Shown here: positions 1-48,817 of the stretch, piece by piece
Layout of the letters: each line of letters begins with the position of its first letter
How positions within the stretch are numbered: position 1 is the stretch's first letter
NCBI GenBank assembly: GCA_017459635.1
Contig: JAFUCO010000005.1
Location: 1 to 48,817, forward strand
Direction: 5' to 3'
Source: Blautia sp.
GTDB taxonomy: Bacteria > Bacillota > Clostridia > Lachnospirales > Lachnospiraceae
Length of the DNA stretch: 48,817 nt
The notes under the pieces: model-generated
What the model was told of the DNA's origin: nothing
The model's input: the letters and a program-made list of their open reading frames with translations, nothing else
Database searches by the model: none
Position numbers and translations under genes: made by a program

Positions 1-108
1 GCCCTTCATGAGGAATCCAGCCGCGAAGCGGCGTTGAAGCCCGTAAGGGCGAGATTCCGAATGGAGGGCTCAGGCCCAGCCGCTTGCGGCTGGGCCGTGA
101 ATAGTAAC
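1..108 (-). repeat. Partial structured repeat element cut by the window start
   Basis: Read on the minus strand this segment begins GTTACTATTCACGGCC and continues almost identically to the first part of the element at 11723-11913. Both share a GC-rich hairpin built on CAGCCGC/GCGGCTG and a second hairpin ending in ATGAAGGGC. The copy is truncated by the window edge. The outer GTTA..TTCACGG end is the terminal repeat of the family. I see no coding potential. An antisense ORF over this segment is probably spurious. Confidence 0.8.
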
Positions 109-131
109 CTGTAAATAGCGAAAGCAAAATA

Positions 132-160
132 TGGAAAACTCCGGAACAGTATGTTATAAT
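132..160 (+). promoter_or_regulatory. Probable promoter of the rqcH-like gene
   Basis: A perfect TATAAT at 155-160, preceded by TG one base upstream (extended -10), lies 17 bp from a weak -35 (TGGAAA, 132-137). It sits about 60 bases before the start codon and just inside the end of the repeat element. Confidence 0.55.
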
Positions 161-222
161 GAAAATGTTCAGCACCGCTGAGCATCTGTATAATATGATC
201 TAAGATGAAAGAAGGACACCCT

Positions 223-1971
223 ATGGCATTTGACGGGATAACTGTGGCTGCTCTGGTCAGGGAATTTGACCGCGCTCTCACAGGAGGCCGCATCAACAAA
301 ATCCAGCAGCCGGAAAACGATGAAATACTGATCACAGCACGCGGGAACAGTGGAAATGTGAAGCTTCTGCTGTCTGCAAATGCTTCTCTGCCTCTCGCGT
401 ATTTAACCGAAAACAGCAAAACTGCTCCTCTGACGGCCCCCAACTTCTGCATGCTTCTGCGAAAGCATATCGGAAGCGCCCGTATCATAAGCATCACTCA
501 GCCGCAGCTGGAACGCATCATCGTTTTCGAGCTTGAGCATCTGAACGAGATGGGCGATATCTGCCGCAAAAAACTGATACTTGAGCTGATGGGCAAACAC
601 AGCAACCTGATATTCTGTGATGATACAGGAATGATACTCGACAGTATCAAGCATGTCTCGTCACACATGAGCTCTGTCCGTGAGGTGCTTCCGGGCCGCA
701 TGTATTTTATTCCGCATACACAGGAAAAGCTTGACCCGTTTTCACTCTCTTTTGAAGACTTTGCAGGGGGAGTCCTTTCAAAACCTGTAAACGTATCAAA
801 AGCCATTTACACTTCGCTTACAGGCATCAGTCCGGTCATTGCCGAAGAAGTCTGCTACCGTGCTTCAATTGATGGAAGCGACAGCTGCAGCGCACTTTCA
901 GACAACCAGAAGCTTCACCTGTTCCACACTCTGGAACGCCTTATTAATGCTGTAACAGATGGAGATTTTGAACCCGGTATTGTTTACCGCAAAGATGAGC
1001 CTGTAGAGTACGGCGTTTTCCCCTTCCAGCAATACGGGGATGAATACCGGATCGTCCCGGCAGAAACAGTTTCCGGAATGCTTGAAAGCTATTACGCCGA
1101 GCGCAGCACCATAACACGTGCGCGGCAGAAGTCATCCGACCTGCGGCGGGTTGTGCAGACTGCCCTTGAGCGGAGCCGCAAAAAGCTGGCCCTTCAGGAA
1201 AAGCAGATGAAGGATACAGAGAAGAAGGACCGGTACAAGGTATATGGAGAGCTTATAAACGCCTACGGATACGGGCTTCCTGAAGGTACGAAATCCTTCA
1301 GGGCACTCAATTACTATACCAATGAAGAGATCGACATTCCTCTTGATCCTCAGCTTTCTGCCAAAGAGAACTCAAAGAAATACTTCGACCGCTATGGCAA
1401 ACTCAAACGTACCGAGGAAGCGCTCACAGAGCAGCTCGCTTCGACCCGCGAGGAGATCATGCATCTGGAGACTATCTCCAATGCGCTTGATATTGCAGTA
1501 ACTATCAGTGATCTTGACCCGATAAGGGACGAGCTTGTGCAGTACGGCTTTATCCACAAGAATCCGGGGCCCCGGAAAGGCGCCAAAATGCGCGCAAAAT
1601 CCATGCCGTTCCATTATGTCTCTTCCGATGGCTTTGACATGTACGTTGGAAAGAACAACTACCAGAACGATGAGCTGACATTCAGGATGGCTTCCGGCAA
1701 TGACTGGTGGTTCCATGCCAAAAAAATGGCCGGTTCGCATGTGATAGTCAAAACCCCCGACGGTGAGCTGCCTGACCGGGCTTTTGAGGAGGCCGGACGT
1801 CTTGCCGCATACTATTCCAAAGGAAAAGACGCTCCGAAAGTCGAGATCGATTATATTCAAAAGAAGCATGTTAAAAAACCAGGCGGCGCAAAGCCGGGAT
1901 TTGTAGTGTATTATACCAATTATTCTCTGATAGCGGAGCCGGACATCCGCGGGCTCCGGCTGGTAGAGTAA
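223..1971 (+). CDS. rqcH: NFACT family protein, RqcH-type ribosome quality control factor
   Basis: Bacterial RqcH binds stalled 50S subunits carrying peptidyl-tRNA and recruits tRNA-Ala to add a C-terminal alanine tail that marks the nascent chain for degradation. The protein has the NFACT-N domain (residues about 1-130), a coiled-coil middle rich in Lys/Glu (about 290-430) and the C-terminal NFACT-R (DUF814) domain containing GNDWWFHAK and GSHVIVKT. The start at 223 is chosen over the upstream ATG at 205 because AAGAAGGA lies just before it and because MAFDG is the usual family N-terminus. With this start, residues 97-98 are Glu-Arg, where the family normally has an Asp-Arg pair. The family was formerly annotated as fibronectin-binding protein FbpA. 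The gene is followed after 13 bases by a coupled membrane protein. Confidence 0.9.
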   Translation: MAFDGITVAALVREFDRALTGGRINKIQQPENDEILITARGNSGNVKLLLSANASLPLAYLTENSKTAPLTAPNFCMLLRKHIGSARIISITQPQLERIIVFELEHLNEMGDICRKKLILELMGKHSNLIFCDDTGMILDSIKHVSSHMSSVREVLPGRMYFIPHTQEKLDPFSLSFEDFAGGVLSKPVNVSKAIYTSLTGISPVIAEEVCYRASIDGSDSCSALSDNQKLHLFHTLERLINAVTDGDFEPGIVYRKDEPVEYGVFPFQQYGDEYRIVPAETVSGMLESYYAERSTITRARQKSSDLRRVVQTALERSRKKLALQEKQMKDTEKKDRYKVYGELINAYGYGLPEGTKSFRALNYYTNEEIDIPLDPQLSAKENSKKYFDRYGKLKRTEEALTEQLASTREEIMHLETISNALDIAVTISDLDPIRDELVQYGFIHKNPGPRKGAKMRAKSMPFHYVSSDGFDMYVGKNNYQNDELTFRMASGNDWWFHAKKMAGSHVIVKTPDGELPDRAFEEAGRLAAYYSKGKDAPKVEIDYIQKKHVKKPGGAKPGFVVYYTNYSLIAEPDIRGLRLVE

Positions 1972-1984
1972 GGAGGCAGAACAC

Positions 1985-3709
1985 ATGGCCCGATACGATG
2001 ATGAAGTAAGCAGGAATGACCAGATACCGGGCTCAGACACCTTGCCTGACCCAGAAACCTTTTTTAAAGAATCCGAAAACACTTACCGCCCCGAGCTCAG
2101 CCTGGCAGGCGATGAGCCGGAGGAAGATGATAAACCCGTGCCTGAGCCTGAGGAAGAAAATAAGACTGAGCTTGAACTGGCAGACGATGAACCCGAAGAA
2201 GATATAAAGCCGATGCTTGAGCTTGCGACCGATGAGCCTGAGGAAGATGTTAAGCCGACGCTTGAGCTGACTTCCGATGAGCCTGAGGAAGATGTTAAGC
2301 CGACGCTTGAGCTGACTTCCGATGAGCCTGAGGAAGATGTTAAGCCGACGCTTGAGCTGACTTCCGATGAGCCTGAGCAGGTTTACAGACCTGAACTTGA
2401 ACTGTCCGATGACTCTGCTGAGGACTTTAACCCGAAGCCTGAGCTTTCAGGGGAGGACTCCTCTGAGTATCCCAAACCCGGGAAAGATGATGGATTCACA
2501 GAGAATCATAAGACTGATGACGACAACTTCGGAGGCGAATCTGAAGATAATGAAGGCAGCGCAGGTGATGCGGTGCCAGGCGATACATTCTCTGAGCCCG
2601 TTAATGCGTCTGGAGGGTCGAATGACGGCTCTTCCCCTGAAACTCCGCCCAAAAAGAAAAGGAAGCGCTATATCATTCCGCTGACCCTGATTATAATTTT
2701 CGCTTCCGCCGTGACATTTGCCTACCAGTATGCCAACGCGCTCAACCGCCCGCGAGTCGCAGTCATGAGCTTTATCGCGACTGCTGCGGAGCTTGACTTT
2801 GATGCTCTTGAGGGCATGACGCAGTCAAGCGACATGAGCGCGCTTGACGGAACCGATTTAATGCTCCCTGTTTTTCATGATTTCTTCCTTGAAAATAACA
2901 GGAAGCTGACTTATGAGGTCGCAAACACAAGGCTGAAAATTGGTGATGGCACCTCACAGGTTACAGTCCATCTCAAGTATCTTGACAATACTGAAGTATA
3001 CAGGGCTGCTCTTTCCGAACTGCTGCGTCAGGTGGTGGAGAAGGATATCTCAGAAGATTTTTCAGGCAACACCGAGGTTCAGCAGACTATCCTGTCATTG
3101 CTCAAAGAAAAATCCTCGGAGCTTGAGGAATCCTACATTGAGACAGATGTTGTTTACAACCTGGTCAAGCTTGACAACGAATGGAAGCTGGTCGCGCTTG
3201 ACCGCGAGACCGTCAGAGCAATAACAGCCAACTGCACAAGCGTCCAGCAGGAAATTGACCGTCTTCAGGCAGGCGGAAGCCAGGATATCGACAACCGTTA
3301 TCTTGAGGAGGATGCAAACGCAGGCTCCTTCAACCTTGATACTGAGGATTATGCGATTGCCTACGCCTCTCATGAAATAAGCACTGACTATGCCGGCGAT
3401 CCATGTCTGCTGCTGTTCTATGATTATACAAACAAGAGCGAGTATCCCTCCGGAGCCCTTATAGATGTTTCCATCACTGTCTTCCAGCATGGAGAAGCAT
3501 GTGATCCGGCAATACCCGCTGCAAACATTAATGAGACTGACAGCTTCCTTAAGGAAGTGAAACCAGGCGAAACTCTCCGTGTCTGCCAGGCCTTCGCCCT
3601 GTCCGACCTGTCAGACGTGACAGTGCAGTCCTACGACGGAGTACGCGTAACCGACGGAAATATTAATTCAGTCGTGATACATCTTCAAAACGAAACACCG
3701 CAGCAATAA
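1985..3709 (+). CDS. Acidic single-pass membrane protein with tandem DEPEE repeats
   Basis: I do not recognise the family. The N-terminal 220 residues are very acidic and built from degenerate 15-residue units of the form DEPEEDVKPTLELTS, three of them identical at DNA level. A basic stretch (KKKRKR) then precedes one membrane segment near residues 230-250, and a C-terminal domain of about 320 residues follows. The basic residues before the helix suggest that the acidic repeat part is cytoplasmic and the C-terminal domain extracellular (N-in). The C-terminal part looks like a globular domain with a zinc-ribbon-less TcaA/DUF-type lipid-side fold, but this is only an impression. AAGGAGG lies 8 bases before the ATG, and the gene follows rqcH closely, so the two are probably cotranscribed. 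Confidence 0.75.
   Translation: MARYDDEVSRNDQIPGSDTLPDPETFFKESENTYRPELSLAGDEPEEDDKPVPEPEEENKTELELADDEPEEDIKPMLELATDEPEEDVKPTLELTSDEPEEDVKPTLELTSDEPEEDVKPTLELTSDEPEQVYRPELELSDDSAEDFNPKPELSGEDSSEYPKPGKDDGFTENHKTDDDNFGGESEDNEGSAGDAVPGDTFSEPVNASGGSNDGSSPETPPKKKRKRYIIPLTLIIIFASAVTFAYQYANALNRPRVAVMSFIATAAELDFDALEGMTQSSDMSALDGTDLMLPVFHDFFLENNRKLTYEVANTRLKIGDGTSQVTVHLKYLDNTEVYRAALSELLRQVVEKDISEDFSGNTEVQQTILSLLKEKSSELEESYIETDVVYNLVKLDNEWKLVALDRETVRAITANCTSVQQEIDRLQAGGSQDIDNRYLEEDANAGSFNLDTEDYAIAYASHEISTDYAGDPCLLLFYDYTNKSEYPSGALIDVSITVFQHGEACDPAIPAANINETDSFLKEVKPGETLRVCQAFALSDLSDVTVQSYDGVRVTDGNINSVVIHLQNETPQQ
2231..2365 (+). repeat. Three identical 45-bp tandem repeats inside a coding sequence
   Basis: The 45-bp unit starting GATGAGCCTGAGGAAGAT occurs three times head to tail at 2231, 2276 and 2321, and a diverged fourth begins at 2366. 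Each unit codes for 15 residues, so changes in copy number stay in frame. Confidence 0.95.
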
Positions 3710-3724
3710 AAGGTGATTCAAATC

Positions 3725-3788
3725 AATAAGACAGGGAACGGTTCTCTGTCTTATTTTTATAAGACAGAGAACCGTCCCCTGTCTTATT
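3725..3788. repeat. Inverted pair of GACAGG..CTGTC palindromes, possible terminator
   Basis: Two arms of about 28 bases (3725-3754 and 3761-3788) are inverted copies with one mismatch, and each arm is itself nearly palindromic (AAGACAG...CTGTCTT). The unit lies between convergent genes, where it could end transcription from both sides. Related copies are at 27541-27622 and 35704-35733. Such units are common in Clostridia and resemble REP-type sequences mobilised in trans, which is inference here. Confidence 0.85.
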
Positions 3789-3883
3789 TGCCTCCTGTTT
3801 TCCGACCAGTACATGACAAACGTCACTCCGGTCATTTATCATTGTAATTCTCTGAACAAGCACGAGGCCATTCTTATCATTTC

Positions 3884-5548
3884 TTAAACGCCGAATATGC
3901 TTCCTCCGATGAATTCCCTGAGGATTGAATTGTTAGGCACATCGTCTCCCGGGACAGGGAGGAAGTAGTCGAAGAATTTCATCAGGCGCTTTGCTTCTTC
4001 GTATTCGGGGCTTTCTCTGTCGATTCCGAATAAAAGAGGCTCTGCGTATATCTTCAGGCTGGCGAGTTCATAGACAAGGGCTGAGTTGAACATTACATCG
4101 GCATTCTCCTGGAAGCCGAAGATGAACTGCTCCTCTCCTCTCCGCACGGAGGGCCATCTGCGTATAGTCTCGGCGGCAGATATTCCTCTTGTCCGCGCAT
4201 CCCTTATTATCCTCCTTATCAGGCGCCCGTCAGTTGTCGGTATACGGTTATGTTCATCAATATTCAGCTGTGTCAGCGCGCTGATATATACTTTGAACTT
4301 GCTCTCATCCGGGAGGGAATAGCTAAGAGCACTGTTAAGCCCGTGAATTCCCTCGATAACAAGAATATCATCTTTGCCAAGCTGAAGGCTGTCACCCTTG
4401 TATTCACGCTCACCTGAAACGAAGTTATAGGTCGGGAGCATTACTCTTTTGCCCTGCAGCAGATCAGTCATATCCTGATTGAAGGCTTCAAGATCGATCG
4501 CCTCAAGGCATTCATAATCCTTTTCCCCTTTGTCGTCCAGCGGTGTATTCTCACGGTTGACAAAGTAGTTGTCGACTGCTATTGGGTGCGGCCTGAGGCC
4601 GTGTGCTGAAAGCTGCACCGAGAGCCTGTGTGAGAAAGTTGTTTTTCCTGATGATGATGGCCCGGCGATCATCACAAAACGTGCGTCCTTCCTGTCTGCT
4701 ATCTTTTCTGCGATAGATGAGATCTTTGCCTCGTGAAGCGCCTCCTGTATCAGAACTATATCGCGTATTCTGTCCTTAGCTATGCAGTCATTAAGCTCGC
4801 CGACCGTTGATACCTGAAGCTTCTCGCCCCATTCCCTCGATTCCTTCTGCACATTGAATATCTTTGTCTGTGAGGAGGTTTCTCTCAGATGCTCCGGCTC
4901 CGACTTCTTTGGCAGAACCAGGATGAAGCCATCGTCATAGAGCCTCAGGTCGAAAAGCGAGGCCGCACCTGTCCTGTCCGCCATATATCCGTAAAAATAA
5001 TCGTCAAAGCTTTCGATGCTGTAAATATTGACGGATGAGCCTCTGCGGTAGGTGAACAGTTTTTCCTTATCATACATGTGGTGGCGGTGAAAGATCCTTA
5101 TTGCGTCCTCCGTCCTCACCGATCTTTTGTTGATGGGAATATCCTGTTTTACTATGTCTTCCATCTTTGCCTTAACCCGATCAATAAAATCCTGTGTAAG
5201 GCCGTTCATACCCTCCATGTTGAAAAAAATGCCGTTGTCCATCGAATAACGGATGACCGCTTTCTCGACATTCTTCTTACCGACTGTATCATAGATGGCT
5301 TTAAGAAGGATAAAGATTACCGTTCTCTTATAGGCACTGTGCCCGGCGGTATCTTCTGTTGTAACAAAGCTCACTGTGCAGTTTCTGGTTATCTTGCGGC
5401 GAAGCTCACAGAGTCCCCCGTCCAGTCTTGCCAGAATTATCTGATGCTGATATCTGCCCTGATATTCCCGGGCCAGTTCGCGAAGGCGTGTTCCCTCAGG
5501 GACTTCCCTGGTTTCACCGTCTATCGACAATACATACTTCTTTTCCAT
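3884..5548 (-). CDS. TGS-domain nucleoside (uridine kinase-like) kinase
   Basis: Predicted to phosphorylate a nucleoside with ATP in nucleotide salvage. The exact substrate cannot be read from sequence. The N-terminus (about 1-60) looks like a TGS domain as in threonyl-tRNA synthetase, and the next 200 residues resemble the ThrRS editing-type region. From about residue 285 there is a uridine kinase/phosphoribulokinase P-loop domain with Walker A GPSSSGKTT (near 296) and a VIEGIHGLN segment. The 554-residue length fits the known clostridial nucleoside kinase family with this architecture. GGAAGGAGAC precedes the ATG. It is the last gene of the dgt-dnaG-rpoD-trmK run, 78 bases after trmK. Confidence 0.85.
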   Translation of the reverse strand: MEKKYVLSIDGETREVPEGTRLRELAREYQGRYQHQIILARLDGGLCELRRKITRNCTVSFVTTEDTAGHSAYKRTVIFILLKAIYDTVGKKNVEKAVIRYSMDNGIFFNMEGMNGLTQDFIDRVKAKMEDIVKQDIPINKRSVRTEDAIRIFHRHHMYDKEKLFTYRRGSSVNIYSIESFDDYFYGYMADRTGAASLFDLRLYDDGFILVLPKKSEPEHLRETSSQTKIFNVQKESREWGEKLQVSTVGELNDCIAKDRIRDIVLIQEALHEAKISSIAEKIADRKDARFVMIAGPSSSGKTTFSHRLSVQLSAHGLRPHPIAVDNYFVNRENTPLDDKGEKDYECLEAIDLEAFNQDMTDLLQGKRVMLPTYNFVSGEREYKGDSLQLGKDDILVIEGIHGLNSALSYSLPDESKFKVYISALTQLNIDEHNRIPTTDGRLIRRIIRDARTRGISAAETIRRWPSVRRGEEQFIFGFQENADVMFNSALVYELASLKIYAEPLLFGIDRESPEYEEAKRLMKFFDYFLPVPGDDVPNNSILREFIGGSIFGV

Positions 5549-5626
5549 AACTGTCTCCTTCCGGAAGTAAAATTCCAGAAAAACACTAAAACCGCCTGAA
5601 CCATTAAAGCATTTCGATCAACATTC

Positions 5627-6340
5627 TCAGCCGTAATACTCAAGCGCCTTTTCAATTATCTTTATTTCATCGTCCACTTCCCGGCTTCGCCGCATTGCTG
5701 TTTCACTTTCGGGTATTCCTATACTGTTTTTGATGTCACTGCAGACTCTTTTTCTGAACAGAAGGTAATCCCTCAATACCGGATCTTTTCTGCGAAGAAG
5801 GACAGGGCCGCAGTAAACCCGCAGGACGTATTCGGGATCATCACACATTTCTGCCGTTTGTGTGTTCCTGCCTGCTGCTTTTATTATCGTGTAGAATTTG
5901 CCGTCCTCTCTTAGCATTTTCTCATCGACGATGCAGAAGTCATGCTGATAAAGCCAGACCCTGAAGTGCGGTATATCCGACTGTGGGGACAGGATCAGTT
6001 CCCTGAATCCCGGCAGCTTCTCATACCCTTCACGGAGTATGCGTTCAATGAGCGGGCCGCCCATCCCGGCAATGACAAGCGAATCACACTCGCCCGGATA
6101 AAGCGCAGAAAGCCCGTCGGAGAGACGGGTTTCTATAAATGCTTCCAGCTGCTGTTCACGGATATGCTCTTCCGCCCTTTTAAGCGGGCCTTTTCGCACG
6201 TCCAGCGCAACTGCATGTTTTATTGTTCCCTGTTTTACCAGAGCTATGGGCAGATAACCATGGTCACAGCCCACATCCGCAAGGATGCTGCCCGGTGTGA
6301 CCATGGATGCTATAGTTTCAAGTCGTAAAGATAAGTTCAT
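5627..6340 (-). CDS. trmK: tRNA (adenine(22)-N1)-methyltransferase
   Basis: TrmK methylates N1 of A22 in the D-loop of bacterial tRNAs using S-adenosylmethionine. The Rossmann motif I is DVGCDHGYLPIALV (residues about 22-35). GMGG near residue 92 and LILSPQSD near 115 match the family. The C-terminal 70 residues are helical and charged, as expected. Length 237 is typical. It begins only 2 bases after the rpoD stop, so it is cotranscribed with the sigma factor, as in many Firmicutes. Confidence 0.92.
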   Translation of the reverse strand: MNLSLRLETIASMVTPGSILADVGCDHGYLPIALVKQGTIKHAVALDVRKGPLKRAEEHIREQQLEAFIETRLSDGLSALYPGECDSLVIAGMGGPLIERILREGYEKLPGFRELILSPQSDIPHFRVWLYQHDFCIVDEKMLREDGKFYTIIKAAGRNTQTAEMCDDPEYVLRVYCGPVLLRRKDPVLRDYLLFRKRVCSDIKNSIGIPESETAMRRSREVDDEIKIIEKALEYYG

Positions 6341-6342
6341 AA

Positions 6343-7470
6343 TTAATCCAGATAATCCTTCAGGATCCTGCTGCGGCTTGGATGGCGCAGTTTTCTAAGG
6401 GCTTTGGCTTCGATCTGCCTTATACGCTCTCTGGTTACGTTGAATTCCTTTCCAACCTCCTCGAGGGTGCGTGCCCTGCCGTCGTCGAGTCCGAAGCGGA
6501 GGCGGAGAACCTTCTGCTCCCTCTCTGTCAGAGTGCCGAGAACTGCGGAGAGCTGTTCCTTCAGAAGAGTGAAGGCTGCGGCATCTGCGGGAACCGGAAC
6601 ATTGTCATCCTGTATGAAGTCTCCCAGATGGCTGTCTTCCTCTTCGCCTATAGGAGTTTCAAGTGACACAGGCTCCTGTGATATCTTAAGTATCTCCCTT
6701 ACCCGCTCTACCGGCATGTCCATGTGCTCCGAGATCTCCTCCGGGGTAGGTTCACGTCCGAGCTCCTGCAGCAGCTGCCTTGATACACGGATGAGCTTGT
6801 TGATGGTCTCTACCATATGCACCGGGATCCTTATTGTTCTCGCCTGGTCAGCGATGGCTCTTGTGATGGCCTGCCTGATCCACCAGGTAGCATAGGTACT
6901 GAATTTGTAGCCCTTGCGGTAGTCAAATTTCTCGACCGCCTTTATCAGGCCCAGATTTCCTTCCTGGATCAGGTCAAGGAAAAGCATCCCGCGGCCTACA
7001 TATCTTTTCGCGATACTTACAACAAGACGAAGGTTGGCCTCGGCAAGCCTCTTCTTGGCTTCTTCATCTCCATCCTCCATACGTTTAGCCAGCTCGATCT
7101 CTTCCTCCGCCGAAAGGAGCGGGACCTTTCCGATCTCCTTCAGATACATACGGACAGGATCCTCAATGCTGACACCTTCAGGCACAGACAGGTCTATCTT
7201 GTCAAGCTCGACTTCCTCCTCTTCCTCAAGGTTTTCAAGCTCGGCCTCATCGTCAAGGATCAGCTCGTCCTGTCCGTTTTCGCTGATACGCAGCACGTCC
7301 ACACCGCTGGCTTCAAGAAAGTCGAACACTTTCTCCATCTGCTCTACATCCAGGGGAGAATCCTTAAAGAAATCACTGATCTCCTGGTATTCGAGAACAT
7401 TTTTCTTCTTCTTTGCCAGTTCCAGTAATTCAACAAGTTTCTCGCTGAACCTGCTCATATTCATTTCCAT
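6343..7470 (-). CDS. rpoD: RNA polymerase primary sigma factor SigA/RpoD
   Basis: The housekeeping sigma factor that directs RNA polymerase to -35/-10 promoters. Visible in order are an N-terminal region 1.1 domain with an acidic stretch (about 70-95), region 1.2 ([12 protein letters not shown]), region 2 with the [17 protein letters not shown] and [13 protein letters not shown] motifs that read and melt the -10, region 3 and region 4 ending with the helix-turn-helix [20 protein letters not shown]. At 375 residues it is the compact Gram-positive type, without the large insert found in proteobacteria. It lies 61 bases downstream of dnaG, the classic macromolecular-synthesis arrangement. GGAAGGATGG lies before the ATG. 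Confidence 0.97.
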
Positions 7471-7531
7471 AGGTTACCATCCTTCCTGTTATGTTCTTTT
7501 TGAAGATGCTGTTCCCGGAATGACTGACCTC

Positions 7532-9343
7532 CTATTCACCGGGTGTGAAACGTATCTGCAGCTTTTGCCTGTTCTTCTGTAATGCTTCAAGTTCCTTCTG
7601 CTCTTTTATCATATCCTGCATCTGCTGCATGTCCGCAGGATCTCTTTCACTGTTTTTCTTTGCAAGGCTTTCGGAACGGATCTTGATTATGGTGTCCGCA
7701 AAGGCTCTGCTCTGCTCCTCTTCACTTGCAAGATGTATATTTGCATGAAAAAGGGCAGTCACCTCTTTTTGTTCTTCCGGATCCTGAAAATGGTTGAGAA
7801 GCTTTCCCGGGTTTATATCGCCCTGCTCCGCCTGCTCATACAGCATCTCAGCGACCGACCTATAAAGAGGAGTAACGAAATCATCTGTCTTTATATATTT
7901 TTTTACTTCGTCATAAATGCCCGGATAATTTACAAGCCAGGTGAGAAGCAGCCTCTGTGCCATGTCCGAAGCGCTCACCTTTTGAACCTTTTCTGCGCTG
8001 CGGGCTGTATTTCTGGGGGCCTGCCGGTTCTCGACCGGAGTTCCCTTCATGGCCCGTATTCCCACACGACGCTTCAGGTCCTCAGCAGTTATCCCAAGCC
8101 TGCCGTATTCTTTCACTACAGCTTCTATATACAAGCTTCGCTCAAGCTCATCCGACATTTCCAGAAGATAATCCGCGCACCTTTCAAAAAAGCGGTTCTG
8201 CCCCTGAGGGGTATCCATCGGAAATTCCTTTTCAGCCGCATGCAGCCTGAACAGAAAACTGTCCTCCGCGCCTTGAAGCCTCTGTTCAAAAGCTTCGGCT
8301 CCCTCGGCCTTGATAAACTCATCAGGGTCTTTGTAGGGCTCAAGGTGAACCACCCGGGAGATTATCCCGGCTTCCGCCAGTATGGGGATAGCCCGGAGCG
8401 CTGCCCTGACTCCCGCCTCATCACTGTCGTAAAGAAGCAGCACTTCACCCGTATATCTTCTGACCAGGCTCGCGTGTCCTGATGTGAAGGCTGTGCCGAG
8501 CGAGGCGACTGCGTTGTTGAATCCGGCCTGATGCATTGTGATGACGTCCATATAGCCCTCACAGAGTATCAGGTTTTTCTTTCTTGAACTACGGGCTATA
8601 TGAAGCCCGTACAGATTTCTTCCTTTGTCAAAGATCATTGTTTCCGGCGAGTTGAGATATTTGGGCTTTCCGTCGCCCATCACGCGTCCTCCGAAACCTA
8701 TCACCCTGCTTCCCGGGTCCATAATGGGAAAAATGACTCTGTTCCAGAATTTGTCATACATTCTTCCCTGCCGTTCATCTATGTTGAACAGGCCAGACTC
8801 CTTCAGCAGGCTGTCGCTGTAGCCTTTGCCCTTCAGATATTTGTAAAGATCATCACTGTATTTGTCTGAATAACCGAGTCCGAAGTTACGAATGGTCTCG
8901 TCCGTAAGTCCCCGGTTTCTCAGGTACTCATATGCCCTCTTCCCGTTCTCGCGCCTCAGCTGATAGTAAAAGTAACCTGCGGCTGCCTTATTGATCTCCA
9001 GCAGAGTCTGTCGCTTTTCCGAAGCTTTTCGGGCTTCCGGAGACTCGTCCGCAGTCGGCAGCGCAACACCGGCCCTGTCGGCCAGTTTTCTGATTGCCTC
9101 AGGGAATGATGCGTTATCGTACTGCATCACAAAGCTAACGACATTGCCTCCTGCCCCGCAACCGAAGCAGTAGTACATCTGTTTGCCGCGCGACACGGTG
9201 AAGGATCCTGTCTTTTCATTGTGGAACGGGCACAGTCCGACATAATTGCTGCCCGTTCTTTTCAGTTTGACATACTGCGATACAACATCAACGATATCAT
9301 TGCGTGAGCGTACTTCCTCTATCAAATCCTCAGAATAACGCAT
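7532..9343 (-). CDS. dnaG: DNA primase DnaG
   Basis: Makes the RNA primers for leading- and lagging-strand replication. The N-terminal CHC2 zinc finger has C38, H41, C59 and C62. The catalytic core follows, with a TOPRIM domain holding ILCEGYMDV and LLYDSDEAG. The C-terminal part (about 440-603) corresponds to the helicase-binding domain and is the least conserved, with a long charged coiled tail. Length 603 is normal. GGAGGATGC precedes the ATG. It is followed by rpoD and preceded by dgt on the same strand. A cluster of ATGAAC half-sites lies in its leader. Confidence 0.97.
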   Translation of the reverse strand: MRYSEDLIEEVRSRNDIVDVVSQYVKLKRTGSNYVGLCPFHNEKTGSFTVSRGKQMYYCFGCGAGGNVVSFVMQYDNASFPEAIRKLADRAGVALPTADESPEARKASEKRQTLLEINKAAAGYFYYQLRRENGKRAYEYLRNRGLTDETIRNFGLGYSDKYSDDLYKYLKGKGYSDSLLKESGLFNIDERQGRMYDKFWNRVIFPIMDPGSRVIGFGGRVMGDGKPKYLNSPETMIFDKGRNLYGLHIARSSRKKNLILCEGYMDVITMHQAGFNNAVASLGTAFTSGHASLVRRYTGEVLLLYDSDEAGVRAALRAIPILAEAGIISRVVHLEPYKDPDEFIKAEGAEAFEQRLQGAEDSFLFRLHAAEKEFPMDTPQGQNRFFERCADYLLEMSDELERSLYIEAVVKEYGRLGITAEDLKRRVGIRAMKGTPVENRQAPRNTARSAEKVQKVSASDMAQRLLLTWLVNYPGIYDEVKKYIKTDDFVTPLYRSVAEMLYEQAEQGDINPGKLLNHFQDPEEQKEVTALFHANIHLASEEEQSRAFADTIIKIRSESLAKKNSERDPADMQQMQDMIKEQKELEALQKNRQKLQIRFTPGE

Positions 9344-9392
9344 GCATCCTCCATCTGCTGAAATTTACATTTCAAACTGCTGCTTAGCGGGT

Positions 9393-9421
9393 CATGAACA
9401 GTTCATGTAAAGTGTATGAAC
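9393..9421. promoter_or_regulatory. Cluster of ATGAAC/GTTCAT half-sites in the dnaG leader
   Basis: CATGAACAGTTCATG (9393-9407) is a palindrome around one central base, and a further ATGAAC lies at 9416-9421, so three alternating half-sites occur in 28 bases. It lies about 50-80 bases upstream of dnaG and just after the dgt stop. It may bind a repressor or form a small RNA hairpin. No regulator is known from the window. Confidence 0.4.
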
Positions 9422-9440
9422 AATCCTCCGATATTTTACT

Positions 9441-10451
9441 TCAGTATACCTCCCACCCGTGCGGCACGTAGATCTCGCGGAACTTCTGCATTGAATACTG
9501 GTCAGTCATGCCCGAAAGATAATCACACACTACCGTGTCTTTGTCGATGCCCTGATATTCGATCATCTCACGGTACTTCTTTGACATTCCTTCCGGATGA
9601 TCAATATACCACCGGTAAAGCTCCTTCAGCATATTCTCGGCCTTTTCTTCTTCCTCTTTGGCGATCGGATTTTCATAGACATTGCGGAACATTATCGTCC
9701 GCAGGTCTCTCATTCCTTCAAGTATCTCAGGGGCCATCGTGATCACATTCCGGTCAATGCTGCTTACTATTATGCTATGGACAAAGGTGTTCAGCCTTTC
9801 ACGGGTTGTATATCCAAGCAGCATTCTGAGAGTTATCGGGATATCGTCCTCTGTGATGATCCCGGCCCTCTGGGCATCATCCATATCATGATGTATATAT
9901 GCTATCTTATCGGAAAACCTCACTACCTGTCCTTCCAGTGTGGAAGGCATGCTGCTTGTACGGTGGTTGAGGATGCCGTCCCGGACTTCACGTGTCAGAT
10001 TGAGGCCTTCACCGTTCTTTTCCAGAACCTCCACTACCCTGATGGACTGGTGGTAATGCGCAAAACCCTTTGGAGAAGCATCGTTAAGCGCTCTCTCCCC
10101 GGCATGACCGAACGGGGTGTGCCCCAGGTCGTGTCCAAGCGCTATCGCCTCCACAAGGTCCTCATTGAGCCTGAGTGCTTTGGCTATAGTCCTTGCTATC
10201 TGCGATACCTCAAGTGTATGTGTCAGGCGATTACGGTAATGATCGCCCTGAGGGGCAAGGAAAACCTGTGTCTTGTCCTTAAGCCTTCTGAAGGCTTTGC
10301 AGTGAAGTATCCTGTCCCTGTCCCGCTGAAAGGCAGTACGGACATCGCATTCCTCCTCAGGCCTGTCCCTTCCGGCAGTATTCCGGCTGAGAAAGGCATA
10401 TCTGCTGAGCATCTCTTCCTCTCGCTGCTCCATGTTTTCACGGATATTCAT
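9441..10451 (-). CDS. dgt: dGTP triphosphohydrolase-like HD-domain protein
   Basis: HD-superfamily phosphohydrolase of the dNTPase group, expected to split dNTPs into deoxynucleoside and triphosphate and so adjust the dNTP pool. The metal-binding HD signature is seen as RNRLTHTLEVSQ (first His) and ALGHDLGHTPFGHAGE (His-Asp pair), with a later DKIAYIHHDMDDA. Length 336 is typical of the short Firmicute form. The start is placed at 10451 because GGAGGGGC lies 5 bases upstream; the longer reading from 10487 has no good ribosome site. It is the first gene of the run into dnaG and rpoD. Confidence 0.88.
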   Translation of the reverse strand: MNIRENMEQREEEMLSRYAFLSRNTAGRDRPEEECDVRTAFQRDRDRILHCKAFRRLKDKTQVFLAPQGDHYRNRLTHTLEVSQIARTIAKALRLNEDLVEAIALGHDLGHTPFGHAGERALNDASPKGFAHYHQSIRVVEVLEKNGEGLNLTREVRDGILNHRTSSMPSTLEGQVVRFSDKIAYIHHDMDDAQRAGIITEDDIPITLRMLLGYTTRERLNTFVHSIIVSSIDRNVITMAPEILEGMRDLRTIMFRNVYENPIAKEEEEKAENMLKELYRWYIDHPEGMSKKYREMIEYQGIDKDTVVCDYLSGMTDQYSMQKFREIYVPHGWEVY

Positions 10452-10544
10452 GAGAAGCCCCTCCGATCCTGAAATTACAAACAACATACCCTTTCTTTAT
10501 ATATTCCGCGTTTCTCTGTCGAATTCCTCTTTTTTATTTATGAC

Positions 10545-10573
10545 TTCACATAATTTTTTAAGTATGCTATACT
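10545..10573 (+). promoter_or_regulatory. Strong promoter for the small protein gene
   Basis: TTCACA (10545-10550), a 17-bp spacer and TATACT (10568-10573) with an extended TG (10565-10566). Each hexamer differs from consensus by one base. The predicted transcript starts near 10580, about 55 bases before the ATG at 10634. Confidence 0.75.
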
Positions 10574-10633
10574 ATATCTGTAAAGAAAAAGGTGTCATAA
10601 CAGCAATCTTGATTTGTATGGGAGGAATAAATA

Positions 10634-10816
10634 ATGGAGGAACAATATATGTCTGACAAAGAAATGGTTCAGATGTTGATCGATCAGCTCATTTCTGTCC
10701 GCCGTGCAAAAGATTCCGACGATCCTATGCGCGAGCTGGAATATCAGGAAAAAATCCTTACAGTAAAGCTTGAAGCAATGGGAATCACTGTATCTGATCT
10801 CCCGCATCTCAAATAA
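10634..10816 (+). CDS. Small conserved-looking hypothetical protein (60 aa)
   Basis: A 60-residue, mostly helical, charged protein starting MEEQYMSDKEMVQ with no signal peptide or membrane segment. I do not recognise the family. It has its own strong promoter and a good ribosome site (GGGAGGAAT, 7 bases before the ATG). A second ATG at 10649 also has GGAGGA ahead of it, so a 55-residue form starting MSDKEM is equally possible. The gene stands alone between divergent dgt and convergent NusG-II genes. A weak CCTGTT/AACAGG hairpin follows the stop. The promoter and ribosome site are the main support for it being real. Confidence 0.7.
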   Translation: MEEQYMSDKEMVQMLIDQLISVRRAKDSDDPMRELEYQEKILTVKLEAMGITVSDLPHLK

Positions 10817-10974
10817 ACAGCTTTATCTGGACAAAACCTGTTTTTAACAGGCACTGCTTCTCTTTACTCTTCGACTGCATAAGTTTCAAATACCGCTGTT
10901 GCTGTGTGTTATTCATCATGCCGCAATGGCGGTTTTATTATCGCCGTCCACGAACAACACTACAATAGATACCC

Positions 10975-11352
10975 CTATTGTGCAATAGTATCTACTTCAA
11001 AGCCTGAAGTATCTTCTTTGCTGCCGGATGCCTCCACTACCAGGTGATGCGGAAGGCAGATTATCGATCCGCCTTTCTCCCCTATCTTCTTCTGCTCAGT
11101 GCAGTATCCGTCCGGGCAGTCCGCTTCGACCATTACCGCAGTTCCTTTTTCTATTTTAAGCCGGTTATGCCCGAACTCTGTATCTATGTCGATCTCATCA
11201 TCCACATAAAGAGACCATCTGCCAATCTCTTTGCCGTCCACTCTCGCACAGACTTGATCAGCATTTTTTACAGTTCCATGTGAATAGAACAGCCAGATTA
11301 CTCCTGCAGCAGCAAGCATTATTATTATAAGCAGATAGTCCCATTTTCTCAT
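10975..11352 (-). CDS. Membrane-anchored NusG domain II (DUF1312) protein
   Basis: A 125-residue protein with one N-terminal membrane segment (about 5-22, LLIIIMLAAAGVIWLF) and an extracellular beta-rich NusG domain II. The signature CPDGYCTEQ and the ending GGSIICLPHHLVVE are typical. The family occurs across Clostridia, often near respiratory or FMN-binding genes. Its molecular role is not established, and no such partner is visible here. GGAGAC precedes the ATG at 11352. It is downstream of tRNA-Leu on the same strand, separated by a terminator. Confidence 0.85.
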   Translation of the reverse strand: MRKWDYLLIIIMLAAAGVIWLFYSHGTVKNADQVCARVDGKEIGRWSLYVDDEIDIDTEFGHNRLKIEKGTAVMVEADCPDGYCTEQKKIGEKGGSIICLPHHLVVEASGSKEDTSGFEVDTIAQ

Positions 11353-11480
11353 CTTGTCTCCATTATCTGTCAGGCTATTTACTTACGATTCCTGCGTCAT
11401 ACACTTTAATGCTGTTAACGGTCAGGTTGCAGACAGCCTGGTCTTTACTGTTCTCAGGCCGGAAATGTATTGTTACAGTC

Positions 11481-11513
11481 AAAAAACCGGAAACCCCATG
11501 TGGATTTCCGGTT
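11481..11513 (-). terminator. Rho-independent terminator of tRNA-Leu
   Basis: On the minus strand, AACCGGAAA and TTTCCGGTT form a perfect 9-bp stem with an 11-base loop, followed by a T-run. It starts about 13 bases after the tRNA 3' end. Confidence 0.85.
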
Positions 11514-11525
11514 CATTACTTGTCA

Positions 11526-11610
11526 TGCGGAAGATGGGACTTGAACCCACACGACTGCAATAGTCACTAGATCCTTAGTCTAGCTCGTCTGCCAGTTCCG
11601 ACACTTCCGC
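11526..11610 (-). tRNA. tRNA-Leu, anticodon UAA
   Basis: Read on the minus strand, a 7-bp acceptor stem GCGGAAG/CTTCCGC closes an 85-base cloverleaf. The anticodon stem CTAGA/TCTAG carries loop CTAAGGA, giving anticodon TAA. The long variable arm (TGACT/AGTC) is the class II form used by Leu, and the T-arm contains GGTTCAAGTCC. The 3' CCA is not encoded. It has its own consensus promoter and terminator and is a single-gene unit. Confidence 0.96.
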
Positions 11611-11656
11611 ATATCGCATTTCGTGGGAAAACTTTGTTTCCCTCGCGACAAATGAT

Positions 11657-11685
11657 AGTATATCAAAGCATCTTCATAATGTCAA
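11657..11685 (-). promoter_or_regulatory. Consensus promoter of tRNA-Leu
   Basis: On the minus strand, TTGACA (11680-11685), a 17-bp spacer and TATACT (11657-11662). The transcript would start about 40 bases before the mature tRNA. Confidence 0.9.
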
Positions 11686-11722
11686 CACTTGTTTCATCAA
11701 TTCGAACAATTTTTTTCAAATG

Positions 11723-11913
11723 GTTACTATTCACGGCCCAGCCGCAAGCGGCTGGGTCTGAGCCCTCCATTCGGAATCTCGCCCTTACGGGCTTCAACGC
11801 CGCTTCGCGGCTGGATTCCTCATGAAGGGCTCAGACCCTGTAAGGAAATATAATCTGCTCTGCTCATGCAAGCATGGCAGAGCAGATTATATTTCCTTAC
11901 GGCCGTGAATAAC
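11723..11913. mobile_element. Complete copy of the structured repeat element (MITE-like)
   Basis: A 191-bp non-coding unit bounded by GTTACTATTCACGGCC on the left and GGCCGTGAATAAC on the right, an imperfect terminal inverted repeat. Inside are three hairpins in order: CAGCCGC/GCGGCTG, a long one from GCCCTCCATTC to GAATCC...GAAGGGC, and one of about 24-bp arms (GTAAGGAAATATAATCTGCT and its complement) around TCATGCAAGCAT. It ends one base before the stop codon of the PilT-like gene. Partial or short relatives occur at 1-108, 29230-29311, 48647-48705 and 48772-48817. Confidence 0.8.
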
Positions 11914-11914
11914 T

Positions 11915-12970
11915 TCAAATGAGACGCTTTTCAAGAGTTTCAGGACTTACAGCGTATAGGAGCGCATTTTCTCTTGTGATTGCTCCTGATCTGTATAACT
12001 TTAAGAGTTCCATATCCATGGACATCATGCCCTGCGAAGCTCCGCTGAAGATGGCGTTTTCGATCTGATGTGTACGTCCGTCACGGATTAGGTTCTGGAT
12101 AGCGGTGTTTACAGTCATCAGTTCGAATACGACTGTCTGCCCGCCTTCCTTCTTCTGTACAAGGCGCTGGGATACAACCGCTCTAAGGACAACCGAGAGC
12201 TGCATTCTTATCTGTGCCTGCTGCTCTGCCGGGAAAATATCCATAATACGGTCGACCGTCTTGGCTGCTCCAGTAGTATGAAGCGAGGAAAGCACAAGAT
12301 GTCCGGTCTCGGCTGCGGTTATGGAAGTCTGTATCGTATCAAGGTCACGCATCTCACCAAGCATTATAACTTCGGGTGCCTGACGGAGTGCCGCACGCAG
12401 CGCCCGAGGGAATGATCTGGCGTCATTCGGGACCTCTCTCTGGCTTATCAGGGACTGTTTATGTTTGTGAAGGTACTCTATAGGATCCTCAACTGTTACG
12501 ATATGTCCCTTACGGTTGGAGTTTATCCAGTCGATGATACAGGCCAGGGTCGTACTTTTACCGCTGCCTGCAGGTCCGGTAACAAGGATAAGGCCGCTCT
12601 TTATCCTGCCAAGTTCCACAATGGACTTGGGTATGTTCAGCTCCTCAGGACGCGGCAGGCTGAATGAGATCATACGAAGAGTGGCGGCAATAGTACCCCT
12701 CTGATAGTATGCATTGCAGCGGAAACGGCTGATGCCCGGTATCGGGAACGAAAAGTCATCGTCGCCGTCCTCATCCAGCTGTGACATATCCCTGTGGGCA
12801 AGCGCATACGCTTCAGTTATAAGCCGCTTTGTATCCTCCGGCTTAAGGATATCTCCCCCAACCGGTATTACTTCACCCTTTACCTTGCATGAAACAGGGG
12901 CGGCAGGAAGTACAAATATATCTGATGCTCCCATCTCGGAGGCTTTTTGCAGGTAGTCTCTTAGTTCCAT
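11915..12970 (-). CDS. pilT: PilT-type type IV pilus ATPase
   Basis: Hexameric secretion ATPase. PilT proteins power pilus retraction at the cytoplasmic face of the platform protein. It has an N-terminal PAS-like part, Walker A GPAGSGKST (near residue 130), Walker B around VIMLGEMRD, the His box HLVLSSLHTTGAAKTVDRI, and the C-terminal NLIRDGRTHQIENAI segment with GMMSMDMEL that is characteristic of PilT rather than PilB. Length 351 fits. It is the last gene of the surface operon and its ATG overlaps the end of the preceding gene by 10 bases. No PilB/GspE extension ATPase is present in the window, so this may be the only motor here, or another may lie elsewhere. Confidence 0.88.
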   Translation of the reverse strand: MELRDYLQKASEMGASDIFVLPAAPVSCKVKGEVIPVGGDILKPEDTKRLITEAYALAHRDMSQLDEDGDDDFSFPIPGISRFRCNAYYQRGTIAATLRMISFSLPRPEELNIPKSIVELGRIKSGLILVTGPAGSGKSTTLACIIDWINSNRKGHIVTVEDPIEYLHKHKQSLISQREVPNDARSFPRALRAALRQAPEVIMLGEMRDLDTIQTSITAAETGHLVLSSLHTTGAAKTVDRIMDIFPAEQQAQIRMQLSVVLRAVVSQRLVQKKEGGQTVVFELMTVNTAIQNLIRDGRTHQIENAIFSGASQGMMSMDMELLKLYRSGAITRENALLYAVSPETLEKRLI

Positions 12971-13404
12971 AGATTTACCATCTCCATCTCAACCACAAGT
13001 CTGTGAGTCTTCCACATCACATGCCCGTCTTCAGAATCTGCAGGAAGAACAGCCGAGCAGTTAAGCGTGTGTTTGCCTTCCTCTTCTGTCCATGAAACTG
13101 TATCGCCTTCAAGTGTCATGCCTGAAGGAAGCTGTCCTGCTATTTTGGTGAGATACTCCTCCCGTGAATCTGTCTCCGACAGAACTTTGGCAGATACAGC
13201 ATCCAGCGACGCAAGGGATTTCTCTGAACGTGCGTTAAGCGTGTAGGTCTCTTCAGTCACGCCTGCGCTTCTTTCACTGAGCGACAGGTCGTTTCTTGTC
13301 ATCATATAAGTAAGCAGACCCAGAATGCTCATACTCAGTATTACAACAATGAGGATAATTGATGCCGCTCCGGGTCCAAATGATAATTTACTCTTCTGCT
13401 GCAT
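12961..13404 (-). CDS. Membrane-anchored pilus-cluster protein, unrecognised family
   Basis: A 147-residue protein with one N-terminal hydrophobic helix (about 14-35, SIILIVVILSMSILGLLTYMM) after a short basic start and a periplasm-type acidic ectodomain of about 110 residues. It lacks a clear prepilin cleavage site, having FGPGAAS before the helix and no Glu at +5. By position, between a pseudopilin-like gene and the ATPase, it probably belongs to the pilus machine. AGGGG lies before the ATG. It starts 2 bases after the upstream stop and overlaps pilT by 10 bases, so translation is coupled. Confidence 0.75.
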   Translation of the reverse strand: MQQKSKLSFGPGAASIILIVVILSMSILGLLTYMMTRNDLSLSERSAGVTEETYTLNARSEKSLASLDAVSAKVLSETDSREEYLTKIAGQLPSGMTLEGDTVSWTEEEGKHTLNCSAVLPADSEDGHVMWKTHRLVVEMEMVNLWN

Positions 13405-13406
13405 TT

Positions 13407-13826
13407 TTATACCCCTCTGTACCAGGAAACAGGAAGCCTGAACAGCTCCACTCCTTCCTGCCTGCCATGGCCTTCAGTCATTTCGCTTACGTAGGCAGAA
13501 ATGCTGCCTTCCCACAGCTGACCGGCCTCCTGCGGCAAAAATGATCCCGTAATCATCAGGGAGTAAGCCCCCATATTCTTTGTCCAGTATCCATGGGATG
13601 ATACAAAATACATATCATCAAGGAGTTCTTCCGGATGCTCGCTTCCATACATGTTCTCGGCAATATTCTGGGCCTCATACAGAGCCTCTGTTTCAACCTG
13701 TGAGCGTATTGCCATGCTTCTCGACAGGGAGAATACCCTTACAAGAACCGTCAGAGTAACCATCAGGAAAAACACGGCTATCAGGATCTCTATCAACAAA
13801 TAATCTGATCTGTTGCGTCTGTTCAT
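13407..13826 (-). CDS. Type IV pilin-like (pseudopilin) protein
   Basis: A 139-residue protein with a prepilin-type N-terminus: short basic leader MNRRNRSD, then YLLIEILIAVFFLMVTL, a hydrophobic helix with Glu at position 5 after the expected cut. The residue before the cut is Asp instead of the usual Gly, so processing by a prepilin peptidase is uncertain. The rest is a small globular domain with several aromatic residues. It overlaps the upstream gene by 4 bases and is followed after 2 bases by the next. Most like a minor pilin or GspI/J-type subunit, without firm family match. Confidence 0.75.
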   Translation of the reverse strand: MNRRNRSDYLLIEILIAVFFLMVTLTVLVRVFSLSRSMAIRSQVETEALYEAQNIAENMYGSEHPEELLDDMYFVSSHGYWTKNMGAYSLMITGSFLPQEAGQLWEGSISAYVSEMTEGHGRQEGVELFRLPVSWYRGV

Positions 13827-14560
13827 GTCATTGCCCCCCTCCCATCATCAGTATTCGGGGAGCCTTTTCCAGCCGCATCGCTGCTGTCATTCTCCTCTGC
13901 AGCGCCCGCTGCATTCGTCGCTGCATCCTTTGCATGTTCTGCTGCAGTTATCACCTTATCATCAGATGCTTTTTCATCAGATGCTTTTTCGTCAAATTCA
14001 TCTTCGTCAGCTGTATCTTCAGATCCTGCACCTGCAGATGCTGAATCTTCCGCAGCTGAATCTTCTATTATATCTGCATCAGGGCTGCACCTGAGTGCAG
14101 TGGTCACCTGGATCATATCGCCGGCAATGTCCATCATATCGACAGTCACCAGCTGCCCCTCTATCTTAGGAGCAAACGCCTTGATTTCGGTTATCTCAAC
14201 ACCATGGTCCGGAAGCATCTCAGTATCCGCACGAGTAAACTGCTCGTACAGCTTACCGTCATACTCATAGAGCCAGGTCACGTACTCTGTGCCGTCTATA
14301 TTCTCGTGCAGAGCAAGAGTCGTAATTCCACCGGCATCTTCGACCTTTACGGATCCGATGGAATCCTGTGCCTTAATCATACTTCTGACATATGAGAACA
14401 GTACACGGTCCGAATTATTCTGATCCATCCGGTCTACTACGCCGCGGTACATCTGCGCTCCAAAAAGCACGAGCATCACGGACATCATCGCAAAGAGTGC
14501 GAGAAGAACAAAGACAAACAGGCCCTGCATGCCATGATGTACTACATTTCTTCTTTTCAT
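13823..14560 (-). CDS. Pilus-cluster membrane protein with acidic Ala/Asp/Glu tail
   Basis: A 245-residue protein with an N-terminal membrane helix (about 11-32, LFVFVLLALFAMMSVMLVLFGA) after a basic and His-containing start, a compact domain of about 130 residues, and a low-complexity tail of about 80 residues rich in Asp, Glu, Ala and Ser with a repeated DEKASD unit. The domain resembles the DUF4860-type proteins found in clostridial type IV pilus clusters; this is from memory and not verified. The tail resembles the acidic regions of the sortase and DUF1002 protein in this window. It starts 2 bases after the upstream stop. Confidence 0.72.
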   Translation of the reverse strand: MKRRNVVHHGMQGLFVFVLLALFAMMSVMLVLFGAQMYRGVVDRMDQNNSDRVLFSYVRSMIKAQDSIGSVKVEDAGGITTLALHENIDGTEYVTWLYEYDGKLYEQFTRADTEMLPDHGVEITEIKAFAPKIEGQLVTVDMMDIAGDMIQVTTALRCSPDADIIEDSAAEDSASAGAGSEDTADEDEFDEKASDEKASDDKVITAAEHAKDAATNAAGAAEENDSSDAAGKGSPNTDDGRGAMT

Positions 14561-14562
14561 GA

Positions 14563-14862
14563 TTACCCTGCTTTCTGTTCTATCACGCGAATGTCCGGAA
14601 AGAGGTTGGACGCAAACGCATCATAAGCCACCAGATACCTGCTGTGGTCATAAGACAGCCCGTAATTCTCCTCCAGATAACTAAGTGTACCGGGATAAGC
14701 TCCTTCAACCGCGTAACATGTAAGAGCTGCCTTCCTGACCGCATCGTGCACCATCTCGGTCTGCGAAGTCTGCTGGGAATTATCCAGATATGTCACCACT
14801 CTGAAAGCTCCGAATAAAAGCAAAGCCAGCAGAAGGACTATTGCGATGTCTCTTTTTCCCAT
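14563..14862 (-). CDS. Small pilin-like membrane protein (99 aa)
   Basis: A 99-residue protein with the N-terminus MGKRDIAIVLLLALLLFGAF, a short basic start followed directly by a hydrophobic helix and then a short soluble domain containing an AYPGTLSYLEENYGL motif. That motif, with regular Tyr/Pro and Leu, resembles the segment after the helix in GspG-type pseudopilins (GxYP...L). There is no Gly-Phe cleavage site and no Glu at +5. It could be a minor pilin inserted without cleavage. GGAGGAGAAG lies before the ATG. It follows the platform protein gene after 94 bases. Confidence 0.72.
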   Translation of the reverse strand: MGKRDIAIVLLLALLLFGAFRVVTYLDNSQQTSQTEMVHDAVRKAALTCYAVEGAYPGTLSYLEENYGLSYDHSRYLVAYDAFASNLFPDIRVIEQKAG

Positions 14863-14956
14863 CTTCTCCTCCTATTATCAGGTAATGAAGCAATACCTGT
14901 ATTCCGTGAGAAAACTCCAGATTTCCCCGGAAAAACTCAGGCTTTTACCGGCTGTT

Positions 14957-16006
14957 TCAGAATGAATTACCAAGAATACCGATCATCGGAAGCATTACAG
15001 AAAGAAGGATTGCCCCGATAACGATCGAAAGCAGCGCTATAAGAGTCGGCTCGATGATTGCAACTATATGGGCAATTCCATCCTCAACCTGTTCTTCATA
15101 CATCTCGGAGATCTTCTGCATTACCTGCTCTTCGCGTCCGGTAGTGCTGCCGATGCGGATCATTCTGTCTTCAAGCCCGCCAAACAGGCCTGACTCAGTA
15201 ACCGCTTCAGCAAAACCCTCACCGCCATTCAGCTTTTCATAGATACCGTTGACCTTTTTGATGATCTCGCTGTTGGAGAGCACCGACGGCATAAGACGGA
15301 AAGCTTCAAGTGTCGGGAAACCGCTCGAAAGCATGATTGAAAGAACACTTGCAACTCTGGAAGCATTGAGCTTCATATCAAGATTACGTACCGGCGGGAA
15401 TATTTTGCGGATGAAGTTCATCAGCTTTTCCCTTCCGGATCCTTTAAGCATCACTATGCTGATCAGTACAGCAATAACCAGTAATGCAACAAGAATAAGG
15501 ACAACCCAGCCGATAACGGAACCCAGGTTTATAAGAACCCTGCCGCTGCCAGTAACGTCACGTCCCATACTGTTAAGGACACGTCTGAAAACGGGAAGTA
15601 CCTTCCATACCATGAGAGCCACGATAACTACGATCATCACACCAAGTACAAGCGGATAGGTAACTGCATTGATAATAGCAGTTTTGATCCTGGACTCTCT
15701 TTCATAATAATCCGAGAGGCCGGACATGACCCTGTCCATCTGCCCCGACTGCTCACCGATTCCTGTAAGCTCGACCATATATTCAGGCCATCTTTCGTCT
15801 TTTTTCAGCGCCTGATACAGCGAACCGGTTTCATTCAGTCCCTGATATGCTGACTGATATACATCCGCATATTTGCTGTCTTTGGATGATTCCGCAATCG
15901 TCTCCATCCCATCATAAAGCGGCAGACTGGCATCAAGCAGCAAGCCCACCTGACTGCAGAAATTTGCAACCTCCGCAGAATCCACCTTGTTCTTTACATC
16001 GGCCAT
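14957..16006 (-). CDS. pilC: Type II secretion/type IV pilus platform protein (GspF/PilC family)
   Basis: The inner-membrane platform of type II secretion and type IV pilus systems, which couples the cytoplasmic ATPase to pilin addition. The protein has two GspF-type helical domains (about 10-120 and 215-330) and three membrane segments (about 120-140, 165-190 and 320-345), the normal architecture. The soluble repeats contain the LYDGMETIAESS and GFPTLEAFRLMP segments typical of the duplicated domain. Length 349 is slightly short of the usual 400. GGAGG lies 7 bases before the ATG. It lies in the surface operon but after a 119-base gap from the transglutaminase gene. Confidence 0.88.
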   Translation of the reverse strand: MADVKNKVDSAEVANFCSQVGLLLDASLPLYDGMETIAESSKDSKYADVYQSAYQGLNETGSLYQALKKDERWPEYMVELTGIGEQSGQMDRVMSGLSDYYERESRIKTAIINAVTYPLVLGVMIVVIVALMVWKVLPVFRRVLNSMGRDVTGSGRVLINLGSVIGWVVLILVALLVIAVLISIVMLKGSGREKLMNFIRKIFPPVRNLDMKLNASRVASVLSIMLSSGFPTLEAFRLMPSVLSNSEIIKKVNGIYEKLNGGEGFAEAVTESGLFGGLEDRMIRIGSTTGREEQVMQKISEMYEEQVEDGIAHIVAIIEPTLIALLSIVIGAILLSVMLPMIGILGNSF

Positions 16007-16125
16007 TTTGATCCTCCATATTTCCCGTCTTCACAGGTGAAAACACCGGAAACCATCTATCCTCTCCCGAGGAACTGCTAAAACTGATCAAAGATTGTCA
16101 GGAACTGTCTCAAAATCACAGGTCC

Positions 16126-16989
16126 TTAGTAAAAACGTTCGATCGTATAGTTATTTGCGACCGCGAGAGCGCCTACTGCTGCTGTCGGGTCAAAGAATTT
16201 GTCTTCACCGTCTACCGTAGAAATAGTCCATGCGTGGTAATATCCATCCACATATCCTATGATAAGCCTGGATGCTATTCCCTGTGAACGCAGCATACTT
16301 ATTGTAACTGCCGAGAGATCCTGGCATATTCCGGTGCGGCTTGCAAATGTGGAATCAACCTCCGGAAGAGTTCCGGCAGCTACCGACTGCGCTTTTGCAA
16401 AATCGTATGTGAAATTTGCGCCAATATAATCACATATCGCATTAAATATCTCTGTCTGTGACGTCATTCCCTCTGTAATCTGGTCAGCCATTGCAACGCA
16501 GGGAGAGTCCTTCGTGTAGCTTACATACTGATTAGGTACGAGAAATGCTGCATTGTCATTCATGCTCGGTATGCTGAGGTCAAGCTTTCCACCTGTAGCA
16601 TACTTTGATCCGGCAACATTCTCAAAAAGCGAAATGCTGTAATTCCCGGGTCCAAACTGGAGCGGGAGCACTTCATAATCCCCGTACGGATTGATGTCAT
16701 ACAGCAGCTGGTTGCCACCGCACATAACCTGAATCTTAAACGCGTTTCCGGTCGGCGAAGCCACCGCCATCATGACATATCCTTTGTATGTATTACTGCA
16801 GTCAAGACGAAGGTTTCCATCCATCCGCACATCAGAACCTGAGGCAACAGGCCATTCAGCATCTGATGAAGCGGCAATGGCTATCCTGATAAGAATTCCG
16901 CAGAATATCAAAAGAGATATTATTCCAATTTTCTTAGAAAGTCGCCTGTAATACATCGAGAACATCCCCATCCCTATTAAGGAAAACAA
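16126..16989 (-). CDS. Secreted transglutaminase-like (Cys protease fold) protein
   Basis: An N-terminal membrane anchor or signal (about 18-42) is followed by a beta-rich domain and a transglutaminase-like core. The catalytic set is visible as GICQDLSAV (Cys), YYHAWT (His) and FFDPTAAV (Asp). Such domains hydrolyse or transfer amide bonds and could modify surface proteins encoded by the same operon, which is inference. The start is uncertain: the longest frame begins at 16989, but Met codons at 16971, 16965 and 16956 are also possible and none has a strong ribosome site. The reading frame overlaps the preceding gene by up to 56 bases, indicating coupled translation. Confidence 0.82.
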   Translation of the reverse strand: MFSLIGMGMFSMYYRRLSKKIGIISLLIFCGILIRIAIAASSDAEWPVASGSDVRMDGNLRLDCSNTYKGYVMMAVASPTGNAFKIQVMCGGNQLLYDINPYGDYEVLPLQFGPGNYSISLFENVAGSKYATGGKLDLSIPSMNDNAAFLVPNQYVSYTKDSPCVAMADQITEGMTSQTEIFNAICDYIGANFTYDFAKAQSVAAGTLPEVDSTFASRTGICQDLSAVTISMLRSQGIASRLIIGYVDGYYHAWTISTVDGEDKFFDPTAAVGALAVANNYTIERFY

Positions 16990-18019
16990 TACCCCAGCTC
17001 ACTTCATTCCCGGTAATATCTGCTACGACTGTCTGGCTGCTGGTATACTCCATCTGGCCAAACTGTACTGAACCATTCTCACTATATGGTACTGCTTTGA
17101 CTACTTCGCCGCCTATTTTAATATCAAAAACGAGTTTGTCGTTTTTGAGCGGCTTAAGAGTAGGTGTTCCGATAGAATCCGCATCTACCTCCTCAGCTTC
17201 AGTTGAAGAAGATGCTGCTGCCTGTGCTGTACCGGCAGACGCTGCACTGCCAGAAGTTGATGAGCCTGAAGCCCCATTAGAAGCTGCAGTGAGTGATGCA
17301 AACATATCAGAGGTGTCAGAGCTTCCGGATGCTGCTGTGCTGCCATCAGTATTAACTACTGTTGCAACGCTGCCCGGATTAACTTCAACTGCTTCCTGAA
17401 TGGCATTAGGATCAAAGTTCTCCTCTTCTTCTGTCTCTTCCTTTGCCTCTTCAGTTGGCTTCGCATTCGGATCCACGCGTCTGTAAGAGAGATTTGCAAT
17501 ACCGAAATCACCCTGAAGGACAGGTGTCCAGTCTCCGTTGCCTCTCATGGGAAGATTCTTAAGAGTGCCATTTCCTGCGGTAAAGACTCCTTCGTCCATG
17601 TGAACGTAGTAGCTCTTGCCAAAGTCAAGTGATACAGGAAGCTTTATGCTCACGCATGTTCCGCCTCCCCACATGAGACCTTCGAGTTCTTCGTCATTGA
17701 GAGGCCTGATGATGTACGCGTCGGTGTCTTCTGCGCTGCAGCTATAGATCTCGCCGTTTTCATCAAACACATGCAGTTCACCGCTGCCGCGGCCGATGTC
17801 CTCACGGGGCAGATACATATCCAGCGAATCGCAGAAATGCTCAGCAGGCATTTTGTCACGCGGATATGTCATGACGTAACCCATATTTTCAGTAAGGTCA
17901 ACTTCAGGTACACCTTCATATGGCTTTTCCGGTCCGAGACCGGCTTTCCATTCTGCCGCCTGTACAGGCGCGGCTGCCAGGGTAAGTGCAATTGCGGTTA
18001 AAAGAAACGCTTTTTTCAT
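16934..18019 (-). CDS. Secreted protein of unknown function with Ser/Ala linker
   Basis: I do not recognise the family. Residues 1-21 form a clear signal peptide (MKKAFLLTAIALTLAAAPVQA, cleaved after AQA-type site). A domain of about 170 residues follows, then an acidic stretch, a low-complexity Ser/Ala/Gly/Thr linker (about 235-275) and a C-terminal beta-rich domain of about 80 residues that ends with VLQATF. No sortase signal or membrane helix is seen at the C-terminus. It overlaps the sortase stop by 4 bases (ATGA), with GGAGAGG ahead, so it is tightly coupled to sortase. It may be a secreted component of the fibre or pilus. Confidence 0.78.
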   Translation of the reverse strand: MKKAFLLTAIALTLAAAPVQAAEWKAGLGPEKPYEGVPEVDLTENMGYVMTYPRDKMPAEHFCDSLDMYLPREDIGRGSGELHVFDENGEIYSCSAEDTDAYIIRPLNDEELEGLMWGGGTCVSIKLPVSLDFGKSYYVHMDEGVFTAGNGTLKNLPMRGNGDWTPVLQGDFGIANLSYRRVDPNAKPTEEAKEETEEEENFDPNAIQEAVEVNPGSVATVVNTDGSTAASGSSDTSDMFASLTAASNGASGSSTSGSAASAGTAQAAASSSTEAEEVDADSIGTPTLKPLKNDKLVFDIKIGGEVVKAVPYSENGSVQFGQMEYTSSQTVVADITGNEVSWGIVFLNRDGDVLDVLQATF

Positions 18020-19437
18020 CTGAACACCTCTCCTTCACGTACTCTTCTGCAGATCAATACAAATCGACCGTCGTCGCGGCGGGTATGGTCACATGTAGTT
18101 AATGTGATGAATTCATCGCCGAACTCCGCTTCAATATCTGTATCATAGATTGAGTTTTCATATACCTCATCAAGCCACATATCGACATCGATCTTGTACT
18201 GCAGGTCTGCATTGTACCGGAAACCTTCTTCATACTCGTCATAGTCTGCAGAATAAAAGGCGGCAAATATTACATAGGTTCCCCGGCGCATCAATGTGTC
18301 GAATGTAACAAGTTTATGTGTTTCCCAGTAGCTCTGTTGTTTAAATGCATCCATGCTCCCGAACATGCTTCCGTTACGCATATGATGTCCGCTGATTACC
18401 AGATTATAGCTTGGTGTGTAGGGATCGCATTTGGAGTCAAGGATTATCTGCCCGTTGTCATTATCTTCTCCAAAGAAATCATGGTGAAGGTAAAACTCGT
18501 TGTCCCTCTGCCGCTGAACCACAGGATAGTCTATCTGTGTATCCTCTATCACCAGCCATCCTATCAGATCATTGTTCATCTCATAGATGGCTTTCAGCTC
18601 CGGCAGTATTTTTTTCTCATCGAGCTTGATCTTCTTCTTAAGATTATAAGGAGTCGCGCCTTCCCGCTGGTTACGGTTAGTTGCCTTCCGGCGTCCCAGC
18701 AGCATCGGTGCGTCATATTCCTCATATTCCGGAATTGTGATCTGACGCCATTTCATTCCCGGAACGTAATCAAGAAGAAAATCCGATATTACGGACTCGT
18801 ATGCTTCCTCCTCAGGTTCCTCTTCCTCATCCTCACCGGATGTATCCTTATCTGAAGTTTTCCCGGAGGATTTTCCGGAAGATTTTTCTTCTGGTTCTTC
18901 TGATGTTTTATCCGATGTTTTATCTGACTCTTTATCCGAAGCCTTATCTGATGCTTTATCCGATTCATCTTCCGAAGAATCATTCTCATCTGAGGATGCT
19001 GATCCCGAAGCCTTACCGGAACTGCTTATGCCGTCCTCTGATTCGTCATCATCCCCGGCATCGCTTTCATCCACATCAGAAGTCTCATCATCACGGGATG
19101 ACCCGCCGGTCCGATCTTCATCAGCTTCAGGGGTGTCTGACTCTGAAGCTTCGTCCTCAGGATCTCCACTGTCTACTCCGTGGTATTCAGCATTTTCGGG
19201 GCGGTCTGCCGGTAAATCCGCCAGATCGCCCCCGTTATTATTTTCTTCGGTATCCGTCCCGGAATGCGTATCCGCGGCTGCCTCTTCATTCAGCACCTCT
19301 GCACGCATCCTGGACAGATCTTCCATAGTATCATTATTTTTCTTTGCAGCCCGTTCATAAAGAATAGGATATGAAAGAGCTATGCCAAACGAAACCACCG
19401 CAACAAGTATCAGAGCTATGCGAGTGCCTCGTTTCAT
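18016..19437 (-). CDS. srtB: Class B sortase with long acidic extracellular linker
   Basis: Sortases are membrane transpeptidases that cut a sorting signal and attach the protein to peptidoglycan or to another subunit. After a basic start and a membrane helix (about 5-25), there is a low-complexity region of about 200 residues rich in Asp, Glu, Ser and Lys (SDKASDKxSDK type), then the catalytic domain. It carries NLVISGHHM (His), TLTTCDH (catalytic Cys near 449) and GRFVLICRR (Arg), with the class B feature LIGWLVIEDTQIDYPV. The acidic spacer is unusually long. The start at 19437 lies 1 base after the adhesin stop with AGGGGTG before it; the upstream ATG in the adhesin frame is not used. It is the expected processing enzyme for the Cna_B protein. 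Confidence 0.93.
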   Translation of the reverse strand: MKRGTRIALILVAVVSFGIALSYPILYERAAKKNNDTMEDLSRMRAEVLNEEAAADTHSGTDTEENNNGGDLADLPADRPENAEYHGVDSGDPEDEASESDTPEADEDRTGGSSRDDETSDVDESDAGDDDESEDGISSSGKASGSASSDENDSSEDESDKASDKASDKESDKTSDKTSEEPEEKSSGKSSGKTSDKDTSGEDEEEEPEEEAYESVISDFLLDYVPGMKWRQITIPEYEEYDAPMLLGRRKATNRNQREGATPYNLKKKIKLDEKKILPELKAIYEMNNDLIGWLVIEDTQIDYPVVQRQRDNEFYLHHDFFGEDNDNGQIILDSKCDPYTPSYNLVISGHHMRNGSMFGSMDAFKQQSYWETHKLVTFDTLMRRGTYVIFAAFYSADYDEYEEGFRYNADLQYKIDVDMWLDEVYENSIYDTDIEAEFGDEFITLTTCDHTRRDDGRFVLICRRVREGEVFR

Positions 19438-19438
19438 A

Positions 19439-22400
19439 TTATGCTTCACCCCTGCGCTTTCTGCCAGATACAAACAGGATCATAACTGCTGCCGCACCGA
19501 TTCCTGCAAATATGAACGGATAGATCGGCAGATCATCGCCAGTCTTCAGCAGGTTGTTCCACAACGGAGTGTTGTAGCCAAACAGGTCAAGCAGCTGTTC
19601 CAGCTCTTCTTCGCCGAGCTCTTCATACGGAGCTGCTGCTCTCGGAACTGCCGGAATAAGACTGTTCGTAATTGTGGTTCCATCAATCAGCTGATAGTAA
19701 CCCGGAACGCCTTCCTCACGGATGGAGTACTCATACTCTACTCCATAGCCATCATCGACCGGTATGTCATCGAAGGAGTATGTCCAGCCTGTAGCAGCTG
19801 AAAGTGTACGTGTATCAACAACTACACCGTCACGAAGGAGTGAAACCGTTACATACGAAGGTCTAAGTCCAGCTGCGTCGCCGCTGTCCTCCCAGATCTT
19901 GATGCCGCTGATCGCCGTAAATCTCGTCGGAGGCGACGGTATCAGCTCATTACGTATGGTAGTTCCGGAATATGTTGTTGAGTAGCCTGCCACAGGATCC
20001 TCGGTAACTGTATACGTTATACGACGTCCGCTTGGATCCGTTGCCGGCATATCCGCAAAGGTGTACGACCATCTGTCACCCCGTGCAGCGATAGATGCAC
20101 TCGCCACTTCAACTCCGTCTGCAAGAAGATGAATTGTGATGTATTCAGGTCTCATACCATGTACATTACTCTCATCTACCCAGAGCTTGGTAATTGTTAT
20201 CGGGATAAGCTCCGGTGCCGGTGTCGGTGTTGGAGCCGGTGTCGGTGTCGGGCCAGGTGTTGGAGTCGGTCCCGGTGTCGGTGTCGGGCCAGGCCTTGTA
20301 GTAGGCGGCGTTGTAACCGGCACGGTCGTCCTCGGTGTTGTTACCGGTACGGTAGTCGGTACTGTTGTCGGCACTGTTGTTGTAACAGTTGTCCTTTCAG
20401 TTGTTGTGGTTGTAGGCCTCTCAGTTGTTGTAGTTCTTCTCTCGGTTGTTGTAGTTGTGGTTCTCTCGGTTGTTGTAGTTGTGGTTCTCTCGGTTGTTGT
20501 GGTTGTGATTCTTTCAGTTGTTGTAGTTGTGGTCGGCGGTGTTGTATAGTTGTTTACAAATGTAACCTCTGCTACAGGAGCGTCTTTTCCGCCAACAACT
20601 GTAACCTTCTTGTCATTTTCTCCGACAAGGGCAACTCCAGCCGGATAATCCTTGTCATTTGTAACTTCGTGGATTGTATACTCTCCCGGTTCAAGTTGTT
20701 CAAGAATCTCAACGCTATTCGAAACACCTCTTGTAATCTTTATACTTTTCTCGCTTCTATAGTTATTCGGTCCGGTTATTAAAAACTTATAAGTCCCATC
20801 TGCCGGAGTAACTGAACTTCCTGCAGGAATGTTCCCGTCTATCGTAACAGTTTTAATTATACGTAATGAACCCAAAACAGCATCATGATGATTAATAATT
20901 ACAAATCCTTTTTCATCATTTCCATTTACAATTCTCGTATATCCATTGGGAACAGGAACCTCATCAACCCTATATGTAACCCCAGGTGTAAGATTTGTAA
21001 AAGTATACTTCCAGGAATTACCGGCATTCAGTTCAACCGGCCCTCCGGTTGCAACATCATTTGCATAAAGCTGAACTGAAATACTGGACGGACGACTTCC
21101 GTCTCTGTTGTTTTCATCATCCCAGCTCTTCTCAACACTAATTGTTAAATACTTGTTAGTAATTGTTGTAACAAGTGTGCCATCAGCAGCTGTAGATGTC
21201 TGCGGTGTCTGCTTTTCATATCCTCTGACTGAAGTAACCTCATCCCAGTGATATGTAATACGTTCACCATTGTGATATTTAGGCAGAGGATCTGTTGTAT
21301 AAGTCCAGCCATTCTGTGCAGATAATGTTGCTGTCAGGATGTCTCCGCTGTCTGCTGTGCTTCTTAGGACTGCTGTGATACTATCCGGGCGACTGTTATA
21401 AGCATTATTGCTGTCATCCCAGTCTTTAATCACTCTCAGAGTTACTGTTTCCGGTTTATAAGAATTCTTGAATACTTTTGGAACTTCACTATCGGATGTG
21501 GGGATCTGTGTATAATTCTTTACATCCTCTTCCTTCCAGATATAGCTGATTTCCTTACCGTCTTTGTCATAACGATTAAGATTTTCAACCTTATAATACC
21601 ATTTATTACTCTCATTAAGATTATAAGTTCCGTATTCCGAAGAACCGGCATACAGAGTAACCTTCAGATTATCAGGACGTTTTCCATCCTGATTCTTTTC
21701 ATCTTCCCATTCTTTAACAACTTCCGCAAAAGTCTTTTCAGGGCTGTACTTGTTGGTAATAGTTGTTTTAACTCCGTTTACTCCCTTGATAACTGTTGTT
21801 TCATTAGTCTCATTGGTCTTTGCATAATTAGGAATGCTCTCTTCACTCCATGTGTATGTAACAGGAACGCCATTATTATAGACCGGAAGGTTGAGTTCCG
21901 TTCTCGCTGACCAATTATTCTTTTCAGTAAGAGTAAACGTTATATCCTCAGTACTGTCAACATCATCATACAGAGTAACCTTAAGCGAATCAGGCCAGTC
22001 ACTGCTGCTGTTTTCTTTATTCGTCTCGTCCTTATGATCCCATACTTTTTTAATCTCTCTGAATGTATACTCAGGTGTATGAGTGTTGGTAATTTCTGTT
22101 CTGTAGCTGTTAAGTTCAGAATAGTCCGGTGCAAAATCAGCGGTGGCAATCTGGTATGCCTTTCCATTATAGGTTATGTCCCGCGGAAGTACTCTCATTC
22201 CGGTAACATTTCCCTGTGTGTCATAGAAAGGTTCCACCTCACGCCAATAATAAGCAGCCTGTGTAGTTCCGTTTTCGGACGTATACAGCGGAAGGTTAGG
22301 CTCATTCCAGTACCAGCCATTGTTTTTATTCAATGTACGGACAATATATGGCTCATATGCAACAGTTCCGGCTGCATCCTTAAAAAGGGCAACATCAATC

Positions 22401-22987
22401 GAATCAGGTCTTGCTCCATCCTGATCATTGTTATCTTCCCATATTTTCTGTACTTCAGCTGATGTAATATGATCCCTCTTCGGGTCTACCACAAGGCTGT
22501 CATTAAATGCGAAAATAAAGAAATCCTGAATGCTCAGTCTCGGATCAGTTGCTTCCCTGATCATTGTCCCAAAATAAATGCCATCGGGAATAAGGCCCTT
22601 CCATTGTCCATTTTCTATTCCGGCAGCAACATCAGGAGATACAGGCAGCAACGTTTTAAGTGCATCTGCCGCTTTCTCGAAAAGTCCCTGTTTCTGTTTA
22701 TCCTGAGGATCCGCAAGGAAATCTGTAAATGCCTTTACATCAGCATATTTTGCTGAAGGTGTTATATTGCCTGGTCCATCAATATCGCCAATACGGTAAA
22801 GGCCAACCTGCCCCTTGAAAGGAGTATCGACCCTTATTGTTACATCGACATCCGCGAACGCATTAACGCTGATGCACAGCAGCGCTGTCAGCATGATGGC
22901 AAAGCCTGCAAGCATTCTTAACAGGCTGCCCGGACGTCCTTTTTTCTCATTTCTCATCTTTTCTTTCACCTGTCCATGATTCATCAT
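19439..22987 (-). CDS. Sortase-anchored Cna_B repeat fibre or adhesin
   Basis: A giant surface protein of about 1180 residues. It has a signal peptide (about 20-46, ending NAFA) and an N-terminal domain of about 110 residues, then at least five Cna_B beta-sandwich modules, each with the W-x-D..N..DGxRPxSIxVxL pattern. A SpaA-like module (GSLRIIKTV) follows. Next comes a Thr-rich linker of TTTTTTER repeats and a Pro-Thr repeat, two more Cna_B modules, and a C-terminal signal LLKTGDD plus membrane helix and KRR tail. The signal is a variant of LPxTG with Leu in place of Pro. Isopeptide bonds usually stabilise such domains. ATGs at 22987 and 22984 both follow GGGAGA; the second has better spacing. 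The gene lies directly before srtB, so they form one unit. Confidence 0.92.
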   Translation of the reverse strand: MMNHGQVKEKMRNEKKGRPGSLLRMLAGFAIMLTALLCISVNAFADVDVTIRVDTPFKGQVGLYRIGDIDGPGNITPSAKYADVKAFTDFLADPQDKQKQGLFEKAADALKTLLPVSPDVAAGIENGQWKGLIPDGIYFGTMIREATDPRLSIQDFFIFAFNDSLVVDPKRDHITSAEVQKIWEDNNDQDGARPDSIDVALFKDAAGTVAYEPYIVRTLNKNNGWYWNEPNLPLYTSENGTTQAAYYWREVEPFYDTQGNVTGMRVLPRDITYNGKAYQIATADFAPDYSELNSYRTEITNTHTPEYTFREIKKVWDHKDETNKENSSSDWPDSLKVTLYDDVDSTEDITFTLTEKNNWSARTELNLPVYNNGVPVTYTWSEESIPNYAKTNETNETTVIKGVNGVKTTITNKYSPEKTFAEVVKEWEDEKNQDGKRPDNLKVTLYAGSSEYGTYNLNESNKWYYKVENLNRYDKDGKEISYIWKEEDVKNYTQIPTSDSEVPKVFKNSYKPETVTLRVIKDWDDSNNAYNSRPDSITAVLRSTADSGDILTATLSAQNGWTYTTDPLPKYHNGERITYHWDEVTSVRGYEKQTPQTSTAADGTLVTTITNKYLTISVEKSWDDENNRDGSRPSSISVQLYANDVATGGPVELNAGNSWKYTFTNLTPGVTYRVDEVPVPNGYTRIVNGNDEKGFVIINHHDAVLGSLRIIKTVTIDGNIPAGSSVTPADGTYKFLITGPNNYRSEKSIKITRGVSNSVEILEQLEPGEYTIHEVTNDKDYPAGVALVGENDKKVTVVGGKDAPVAEVTFVNNYTTPPTTTTTTERITTTTTERTTTTTTERTTTTTTERRTTTTERPTTTTTERTTVTTTVPTTVPTTVPVTTPRTTVPVTTPPTTRPGPTPTPGPTPTPGPTPTPAPTPTPAPELIPITITKLWVDESNVHGMRPEYITIHLLADGVEVASASIAARGDRWSYTFADMPATDPSGRRITYTVTEDPVAGYSTTYSGTTIRNELIPSPPTRFTAISGIKIWEDSGDAAGLRPSYVTVSLLRDGVVVDTRTLSAATGWTYSFDDIPVDDGYGVEYEYSIREEGVPGYYQLIDGTTITNSLIPAVPRAAAPYEELGEEELEQLLDLFGYNTPLWNNLLKTGDDLPIYPFIFAGIGAAAVMILFVSGRKRRGEA
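20212..20540. repeat. Low-complexity DNA coding for Pro-Thr and Thr-Glu-Arg linkers
   Basis: On the coding (minus) strand, successive codons give PTPTPGPTPTP-type repeats (20212-20290) and TTTTTTER-type repeats (about 20370-20540), with 24-base units of the GGTTCTCTCGGTTGTTGTAG type on the plus strand. Both are in frame, so copy-number change would only alter linker length. Such linkers are typical of extended surface proteins and are probable glycosylation targets. Confidence 0.85.
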
Positions 22988-23071
22988 AATTTCTCCCATC
23001 AACTGTATTCAGGTACTGTTAAATTCAAGTACTGCTGCATATGAAACTTGAAACGATCTATAGCTGCCGGC

Positions 23072-23416
23072 TCAGCCTGTTCTGAGTGTATCCAGCCGCT
23101 TTTTCTCCTCCAGCACCTGCTGAAGCTGCTGTGAATAATCCCCCTCCTCTCTTTTCCGGAGGGCATCGGTGAGAACTGATATTTTCTCCTGCAGCGGAGT
23201 CAGCGATAAATTGCTGATTGCCCCCTTTAAAGCATGTGCGTCTTCGAAGGCGGCATTGTAATCCCCGGCTGCAAGGGCCTTCTGAAGCATATCAAAGTGC
23301 TTATCCTCACATGCCACATTCACCAGCCTGATGTAAAGTGCCTCATTGCCCATCAGGCGGGAAAGCCCTTCGTCCACGTTTGCTCCGTATTCTTTTAAAG
23401 CTTCTATCGTAAGCAC
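23072..23416 (-). CDS. HPt histidine phosphotransfer protein heading the surface operon
   Basis: A 114-residue four-helix protein of the HPt family that carries a phosphoryl group between receiver domains. The motif AHALKGAISNL holds the phosphoacceptor His61. A GTG start at 23416 is used, with GGGAGGGA 4-10 bases before it. The N-terminus (YGANVDEGLSRLMGNEALYIRL) resembles that of the second HPt at 30064-30441, so the two are paralogues. It is read in the same direction as the Cna_B gene, 84 bases upstream of it, and an ACATAACAT palindrome precedes it. Its presence suggests that the surface operon is under or connected to phosphorelay control. Confidence 0.85.
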   Translation of the reverse strand: MLTIEALKEYGANVDEGLSRLMGNEALYIRLVNVACEDKHFDMLQKALAAGDYNAAFEDAHALKGAISNLSLTPLQEKISVLTDALRKREEGDYSQQLQQVLEEKKRLDTLRTG

Positions 23417-23440
23417 GCTATCCCTCCCTTTTATGACTTA

Positions 23441-23459
23441 ACATAACATAATGTTATGT
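23441..23459. promoter_or_regulatory. Perfect 9-bp-arm palindrome upstream of the HPt gene
   Basis: ACATAACATAATGTTATGT is an inverted repeat with 9-base arms around one central base, placed 25 bases before the HPt start. Its size and symmetry are those of a repressor or activator site. The binding protein is unknown. The 23460-23658 stretch is AT-rich with no gene visible. Confidence 0.6.
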
Positions 23460-23658
23460 AAAATTTATCTTTAAATTCCCTTAAAAAGGGCTATGTCTGC
23501 CTTTATTTCAGTATCTTTTAATATAAAAGCACTATAAGGGCACAATAATCTACTTTCTTAACTATAAACCATTTTATCCTAGAACGCAAGTAAATATCAA
23601 TCAATTTTGTACAAAAAGAAGTTTAGGAAAAAAATCGAAAATATGGTTTTTCTTTCGA

Positions 23659-23687
23659 TTGCCATTGAGGGCAGAATATGTTAACAT
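23659..23687 (+). promoter_or_regulatory. Possible promoter of the BMC gene pair
   Basis: TTGCCA (23659-23664), a 17-bp spacer and TAACAT (23682-23687) with a TG before it, about 85 bases before the first BMC start. The hexamers match only moderately. Confidence 0.35.
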
Positions 23688-23772
23688 TATTAAAAGTGTA
23701 TCTGTCAGAGCCTTTTTCCGGACAGTTACGCATCTGCAGCAGAAACCATATTTCAGTCCGGAGGTATAACCA

Positions 23773-24072
23773 ATGAGCCAGCAGTTTGAAGGAAAAGCCA
23801 TCGGCGTCTTCGAATTTGATAATCTTGTCGCCTGTATCACTGCCCTTGACCAGGCGACCAAAACGTCGGATGTTGTTGTACAGGGTGTCGAGAGGAACCG
23901 TCTCAAAAGCGGAGCCTGCGTTAAGATACGCGGTTCGGTGTCAGATGTACGCGCAGCAATGGATGCGGCGATAATGGAAGGCAGCCGTTATGGCAAACTG
24001 TACGCCAGCACCGTGATAGCATCGCCTGATGCCAGTACGGAAACAGCTATTTCCATGACTATAAATAAATAA
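23773..24072 (+). CDS. Bacterial microcompartment (BMC) shell protein, hexamer type
   Basis: A 99-residue single-BMC-domain protein. BMC-H proteins form the hexameric tiles of microcompartment shells, with pores that pass substrates. The fold is recognisable from AIGVFEFDNLVACITALDQATKT, the VKIRGSVSDVRAAMDAAI segment and the terminal region after VIASPD. CGGAGG lies 7 bases before the ATG. It is followed after 14 bases by a second, different BMC gene. No encapsulated enzymes are adjacent, so the compartment type cannot be named. Confidence 0.88.
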   Translation: MSQQFEGKAIGVFEFDNLVACITALDQATKTSDVVVQGVERNRLKSGACVKIRGSVSDVRAAMDAAIMEGSRYGKLYASTVIASPDASTETAISMTINK

Positions 24073-24086
24073 GGAGGTATTCGAAC

Positions 24087-24392
24087 ATGAAATATCAGGC
24101 ACTTGGTCTGGTTGAAGTACTCGGAAGTGCAAACGCTGTGCGCGTTGTTGATCAGATGCTCAAGACCTCCAGTGTGGAATTCCAGACCTGGCACACAAGA
24201 TGCGGCGGCCATGCAACAGTCTTTCTGGCCGGCGACATTTCCGCGGTCGCGGCAGCTGTGGACAGCATCCGCAATAACCCTCCGTGTGATGTCACGGCAG
24301 CGGCGGTCATTTCCGGCCCATCGGATGAGACATCCCGCGTAGTCTATGATTTCGGAGTTGCAAACGGATTCTTAAGCCCGGTTTCAGAATGA
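24087..24392 (+). CDS. Second BMC shell protein, divergent
   Basis: A 101-residue single-BMC-domain protein: ALGLVEVLGSANAVRVVDQM, then VEFQTWHTRCGGHATVFL and AGDISAVAAAVDSI. The WHTRCGG segment in the region of the pore loops contains a Cys and His, which differs from the first shell protein and might coordinate a metal or cofactor; that is inference. AAGGAGG lies 7 bases before the ATG. It ends the pair and is followed by a terminator. Together with the first it forms a two-gene operon facing away from the surface operon. Confidence 0.88.
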   Translation: MKYQALGLVEVLGSANAVRVVDQMLKTSSVEFQTWHTRCGGHATVFLAGDISAVAAAVDSIRNNPPCDVTAAAVISGPSDETSRVVYDFGVANGFLSPVSE

Positions 24393-24495
24393 AAGTTTCA
24401 GCAGCTGTCAGGAACTGCTTCTGAACGATATCCGAGCACCGGCAGTATTATTCCATTTACTATAATACACTATCCGGGTTACACAGTCAGTTACC

Positions 24496-24541
24496 TAAAA
24501 ACAGCGCTTCCGGGAATTATTCCCGAAAGCGCTGTTTTTTT
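24496..24541 (+). terminator. Rho-independent terminator of the BMC operon
   Basis: AAACAGCGCTT-C-CGGGAA, loop TTAT, TTCCCGAAAGCGCTGTTT and a T-run. The stem is about 17 bp. It lies about 100 bases after the second BMC gene. Confidence 0.9.
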
Positions 24542-24689
24542 CTGTCAACTATTCCCGGCATTGTGACCGGTCATTCAGATATCAGACCAGATGGTCCGGT
24601 TCCCTTTAGAATCATCATGGCTCTCATCCTGGCTGTTTCATTCAAAAATCAGTCCAGATGATCCTGTTTTACTTTTCCCAAAATCTTTT

Positions 24690-27470
24690 TTATTTTTTCC
24701 TGTTTCTTATTATCCTGACCTCTCTCTTAAGCGCGTAAGGCCCGACGGCGCCCAGCTTCTGTTCGGATTTGATCATCCGTGATGCCTCCGGAATATCCCT
24801 GTGGAGATGTATGGCGTCAAACTCGCACCTTGTTGTACAGAGTCCGCACCCTATGCAGCGGTTATAATCGACGACCGTCGCCCCGCAGCCAAGGCACCTG
24901 GCAGCTTCCGCCTTTACCTGTTCCTCTGTAAAGGCAAGCCTCAGGTCATCAAAGGACGGCTCCGCACGTCCCTGTTTGCGGCCCGGTATCTGGCGCTGGG
25001 CATTGTCAAAGCCTTCCAGCACGATGTCACTCTTGTCAAGCTCGATGAACTCGCGTTTATCGCGGGCTATTGTGAGTGACTGTCCCGGATGTACCGACCT
25101 GTGCATGGACTCACATGCTTTTTTGCCGTCTGCGATGGCATCTATGGCAAAGAGCGCTCCATGGCAGATATCTCCTCCGGCAAAGATATCCGGCTCGGCG
25201 GTCTGGAAGGTCAGAGGATCACATTCTACAGTCCCGTTCTTCCTGACGGCAAGGGATGTTCCTTCAAGAATTCCGCCCCACTCAGCTGACTGGCCTATCG
25301 CCATCAGCACGCCGCCGCAGTTCAGGCTCATGGTGTCATCTTCATCATAAACCGGCCTGAAGGCATGGTTTTCGTCAAACACCCTGGTGCAGCGCCTGAA
25401 AATCACTTCAGAGACTCTGCCGTTTTCACTGAGGATCTCCTTCGGGCCCCAGCCGTTAACAACACTGATGCCCTCTTCTTTCGCCTCCGCGATCTCATCC
25501 GGAGCTGCCGGCATCTCTTCCGCGCTTTCAAGACATACCATGGTCACACTGCCATCCGTCAGACGGCGGGCAGCACGGGCGACATCCACCGCCACATTTC
25601 CGCCGCCGACTACAACTATGTCTCCATGCAGCTTCTCCTGCTGGCCCTGGTTCACCCTCTTAAGGAAACCTACGCCGGACATAACACCCTCTGCATCTTC
25701 TCCCGGAACTCCTGCGGTCCTTCCTCCCTGAAGACCGATAGCAAGATAGAAAGCCTTATATCCCTGCTCACGAAGCTCCTGAATAGTGACATCCTTTCCT
25801 ATTTCAACGCCGCACCTGAACTCTACGCCCATGGCGCGAAGCACTTCTATCTCAGATTCGAGTACGTTCTTCTCCAGCCTGAAGTTCGGAATTCCGTTTA
25901 TCAGCATGCCGCCCGGACGGGTCTCTTTCTCAAAGACAGTCACGTCGTAGCCCTTTTCCCTGAGGTAATACGCGCAGGACATACCGGCAGGGCCGGCTCC
26001 TATCACCGCCATCTTATAGGACGGCCCCCACATCTTTCCTTCGTCATTCTCGCACACCGGAATGTACCGCTCTGCCGCGTCCAGCTCCCTGGCGGAAATA
26101 AACTTTTTGATCTCATCGATCGCGACGGGCTGGTCCACCGTTCCTCTGGTACATACATCCTCACATCTGCGGTTGCAAACAGCGCCGCATACTGCCGGGA
26201 ACGGGTTGTCCTGCTTGATAAGCTTAAGCGCTTCCATGTAACGGCCTTCGGCTGCCATCTTCACATATCCCTGTACAGGCAGATGCGCGGGACATGCAGT
26301 CTTGCAGGGTGAAGTGCCGGTAGGATAACAGTTTATCTTCGCGTCCTCACGATATCCTGTGTTCCACTTATCCGCGCTCCACGCGGTGTCATCCGGAAGC
26401 TCCGTCACCGGATACTGTATCTCTCCTTTGGATGTGCAGAGCTTCTGTCCGAGCTTTGCGGCGCCAACGGGACATACCTCCACGCATTTTCCGCAGGCAA
26501 CGCATTTCGAGGTCTCAACGGATGCCCTGTAGGCGGAACGTGACATGTTCGGCGTGTTGTAAAGCTGCGAGGTACGTATGGCATTGCAGACTCCCGGAGC
26601 ACAGTTGCAGATTCCGACTATCTTCTCCTCACCGTCTATATTGGTGATCTGGTGTACAAAGCCATGGCGCTCCGCTCTCTCCAGGATCTCCAGCACTTCA
26701 TTATAGGTTATGTATCTGCCGGTTCCGCGGTCGACGCAGTACTCCGCCATGTCCCCGACACCTATGCAGAATTCTCCGTTGATCTCGCCCGAACCCTCTC
26801 CGCGCATCGTCTGCTGCTTCCGGCAGGTGCACTGACCTACAGAGTAGACCGAGTATTTGCTGAGCCAGTGGGAAAGATGTTCCACGCTGACCGATTTATT
26901 CTCCGACTTGATAGCCTTCTCAACCGGGATGACATGCATGCCGATGCCGGCTCCGCCCGGAGGAACCATGGGAGTCACGTTTTCGAGCGGCATCTGGGTC
27001 ATCAGGTTAAAAAATGTCGCCAGATTCGGGTGCTGTGCCGTGAGCTCGTCGTTCATCATCATGAACTCGGCAGAACCAGGTACAAAGATAGGCACATTGT
27101 ACTGTTTGTGATGATCCGGATTCTCACGGTTCATCTCAAGGACTCCCACCCAGCACAGATGCTCGACCATCTTACGAGTCTCTTCCTCTGTCATATGGTT
27201 CATCTTCGCAAGAGCAGGAATATCGTAGGGAGTCCTCACCTTTTTAAAATTAAGAAGGAATTTTGCCTCTTCCTTAGTCAGGACTTCATCCAGAGCCCAG
27301 TATTCCGGATCAGTATAGTTCATTGTATGAGAATACTTTACCAGATATCTGTCTGTGATCATCGTCCCGAGCTTAAGGATAAGCTTTGCTTTCTCCGGGT
27401 CTTCCGGCCTGTAGCCGTCTGCCTGCCGGAAATCCCGCTCATTCACCATGCGGTTTTTCTGTTCTTTCAT
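24690..27470 (-). CDS. Large FAD and Fe-S oxidoreductase with GltD-like core
   Basis: Predicted flavoprotein that passes electrons between NAD(P)H and an Fe-S partner. Substrate unknown. The 926-residue protein has an N-terminal helical region (about 1-180), a ferredoxin-like part with CVACGKCVEVCPVGA (about 325), and a GltD/glutamate synthase small-subunit-like half with Cys-rich CPAHLPVQGYVKMA and GAVCNRRCEDVC. FAD-binding GAGPAGMSCAYYL (about 490), a second dinucleotide fold VVGGGNVAVDVARAA, and a C-terminal ferredoxin module with CLGCGATVVD and CIGCGLCTTRC follow. The start at 27470 has AGGAG 6 bases upstream; the longer reading from 27515 lacks a site. It shares strand with the flavoprotein upstream. 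Confidence 0.87.
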   Translation of the reverse strand: MKEQKNRMVNERDFRQADGYRPEDPEKAKLILKLGTMITDRYLVKYSHTMNYTDPEYWALDEVLTKEEAKFLLNFKKVRTPYDIPALAKMNHMTEEETRKMVEHLCWVGVLEMNRENPDHHKQYNVPIFVPGSAEFMMMNDELTAQHPNLATFFNLMTQMPLENVTPMVPPGGAGIGMHVIPVEKAIKSENKSVSVEHLSHWLSKYSVYSVGQCTCRKQQTMRGEGSGEINGEFCIGVGDMAEYCVDRGTGRYITYNEVLEILERAERHGFVHQITNIDGEEKIVGICNCAPGVCNAIRTSQLYNTPNMSRSAYRASVETSKCVACGKCVEVCPVGAAKLGQKLCTSKGEIQYPVTELPDDTAWSADKWNTGYREDAKINCYPTGTSPCKTACPAHLPVQGYVKMAAEGRYMEALKLIKQDNPFPAVCGAVCNRRCEDVCTRGTVDQPVAIDEIKKFISARELDAAERYIPVCENDEGKMWGPSYKMAVIGAGPAGMSCAYYLREKGYDVTVFEKETRPGGMLINGIPNFRLEKNVLESEIEVLRAMGVEFRCGVEIGKDVTIQELREQGYKAFYLAIGLQGGRTAGVPGEDAEGVMSGVGFLKRVNQGQQEKLHGDIVVVGGGNVAVDVARAARRLTDGSVTMVCLESAEEMPAAPDEIAEAKEEGISVVNGWGPKEILSENGRVSEVIFRRCTRVFDENHAFRPVYDEDDTMSLNCGGVLMAIGQSAEWGGILEGTSLAVRKNGTVECDPLTFQTAEPDIFAGGDICHGALFAIDAIADGKKACESMHRSVHPGQSLTIARDKREFIELDKSDIVLEGFDNAQRQIPGRKQGRAEPSFDDLRLAFTEEQVKAEAARCLGCGATVVDYNRCIGCGLCTTRCEFDAIHLHRDIPEASRMIKSEQKLGAVGPYALKREVRIIRNRKK

Positions 27471-27540
27471 TACATACTCCTTTAACAGATTATTAAACTG
27501 CATCCGCAGTTTCATAATTATCAGAATTTACGATCAAAGT

Positions 27541-27622
27541 AAGACAGGGGCGGTTCTTTAAGACAGGGGACGGTTCTCTGTCTTATGATAATAAGACAGA
27601 GAACCGTCCCCTGTCTTATTTT
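27541..27622. repeat. GACAGG..CTGTC palindromic repeat cluster
   Basis: Three arms of the family seen at 3725-3788: AAGACAGGGGCGGTTCT, then AAGACAGGGGACGGTTCTCT, then an inverted arm ending CTGTCTTATT. It lies between two genes on the same strand, 71 bases before the start of the downstream oxidoreductase gene. Confidence 0.85.
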
Positions 27623-27633
27623 AGGTTTTATCA

Positions 27634-29046
27634 TCAGAAGAATCTTCCGACCAGATCCCTCGAAGCCGCGCAGGTGTCCTCCATGTCTCCAAAGCTGATT
27701 ATCTCACCGGCATAGTATGTGTTCTGCCTGCCCTGCATCTCCTCCAGGCGGTCGTACCAGCCTGCGGCATAATCTTCGGGGCTTACATGCGGGCAGTAAT
27801 AGACCTCCTGCTCATAGTGGCGGTCCTTGACCGGGAAGCCGCACACACGCATGTCATCCTGCATCGCATTTATGGTGTAGTCATAGTCGGCATCCTTGTC
27901 GCCTGCGTGGTTGCGAAGCGCGTATACCGTACACGGGCAGTTGCCGCCCAGCTCCTCCCACCTGTGATAATATACCATCGCATGGCCCAGGCGCTCGGGA
28001 ACCATGTTGTCGAAGATGTATCCTGATATAGTCGGCCCCTGCCCTCTTTCGAAGGTCGCCAGGAAATCAACATATTTCTCATGGATGATCCGGCTGAACA
28101 GGTCCTTCTCTTCGTCGCGCGCGTCTGCGTATTCCGCAAAATGATCGAGCGGGGTCGTAACGATAAGTTTGTCGAATTCCTCGGTCCTTTCGCCGTCCGC
28201 ATCCTTCACCGTCACAAGTATCTTTCCTTCAGTGCCTTCCTCCGGGCGGACGATCTTCACTACTTCCGTGTTCAAGACTGCGGGATGCACGAGCTTTTTG
28301 TTGGCTTCCTCATAGATGTTCTGGGTACCGTTCTTCCAGGTCCAGAGGCGCATGTTAACAAATTCAATTGCTGTTGTGGTATCAAGATATTTCATGACAT
28401 AGGCAGCCGGGATCTCATCAAAGAAGCCGTAGCCGAAGGATGTGAACGGTCCTATCCAGATCTTCATCACATCCTCAACACCGTTCAGCCTGCAGAACTC
28501 ATCAAAGGGCAGAGCCAGATCCTTAAGGTTTGGGTTGATGCCTTCGATATGTTCAAGCGAGTTGTGCAGCTGCTTTGAAAGTCCGGAGTACCGGCCGGAA
28601 GCCACGCCCCTGTGTCCATAGCAGTCGTAGCCCTTGTACTTCGTTTCCATTATTGCCACAAGCTTCTTCATCTGGGCTTTAAGGCGCATCAGGTCGGCAG
28701 TCTTTTTAATCGAAAAATTCTTTTTGGGATCAAAGGGGAAAATCTCCTTCCCTGTTGAGTCGCGGTACATGCGGCGCATGTTCGGACCGTCACTGTGCCC
28801 GACTCCGGCAAACTTTTCCACCTCATGCACGGCATGGTACGTGACTGCGCCCATGATGGCTCCCATCTCGTAGGTTCTCTCATATCCTGAATACCTTACG
28901 GTCGGGGAATAGCATTTGCCGCCCACACGGCTGTTCTTTTCAAATATGGTGTAGTTCTGATAGCCTTTTATCTGCAGATACATTGCCGCCGACACTCCGG
29001 CCGGGCCGCCTCCGATGATACAGATCCTGTCATTTATGCTGCTCAT
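27634..29046 (-). CDS. FAD-dependent amine oxidase-like flavoprotein
   Basis: A 470-residue flavoprotein with the N-terminal FAD site CIIGGGPAGVSAAMYLQIKG and VGGKCYSPT, and a later dinucleotide-side segment. The architecture resembles the phytoene desaturase/amine oxidase superfamily, including a C-terminal YYAGEIISFGDMEDT where FAD-contacting residues normally lie. The substrate is not assigned. AAGGAGG lies 7 bases before the ATG at 29046; an ORF extension to 29097 is not needed. It is upstream of the large Fe-S oxidoreductase on the same strand, separated by a palindromic repeat, so the two may act together. Confidence 0.8.
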   Translation of the reverse strand: MSSINDRICIIGGGPAGVSAAMYLQIKGYQNYTIFEKNSRVGGKCYSPTVRYSGYERTYEMGAIMGAVTYHAVHEVEKFAGVGHSDGPNMRRMYRDSTGKEIFPFDPKKNFSIKKTADLMRLKAQMKKLVAIMETKYKGYDCYGHRGVASGRYSGLSKQLHNSLEHIEGINPNLKDLALPFDEFCRLNGVEDVMKIWIGPFTSFGYGFFDEIPAAYVMKYLDTTTAIEFVNMRLWTWKNGTQNIYEEANKKLVHPAVLNTEVVKIVRPEEGTEGKILVTVKDADGERTEEFDKLIVTTPLDHFAEYADARDEEKDLFSRIIHEKYVDFLATFERGQGPTISGYIFDNMVPERLGHAMVYYHRWEELGGNCPCTVYALRNHAGDKDADYDYTINAMQDDMRVCGFPVKDRHYEQEVYYCPHVSPEDYAAGWYDRLEEMQGRQNTYYAGEIISFGDMEDTCAASRDLVGRFF

Positions 29047-29229
29047 TTTTAATTCCTCCTTGTACTGCCGGGGTTTCCATGTTAGGATATATTTCATGTC
29101 CAGGTCACAGGACCTGAATGTGTACTTTTGAAACGTGCAAAAAGCGCGTTTTCATGACCCGCCGGAACATTTGTAAATGTCTTTTTACCGGATGGGCCGG
29201 GTATCAGAAGCTGCAGATGCAGCCATATG

Positions 29230-29311
29230 CTGCTGTTCACGGCCGTAAGGGCGGGATTCCGAATGGATGGCCAAATGCCCGGCCGTCTGCGGCCTGACCG
29301 TGAATAATAAC
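29230..29311. repeat. Short copy of the terminal-repeat element family
   Basis: Starts TGCTGTTCACGGCCG and ends GACCGTGAATAATAAC, the same inverted ends as 11723-11913, with GGGATTCCGAATGGATGG and GGCCGTCTGCGGCC inside. It lacks the long internal hairpin. It lies between divergent genes and covers part of the tdk leader. Confidence 0.7.
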
Positions 29312-29344
29312 ACCCTTATAACAAATAGACAGGAGATCAGAATA

Positions 29345-29935
29345 ATGCCAAAACTATACTTCCGTTACGGTGCAATGGGCAGTTCCAAAAGTGCGAACGC
29401 ACTTATGGTCCGCTATAATTACGCAGAGCGCGGGCAGAAGGTGCATCTGCTTAAGCCGCGCACAGATACGCGCGATGGTGAACGCGTCATTTTCTCGCGC
29501 ATAGGCATCTCGGCGCCTTGCGAATATGTAGACGAGTTTATCGAATTTGCCGAAGCGAACTGGCATACCCGTGAAGACGCTCTTGACTGTGCCGCCGTCA
29601 TTATTGATGAGGCCCAGTTCATGACACCCTCCCAGGTCGACTACATGGCGCACATAGTTGACGACCTATACGTTCCTGTCATCTGCTACGGACTGCGCAC
29701 GGATTTCCAGCAGAAGCTCTTCCCCGGAGCCCTCCGGCTGTTTGAGCTTGCCGATGTGATCGAGCAGGTCCCGACTGTCTGCTGGTGCGGGGCGCGCGCC
29801 CAGTGCAATGCCCGCATAAAAGACGGGCACATCGTGCGCGAAGGAGAACAGGTTTTTCTTGGCGGAAACGAAAGCTATATATCGCTCTGCCGCAGGCATT
29901 TTCTGCAGGGGCTTATAGCACCTCCGGCAGAATAA
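29345..29935 (+). CDS. tdk: Thymidine kinase
   Basis: Phosphorylates thymidine with ATP in salvage. The P-loop form GAMGSSKSANALM (residues about 9-21), VIIDEAQFM Walker-B-like and GLRTDF segments match type II thymidine kinase. The C-terminal half holds a zinc-binding CWCGARAQC and later CRRH. Length 196 is usual. The start at 29345 has CAGGAGA about 8 bases before it; the longer frame starting at 29267 is the repeat element read through. The gene stands alone, with a short hypothetical leader from the repeat. Confidence 0.92.
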   Translation: MPKLYFRYGAMGSSKSANALMVRYNYAERGQKVHLLKPRTDTRDGERVIFSRIGISAPCEYVDEFIEFAEANWHTREDALDCAAVIIDEAQFMTPSQVDYMAHIVDDLYVPVICYGLRTDFQQKLFPGALRLFELADVIEQVPTVCWCGARAQCNARIKDGHIVREGEQVFLGGNESYISLCRRHFLQGLIAPPAE

Positions 29936-30063
29936 ACATTTCAGCCGGCCGGTAAAGTGCTTCCCGCACAGATACCGCCTGTCTGACGCCCGGACAGGTG
30001 CCTCCTTTTTTAAATCCCGCATGTCAGCCGCCTGACTGGTACTTTCGGTTAAAGCAATACAGA

Positions 30064-30441
30064 TCAGTTGTCTGTATCTGTACCGGCGCAGCTTTTCCTC
30101 ATGATCTCTCTGAATTCTTCGAATTTACTCAAAAACAGTTCTGCGTTTTCTTTTATCTTTGCATTGTCTTTAGCATTTACTGCGTCAAGCACTGCTTCGA
30201 CGCATTCATACACAGGAGTCAGGCTCAGCGCGCCGGCTGAGCCTTTCATATGATGAGCGGCAAAATACGCACCTTCGTAGTTCATATTTTCTACCGCCTT
30301 TTTAAAATCCTTAAGCTGGTCACTCTCCGCATATCTTTTCAGCAGGCGGATATAAAGCTTTTCATCATGCATCATCCTGGATCTCAACGCTTCTTCCGGA
30401 TCAGCTCCCCAGGCAGCAAGCCTGCTCTGGATATCTGTCAC
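30064..30441 (-). CDS. HPt histidine phosphotransfer protein
   Basis: A 125-residue four-helix HPt protein with motif AAHHMKGSAGAL; His63 is the expected phosphoacceptor. GTG start at 30441 preceded by AGGGATGA. It lies 63 bases downstream of the CheB-CheR-hybrid kinase on the same strand and is the natural next carrier after its receiver domain. It is paralogous to the HPt at 23072-23416. No output response regulator is adjacent. Confidence 0.87.
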   Translation of the reverse strand: MTDIQSRLAAWGADPEEALRSRMMHDEKLYIRLLKRYAESDQLKDFKKAVENMNYEGAYFAAHHMKGSAGALSLTPVYECVEAVLDAVNAKDNAKIKENAELFLSKFEEFREIMRKSCAGTDTDN

Positions 30442-30463
30442 TGCAGGTCATCCCTTTCTTTTT

Positions 30464-30545
30464 TTATTCAGAAATATCGGCATCAGCACCGGCTCCTTCA
30501 TGCTTCATTCAGAAACATCCGCATCATTGCCGGTTCCTTCATGCA
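30464..30545. repeat. Tandem 41-bp duplication at the 3' end of the hybrid kinase gene
   Basis: The last 41 bases of the gene (30505-30545) are repeated in diverged form at 30464-30504, immediately after the stop. Both read HEGxGxDADxSE followed by a stop codon. It looks like a local slippage duplication of the C-terminus in which the second copy stays untranslated. Confidence 0.85.
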
Positions 30546-33500
30546 CCTGCTTCTGAAAACCTTCGCACAGGCACGAGAACAGCCTTCCGGGATCTATCGG
30601 CTTGGTGACGCAATATGTCATTCCTGCTTCATGGCATCTCTCCTCAACATTATCGGCAGCATCCGCTGTAAGCGCCAGTATCGGAATGCTCTTCGCGTCC
30701 TGTGTACCCATAGCACGTATCTCGGCTGTCGTTTCAAAGCCGTCCTTGACAGGCATCATCAGATCCATCAGGATGGCCTGATAGTGATATGGTCCATGGC
30801 TTCTGAATAATTCTATGGCCTCCTGCCCGTCTGTTGCCAGCTCTGCATGTATACCTTTAGTGCTGAGCATCTTGATGATGACCTCGGCGATTATCGTATT
30901 GTCCTCGGCAAGAAGGATGTTTTTACCGTAAAGCACCTGATCCTCATAGGTTTCCGCCCGGTGGCTACGGAGGAGTATCTGCTCATCCGTTGCCAGATCA
31001 AACGTGAAGGCAACAACAAACTCCGTCCCTTTTTTCTCCCGGCTCTGGAAAGAGATAGTCCCTCCCATCAGCTCGACCAGGTTGCGTGCGATGTAAAGCC
31101 CCAGTCCGGTGCCGTCATTCTGTACTCCGGCAGAATTGTCCTGCTCATAGGGCATGAACATCCTGTGCCGGAATTCCTCATTTATTCCTATGCCATTGTC
31201 AATGACCCGGTACTCATGTCTCGCCCTTCCATCCTTATATTTAACATCGACCAGCAGCTTCACCGTCCCTCCTTCCGGAGTAAACTTGATGCTGTTGGAG
31301 ATCAGGTTAAGAAGGACCCTCTGTACATGCTGGGCATCCATCATCACATACCTGCTGTTGCAGCCGGTTATCTCATGCTCAAACTTCAGGCCGGAATTGC
31401 GGACCTGCTCGGAAACTATCGTTATGATAGAATTCAGTACCTCGTCTTCCTTCTCAGCGCTGCACACTGACACTACTTTTCCTGCATTTATCCGGCTTGT
31501 CTCCAGGATCTCCTCGATAAGTCCCAGCAGATACTGGGATGAGGTGTCGATCTTTTCCAGATTATCACGTATCTCATCCGGAAGGTTTTTCTCCTTAAGG
31601 CTAAGCTGTACCAGACCTTTGATTGCCGTCATCGGCGTCCGCATATCATGCGACATGTGCGAAAGGAAGGTCTCCTTCTCGCGGTTTGACTTGACCGCCA
31701 TGCGGAGGGCCTTGCCCATTTCCTCTATCTGTTCCTGGTCGTCGACCTGTTTTGTCGTATCTACAAAAGTTATTACCAGCCCATGAAGCCTTGAGTTTCT
31801 ACTGCTGTCCTCAGCCTTGTCCGCATTATCCGCGCTCTCCCGCCTGATATTGTCCGTCATCCGGTATGGCGAGATGCGGATCAGATATGTCTTGCCCGCA
31901 ACGGATGCGCAGTGCTGTTCTATCGGCTGCATAGTCTCAAGCACCTTGCTGCAAAGTGACAAAAGGTCCACCGTGGTAAAATTGTACGATATATAGCGCA
32001 GCGATCTGCCGACATCCTGCTCCGCCACATGGAACTCCGATGAAATATACTCCGTAAACTTGCGGATATTGAGGTCGCGGTCAACCATCAGTATGCCTAC
32101 CAGAGTTGTGGACAGGAAATTCGCCATGTCATCATTGACAGAAGCAAGCTCGGTCACCTTGGACTGATATTCCGAGTTTACCGTATAGAGCTCCTCGTTG
32201 ACCGACTGGAGTTCCTCATTTGAGGATTGAAGCTCCTCGTTGGCGGTAAGCAGTTCATCGTTGGCCGCCTGAAGCTCCGCGTTGACCGACTCAAGCTCTG
32301 TCACCGTCTGCCTCAGATTATCTTTGGCGATCTTCAGCTCCTGCTCAAGGTTGGAGATACGCTGGGCAGCTGCGGTTTCTATCTGATACCGCCTCATGTC
32401 GCCCTCGATCTCACGCTTGCCGCGCAGGAAGGTGATCGCCATAAAGTTCGTCTTCTGGCCATGGCGGTCAAGTATCGGCTGGGCAACTATCGAGATATAC
32501 TCCGGCTCCTCATCGAGCTTTATCGGAACCGAGTCATAGCTGATCTTTTCATTGGCAAGGCGGGCATCCCGAAGCACGGTTGAGACCGCAATCTTCAGGT
32601 CATTCCGCAGCAGCATGAATATGTCAAGTGTCGCCGCGCCTGTCGGTATAGACAGGAACTGCGTGCAGTCGCCGTAAGTTCTGGAGAGTTCATTGTTCTC
32701 GTCCACCAGTACACAGGCCGGCATCAGGGCTTCAAGTATTGATGTATCAAGATCATTTGTCTTGTACTGTATCTCACCTTCATCCTCAAGCCTCTGTATC
32801 TGAACCGGCTCCATGCTGCTCTCGACATTCTGCATCGAATAGCTGAAGTGCTCATGGGCCGGGGCTTTTCCTGAACTGTTGTGGATAAAGATCTTTTCGT
32901 TTGCCCACAGGGTGCGGAAAATGTCGTCGTAATCGATGACCGACTCGGATCTTCCAAGGAAAAGGAACCCGTGGTTGTTAAGCGCCATATGGAAAATTGA
33001 AAACAGGTTTCTCTGAAGCACCGCCTGGAAGTAGATAAGCACATTCCGGCAGCTAATAAGGTCAAGACGGCCGAACGGCGGATCCTGGAAAACATTATGC
33101 TGCGCAAAGATGATCATCTTGCGGATATCATGGTGGATAACGTAGCGGTTTCCTTTACGGGTGAAGAATTTGGACAGTCTGGTGACTGAGACATCTTCTA
33201 TTATATTGTCGCCATAAACTCCCCGGACTGCCGTAGCGATCGAATCCGTGTCAAGATCCGTGGCAAATATCTTGATATCCCTGCGGACATTCAGCTCCTC
33301 CATCGCCTCGGCGAAAAGGATGGCTATCGAATAGGCCTCCTCGCCTGTCGAGCAGCCGGCGACCCATACCCTTATCTGTTTATCCCTGGGCGCTTCATTA
33401 AGAAGCTGCTTAATAACCGTCTCCTTCAGAACATCAAAGTATTCAGGATCCCTGAAGAAGCTTGTAACTCCTATAAGGACTTCCTTTGCAAGCAGCTTTG

Positions 33501-34296
33501 CCTCCTCGGGATTGTTCGTAAGATAGGTCACATATTCCCTGAGGTTTCGGTTGTGGGTGACTACCAGCCTCCTCTCTATACGGCGGAGGACGGTTGTCTT
33601 CTTATAATATGCGTAGTTGATATTCGTGACATTTTTAAGAATTGAGAATGCCTGGGAAAGCAGGTCCTGGTCCGAGAGCAGCATCCTTGCCGAGGCATCC
33701 ACCATGGAGGCTGCAATATGCTGCATCTCTCTCGCGATGGAATCCGGCCTCTGTATCAGGTCGACCAGCCCCGTGCTTATGGCATTCCTCGGCATGCCGT
33801 CAAACTTGGCGGACTCGGGCGTCTGCACTATGATGAGGCCGTTCTGCTCCTTTACCGAGCGTATGCCGTTCGTTCCGTCCGAACCCGTGCCGGACAGGAT
33901 GACCGCAACCGACCTGCTCTCATATGCTTCTGCCAGCGAGCGGAAGAAAACATCGATCGGGTGATTGATCTTCTGAGGGTCAGTGTCCCTGAGCCTCAGC
34001 ACATCCGAAACGATCTCAACATTATGCTTGGGCGGGATCATGTAAATATGGTTGCGCTCTACATGCATTCCGTCCTGGATCTCCTGTACAGGCATGGCAC
34101 TGTACTTGCCAAGGATATCCACCAGCAGGCTTTTATGGTTAGGAGCAAGGTGCTGGATGATTACAAATGCCATTCCCGTGTTGGACGGCAGAAAAGTAAG
34201 AAGCTGCTGAAGAGCTTCAAGCCCGCCTGCCGATGCCCCTATACCCACCACACAGTTAGGCTGGACACTGACTGGAATATTGGGTGATTTATACAT
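30505..34296 (-). CDS. CheB-CheR-PAS-histidine kinase-receiver fusion protein
   Basis: A 1263-residue signalling protein. In order: CheB methylesterase domain with catalytic residues in GIGASAGG, IIQHLAPNH and LSGTGSDGTNG (about 14-190); CheR methyltransferase with TSFFRDPEYF and GCSTGEEAYSIA (about 220-480); a coiled coil of repeated NEELQS/VNEEL units (about 640-720); a PAS-type domain; a histidine kinase with HMSHDMRTPMTAI (His near 882) and ATPase G-box GTGLGLYIARNL; and a receiver domain with ILLAEDN and MDLMMPVKDG (Asp near 1176). Such fusions link receptor methylation with phosphorelay output, but no chemoreceptor or CheA is in the window. AGGAAGG precedes the ATG. It is followed by an HPt gene. 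Confidence 0.92.
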   Translation of the reverse strand: MYKSPNIPVSVQPNCVVGIGASAGGLEALQQLLTFLPSNTGMAFVIIQHLAPNHKSLLVDILGKYSAMPVQEIQDGMHVERNHIYMIPPKHNVEIVSDVLRLRDTDPQKINHPIDVFFRSLAEAYESRSVAVILSGTGSDGTNGIRSVKEQNGLIIVQTPESAKFDGMPRNAISTGLVDLIQRPDSIAREMQHIAASMVDASARMLLSDQDLLSQAFSILKNVTNINYAYYKKTTVLRRIERRLVVTHNRNLREYVTYLTNNPEEAKLLAKEVLIGVTSFFRDPEYFDVLKETVIKQLLNEAPRDKQIRVWVAGCSTGEEAYSIAILFAEAMEELNVRRDIKIFATDLDTDSIATAVRGVYGDNIIEDVSVTRLSKFFTRKGNRYVIHHDIRKMIIFAQHNVFQDPPFGRLDLISCRNVLIYFQAVLQRNLFSIFHMALNNHGFLFLGRSESVIDYDDIFRTLWANEKIFIHNSSGKAPAHEHFSYSMQNVESSMEPVQIQRLEDEGEIQYKTNDLDTSILEALMPACVLVDENNELSRTYGDCTQFLSIPTGAATLDIFMLLRNDLKIAVSTVLRDARLANEKISYDSVPIKLDEEPEYISIVAQPILDRHGQKTNFMAITFLRGKREIEGDMRRYQIETAAAQRISNLEQELKIAKDNLRQTVTELESVNAELQAANDELLTANEELQSSNEELQSVNEELYTVNSEYQSKVTELASVNDDMANFLSTTLVGILMVDRDLNIRKFTEYISSEFHVAEQDVGRSLRYISYNFTTVDLLSLCSKVLETMQPIEQHCASVAGKTYLIRISPYRMTDNIRRESADNADKAEDSSRNSRLHGLVITFVDTTKQVDDQEQIEEMGKALRMAVKSNREKETFLSHMSHDMRTPMTAIKGLVQLSLKEKNLPDEIRDNLEKIDTSSQYLLGLIEEILETSRINAGKVVSVCSAEKEDEVLNSIITIVSEQVRNSGLKFEHEITGCNSRYVMMDAQHVQRVLLNLISNSIKFTPEGGTVKLLVDVKYKDGRARHEYRVIDNGIGINEEFRHRMFMPYEQDNSAGVQNDGTGLGLYIARNLVELMGGTISFQSREKKGTEFVVAFTFDLATDEQILLRSHRAETYEDQVLYGKNILLAEDNTIIAEVIIKMLSTKGIHAELATDGQEAIELFRSHGPYHYQAILMDLMMPVKDGFETTAEIRAMGTQDAKSIPILALTADAADNVEERCHEAGMTYCVTKPIDPGRLFSCLCEGFQKQVHEGTGNDADVSE

Positions 34297-34454
34297 TTAC
34301 AATCCTTCCTTTTTCAAATCTTCCCTTTTATCTGTGATATATCTCAAAACAAAAAAATATATCCGAATATCATTATATCAGAATTACCAGTTTTTTCAAC
34401 ACTCTGGGTTGTCTTTTGCGAAAGATATACAAAAGCTTTTTTTGGCTGGCTCGG

Positions 34455-34575
34455 GCAGCCGAAAAGGAACGCCCCCGAAAGGTGTGGGGGGAAAACGCTC
34501 TCTGAGTTGCGAAGTCCGACGTTTTCCCCCCACCCCCCCTTTCCCCGGACACGCCTCTTTTTTGAAAAACTTAAA
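34455..34575. repeat. GC-rich inverted unit, copy A
   Basis: A GC-rich block with GTGGGGGGAAAACGCTCTC, then CGACGTTTTCCCCCCAC, and CCTTTCCCCGG. These pair to form a long hairpin. It is the same family as 35890-36025, 40850-40935 and 41170-41311. It lies in the 595-base gap between the hybrid kinase and tpiA, which otherwise holds the 36-bp array and a hairpin and has no visible gene. Confidence 0.8.
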
Positions 34576-34597
34576 ATCGTCGCCTTTAATCGTCTTA

Positions 34598-34736
34598 GTA
34601 TAATTCAAGTGATAATATTGAAACACAGTTTTTGTATTATTCAGGTGATAATATTGAAACACAGTTTTTGTATAATTCAGGTGATAATATAAAAACACAG
34701 TTTTTGTATTATTCAGGTAATAATACAGAAACACAG
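34598..34736. repeat. Four 36-bp AT-rich tandem repeats
   Basis: Units start at 34598, 34634, 34670 and 34706 (last one about 31 bases). Each has the form GTATTATTCAGGTGATAATA plus TTGAAACACAGTTTTT, with a short TATTAT...ATAATA palindrome. Units are contiguous with no spacers, so it is not CRISPR. The length is a multiple of three and all frames stay open, so a short ORF appears by chance. Function unknown. Confidence 0.9.
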
Positions 34737-34773
34737 GGGCTGTGAAGAAAGTATGACTTTTTTCACAGCCCCT
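34735..34773. terminator. Hairpin at the end of the tandem array
   Basis: AGGGGCTGTGAA and TTCACAGCCCCT form a perfect 12-bp stem around a 15-base loop. The same GGGCTGTGAA sequence ends the element at 35843-36092. It could stop transcription from tpiA on the minus strand, but the following T-run is weak. Confidence 0.5.
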
Positions 34774-34892
34774 GCTATATTTATAGTAAACGATATTTAA
34801 GATCTTGCTTTGATTCACTATTACTGCAGCTTTTCCGGTAATATGCAGATATTTAAGTTAAGAAATCTATGGCGTTTACTTTTGTGAATGAT

Positions 34893-35642
34893 TTATTTGT
34901 TGTAGTTTACGATCTTTCCGAAGTCTGCTTTCAGGGAGGCGCCGCCGATGAGGCCGCCGTCGATGTCGGGTTTGGCGAGGAGTTCTGCGCAGTTGCCGGC
35001 GTTCATGGAGCCGCCGTACTGGATGCGGATAGCTTCTGCTGTATCAGTGTCATAGATCTCTGCGATCAGGTCACGGATTGCTTTGCAGACTTCCTCTGCC
35101 TGGTCGGAGGTAGCGGTCCTGCCGGTTCCGATAGCCCAGATAGGCTCATAAGCGATAACGATGCCCTTTGCCTGATCTGCTGTAACGTTCTGGAGGTCGG
35201 ATTTGATCTGAAGGCGGATCCAGTCGATGGTTACGCCTGCTTCTCTCTGCTCAAGGGACTCGCCGCAGCAGAGGATCGGGGTGAGGCCGTGCTCCAGAGC
35301 TTTGAGAACCTTCTTGTTGAGGAACTCATCTGTCTCGTTGAAATATTCACGTCTCTCGGAATGTCCGATGATGACGTATTTGCAGCCTGCGTCTACAAGC
35401 ATAGCCGGAGCGATCTCTCCTGTGTAGGCACCCTTCTCCTCGATGTACATATTCTCAGCGCCAACTTCTACGTTGGTGCCTGCAACTGCCTGAACTACCG
35501 GTACGATGTCGACTGCCGGTACGCAGTATACTACGTCAACCTCAGGATTGTTTACCAACGGCTTCAGTGTCTCTACCAGAGCGAGAGCTTCGCTCGGGGT
35601 CATGTTCATTTTCCAGTTACCGGCTATGATCTTTTTTCTCAT
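34893..35642 (-). CDS. tpiA: Triosephosphate isomerase
   Basis: Interconverts dihydroxyacetone phosphate and glyceraldehyde 3-phosphate in glycolysis. The 249-residue TIM barrel has Asn9 and Lys11 in AGNWKMN, catalytic His94 in [11 protein letters not shown], Glu166 in [11 protein letters not shown] and the phosphate loop. Length is normal. GGAAGC lies before the ATG. It is the third gene after gap and pgk on the same strand, but a 450-base gap with a mobile-element-like unit separates it from pgk, so it may have its own promoter. Confidence 0.97.
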
Positions 35643-35703
35643 GTTATTTATGCTTCCTTTCTTTATTGGAAAAACCAGAATCAGCTATTCATAGGGGCTT
35701 GAA

Positions 35704-35733
35704 AATAAGACAGAGAACCGTCCCCTGTCTTAT
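35704..35733. repeat. Single arm of the GACAGG..CTGTC palindrome
   Basis: AATAAGACAGAGAACCGTCC followed by CCTGTCTTATT, a single arm of the family at 3725-3788, upstream of tpiA. The arm is itself imperfectly palindromic. Confidence 0.8.
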
Positions 35734-35842
35734 TATTATAACTTCTTACTTGCACAGTGTTGGTCACTGCCCCCTGTAAACTCAAGGATTTCTGAGCACA
35801 ACAGATCTTCTTTTCAGCAATCAATCATACGATTTTGACATG

Positions 35843-36092
35843 TAAGGGGATGTGAAAAAAGTCTTGCTTTTTCACAGCCCCTTGTTTCTATGGTTACCAA
35901 AAAAGAGCGTGCCCGGGGAAAGGGGGGGTGCTGGGTGCCGGTGGCACCCGTTTCGCAACGACCGGAGCGGAGCGGAGAAACGTCGGGCTTCGCAACTCTG
36001 AGAGCGTTTTCCCCCCACGCCTTTCGGAGAGATCCCCCGCTGTATAGCAATAGGTCTATAGTCTGAAAAAAGACTTTTTTCACATCCCCTTA
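35843..36092. mobile_element. GC-rich unit with perfect 21-bp terminal inverted repeats
   Basis: A 250-bp unit bounded by TAAGGGGATGTGAAAAAAGT (left, 35843) and its perfect complement at 36072-36092. The left end directly contains an inverted partner (CTTTTTCACAGCCCCTT), and the middle (35895-36025) is the GC-rich family with a CGGGGAAAGG start and GTTTTCCCCCCACGC end. There is no ORF for a transposase, so it is MITE-like. It ends one base before the pgk stop codon and could also act as a terminator or spacer between pgk and tpiA. Confidence 0.75.
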
Positions 36093-37301
36093 TTATTTCT
36101 CGTCAGCTGCTGCCACGCCCGGAAGCTCTTTGCCTTCAAGGAATTCAAGGGAAGCGCCGCCGCCTGTGGAGATGTGTGACATCTTGTCGCCGAAGCCAAG
36201 CTGATTTACAGCTGCTGCAGAGTCGCCGCCGCCGATGATGGTGGTAGCTTCTGTATCAGCAAGTGCCTGAGCAACAGCCTTTGTTCCTGCTGCAAGGATC
36301 GGGTTTTCGAATACGCCCATCGGTCCGTTCCATACAACTGTCTTGGCTTCTTTTGCGGCTGTTGCATAAAGCTCGATAGTCTTCGGTCCGATATCCATGC
36401 CCATCTTATCAGCCGGAATCTTGTCGGAATCAACAACTACTGTTGCGATCTCAGCATCGATCGGGTTCGGGAACTCATCTGTGCAGACAGTGTCAACCGG
36501 AAGAAGGAGCTTCTTGCCGAGGGACTCAGCCTTTGCGATCATTTCCTTGCAGTAGTCGATCTTGGTGTCGTCAAGGAGTGACTTGCCTACTTCATAGCCT
36601 TTTGCTTTGAGGAAGGTATAAGCCATGCCGCCGCCGATGATAAGTGTATCGCACTTCTCAAGCAGGTTGGAGATAACGTTGAGCTTGTCGGCAACCTTTG
36701 CGCCGCCGAGGATAGCTACGAACGGGCGGACCGGATTCTCGACTGCGTTGCCGAGGAAATCGATCTCTTTCTGCATCAGGTATCCGACTACGCATGTGTC
36801 GACATACTCTGTAACACCAACGTTTGAGCAGTGTGCACGATGAGCGGTACCGAAAGCGTCATTTACGAATACATCGCAGAGAGAAGCAAGCTCTTTCGAG
36901 AAAGCTTCGCCGTTCTTTGTCTCTTCGATGCGATAACGGGTGTTCTCAAGAAGAATGATATCTCCATCCTTCATAGCCTCAACTGCTGCCTTTGCGTTCG
37001 GGCCGACAACCTCGGGATCAGCCGCAAATTTGACTTCCTGGCCGAGCAGCTCGGAAAGACGTACAGCAACCGGTGCAAGAGAAAGCTCTGGTTTCGGCTC
37101 TCCCTTCGGTTTGCCAAGGTGTGAGCAGAGGATGATCTTTCCGCCGTCATTAACAAGCTTCTTGATGGTCGGGAGAGCTGCTACCAGACGGTTCTCGTCA
37201 GTGATCTTGCCTTCCTTGAGCGGTACGTTAAAGTCGCAGCGGACCAGGACCTTCTGGCCTTTTACATTGATGTCATCAACAGATTTTTTGTTAAGTCCCA
37301 T
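36093..37301 (-). CDS. pgk: Phosphoglycerate kinase
   Basis: Makes ATP from 1,3-bisphosphoglycerate in glycolysis. The 402-residue two-domain kinase begins with [12 protein letters not shown] and has the ILLENTRYR segment, the GGGMAYTF nucleotide-side loop and [25 protein letters not shown] at the end. Length is normal. It lies 90 bases downstream of gap with a stable hairpin between. The stop codon abuts the inverted-repeat element at 35843-36092. Confidence 0.97.
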
Positions 37302-37324
37302 GATTATCTCCTTTTTAAATGGTA

Positions 37325-37359
37325 AAAGGGTCCGGCCCTTTTGACAGACCGGACCCTTT
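37325..37359 (-). other. Stable hairpin between gap and pgk
   Basis: AAAGGGTCCGG and CCGGACCCTTT form a perfect 11-bp stem with a 13-base loop between the gap stop and the pgk start. There is no long T-run, so it could be a partial terminator or an RNA-stability element that sets the ratio of the two enzymes. Confidence 0.6.
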
Positions 37360-37391
37360 ACTGAGTCAAATTAATTTCCGATAAGCTTTGA

Positions 37392-38411
37392 TCAAGCGCC
37401 GATCAGTTTTCCGAAGTGCTTGATGGTACGAACCATCTGGCAGGTGTAAGAATTCTCGTTGTCATACCAGGAAACTACCTGAACCTCTGTTGTTCCGTTG
37501 TCAAGCGGAAGAGCCATAGTCTGGGTAGCATCGAACAGTGAGCCATAGCTCATGCCAACGATATCGCTGGAAACGATCTCATCGGTGTTGTATCCGAAGG
37601 ACTCGTTTGAAGCAGCTTTCATAGCTTCGTTGATCTGCTCTTTTGTTACGTTACCTTCAACAACTGCTGTAAGGATAGTTGTTGATCCGGTCGGGGTCGG
37701 AACACGCTGTGCAGCGCCGATGAGCTTGCCGCTCAGTTCCGGAATAACAAGGCCGATAGCTTTTGCAGCGCCGGTGCTGTTCGGAACGATATTGATAGCT
37801 GCAGCACGTGATCTTCTCAGATCGCCTTTTCTCTGCGGTCCGTCAAGTGTCATCTGATCGCCTGTGTAAGCGTGGATTGTGCACATGATACCGGATTTGA
37901 TCGGAGCAAAGTCATTGAGAGCCTTAGCCATCGGAGCAAGGCAGTTTGTTGTACAGGAAGCTGCAGAGATGATCTGATCATCCTTTGTAAGCTTGTCATG
38001 GTTTACATTGTAAACGATCGTCGGAAGGTCGTTGCCTGCCGGTGCGGAGATGATAACGTATTTAGCTCCAGCATCGATATGAGCCTGAGCTTTTGCTTTG
38101 GAGGTATAGAATCCGGAGCACTCAAGAACAACGTCAACACCGATCTCGCCCCACGGTGCATTCTTTGCATCCGGAATCGCATAGATCTTGATCTCTTTGC
38201 CGTCTACTGTGATGGAATCCTCACCGGCTACTACTGTTGCAGCCTTGGCATATGTTCCCTGAGTTGAATCATATTTAAGAAGGTGAGCAAGCATCTTCGG
38301 GGAAGTAAGATCGTTGATTGCAACGATATCAAATCCCTCTGCGCCAAACATCTGACGGAAAGCAAGACGACCGATACGACCAAATCCGTTAATTGCAACT
38401 TTTACTGCCAT
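37392..38411 (-). CDS. gap: Glyceraldehyde-3-phosphate dehydrogenase, type I
   Basis: Oxidises glyceraldehyde 3-phosphate with NAD and phosphate in glycolysis. The 339-residue protein has the N-terminal NAD fold [14 protein letters not shown], catalytic Cys153 in [12 protein letters not shown] and [13 protein letters not shown] at the C-terminus. Length is normal. ATAGGAGGAATTT precedes the ATG. It leads the gap-pgk block and has a good promoter 74 bases upstream. Confidence 0.97.
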
Positions 38412-38484
38412 TTTAAATTCCTCCTATAAAAAGTTGATTGGAACAGAATGCACCCAACTTTCAGCGGATACATACCTGCATGTT

Positions 38485-38513
38485 ATTGTAACGAATCCCT
38501 GCCGAAAATTCAA
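38485..38513 (-). promoter_or_regulatory. Promoter of gap
   Basis: On the minus strand, TTGAAT (38508-38513), a 17-bp spacer and TACAAT (38485-38490). It is divergent from the amylosucrase promoter. Confidence 0.6.
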
Positions 38514-38573
38514 GTGCTAATTGCACAAAAATCACAAAAGAATAACGTCATTCTGCTAAAAGTTGATTTCTTC

Positions 38574-38596
38574 ATGGTTTGCTTATTGCAAACCAT
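38574..38596. promoter_or_regulatory. Operator-like palindrome over the -35 of amylosucrase
   Basis: ATGGTTTGC, five bases, GCAAACCAT: a perfect inverted repeat with 9-base arms. It overlaps the -35 of the promoter at 38586-38615, which places it where a repressor would block polymerase. No LacI/GntR-type regulator lies in the window. Confidence 0.6.
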
Positions 38597-38615
38597 GCCA
38601 GCACACTGTTATAAT
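38586..38615 (+). promoter_or_regulatory. Promoter of amylosucrase
   Basis: TTGCAA (38586-38591), an 18-bp spacer and a perfect TATAAT (38610-38615) preceded by TGT. It gives a leader of about 210 bases that holds an 18-bp tandem repeat. Confidence 0.7.
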
Positions 38616-38654
38616 TTACAATACATCAGAATCGCCCTGAGCTTTTCACTCTTC

Positions 38655-38798
38655 CGTCAAGCTGAAATGCACGGTAAGAGCATGGTTCACGGAAAGAATG
38701 AAGCGCACAGAGAGACCAGCTTTCTCTGTAAGAGCACTTTTCACGCTGAGCGCAGAGTTCACAATAAGAACATGGCTCACGCTGAGGACAAAGCACAC
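38655..38798 (+). repeat. Eight degenerate 18-bp tandem repeats in the amylosucrase leader
   Basis: Eight 18-bp units run from 38655 to 38798, such as GGTAAGAGCATGGTTCAC and AATAAGAACATGGCTCAC. When read in the frame of the leading ORF, each unit codes for six residues ending in His in seven of the eight. The unit pattern is at DNA level; whether it is translated is open. Confidence 0.85.
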
Positions 38799-38830
38799 GG
38801 CCGGATTATCCTGCAAGTAAGGAGTATATT

Positions 38831-40762
38831 ATGTCACCAGAAAAAAGAAAGAAAAAAGATGCCGGAAACAATCAGACCATCACGAAAAAAAGTGACAGGA
38901 TTTCCCAGGACCATCAGATCTTCCAGAACCGCTTCGATAAATTCTATGACGAGATAAAATGGCTTTACTGTGAGCTTTACCAGGATGTCCCGGATGTGAT
39001 GGGATACCTGAAGAACCTCACCGAAGGAATGCTTGGATATTATAATGGAAGAAAAGCCTCTCTTAAAGAGTCTGACCTGCGCCGTGAAGCTGACCCCGAA
39101 TGGTACAAGCGCAACGACCTGTTCGGAATGATGCTCTATGTGAACTGTTTTGCAGATACGCTTAAGGGTCTTGAGGACAATCTGGATTACATTCAGGAAT
39201 GCAATGTCAATTATCTTCACCTGATGCCGCTCCTCGCTTCCCCCAAAGGCCGCAGTGACGGAGGCTATGCTGTAGCCGATTTCCGTCAGGTACAGCCCGA
39301 CCTGGGAACGATGGAGGATTTTGCTAAGGCTGCGGACGCATGTCACAAACGCGGTATTAATATCGCGCTCGATTTTGTCATGAACCATACTTCGGAGGAT
39401 CATGAATGGGCAAAACGCGCGCGCAGCGGCGACGCAGAATATCAAAGCCGGTACTTCTTCTTTGACAGCTATGATATTCCGTCCATGTACGAGCAGACCT
39501 GCCCGCAGGTGTTCCCGACAACGGCTCCCGGAAATTTCACCTGGCTTCCGGACTGCGAAAAGCATGTAATGACCACCTTCTATCCCTATCAGTGGGATCT
39601 CAACTACAGAAACCCCGTTGTCCTGAACGAAATGATCTTCAACATGCTTTTCCTTGCCAATCAGGGTGTTGACATCATCCGCCTTGACGCGGTGCCTTAC
39701 ATCTGGAAACAGCTCGGGACCAACTGCCGGAATCTCCCGCAGGTACACACGATAGTGCGCATCATGCGCATGGTATGCGAGATAGTATGTCCGGGTGTGC
39801 TGATGCTTGGTGAAGTAGTCATGGCTCCTGATAAGGTTGCCCCCTACTTTGGCACTCCCGAAAAGCCGGAATGCCACATGCTGTACAACGTCACCACAAT
39901 GGCAAGCACCTGGCATACCGTTGCCGTCAGGGATGTATCGCTGCTGAAACGCCAGATCGACATTCTGGCCTCGCTTCCACGCACATACATCTTCCAGAAC
40001 TATCTGCGCTGTCACGACGATATAGGCTGGGGACTTGACTATCCGTTCCTCGCGAACTTCGGCATAGACGAAGCCGCCCACAAGAAATACCTGAACGATT
40101 TTTTCACCGGCAAATGGCCTGACTCCTTCAGCCGCGGCGAGCTCTATAATGACGACCCGAGGCTCCGCGACGCAAGGCTGTGCGGCACGACCGCCTCGCT
40201 TGTAGGCGTCGAACGCTTTGGCTTTGAAGGCAACAGGCCAAAAGTTAACCAGGCTGTAAAATATGACATAACCCTTCACGCATTCATGCTCTCGCTATCC
40301 GGAATACCGGTGTTGTACAGCGGGGATGAGATAGGAATGCTGAACGACTACTCCTACAAGAGAGATCCCGACAAAGCCGCTGATTCCCGCTACCTGCACC
40401 GTGGCAGCTTCCGCTGGGATCTTGCCGAGAACCGCAATACGGAAGGGACTGTCCAGTATCAGCTGTTCCACGCACTTGACCGCATGGCCCATATCCGCGC
40501 CGCCCACAGCGTGTTCGAAGCCGAAGTCCCCTTCTGGACCCTCCCAACCTGGGACTCCGCAATCCTCGGTCTGGTAAGAGAAAACGAAGAAGAAAAATTC
40601 ATAGGCCTCTACAACTTCAGCGAATACGACAAAGTAGCCTGGATAAACGAACAGGACGGAATGTATCTGGACCTCCTGACAGGCCGCGAAATGAAAGCCA
40701 GCGGCGTCCAGATCCCCGCCTTCGGGAGTTACTGGCTGCTCCATAAGAAGAGAAAGGTGTGA
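38831..40762 (+). CDS. ams: Amylosucrase (GH13_4 family)
   Basis: Expected to split sucrose and transfer glucose to glucan or a glucose acceptor, releasing fructose. The 643-residue protein has the GH13 (alpha/beta)8 barrel. The nucleophile Asp is in IIRLDAVPYIWKQLGTNC at residue 286, the acid/base Glu in LGEVVM at 328, and the transition-state Asp in RCHDDIGWG near 396. These are the numbers of the Neisseria polysaccharea enzyme or within three of them. The KRDPDKAADSRYLHRG region matches the sucrose-binding side. TAAGGAG lies 7 bases before the ATG. It has its own promoter and operator-like site and lies divergent from gap. Other GH13 sucrose enzymes are less likely. Confidence 0.88.
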   Translation: MSPEKRKKKDAGNNQTITKKSDRISQDHQIFQNRFDKFYDEIKWLYCELYQDVPDVMGYLKNLTEGMLGYYNGRKASLKESDLRREADPEWYKRNDLFGMMLYVNCFADTLKGLEDNLDYIQECNVNYLHLMPLLASPKGRSDGGYAVADFRQVQPDLGTMEDFAKAADACHKRGINIALDFVMNHTSEDHEWAKRARSGDAEYQSRYFFFDSYDIPSMYEQTCPQVFPTTAPGNFTWLPDCEKHVMTTFYPYQWDLNYRNPVVLNEMIFNMLFLANQGVDIIRLDAVPYIWKQLGTNCRNLPQVHTIVRIMRMVCEIVCPGVLMLGEVVMAPDKVAPYFGTPEKPECHMLYNVTTMASTWHTVAVRDVSLLKRQIDILASLPRTYIFQNYLRCHDDIGWGLDYPFLANFGIDEAAHKKYLNDFFTGKWPDSFSRGELYNDDPRLRDARLCGTTASLVGVERFGFEGNRPKVNQAVKYDITLHAFMLSLSGIPVLYSGDEIGMLNDYSYKRDPDKAADSRYLHRGSFRWDLAENRNTEGTVQYQLFHALDRMAHIRAAHSVFEAEVPFWTLPTWDSAILGLVRENEEEKFIGLYNFSEYDKVAWINEQDGMYLDLLTGREMKASGVQIPAFGSYWLLHKKRKV

Positions 40763-40846
40763 ACAAAGTCTTTTTCTCCACCCTGTAACCCTCTTCTTTT
40801 TCTGTTGCATCATTTTCTCCAGACGGAGAAAAAACGACAACCGCAA

Positions 40847-41311
40847 CTAAAACCGTGGGGGGAAAACGCTCTCAGAGTCTTGAAGCCCGACGTTTTCCCC
40901 CCACACCCCCCTTTCCCCGGGCACGCTTCTTTTATGTAATACGAATCATGTAACGCAAAAACAGGAAGAATTTTTCTGCCTTTGGACAGAAAACTCTTCC
41001 TGTTTTATATATGAGAACCATCTCTCGTTCTAAATATATGAGAACCTTCTCCCGTTCTAAATATATGAGAGCCTTCTCTCGTTTTAAATATATGAGAACA
41101 TTATCCCGTTCAAACATACAAGAGCCTTATCCTGTTTTAAACACAAAAGAAGGTTCTTTTTCTTTTGGTGGTTTTAAAAAAGCGTGCCCGGGGAAAGGGG
41201 GGGTGTGGGGGGTTGCTGGGTGCCGGTGGCACCCGTTTAGCAACGACCGGAGCGGAGCGGAGAGACGTCGGGCTTCAAGACTCTGAGAGCGTTTTCCCCC
41301 CACGGTTTTAG
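40847..41311. mobile_element. Long inverted-repeat element with internal tandem array
   Basis: The arms 40847-40935 and 41170-41311 are inverted copies: CTAAAACCGTGGGGGG on the left and its complement on the right, with 44 identical bases before the right arm takes an insert (GTGCCGGTGGCACC). Between them are a hairpin (40957-41006, AAAACAGGAAGA/TCTTCCTGTTTT) and a 27-bp tandem array. No ORF of credible coding type is inside. It fills the 585-base gap between amylosucrase and the SLH gene. The GC-rich arms are of the same family as 34455-34575 and 35895-36025. Confidence 0.8.
41005..41139. repeat. Five degenerate 27-bp AT-rich tandem repeats
   Basis: Units begin near 41005, 41032, 41059, 41086 and 41113, with the form AAATATATGAGAACCTTCTC followed by CCGTTCT. 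Units are contiguous, so it is not CRISPR. Like the 36-bp array at 34598, the length is a multiple of nine. The last unit is the most diverged. Confidence 0.9.
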
Positions 41312-41348
41312 CTTCGGTGCCTCTACCCGTATCTCCGAACGGAGAACA

Positions 41349-44300
41349 TTAATCTTTGTATCGGTACAGAAACGATACAACTGCCAACCTTTTGCAGTTG
41401 TTCCATGGCCGGAATGTGTTGTCGTCCCATCCGGTCACTATTCCTTTTGCGGATGCCCATGATATTGCTTTGTCGAAGTCGCTGTTTCCTGTCATGTCTT
41501 TGAAGGAGGCCATTTCTGAAACTTCCGGCTTTCCGGCAAATCTCCACAGGAAGGCTACTATGGCGGCGCGGTTGCAGGTGTTCCAGGGGCGGAATGTGTT
41601 GTCTTCCCATCCTGTCGTGATACCCTGCTCGGAAGCCCAGGAGATTGCCTTGTCAAAATCCCGGTTTCCTGTCATGTCTTTGAATGTCGCCATGGATGCG
41701 GGCTCAGGCCTCCCGGCAAGTCTCCACAGGAATGTTACGACCGCCGCGCGGTTGCAGTCGTTCATCGGGCGGAAAGTATTGTCCGACTCCCAGCCTCCCA
41801 CTATCCCGTTATCTGCTGCCCAGTAAACAGCGTCAAAGTAGAACAGTGAAGGATCCGCAACGTCTCTGAACAGAACCTGTTTTTTGACTATTTTAACAGA
41901 AACAGTGGAAGTCAGCCCGGAAAGCAGTGTCACTGTAACATTGGTCTGTCCTGCAGAGACCGCTGAAATCGTGCCGTTGTTCGTTACTGAAGCAACTCCC
42001 GGATCATCCGAGCTCCATGAAACAACCTTGTCCTCAGGGCCAAGATTGCTGACGATAATGGTCTCAGCCCCACCATCAGGAAGAGCTACGCTGATTTTAC
42101 TAAGTGTGATTGTCGGCTTCAGCTTTGCTACTGTGTTTTGCGCTCTCAGCACTTTGCTGCATACGGAACAGTGGCTTCCCTCTGTAAGCCCCGTATGTAT
42201 ACAGGTCGGTTCGACCGCTTTATCTTTTACTTCGGTATGTCCCTTTGCCGGTATTACCTCCTGTGCCTTAATCACTTCCATACACCGACTGCAGTGGCTT
42301 CCCTCTGTCAGGCCTGTTTCGGTGCACGATGCTTCTACCGCCTTATCAATGACTACTGCATGTCCTTCCTTCCTGCAAATCTCATTATCCGCCAGCACTT
42401 TGACTTTAACAGAAGCTGTATATCCCGAAGTCATTGTTACAGTTACCGTGGTACTGCCGGAATTAACGGCTGTTATCGTTCCATCCCCGGAAATTGCAGC
42501 AACTCCCGTATTCCCTGATTTCCAGGTGTCAACAGCATCCCCTCTTACCAGGCCGCTGACAGTTATCCTCCTTGTACTGCCCTTTTCCAGTTCTATATCT
42601 GCTTCGCTGAGAACAGCCTTTGGTATCTCCTCTACTCCAAAGTAAACAGGAGTGCTGTCGAAAAGCCCGGCCATGGAGGAAGGGCTGTAATTTGTGCCTT
42701 TTTTCCTTATGGAAACCTTCTCCCAGGATGCTCTTGTGCCTGGATAGAATATTGCTGTAAGGGAATCGCCGTCGAAGGCGGATGCATCCACACTGCTCAG
42801 GCTTTTTGACAGCCTGACAATCTTCAGATTACCGCAATCGGCAAATGAATTTGCTCCTATGTAAGTGACTGAAACCGGAATTGTTATATCTGTAAGGGCA
42901 GAACAATTTTTAAAAGCAGAGTCGGCGATTGCCGTGACCGGCAGACCTGCCGCGATTTTCTGGACAGCGTATTCCTCTGATCCTTCTTCATATCCGATAA
43001 CCACAGCGCTGCTCCCTGATGAGATATCATAAAGAACTCCGTCAATACGCGCTCTTCCACCCGGGATATAAGAATCTGCCGAGAGATTAAGCTCATCTGT
43101 GCTGAATGATGAGAACATTGTATCCCTGTATTTATAAGAAACGGCGTGTCCCTTACAATTATAAATATACCCGGATGTCATGTCACCGGATTCATAGCCT
43201 TTAAGGAAAAGAAGATCAGAATGACCAACACAGCCTTCATCACAGTTAGTAACATCTACAAGATAGTTTTTCCCGTTCTCCATGGTTACAATGTTCCACA
43301 TATGCGACCCGGCCCCGGTACCGCCTGCCATGGTTCCGGTCACGCAAATGCAGTCGATGTCATATTCGAAGTCCGTCAGATTGCACAGATACTGGAAAGC
43401 CTTGGAATATCCCTCACACACAACGGACGTTGATGCATCTTCGTCAAACACCCATATCAGCTGCCATGGATTGCCATAAGAATAGCCTCCGCCTGCTGCG
43501 TCATCGTTGTATGAAGCAAGCCTGCAGACTTCATCCTTGTAAGCCTTAAGCTTATTGGAGTCAGACACCCCGGAATAACGGCTCACAATTGCGGATGCCT
43601 TGCTGATGATATTCTGTACGGAGGATCCGATCCTTGTATCGACCTGCATGTGTCCTGCCGAATACTCATCAGCAACAGAAAAACCGACTGACACAGATCC
43701 CTCAAGACCGACATAATATTCATCCCGGGCATAGTCATATTCAGCATAGTAACTGTACCCCATGCTCTGGGTACCCACGGTCTTGTCATACCAGTAAAGC
43801 CTGTATGGGCAGTCCAGTATAAGAGCATTGATCACCTCGCTCATGTTATAATTGACTTTCCTGCGAAGTGCTTCATCAACGCCTTCGGCAAAATACTCGC
43901 CGTCAACAAGGCTGGCCATTCCCAGATTCTCTGCGTAATATGTGACACCGGCAAAGCCCAGTTCTTCAATTGGGATTTCAAACTCCGTCAAAGGCTCCTC
44001 CCCGGCGGCTACCTTTGATATCTTTTCCAGAAGAATATTGTAGATTGTTTTGTTAAGGCCGCTCAGGTGCCTTCCGGCGCTTCTTCTGATTCGTCCGGTT
44101 CCGGTTCCGACAGATGAAACCTCTTCCAGATAATCGAAAAACAGATCTTCTGCCACGATGTCATCCTCTTCAGGATAAATAGTCTCAGCCAGGGAATCGC
44201 CGGAGATGTGCTCAGTGATATCCTTTTCAGGCTCAGGGTCATCTGTATTCTGTTCCAGGGCTGCTGTGTTCTCTTCTATTATTTCCCCTGTTTTTGCCGG

Positions 44301-44687
44301 AGTATCCTCTGATATGCTGTCCGTACTTCCGTCTGTAATATCAGCCGGCGCGGGCTCTTCGTAAAGCGGATCATCGGCAATGCCATCCTCAGCGTATCCA
44401 TCAGATAAAAGCTCATCTCCGCCCAGGGGCTCTTCTGTCAGCTGAAACTCTTCTTCGATCAGGATGTTAGTGTCATCAATAAACGGCTCCGTTTCGTATG
44501 AGCCTTCCTCCTCATTGAAGAAGCCTGCTTCCGGATCAATTAGTTCCGCCGTTCCCGGTACTTCACCCTGATCTATGCTTATGTCATACGCGTCCGGCAC
44601 AAGGTCCATCTCCTCGGCCGGAACAGGACTAAAGCAATAAGATGTCGTCAGCATCGTGAGTATTACTGCCAATATTCTTTTACGCAT
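41349..44687 (-). CDS. Cell-surface protein: transglutaminase, LRR, Big_2 and SLH domains
   Basis: A 1112-residue secreted protein with signal peptide (about 1-24). An acidic linker runs to about residue 200. A transglutaminase-like domain follows with Cys near 422 (SVVCEGYSKAF), His near 462 (GSHMWN) and Asp near 477 (YLVDVTNC). BspA-type leucine-rich repeats lie at about 585-640 (AFKNCSALTDITIP), two Ig-like Big_2 domains at about 700-766 and 860-936, and two CxxC-type modules (SHCSRC, SHCSVC) between them. Three C-terminal SLH modules (about 937-1112) would anchor it to wall polymers. CAGGAGG lies before the ATG. It is the cell-surface protein next to the inverted-repeat element. Confidence 0.92.
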   Translation of the reverse strand: MRKRILAVILTMLTTSYCFSPVPAEEMDLVPDAYDISIDQGEVPGTAELIDPEAGFFNEEEGSYETEPFIDDTNILIEEEFQLTEEPLGGDELLSDGYAEDGIADDPLYEEPAPADITDGSTDSISEDTPAKTGEIIEENTAALEQNTDDPEPEKDITEHISGDSLAETIYPEEDDIVAEDLFFDYLEEVSSVGTGTGRIRRSAGRHLSGLNKTIYNILLEKISKVAAGEEPLTEFEIPIEELGFAGVTYYAENLGMASLVDGEYFAEGVDEALRRKVNYNMSEVINALILDCPYRLYWYDKTVGTQSMGYSYYAEYDYARDEYYVGLEGSVSVGFSVADEYSAGHMQVDTRIGSSVQNIISKASAIVSRYSGVSDSNKLKAYKDEVCRLASYNDDAAGGGYSYGNPWQLIWVFDEDASTSVVCEGYSKAFQYLCNLTDFEYDIDCICVTGTMAGGTGAGSHMWNIVTMENGKNYLVDVTNCDEGCVGHSDLLFLKGYESGDMTSGYIYNCKGHAVSYKYRDTMFSSFSTDELNLSADSYIPGGRARIDGVLYDISSGSSAVVIGYEEGSEEYAVQKIAAGLPVTAIADSAFKNCSALTDITIPVSVTYIGANSFADCGNLKIVRLSKSLSSVDASAFDGDSLTAIFYPGTRASWEKVSIRKKGTNYSPSSMAGLFDSTPVYFGVEEIPKAVLSEADIELEKGSTRRITVSGLVRGDAVDTWKSGNTGVAAISGDGTITAVNSGSTTVTVTMTSGYTASVKVKVLADNEICRKEGHAVVIDKAVEASCTETGLTEGSHCSRCMEVIKAQEVIPAKGHTEVKDKAVEPTCIHTGLTEGSHCSVCSKVLRAQNTVAKLKPTITLSKISVALPDGGAETIIVSNLGPEDKVVSWSSDDPGVASVTNNGTISAVSAGQTNVTVTLLSGLTSTVSVKIVKKQVLFRDVADPSLFYFDAVYWAADNGIVGGWESDNTFRPMNDCNRAAVVTFLWRLAGRPEPASMATFKDMTGNRDFDKAISWASEQGITTGWEDNTFRPWNTCNRAAIVAFLWRFAGKPEVSEMASFKDMTGNSDFDKAISWASAKGIVTGWDDNTFRPWNNCKRLAVVSFLYRYKD

Positions 44688-44788
44688 ATCGTTCCTCCTG
44701 GTGTTAAGTATAAGCCTCAGGAATGAGGTACATAATCAAAAATACTTTGTACACGAAATACTATTTCAAGAAGAAGACATCTCCCTGA

Positions 44789-45058
44789 TCAATCACTTTC
44801 ATCCAGCCACCTCTCAATCCCTATACCGTCCCCAAAATAAAACTCATTATACGGACCAAGTTTTCCACCATATGGCTGCGCATACTCCTCCAAAGATTTT
44901 CTTTGAGCCGGTTTGCTTATGATCAGGCGGTTATTCTCAATAGATAAATCCACCTCTTCATTGACAGCTATCCCTAATATACTTAACAATTCTCCAGAGA
45001 TCAGAATTCCCTGACTGTCGCCCCACGGCCTGACAACAGTTTTCAAAGTACTGCTCAT
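44789..45058 (-). CDS. Orphan AbrB/MazE-type antitoxin
   Basis: An 89-residue protein with the swapped-hairpin SpoVT-AbrB fold: VRPWGDSQGILISGELLSILGI, then VDLSIENNRLIISKP. MazE-type antitoxins bind their promoter through this part and block a MazF toxin with the C-terminal tail (here ending IGIERWLDESD). No toxin gene follows; only 101 bases separate it from the SLH gene. GGAGGAATAAA precedes the ATG. It may act alone or with a distant toxin. Confidence 0.85.
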   Translation of the reverse strand: MSSTLKTVVRPWGDSQGILISGELLSILGIAVNEEVDLSIENNRLIISKPAQRKSLEEYAQPYGGKLGPYNEFYFGDGIGIERWLDESD

Positions 45059-45189
45059 ATTTTATTCCTCCTCATATGAGATATTTATAATATAACCGGG
45101 TTTTACATACAATTCAGGACAGGAGGCTTGATGGTTTCGTAACCATAGGGATTGATGTAGAAAGTCTCAAAAGTAAGCCCTGTCTTTTA

Positions 45190-46392
45190 TTAAATGTCAT
45201 TGATTACCTGGAAGATATAGAATTTCAGGTAATAGGATTCGCCGGCTCCCCATATTACGGGATGGTCTGGTGCCTGGGTACGTTTTTCTACGAGGCGCAG
45301 GCGTCTGTGTGCTGATGCTGCGGCCTGGGTCACCGCCTTTTCGAGCAGCTCTTCTGTCATGAAGTGCGAGCAGGAACAGGTTGCAAGGAATCCGCCGTTT
45401 TTCAGGAGCTTCATGGCGCGGTAGTTGATCTCGCGGTAGCCTTTAACAGCATTCTTGACAGAGCTCCGTGATTTTGTGAAGGCCGGAGGGTCGAGGATTA
45501 TCACATCATATTCCTCTCCCTGTTCTATAAGCTCCGGGAGAAGCTCAAAGACATCCCGGCACATAAATGTGACACGTGATTCCAGGGAGTTAAGCGCGGC
45601 ATTCCTCTCAGCCTGGGCGATTGCGGTTTCCGAGGCGTCCACAGCAAGCACATGAGAAGCGCCTGCGGCCGCCGCATTGAGAGCAAATGAGCCGGTGTGA
45701 GTAAAGCAGTCAAGTACCCTCTTCCCCTTGCACAGCTTGCGTATGGCCAGCCTGTTGTATTTCTGATCAAGGAAAAAGCCTGTTTTCTGGCCGTCCTTCA
45801 CATCCACCTCATATTTTACACCATTCTCACTTATTTCCACAAGTACAGGGAATTCATTTCCTATAAATCCTTTGTAAAGCTCCATCCCTTCAGAGGAACG
45901 CACCTTCACATCGCTCCGCTCATACACGCCGCGGACAGTGATCCCGTCTTCTGCAAGGATATCGGTAAGCAGTCTTACTATCGTCTCCTTCCACCTGTCA
46001 ATTCCAAGAGAGAGGGACTGTACAACAAGGACATCTGCGAATTTGTCAATGACAAGGCCGGGAAGAAAGTCAGCCTCCCCGAATATAACTCTGCAGCTGT
46101 CAGTATCAACGGTCTGTTTACGGTAATTCCAGGCATCTCTGACGCGCATCCTGAAAAAGTCCTCATCGATCTCCTGGTGTTCATCCCTCGCGAGCAGACG
46201 CACCATGATCTTTGAGGCTGTGTTTATGAAGCCTTTTCCAAGCGGATAGCCGTCAAAGTCCCTCACAAAAACGATATCACCATCGCGGAAGCTGCCCATG
46301 ACGGAAGCTATCTCATTGTCAAAGACCCACATTCCTCCCGACTTAAGCAGGCGTCCTTCTCCTTTTTTCAGTGTAACAACTGCAGTATTCAT
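45190..46392 (-). CDS. rlmI: Class I SAM-dependent rRNA methyltransferase, RlmI type
   Basis: RlmI-type enzymes methylate C5 of a cytosine in 23S rRNA. The 400-residue protein has an N-terminal PUA domain (GEGRLLKSGGMWVFDNE), a small central part and a Rossmann methyltransferase domain with RVLDCFTHTGSFALNAA (motif I), DVIILDPPAFTKSR (motif IV) and SCSHFM with the catalytic Cys. Length is normal. AGGAGG lies before the ATG. The site it modifies is not certain from sequence. Confidence 0.9.
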   Translation of the reverse strand: MNTAVVTLKKGEGRLLKSGGMWVFDNEIASVMGSFRDGDIVFVRDFDGYPLGKGFINTASKIMVRLLARDEHQEIDEDFFRMRVRDAWNYRKQTVDTDSCRVIFGEADFLPGLVIDKFADVLVVQSLSLGIDRWKETIVRLLTDILAEDGITVRGVYERSDVKVRSSEGMELYKGFIGNEFPVLVEISENGVKYEVDVKDGQKTGFFLDQKYNRLAIRKLCKGKRVLDCFTHTGSFALNAAAAGASHVLAVDASETAIAQAERNAALNSLESRVTFMCRDVFELLPELIEQGEEYDVIILDPPAFTKSRSSVKNAVKGYREINYRAMKLLKNGGFLATCSCSHFMTEELLEKAVTQAAASAHRRLRLVEKRTQAPDHPVIWGAGESYYLKFYIFQVINDI

Positions 46393-46427
46393 CTAAGGCC
46401 TCCTAAATATGGTTTTTCCGTATTCTC

Positions 46428-46460
46428 AAAAAAGCCCGGTACCTCAGCACCGGGCTTTTT
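46428..46460. terminator. Bidirectional rho-independent terminator
   Basis: AAAAAGCCCGGT and ACCGGGCTTTTT form a 12-bp stem around an 8-base loop, with T-runs on both strands. It ends the DUF1002 gene transcript, between that gene and rlmI. Confidence 0.88.
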
Positions 46461-46469
46461 ACAGCTCTT

Positions 46470-46568
46470 AACAGTATTCAACTGTTTATTGAACGTGTTT
46501 TTCTGTTCTTAACAGTATTCATCTGTCAGTCAAATGTTTTTTCACGTTGTAAACAGAATTCATCTGTT
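46470..46568. repeat. 41-bp spaced repeats after the DUF1002 gene
   Basis: AACAGTATTCAACTGTT (46470), AACAGTATTCATCTGT (46511) and AACAGAATTCATCTGTT (46552) occur at exact 41-bp spacing. On the coding strand they resemble the last codons of the gene (ACAGATGAATATTATTAA). Each core is a small palindrome. They lie between stop and terminator. Confidence 0.8.
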
Positions 46569-46569
46569 T

Positions 46570-48624
46570 TTAATAATATTCATCTGTGCCCTCGGGAATT
46601 CCGTAGTCACCAGTGTCTTCGGTGTAGTAACCGTCGTCATAGCTGTAGCTGTCATCGGTGTAACCGCCGTCGCCATAGTATTCTTCGGTGTATCCGCCAT
46701 CACTGTATTCGGTATATTCCGCCGGTTCCTGATACTGCTCCTCATATTCCGGAGCTTCACTCTCTTCAGTGTTCTCAGGCTGTTCCTCTGGAACAGGTGC
46801 TTCTGTTGATTCACCATAATACTTTTCAAAGTATTTGATGCAGTCGTCAAGAAGAAGGGCTTTATCAGCCTCTGTAAGCTTCTTCATCAGTTCCTGGAGC
46901 GTCGGTACCTTTGTCGGATCATTTCCGAAAAGGTCTTCCAGATAATCAACTATCATGTTCAGGTTGGGGTCCAGATATTTTTCTGTGCCGTCAGGAACAT
47001 ATGTGGCAGTTCCGTTTGCAAGGATCTCAAGGAATTTACCGCTCACTGCAGTTGAGAGGGCTTTTCCAAGTTCCTTATCCTCAACAACATAAGAAGGCCT
47101 GTATCCGGCTTCAAGCTTGCTGCTAATGGATGTCTGGTCATTTTCAAACTCAATGCGGCAGAATTTCTGTACTTCCTCGTACTCCGATTTTGCCTGCTCG
47201 CTGAGCCTGCTCATAAGTGCCTGCTCTGCAGATCCGGCTGTTTCGGTGCCTGCAGCTCCTTCCGCATCTCCTGCAAATGGCTGGTCCTCTGTGCCGGGCA
47301 GCTGATTCTCTGTGCCGGGCAGCTGCTCTTCTGCTCCGGGAATCTCGGTTTCAAATGGCTGCTCTTCAGTATATGTCTGGTCCGAACCATCCCCATTAAA
47401 GATCTCCCATCCATCTTCTTCGGTGAAGTCCTGGGAATCCTCATATTCTGCGGGCTGCTCCCATGTATCATCTGTAAAGAACGGATCTTCCGCATTGGTA
47501 TCATCCGTGGTTTCTGCAGGAACGCTGCTTTCTGTTCCGTCAGGATTGAATACAGATTCGTCAGCTTCGGGAATGCCGAATTCGTTCCCTGTCTCAAATG
47601 TATCGTCCTGCTTCTGCTCTACGCTTTCGCCAAGCTCCACTGACGGATCATAGGTAACAGCTTCAAGCGCCGGGTCATCTGTCGAGCTTACCGGAACATT
47701 TTCTCCAAGATCGTACTCGTCAATGTCATTGAAGATACTGTCCTCATCATATTCCGGTTCCTCATATTCCGGCTCCTCATATTCCGGTTCCTCATAGCCT
47801 GCCTGAGCAGTATCCTCCGGAGTTCCTGTTTTCACCTCGACAACTTCTTCAACATTTTCACTTACAGCGTCAAGGGTCGGTGCCATCTCCTCATAATCAT
47901 AATCCTGCTCGGAAATATTGACAAGCAGATCTACCACCTGAATGACCGTCGTCTCATTTATGTTGATGTTGTTCTCAGTCACAATGTTATTGACGATATT
48001 TGTAATTTCCTGCACGTTCGTGACATTGTTCTGCAGGACTTCACGCTTCGCATTGTTGACGAGCATTGTCGCATCATTGTTTCCGGCAGTGCTGGCAACA
48101 TTTCCGGTAACGACTATCTCCTGTGCGGCAAGATCCTTCTTTACCGGGTCAAGGGTGGTTCCGCTGGCTCTTTCATAAGCCATCTGGATGCCTGTGAGGG
48201 CTCCGGTGCCGGATACTTCAAAGGGGCACGCAGCAATAACTTCACAGTTTGTTACTCCAGAGGTCGTAAGTGTGGAGGCAATCATGTTGCCGGTTACATA
48301 GTTGAGGTTAGCGGTACGTACCCTTATTCCTCCGGAAGTGGTAGGCTTAACATATGCACAGGAAAGCGTGCGGGTACCGATCTGCTCAAGCGGGACATAT
48401 GCCCCCAGATGATTTCTCTCATCCTGATTGGTTATGTAAAGTATCTGTACTTCATTTGCGTTGGCCTTGAAATAGTTCATCATGGTCTGCCTCTGAGCAT
48501 CGTTCAGGTCGGCGCCAAGTGTAACCACCTTCATGCCGTCAGCCATGACCGGGAGAGCAGTTCCTCCAAGCATCAGTGTACCGCATAATAAAGCGGCAAG
48601 CAGTCTTTTTTTCATATTGTTCAT
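46570..48624 (-). CDS. Secreted DUF1002 protein with acidic and Tyr-rich regions
   Basis: A 684-residue secreted protein. The signal peptide is about 1-28 (cut after VMA). The DUF1002 (YpuA-type) domain (about 30-235) contains VVTLGADLNDAQRQTMMNYF and the ETTVIQVVDLLVNIS segment. An acidic linker with YEEPEYEEPEYEEPE and many Asp/Glu follows to about 450, then a helical domain (about 465-600), and a Tyr/Gly/Asp-rich tail of about 60 residues ending EGTDEYY. DUF1002 proteins are usually about 280 residues; the rest is extra. The start at 48624 has AGGAG only 2 bases upstream and a second ATG at 48615 with a longer spacing, so either may be used. It has a promoter with extended -10 upstream. 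Confidence 0.85.
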   Translation of the reverse strand: MNNMKKRLLAALLCGTLMLGGTALPVMADGMKVVTLGADLNDAQRQTMMNYFKANANEVQILYITNQDERNHLGAYVPLEQIGTRTLSCAYVKPTTSGGIRVRTANLNYVTGNMIASTLTTSGVTNCEVIAACPFEVSGTGALTGIQMAYERASGTTLDPVKKDLAAQEIVVTGNVASTAGNNDATMLVNNAKREVLQNNVTNVQEITNIVNNIVTENNININETTVIQVVDLLVNISEQDYDYEEMAPTLDAVSENVEEVVEVKTGTPEDTAQAGYEEPEYEEPEYEEPEYDEDSIFNDIDEYDLGENVPVSSTDDPALEAVTYDPSVELGESVEQKQDDTFETGNEFGIPEADESVFNPDGTESSVPAETTDDTNAEDPFFTDDTWEQPAEYEDSQDFTEEDGWEIFNGDGSDQTYTEEQPFETEIPGAEEQLPGTENQLPGTEDQPFAGDAEGAAGTETAGSAEQALMSRLSEQAKSEYEEVQKFCRIEFENDQTSISSKLEAGYRPSYVVEDKELGKALSTAVSGKFLEILANGTATYVPDGTEKYLDPNLNMIVDYLEDLFGNDPTKVPTLQELMKKLTEADKALLLDDCIKYFEKYYGESTEAPVPEEQPENTEESEAPEYEEQYQEPAEYTEYSDGGYTEEYYGDGGYTDDSYSYDDGYYTEDTGDYGIPEGTDEYY

Positions 48625-48646
48625 CGCTCCTTTTCGCTGTATTTCT

Positions 48647-48705
48647 GTTACTGTTCACGTCTGATGGCAATATCTGAAGTCTGCGGCTGAGCCGTGAGCA
48701 GGAAC
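48647..48705. repeat. Short degenerate copy of the terminal-repeat element
   Basis: GTTACTGTTCACG (left) pairs with CCGTGAGCAGGAAC (right). The same ends bound the elements at 11723-11913 and 29230-29311. It falls in the leader of the DUF1002 gene. Confidence 0.6.
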
Positions 48706-48728
48706 GTTTTTTCTATAGTTATGATGGC

Positions 48729-48737
48729 ATTATAGCA
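48729..48737 (-). promoter_or_regulatory. Extended -10 promoter of the DUF1002 gene
   Basis: On the minus strand TGCTATAAT (extended -10). The -35 is weak. The leader is about 100 bases and holds a short repeat element. Confidence 0.55.
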
Positions 48738-48771
48738 CGAAAAACAGGAGTATTGTAATCTGTACTTTCGG

Positions 48772-48817
48772 GGACCCTGTAAGGAAGTATACTCTGCCCT
48801 GCTCTGCTCATGCAAGC
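48772..48817 (+). repeat. Partial structured repeat element cut by the window end
   Basis: GGACCCTGTAAGGAA and CTGCTCTGCTCATGCAAGC match the third hairpin arm of the element at 11723-11913. The copy is cut by the window edge, leaving only its left arm. Confidence 0.75.

Follow-up and report, generated by a model that had tools for sequence, protein, structure and literature searches.

Does a row of genes that combines a CnaB fibre protein and its sortase with proteins of a type IV filament machine code for one surface apparatus, or for two that came to lie side by side? The row is found in the window, a 48,817-bp stretch of a Blautia contig. Many related bacteria also have its motor part, on which little has been written, while the connection with the fibre arose locally.

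Gene arrangement of the locus

The minus strand has eleven ORFs between 23416 and 11915, in the order HPt, CnaB fibre, sortase, X361, TGL, PilC, P99, DUF4860, P139, P147, and PilT.

23072..23416, minus strand, HPt phosphotransfer protein with GTG start, the first gene of the row (PF01627, Hpt, E 3e-9)
19439..23002, minus strand, CnaB fibre protein of 1187 aa (seven Cna_B stretches, E 1.5e-117)
18016..19437, minus strand, sortase, probably of class B, whose long N-terminal region is acidic/Ser-rich (Pfam Sortase, E 2.4e-10)
16934..18019, minus strand, X361, protein with a signal-like N-terminus (50–69% identity in four clade relatives)
16126..16956, minus strand, TGL, transglutaminase-like protein with a Cys-His-Asp triad (PF01841, Transglut_core, E 8.1e-15)
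14957..16006, minus strand, PilC/GspF platform, short, 349 aa (T2SSF, E 5.7e-41)
14563..14862, minus strand, P99, pilin-like, H-type candidate (class III leader absent)
13823..14560, minus strand, DUF4860, GspJ-like minor pseudopilin (DUF4860 family, E 8.5e-24, and predicted fold)
13407..13826, minus strand, P139, prepilin-like with E5, I-type candidate (weak pilin matches, E 0.25–0.95)
12961..13404, minus strand, P147, last small membrane protein, without E5, K-type candidate (position and missing E5)
11915..12970, minus strand, PilT retraction-type ATPase (TIGR01420, 415.7 bits, cut-off 319.1)
11840..11900, minus strand, perfect 24-bp inverted repeat directly 3' of pilT, likely terminator (folding z-score -11)

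The preliminary description counted ten genes on one strand, joined by overlaps or very short gaps. The single strand is correct and the number is eleven; the spacing holds for most junctions but not for HPt–fibre (69 bp), TGL–PilC (119 bp), and PilC–P99 (94 bp), the three gaps of 69–119 bp. The fibre–sortase gap, read from the sequence, is 1 bp, and those of P99–DUF4860 and P139–P147 are 2 bp each. Overlaps were found at sortase–X361 (4 bp), X361–TGL (23 bp, with ATG starts), DUF4860–P139 (4 bp), and P147–PilT (10 bp). The linkage of HPt to the row is read from the window, as the contigs of the clade relatives begin inside the fibre gene or later. A search for the same gene order, as the preliminary description had proposed, found it conserved in related genomes, and therefore it is not due to chance.

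Promoter-like sites are not enriched, with 23 in the sequence versus 20.4 in shuffles (sd 4.5). Of those on the minus strand, the best are at 11685 ahead of the tRNA, at 23600 ahead of HPt, and at 16288 within TGL, some 250 bp upstream of PilC; the last makes an internal promoter for PilC possible. No c-di-GMP riboswitch was identified in the window, in 8 scanned loci, or around HPt.

The type IV cassette

The conserved type IV unit consists of TGL, a short PilC, and four small pilin-like proteins, with PilT usually present as well. This PilC is shorter than GspF by some 55 residues at the N-terminus (the alignment with TIGR02120 begins at position 56) and matches the ComGB model with 120 bits (cut-off 240). 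PilT aligns with the PilT structure 2gsz at E 6.8e-102 and with the ComGA model at only 125.1 bits (cut-off 300), and it has AIQNLIRD at the place of the AIRNLIRE-type motif, which we take to be the retraction motif. It is the sole motor among the eleven genes, where no PilB-type extension ATPase was found. An extension ATPase is an expected need of type IV filament systems. Neither a GspE-type ATPase, PilMNO, a secretin, nor a major pilin with a class III leader was recognised in the locus, nor were ComGA and ComGC (no ComGC model was among the matches of P99). The row has no prepilin peptidase; two are coded elsewhere in the genome.

Searches of the small proteins against PDB and Pfam profiles gave nothing firm, and structure prediction was more informative than sequence searches for placing them. 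The predicted structure of DUF4860 has a GspJ-like fold, a class III leader is rare in the family, and none of the papers searched contains the term 'DUF4860'. P99 resembles a type IV pilin; a class III leader or E5 was found by pattern in 0 of 165 homologues, and Foldseek gave no match with E < 2. P139 is the only small protein with E5 by pattern, present in 139 of 171 homologues, where the residue before LFLME is usually S, G, or A. No E5 was found by pattern in 160 homologues of P147, and both the place and the missing E5 of this protein agree with the capping subunit in the part of PMC10790768 used here.

DUF4860, taken as the marker of the unit, occurs in 100 of the 299 genomes of the family, and the unit is also present in other Clostridia, mostly without a nearby sortase. 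Cultured carriers include Coprococcus comes and Extibacter muris (loci L215 and L240), where the short flanks retrieved contain no sortase block. PilT was identified in 99 of the 100 carrier genomes. PilB was found in 42 of them and not in 58, when whole genomes were searched at E 1e-60. The type IV half is thus a conserved family-wide unit in its own right, and the proposal of a reduced pilus machine is borne out. Since it has tip-like subunits and PilT is its usual companion, also where PilB was not found, the unit resembles a pilus tip complex that has a retraction motor but no dedicated extension motor.

A split machine was also considered, in which PilB and PilT, coded at the end of contig C11 of the window genome, would use the only T2SSF gene of the genome, that in the window, as their missing PilC. 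It was rejected because three of the four clade relatives have a separate PilB-PilT-PilC locus (L150–L152) on another contig, with a PilC of 405 aa, and because C11 ends just after PilT in a genome which is 66.8% complete.

Fibre, sortase, X361, and TGL

The fibre protein has a signal-like stretch at its N-terminus and ends with the sorting-type signal LLKTGD, so that both features of a sortase substrate, CnaB repeats and a C-terminal sorting-type signal, are present. The pattern LL[KG]TGD is at the fibre C-terminus in relatives L144, L145, and L147. The only sortase of the row scores as class B: it reaches 144.6 bits with the class B model TIGR03064, just below the cut-off of 153.75, aligns with a solved sortase B structure at E 2.5e-33, and carries TLTTCD at the TLxTC active-site motif. 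Its identity to three relatives is 56–68%. X361 matched no known family in Pfam and NCBIfam, and weak matches were found in five further genomes among the 299 of the family.

The solved structure nearest to TGL is 3isr (E 2.4e-7), and the triad pattern is present in 145 of 163 homologues. TGL is probably located outside the membrane. A lipobox-like pattern in 99 of the 163 suggests that many of these proteins may be membrane-bound, without a need of wall transit.

Joining of the fibre block to the cassette

The order fibre-sortase-X361-TGL-PilC and onwards, with the 1-bp fibre–sortase gap, is shared by the window and three relatives, the PilC of which are 91, 84, and 70% identical to that of the window; the contig of a fourth relative begins inside X361. 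In the PilC tree, the window and its relatives form one clade with local support of 0.998. By parsimony, fibre, sortase, and X361 (module 2) were added upstream once, in this small clade. Of the 166 distinct cassette loci, 5 have a sortase within 6 kb on the upstream side (three of them are the window clade, and two have an opposing gene between), and 3 have one within 6 kb downstream, all convergent. L079, a locus dropped as no PilC was in reach, has a same-strand sortase downstream. The idea of one apparatus made of sortase fibre and type IV machine therefore stands in part: the two are really joined in the window clade, but a sortase is no general neighbour of the cassette, and in related genomes the halves usually occur apart (sortase within 6 kb in 8/166 loci).

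Its loose form regains ground from the upstream flank in some other lineages, where unrelated giant surface proteins (at least 900 aa) lie upstream in 19 of the 166 loci versus downstream in 3; the limit of 900 aa was picked after the list had been viewed, and its p-value is optimistic. Lower size limits showed little difference between the flanks: secreted proteins of at least 400 aa were found within 3 kb upstream in 30 loci versus 24 downstream, and within 6 kb in 51 versus 30, where more upstream sequence was present. For at least 700 aa within 4 kb, the counts were 21 and 15. Proteins with a sorting signal lie within 3 kb upstream in 12 loci versus 3 downstream (p 0.04), and three of the 12 are the window clade. 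Of the 166 loci, 76 have a GGDEF, ECF, or BTAD regulator beside the cassette (upstream in 68, downstream in 16).

Proposed function and alternative explanations

TGL, the short PilC, P99, DUF4860, P139, P147, and PilT (module 1) form a reduced type IV filament machine, with a tip set similar to H-J-I-K, a platform, and a retraction-type motor. PilT acting on PilC could drive a short, tip-like rod across the cell wall, and the rod may present or pull on an adhesin anchored in that wall, in this case the CnaB fibre, presumably attached covalently by sortase B; TGL might trim or cross-link that surface protein. We tentatively prefer such a PilT-driven tip machine working with wall-anchored adhesins, with a functional link that we infer, while giving it somewhat less than an even chance. 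A bolder version is a pilus tip without a pilus, in which the H-J-I-K-like tip, the short PilC, and PilT as sole motor would push out, tension, or retract giant wall-anchored adhesins, with TGL trimming or stapling them under control of c-di-GMP/ECF type; this we regard as doubtful.

The two halves could quite possibly also be independent surface devices that share a promoter in this clade and are co-regulated (on attachment, for example) but do not cooperate physically. This would agree with the scarcity of cassettes that have a sortase within 6 kb (eight loci), with the frequent adjoining regulators, and with C. difficile, where c-di-GMP raises both sortase substrates and type IV pili, as far as described in the part of PMC4591827 used here. 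It agrees less with the order and the 1-bp gap being kept while fibre, sortase, and X361 fall to 54–70% identity, and with unrelated giant surface proteins occupying the equivalent flank in other lineages.

Judged from sequence, the cassette might instead be a competence-type pseudopilus, a filament with which these Clostridia take up DNA, PilT replacing ComGA. Its few parts, a short platform matching the ComGB model, and successive small pilin-like genes suit this reading. ComEC was found in 294 of the 299 family genomes and ComEA in 297, so that the remaining uptake machinery is present. These two are nevertheless near universal, genomes without the cassette included, and the association cannot discriminate; with the ATPase scoring as PilT and below the ComGA cut-off, and P99 without a class III leader, this reading is unlikely. 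A piston similar to type II secretion, by which TGL, X361, or the fibre is pushed across the wall, would explain a GspF-like platform, a GspJ-like fold, small I/K-like proteins, and a secreted enzyme in one row. It is very unlikely, as the locus is without a GspE-type ATPase, the 58 carriers are without a PilB-type one at the threshold used, and many TGL homologues may be membrane-bound according to their lipobox-like pattern.

With PilT as the only recurrent partner motor of a widespread cassette, the preferred tip machine would offer a test of whether PilT alone can drive such a machine and of whether a tip complex needs a long filament in order to function. DUF4860 would gain an assigned role, and the display of giant adhesins by gut and rumen Clostridia would become easier to study. 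In the window clade, the link between sortase and type IV machine is directly testable within one operon. The window has an adhesin and its own sortase within the same operon as this putative tip machinery.

Comparison with known systems

The cassette can be compared to the H-J-I-K minor pilin tip (GspH-J-I-K; PilH-J-I-K with PilY1), with which it shares the GspJ-like DUF4860 model, four small genes in a row, and P139 with and P147 without E5, as in the I- and K-type subunits in the part of PMC10790768 used here. Unlike in the tips of T2SS and T4aP, P99 and P147 have no class III leader and DUF4860 rarely has one, and the locus is without a recognised major pilin, extension ATPase, PilMNO, or secretin. 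With the Com pilus (ComGA–GG) it has in common the small gene set, monoderm hosts, and a short platform protein, but its motor is of the PilT family, ComGA and ComGC are not recognised, and TGL is extra. PilT with a retraction-type motif and the PilC platform are as in type IVa pili, from which the cassette differs by the lack of PilB, not found in 58 of 100 carriers either.

The fibre block resembles sortase-assembled or sortase-anchored CnaB fibres in its CnaB repeats, sorting-type C-terminus, and adjoining sortase; it differs in having one fibre protein, a class B-type sortase, and a row in common with a type IV machine. The LapA-LapG and CD2831-ZmpI release systems are similar by analogy only, as they bring together a protease-type enzyme, a giant adhesin, and c-di-GMP control (PMC4591827, in the part used here). 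TGL is, by contrast, a member of the Transglut_core family, and the 8 scanned loci have no riboswitch.

Distribution of the type IV cassette

The type IV cassette is a conserved unit of genes for a transglutaminase-like protein (TGL), a short PilC, the small pilin-like proteins P99, P139, and P147, DUF4860 (PF16152), which is GspJ-like in its predicted model, and PilT. Of 299 family genomes, 100 have DUF4860, counting that of the window. The first locus set comprised 80 of the 101 DUF4860 matches; the remainder were the window itself and 20 others, mostly the weakest. PilC, P99, P139, and P147 each stood alongside DUF4860 in 79 of these 80 loci, and TGL in 70. On the same strand and within 4.5 kb, PilT was present in 60 of 80 loci and sortase in two, so the linkage of pilus and sortase halves proposed in the preliminary description holds in the window clade but not generally across the DUF4860 loci. 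The second set, the best 80 of at least 524 PilC relatives from named genomes, revealed the same cassette in records of Lachnospiraceae, Oscillospiraceae, Caproiciproducens, Christensenella, and Acetobacterium; it is biased to near relatives because its members were chosen as best matches to the window PilC.

Junction with the sortase block

Matches to the window PilC, ordinary PilCs included, occur in 36 of 60 genomes of its genus (own genome counted). The nearest three relatives with sufficient contig are loci L144, L145, and L147 (PilC 91, 84, and 70%, respectively). They share with the window the order fibre-sortase-X361-TGL-PilC-P99-DUF4860-P139-P147-PilT, X361 being a protein of no known family, and the join of fibre and sortase to pilus genes noticed in the window is kept in all three, together with the 1-bp fibre-sortase gap and the sortase-X361 overlap. 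PilT of L144 is truncated by the contig end. The comparison starts at the fibre, with HPt outside it: contigs of the clade relatives start within the fibre gene or further down the row, that of the fourth relative, L146, inside X361. L146 and L147 (contigs RUG14852 and Blautia sp. RGIG513) appear again as L164 and L165 in the named-genome set.

In the PilC tree (FastTree, midpoint root), the window and L144–L147 form one clade with support of 0.998. Beside it are L148 and L149, both without the sortase block. Elsewhere among the 299 family genomes, X361 matches weakly in five. Given the same order in relatives, the single PilC clade, and the few X361 matches elsewhere, the sequences look like the record of one joining event, retained since. 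In L149, P139 and P147 are separated by two ORFs (540 and 579 aa; 13463-16888), perhaps an insertion in the cassette.

PilT and PilB

PilB was found in 125 (E 1e-60) and PilT in 182 (E 1e-50) of the 299 family genomes. DUF4860 is independent of PilB (42 genomes have both, 58 DUF4860 alone, 83 PilB alone, and 116 neither; Fisher p 1), and 99 of its 100 genomes have PilT. Where PilB was not found, PilT occurs in 57 of 58 genomes with DUF4860 versus 9 of 116 without DUF4860 (Fisher p 5e-35, uncorrected for descent or incomplete genomes). PF00437 was checked in 20 carriers at least 94% complete, namely 18 of the 58 PilB-less genomes plus G299 and G302, which belong to the window's genus and were outside the PilB search. 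Each has one PilT-length match. Classification covered the strong matches, the rest of which are frames of about 380–440 residues or split pieces, by length probably CpaF/TadA-like. Of 120 cassette PilT proteins, 117 keep Walker A and 111 an AIRNLIRE-like motif. Three clade relatives (L150–L152) also keep a separate PilB-PilT-PilC locus.

In six of the 20 genomes (G232, G138, G264, G155, G195, and G057), a CpaF/TadA-like ATPase gene is apparently split, each time close to the same position of the profile. Inserts in the regions G232:C1:45939-67922 (L244, L245) and G138:C1:1452389-1471229 (L246) are about 20 kb long and have a group of recombinase-like genes in common at one end, which we take to resemble Tn554-type elements. 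G138 also has genes resembling DNA methylases, judged by eye.

Gene row in the window

The window is the whole of contig C7 (48,817 bases) of a genome 66.8% complete. Its features are:

23416-11915, minus strand: eleven genes, HPt first and pilT last
11754-11838, between pilT and tRNA-Leu: second inverted repeat, imperfect, 30-bp, with a very stable fold (z -7.3), which may be a small repeat element
23773-24392, plus strand: genes for two microcompartment shell proteins with BMC domains, in divergent orientation to HPt

The row on one strand was borne out, with eleven genes counted instead of ten. Overlaps and very short gaps, described for the whole row, are confined to two blocks, fibre-sortase-X361-TGL and P99 through PilT; gaps of 69, 119, and 94 bp precede fibre, PilC, and P99, respectively. 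Family scans of the window proteins confirmed HPt, sortase, transglutaminase-like, GspF/PilC, DUF4860, and PilT identities and found seven Cna_B stretches in the fibre (1187 residues), which has an LLKTGD sorting-type signal at its C-terminal end. A perfect 24-bp hairpin lies directly 3' of pilT. A promoter-like site lies within TGL some 250 bp upstream of PilC; its quality is no higher than expected by chance.

Genes flanking the cassette

Flanks were counted in 166 loci, window excluded (of 180 fetched, 14 were removed: six with type IV pilus genes but no cassette, two without PilC or DUF4860, and six duplicates). Secreted-looking proteins of at least 900 residues, a limit chosen after the list was viewed, lie within 4 kb upstream in 19 loci versus 3 downstream (587 vs. 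539 kb scanned), and within 8 kb number 24 versus 4 (1053 vs. 720 kb); the asymmetry is small at looser size limits. The 24 upstream proteins and the window fibre together form 13 sequence groups. Domains in the 12 + 4 flanking proteins scanned include MBG and InlB-type repeats, DUF7601, a thioester domain, vWA together with SpaA, and sixteen SpaA stretches; the proteins of L053, L076, and L209 gave no domain match. In L167 and L169, which the PilC tree places close to the window clade (support 0.78), an InlB/MBG-repeat gene lies directly upstream of the cassette on the same strand; it is cut by the contig edge and hence outside the giant-protein count. A Clostridiales-1 RNA (135 bits) lies at L056:5821-5993 between a giant vWA/SpaA gene and the cassette.

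Regulators within 4.5 kb of the 166 loci (650 kb upstream, 575 kb downstream) were counted by single-sequence searches with Pfam-confirmed seeds. ECF sigma genes are upstream in 33 loci and downstream in 0, GGDEF genes in 42 and 9, and BTAD genes in 23 and 8; any of them is upstream in 68, downstream in 16, and on either side in 76 loci. GGDEF and ECF sigma genes recur just before the cassette, upstream of TGL, as a trio with a gene whose protein belongs to no known family (L055 and other loci).

Possible function and related systems

No paper naming DUF4860, none uniting type IV pili, sortase, transglutaminase, and operon, and, in titles and opening abstract text, no description of the cassette was found in the literature searched; this absence is weak evidence because most subscription papers lay outside the search. 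Passages of a 2011 survey of type IV pili in Gram-positive bacteria mention pil operons with pilT but no pilB-less pil operon (PMC3244431). A 2019 superfamily study regards PilB-type assembly as essential across all families (PMC6668835).

PilT may act on PilC and so move a short tip-like rod, which would handle a wall-anchored adhesin, the CnaB fibre presumably anchored by sortase B. TGL, whose Cys-His-Asp pattern recurs in 145 of its 163 homologues, could trim or staple this adhesin. That the fibre block and the cassette share regulation only is nearly as likely as such a PilT-driven tip machine. The Vibrio MSHA pilus offers a precedent of PilT helping extension (PMC9815625). The nearest functional model for the cassette is the Myxococcus PilY1/minor-pilin complex, characterised as a priming, tip, and cork complex (PMC7541494).
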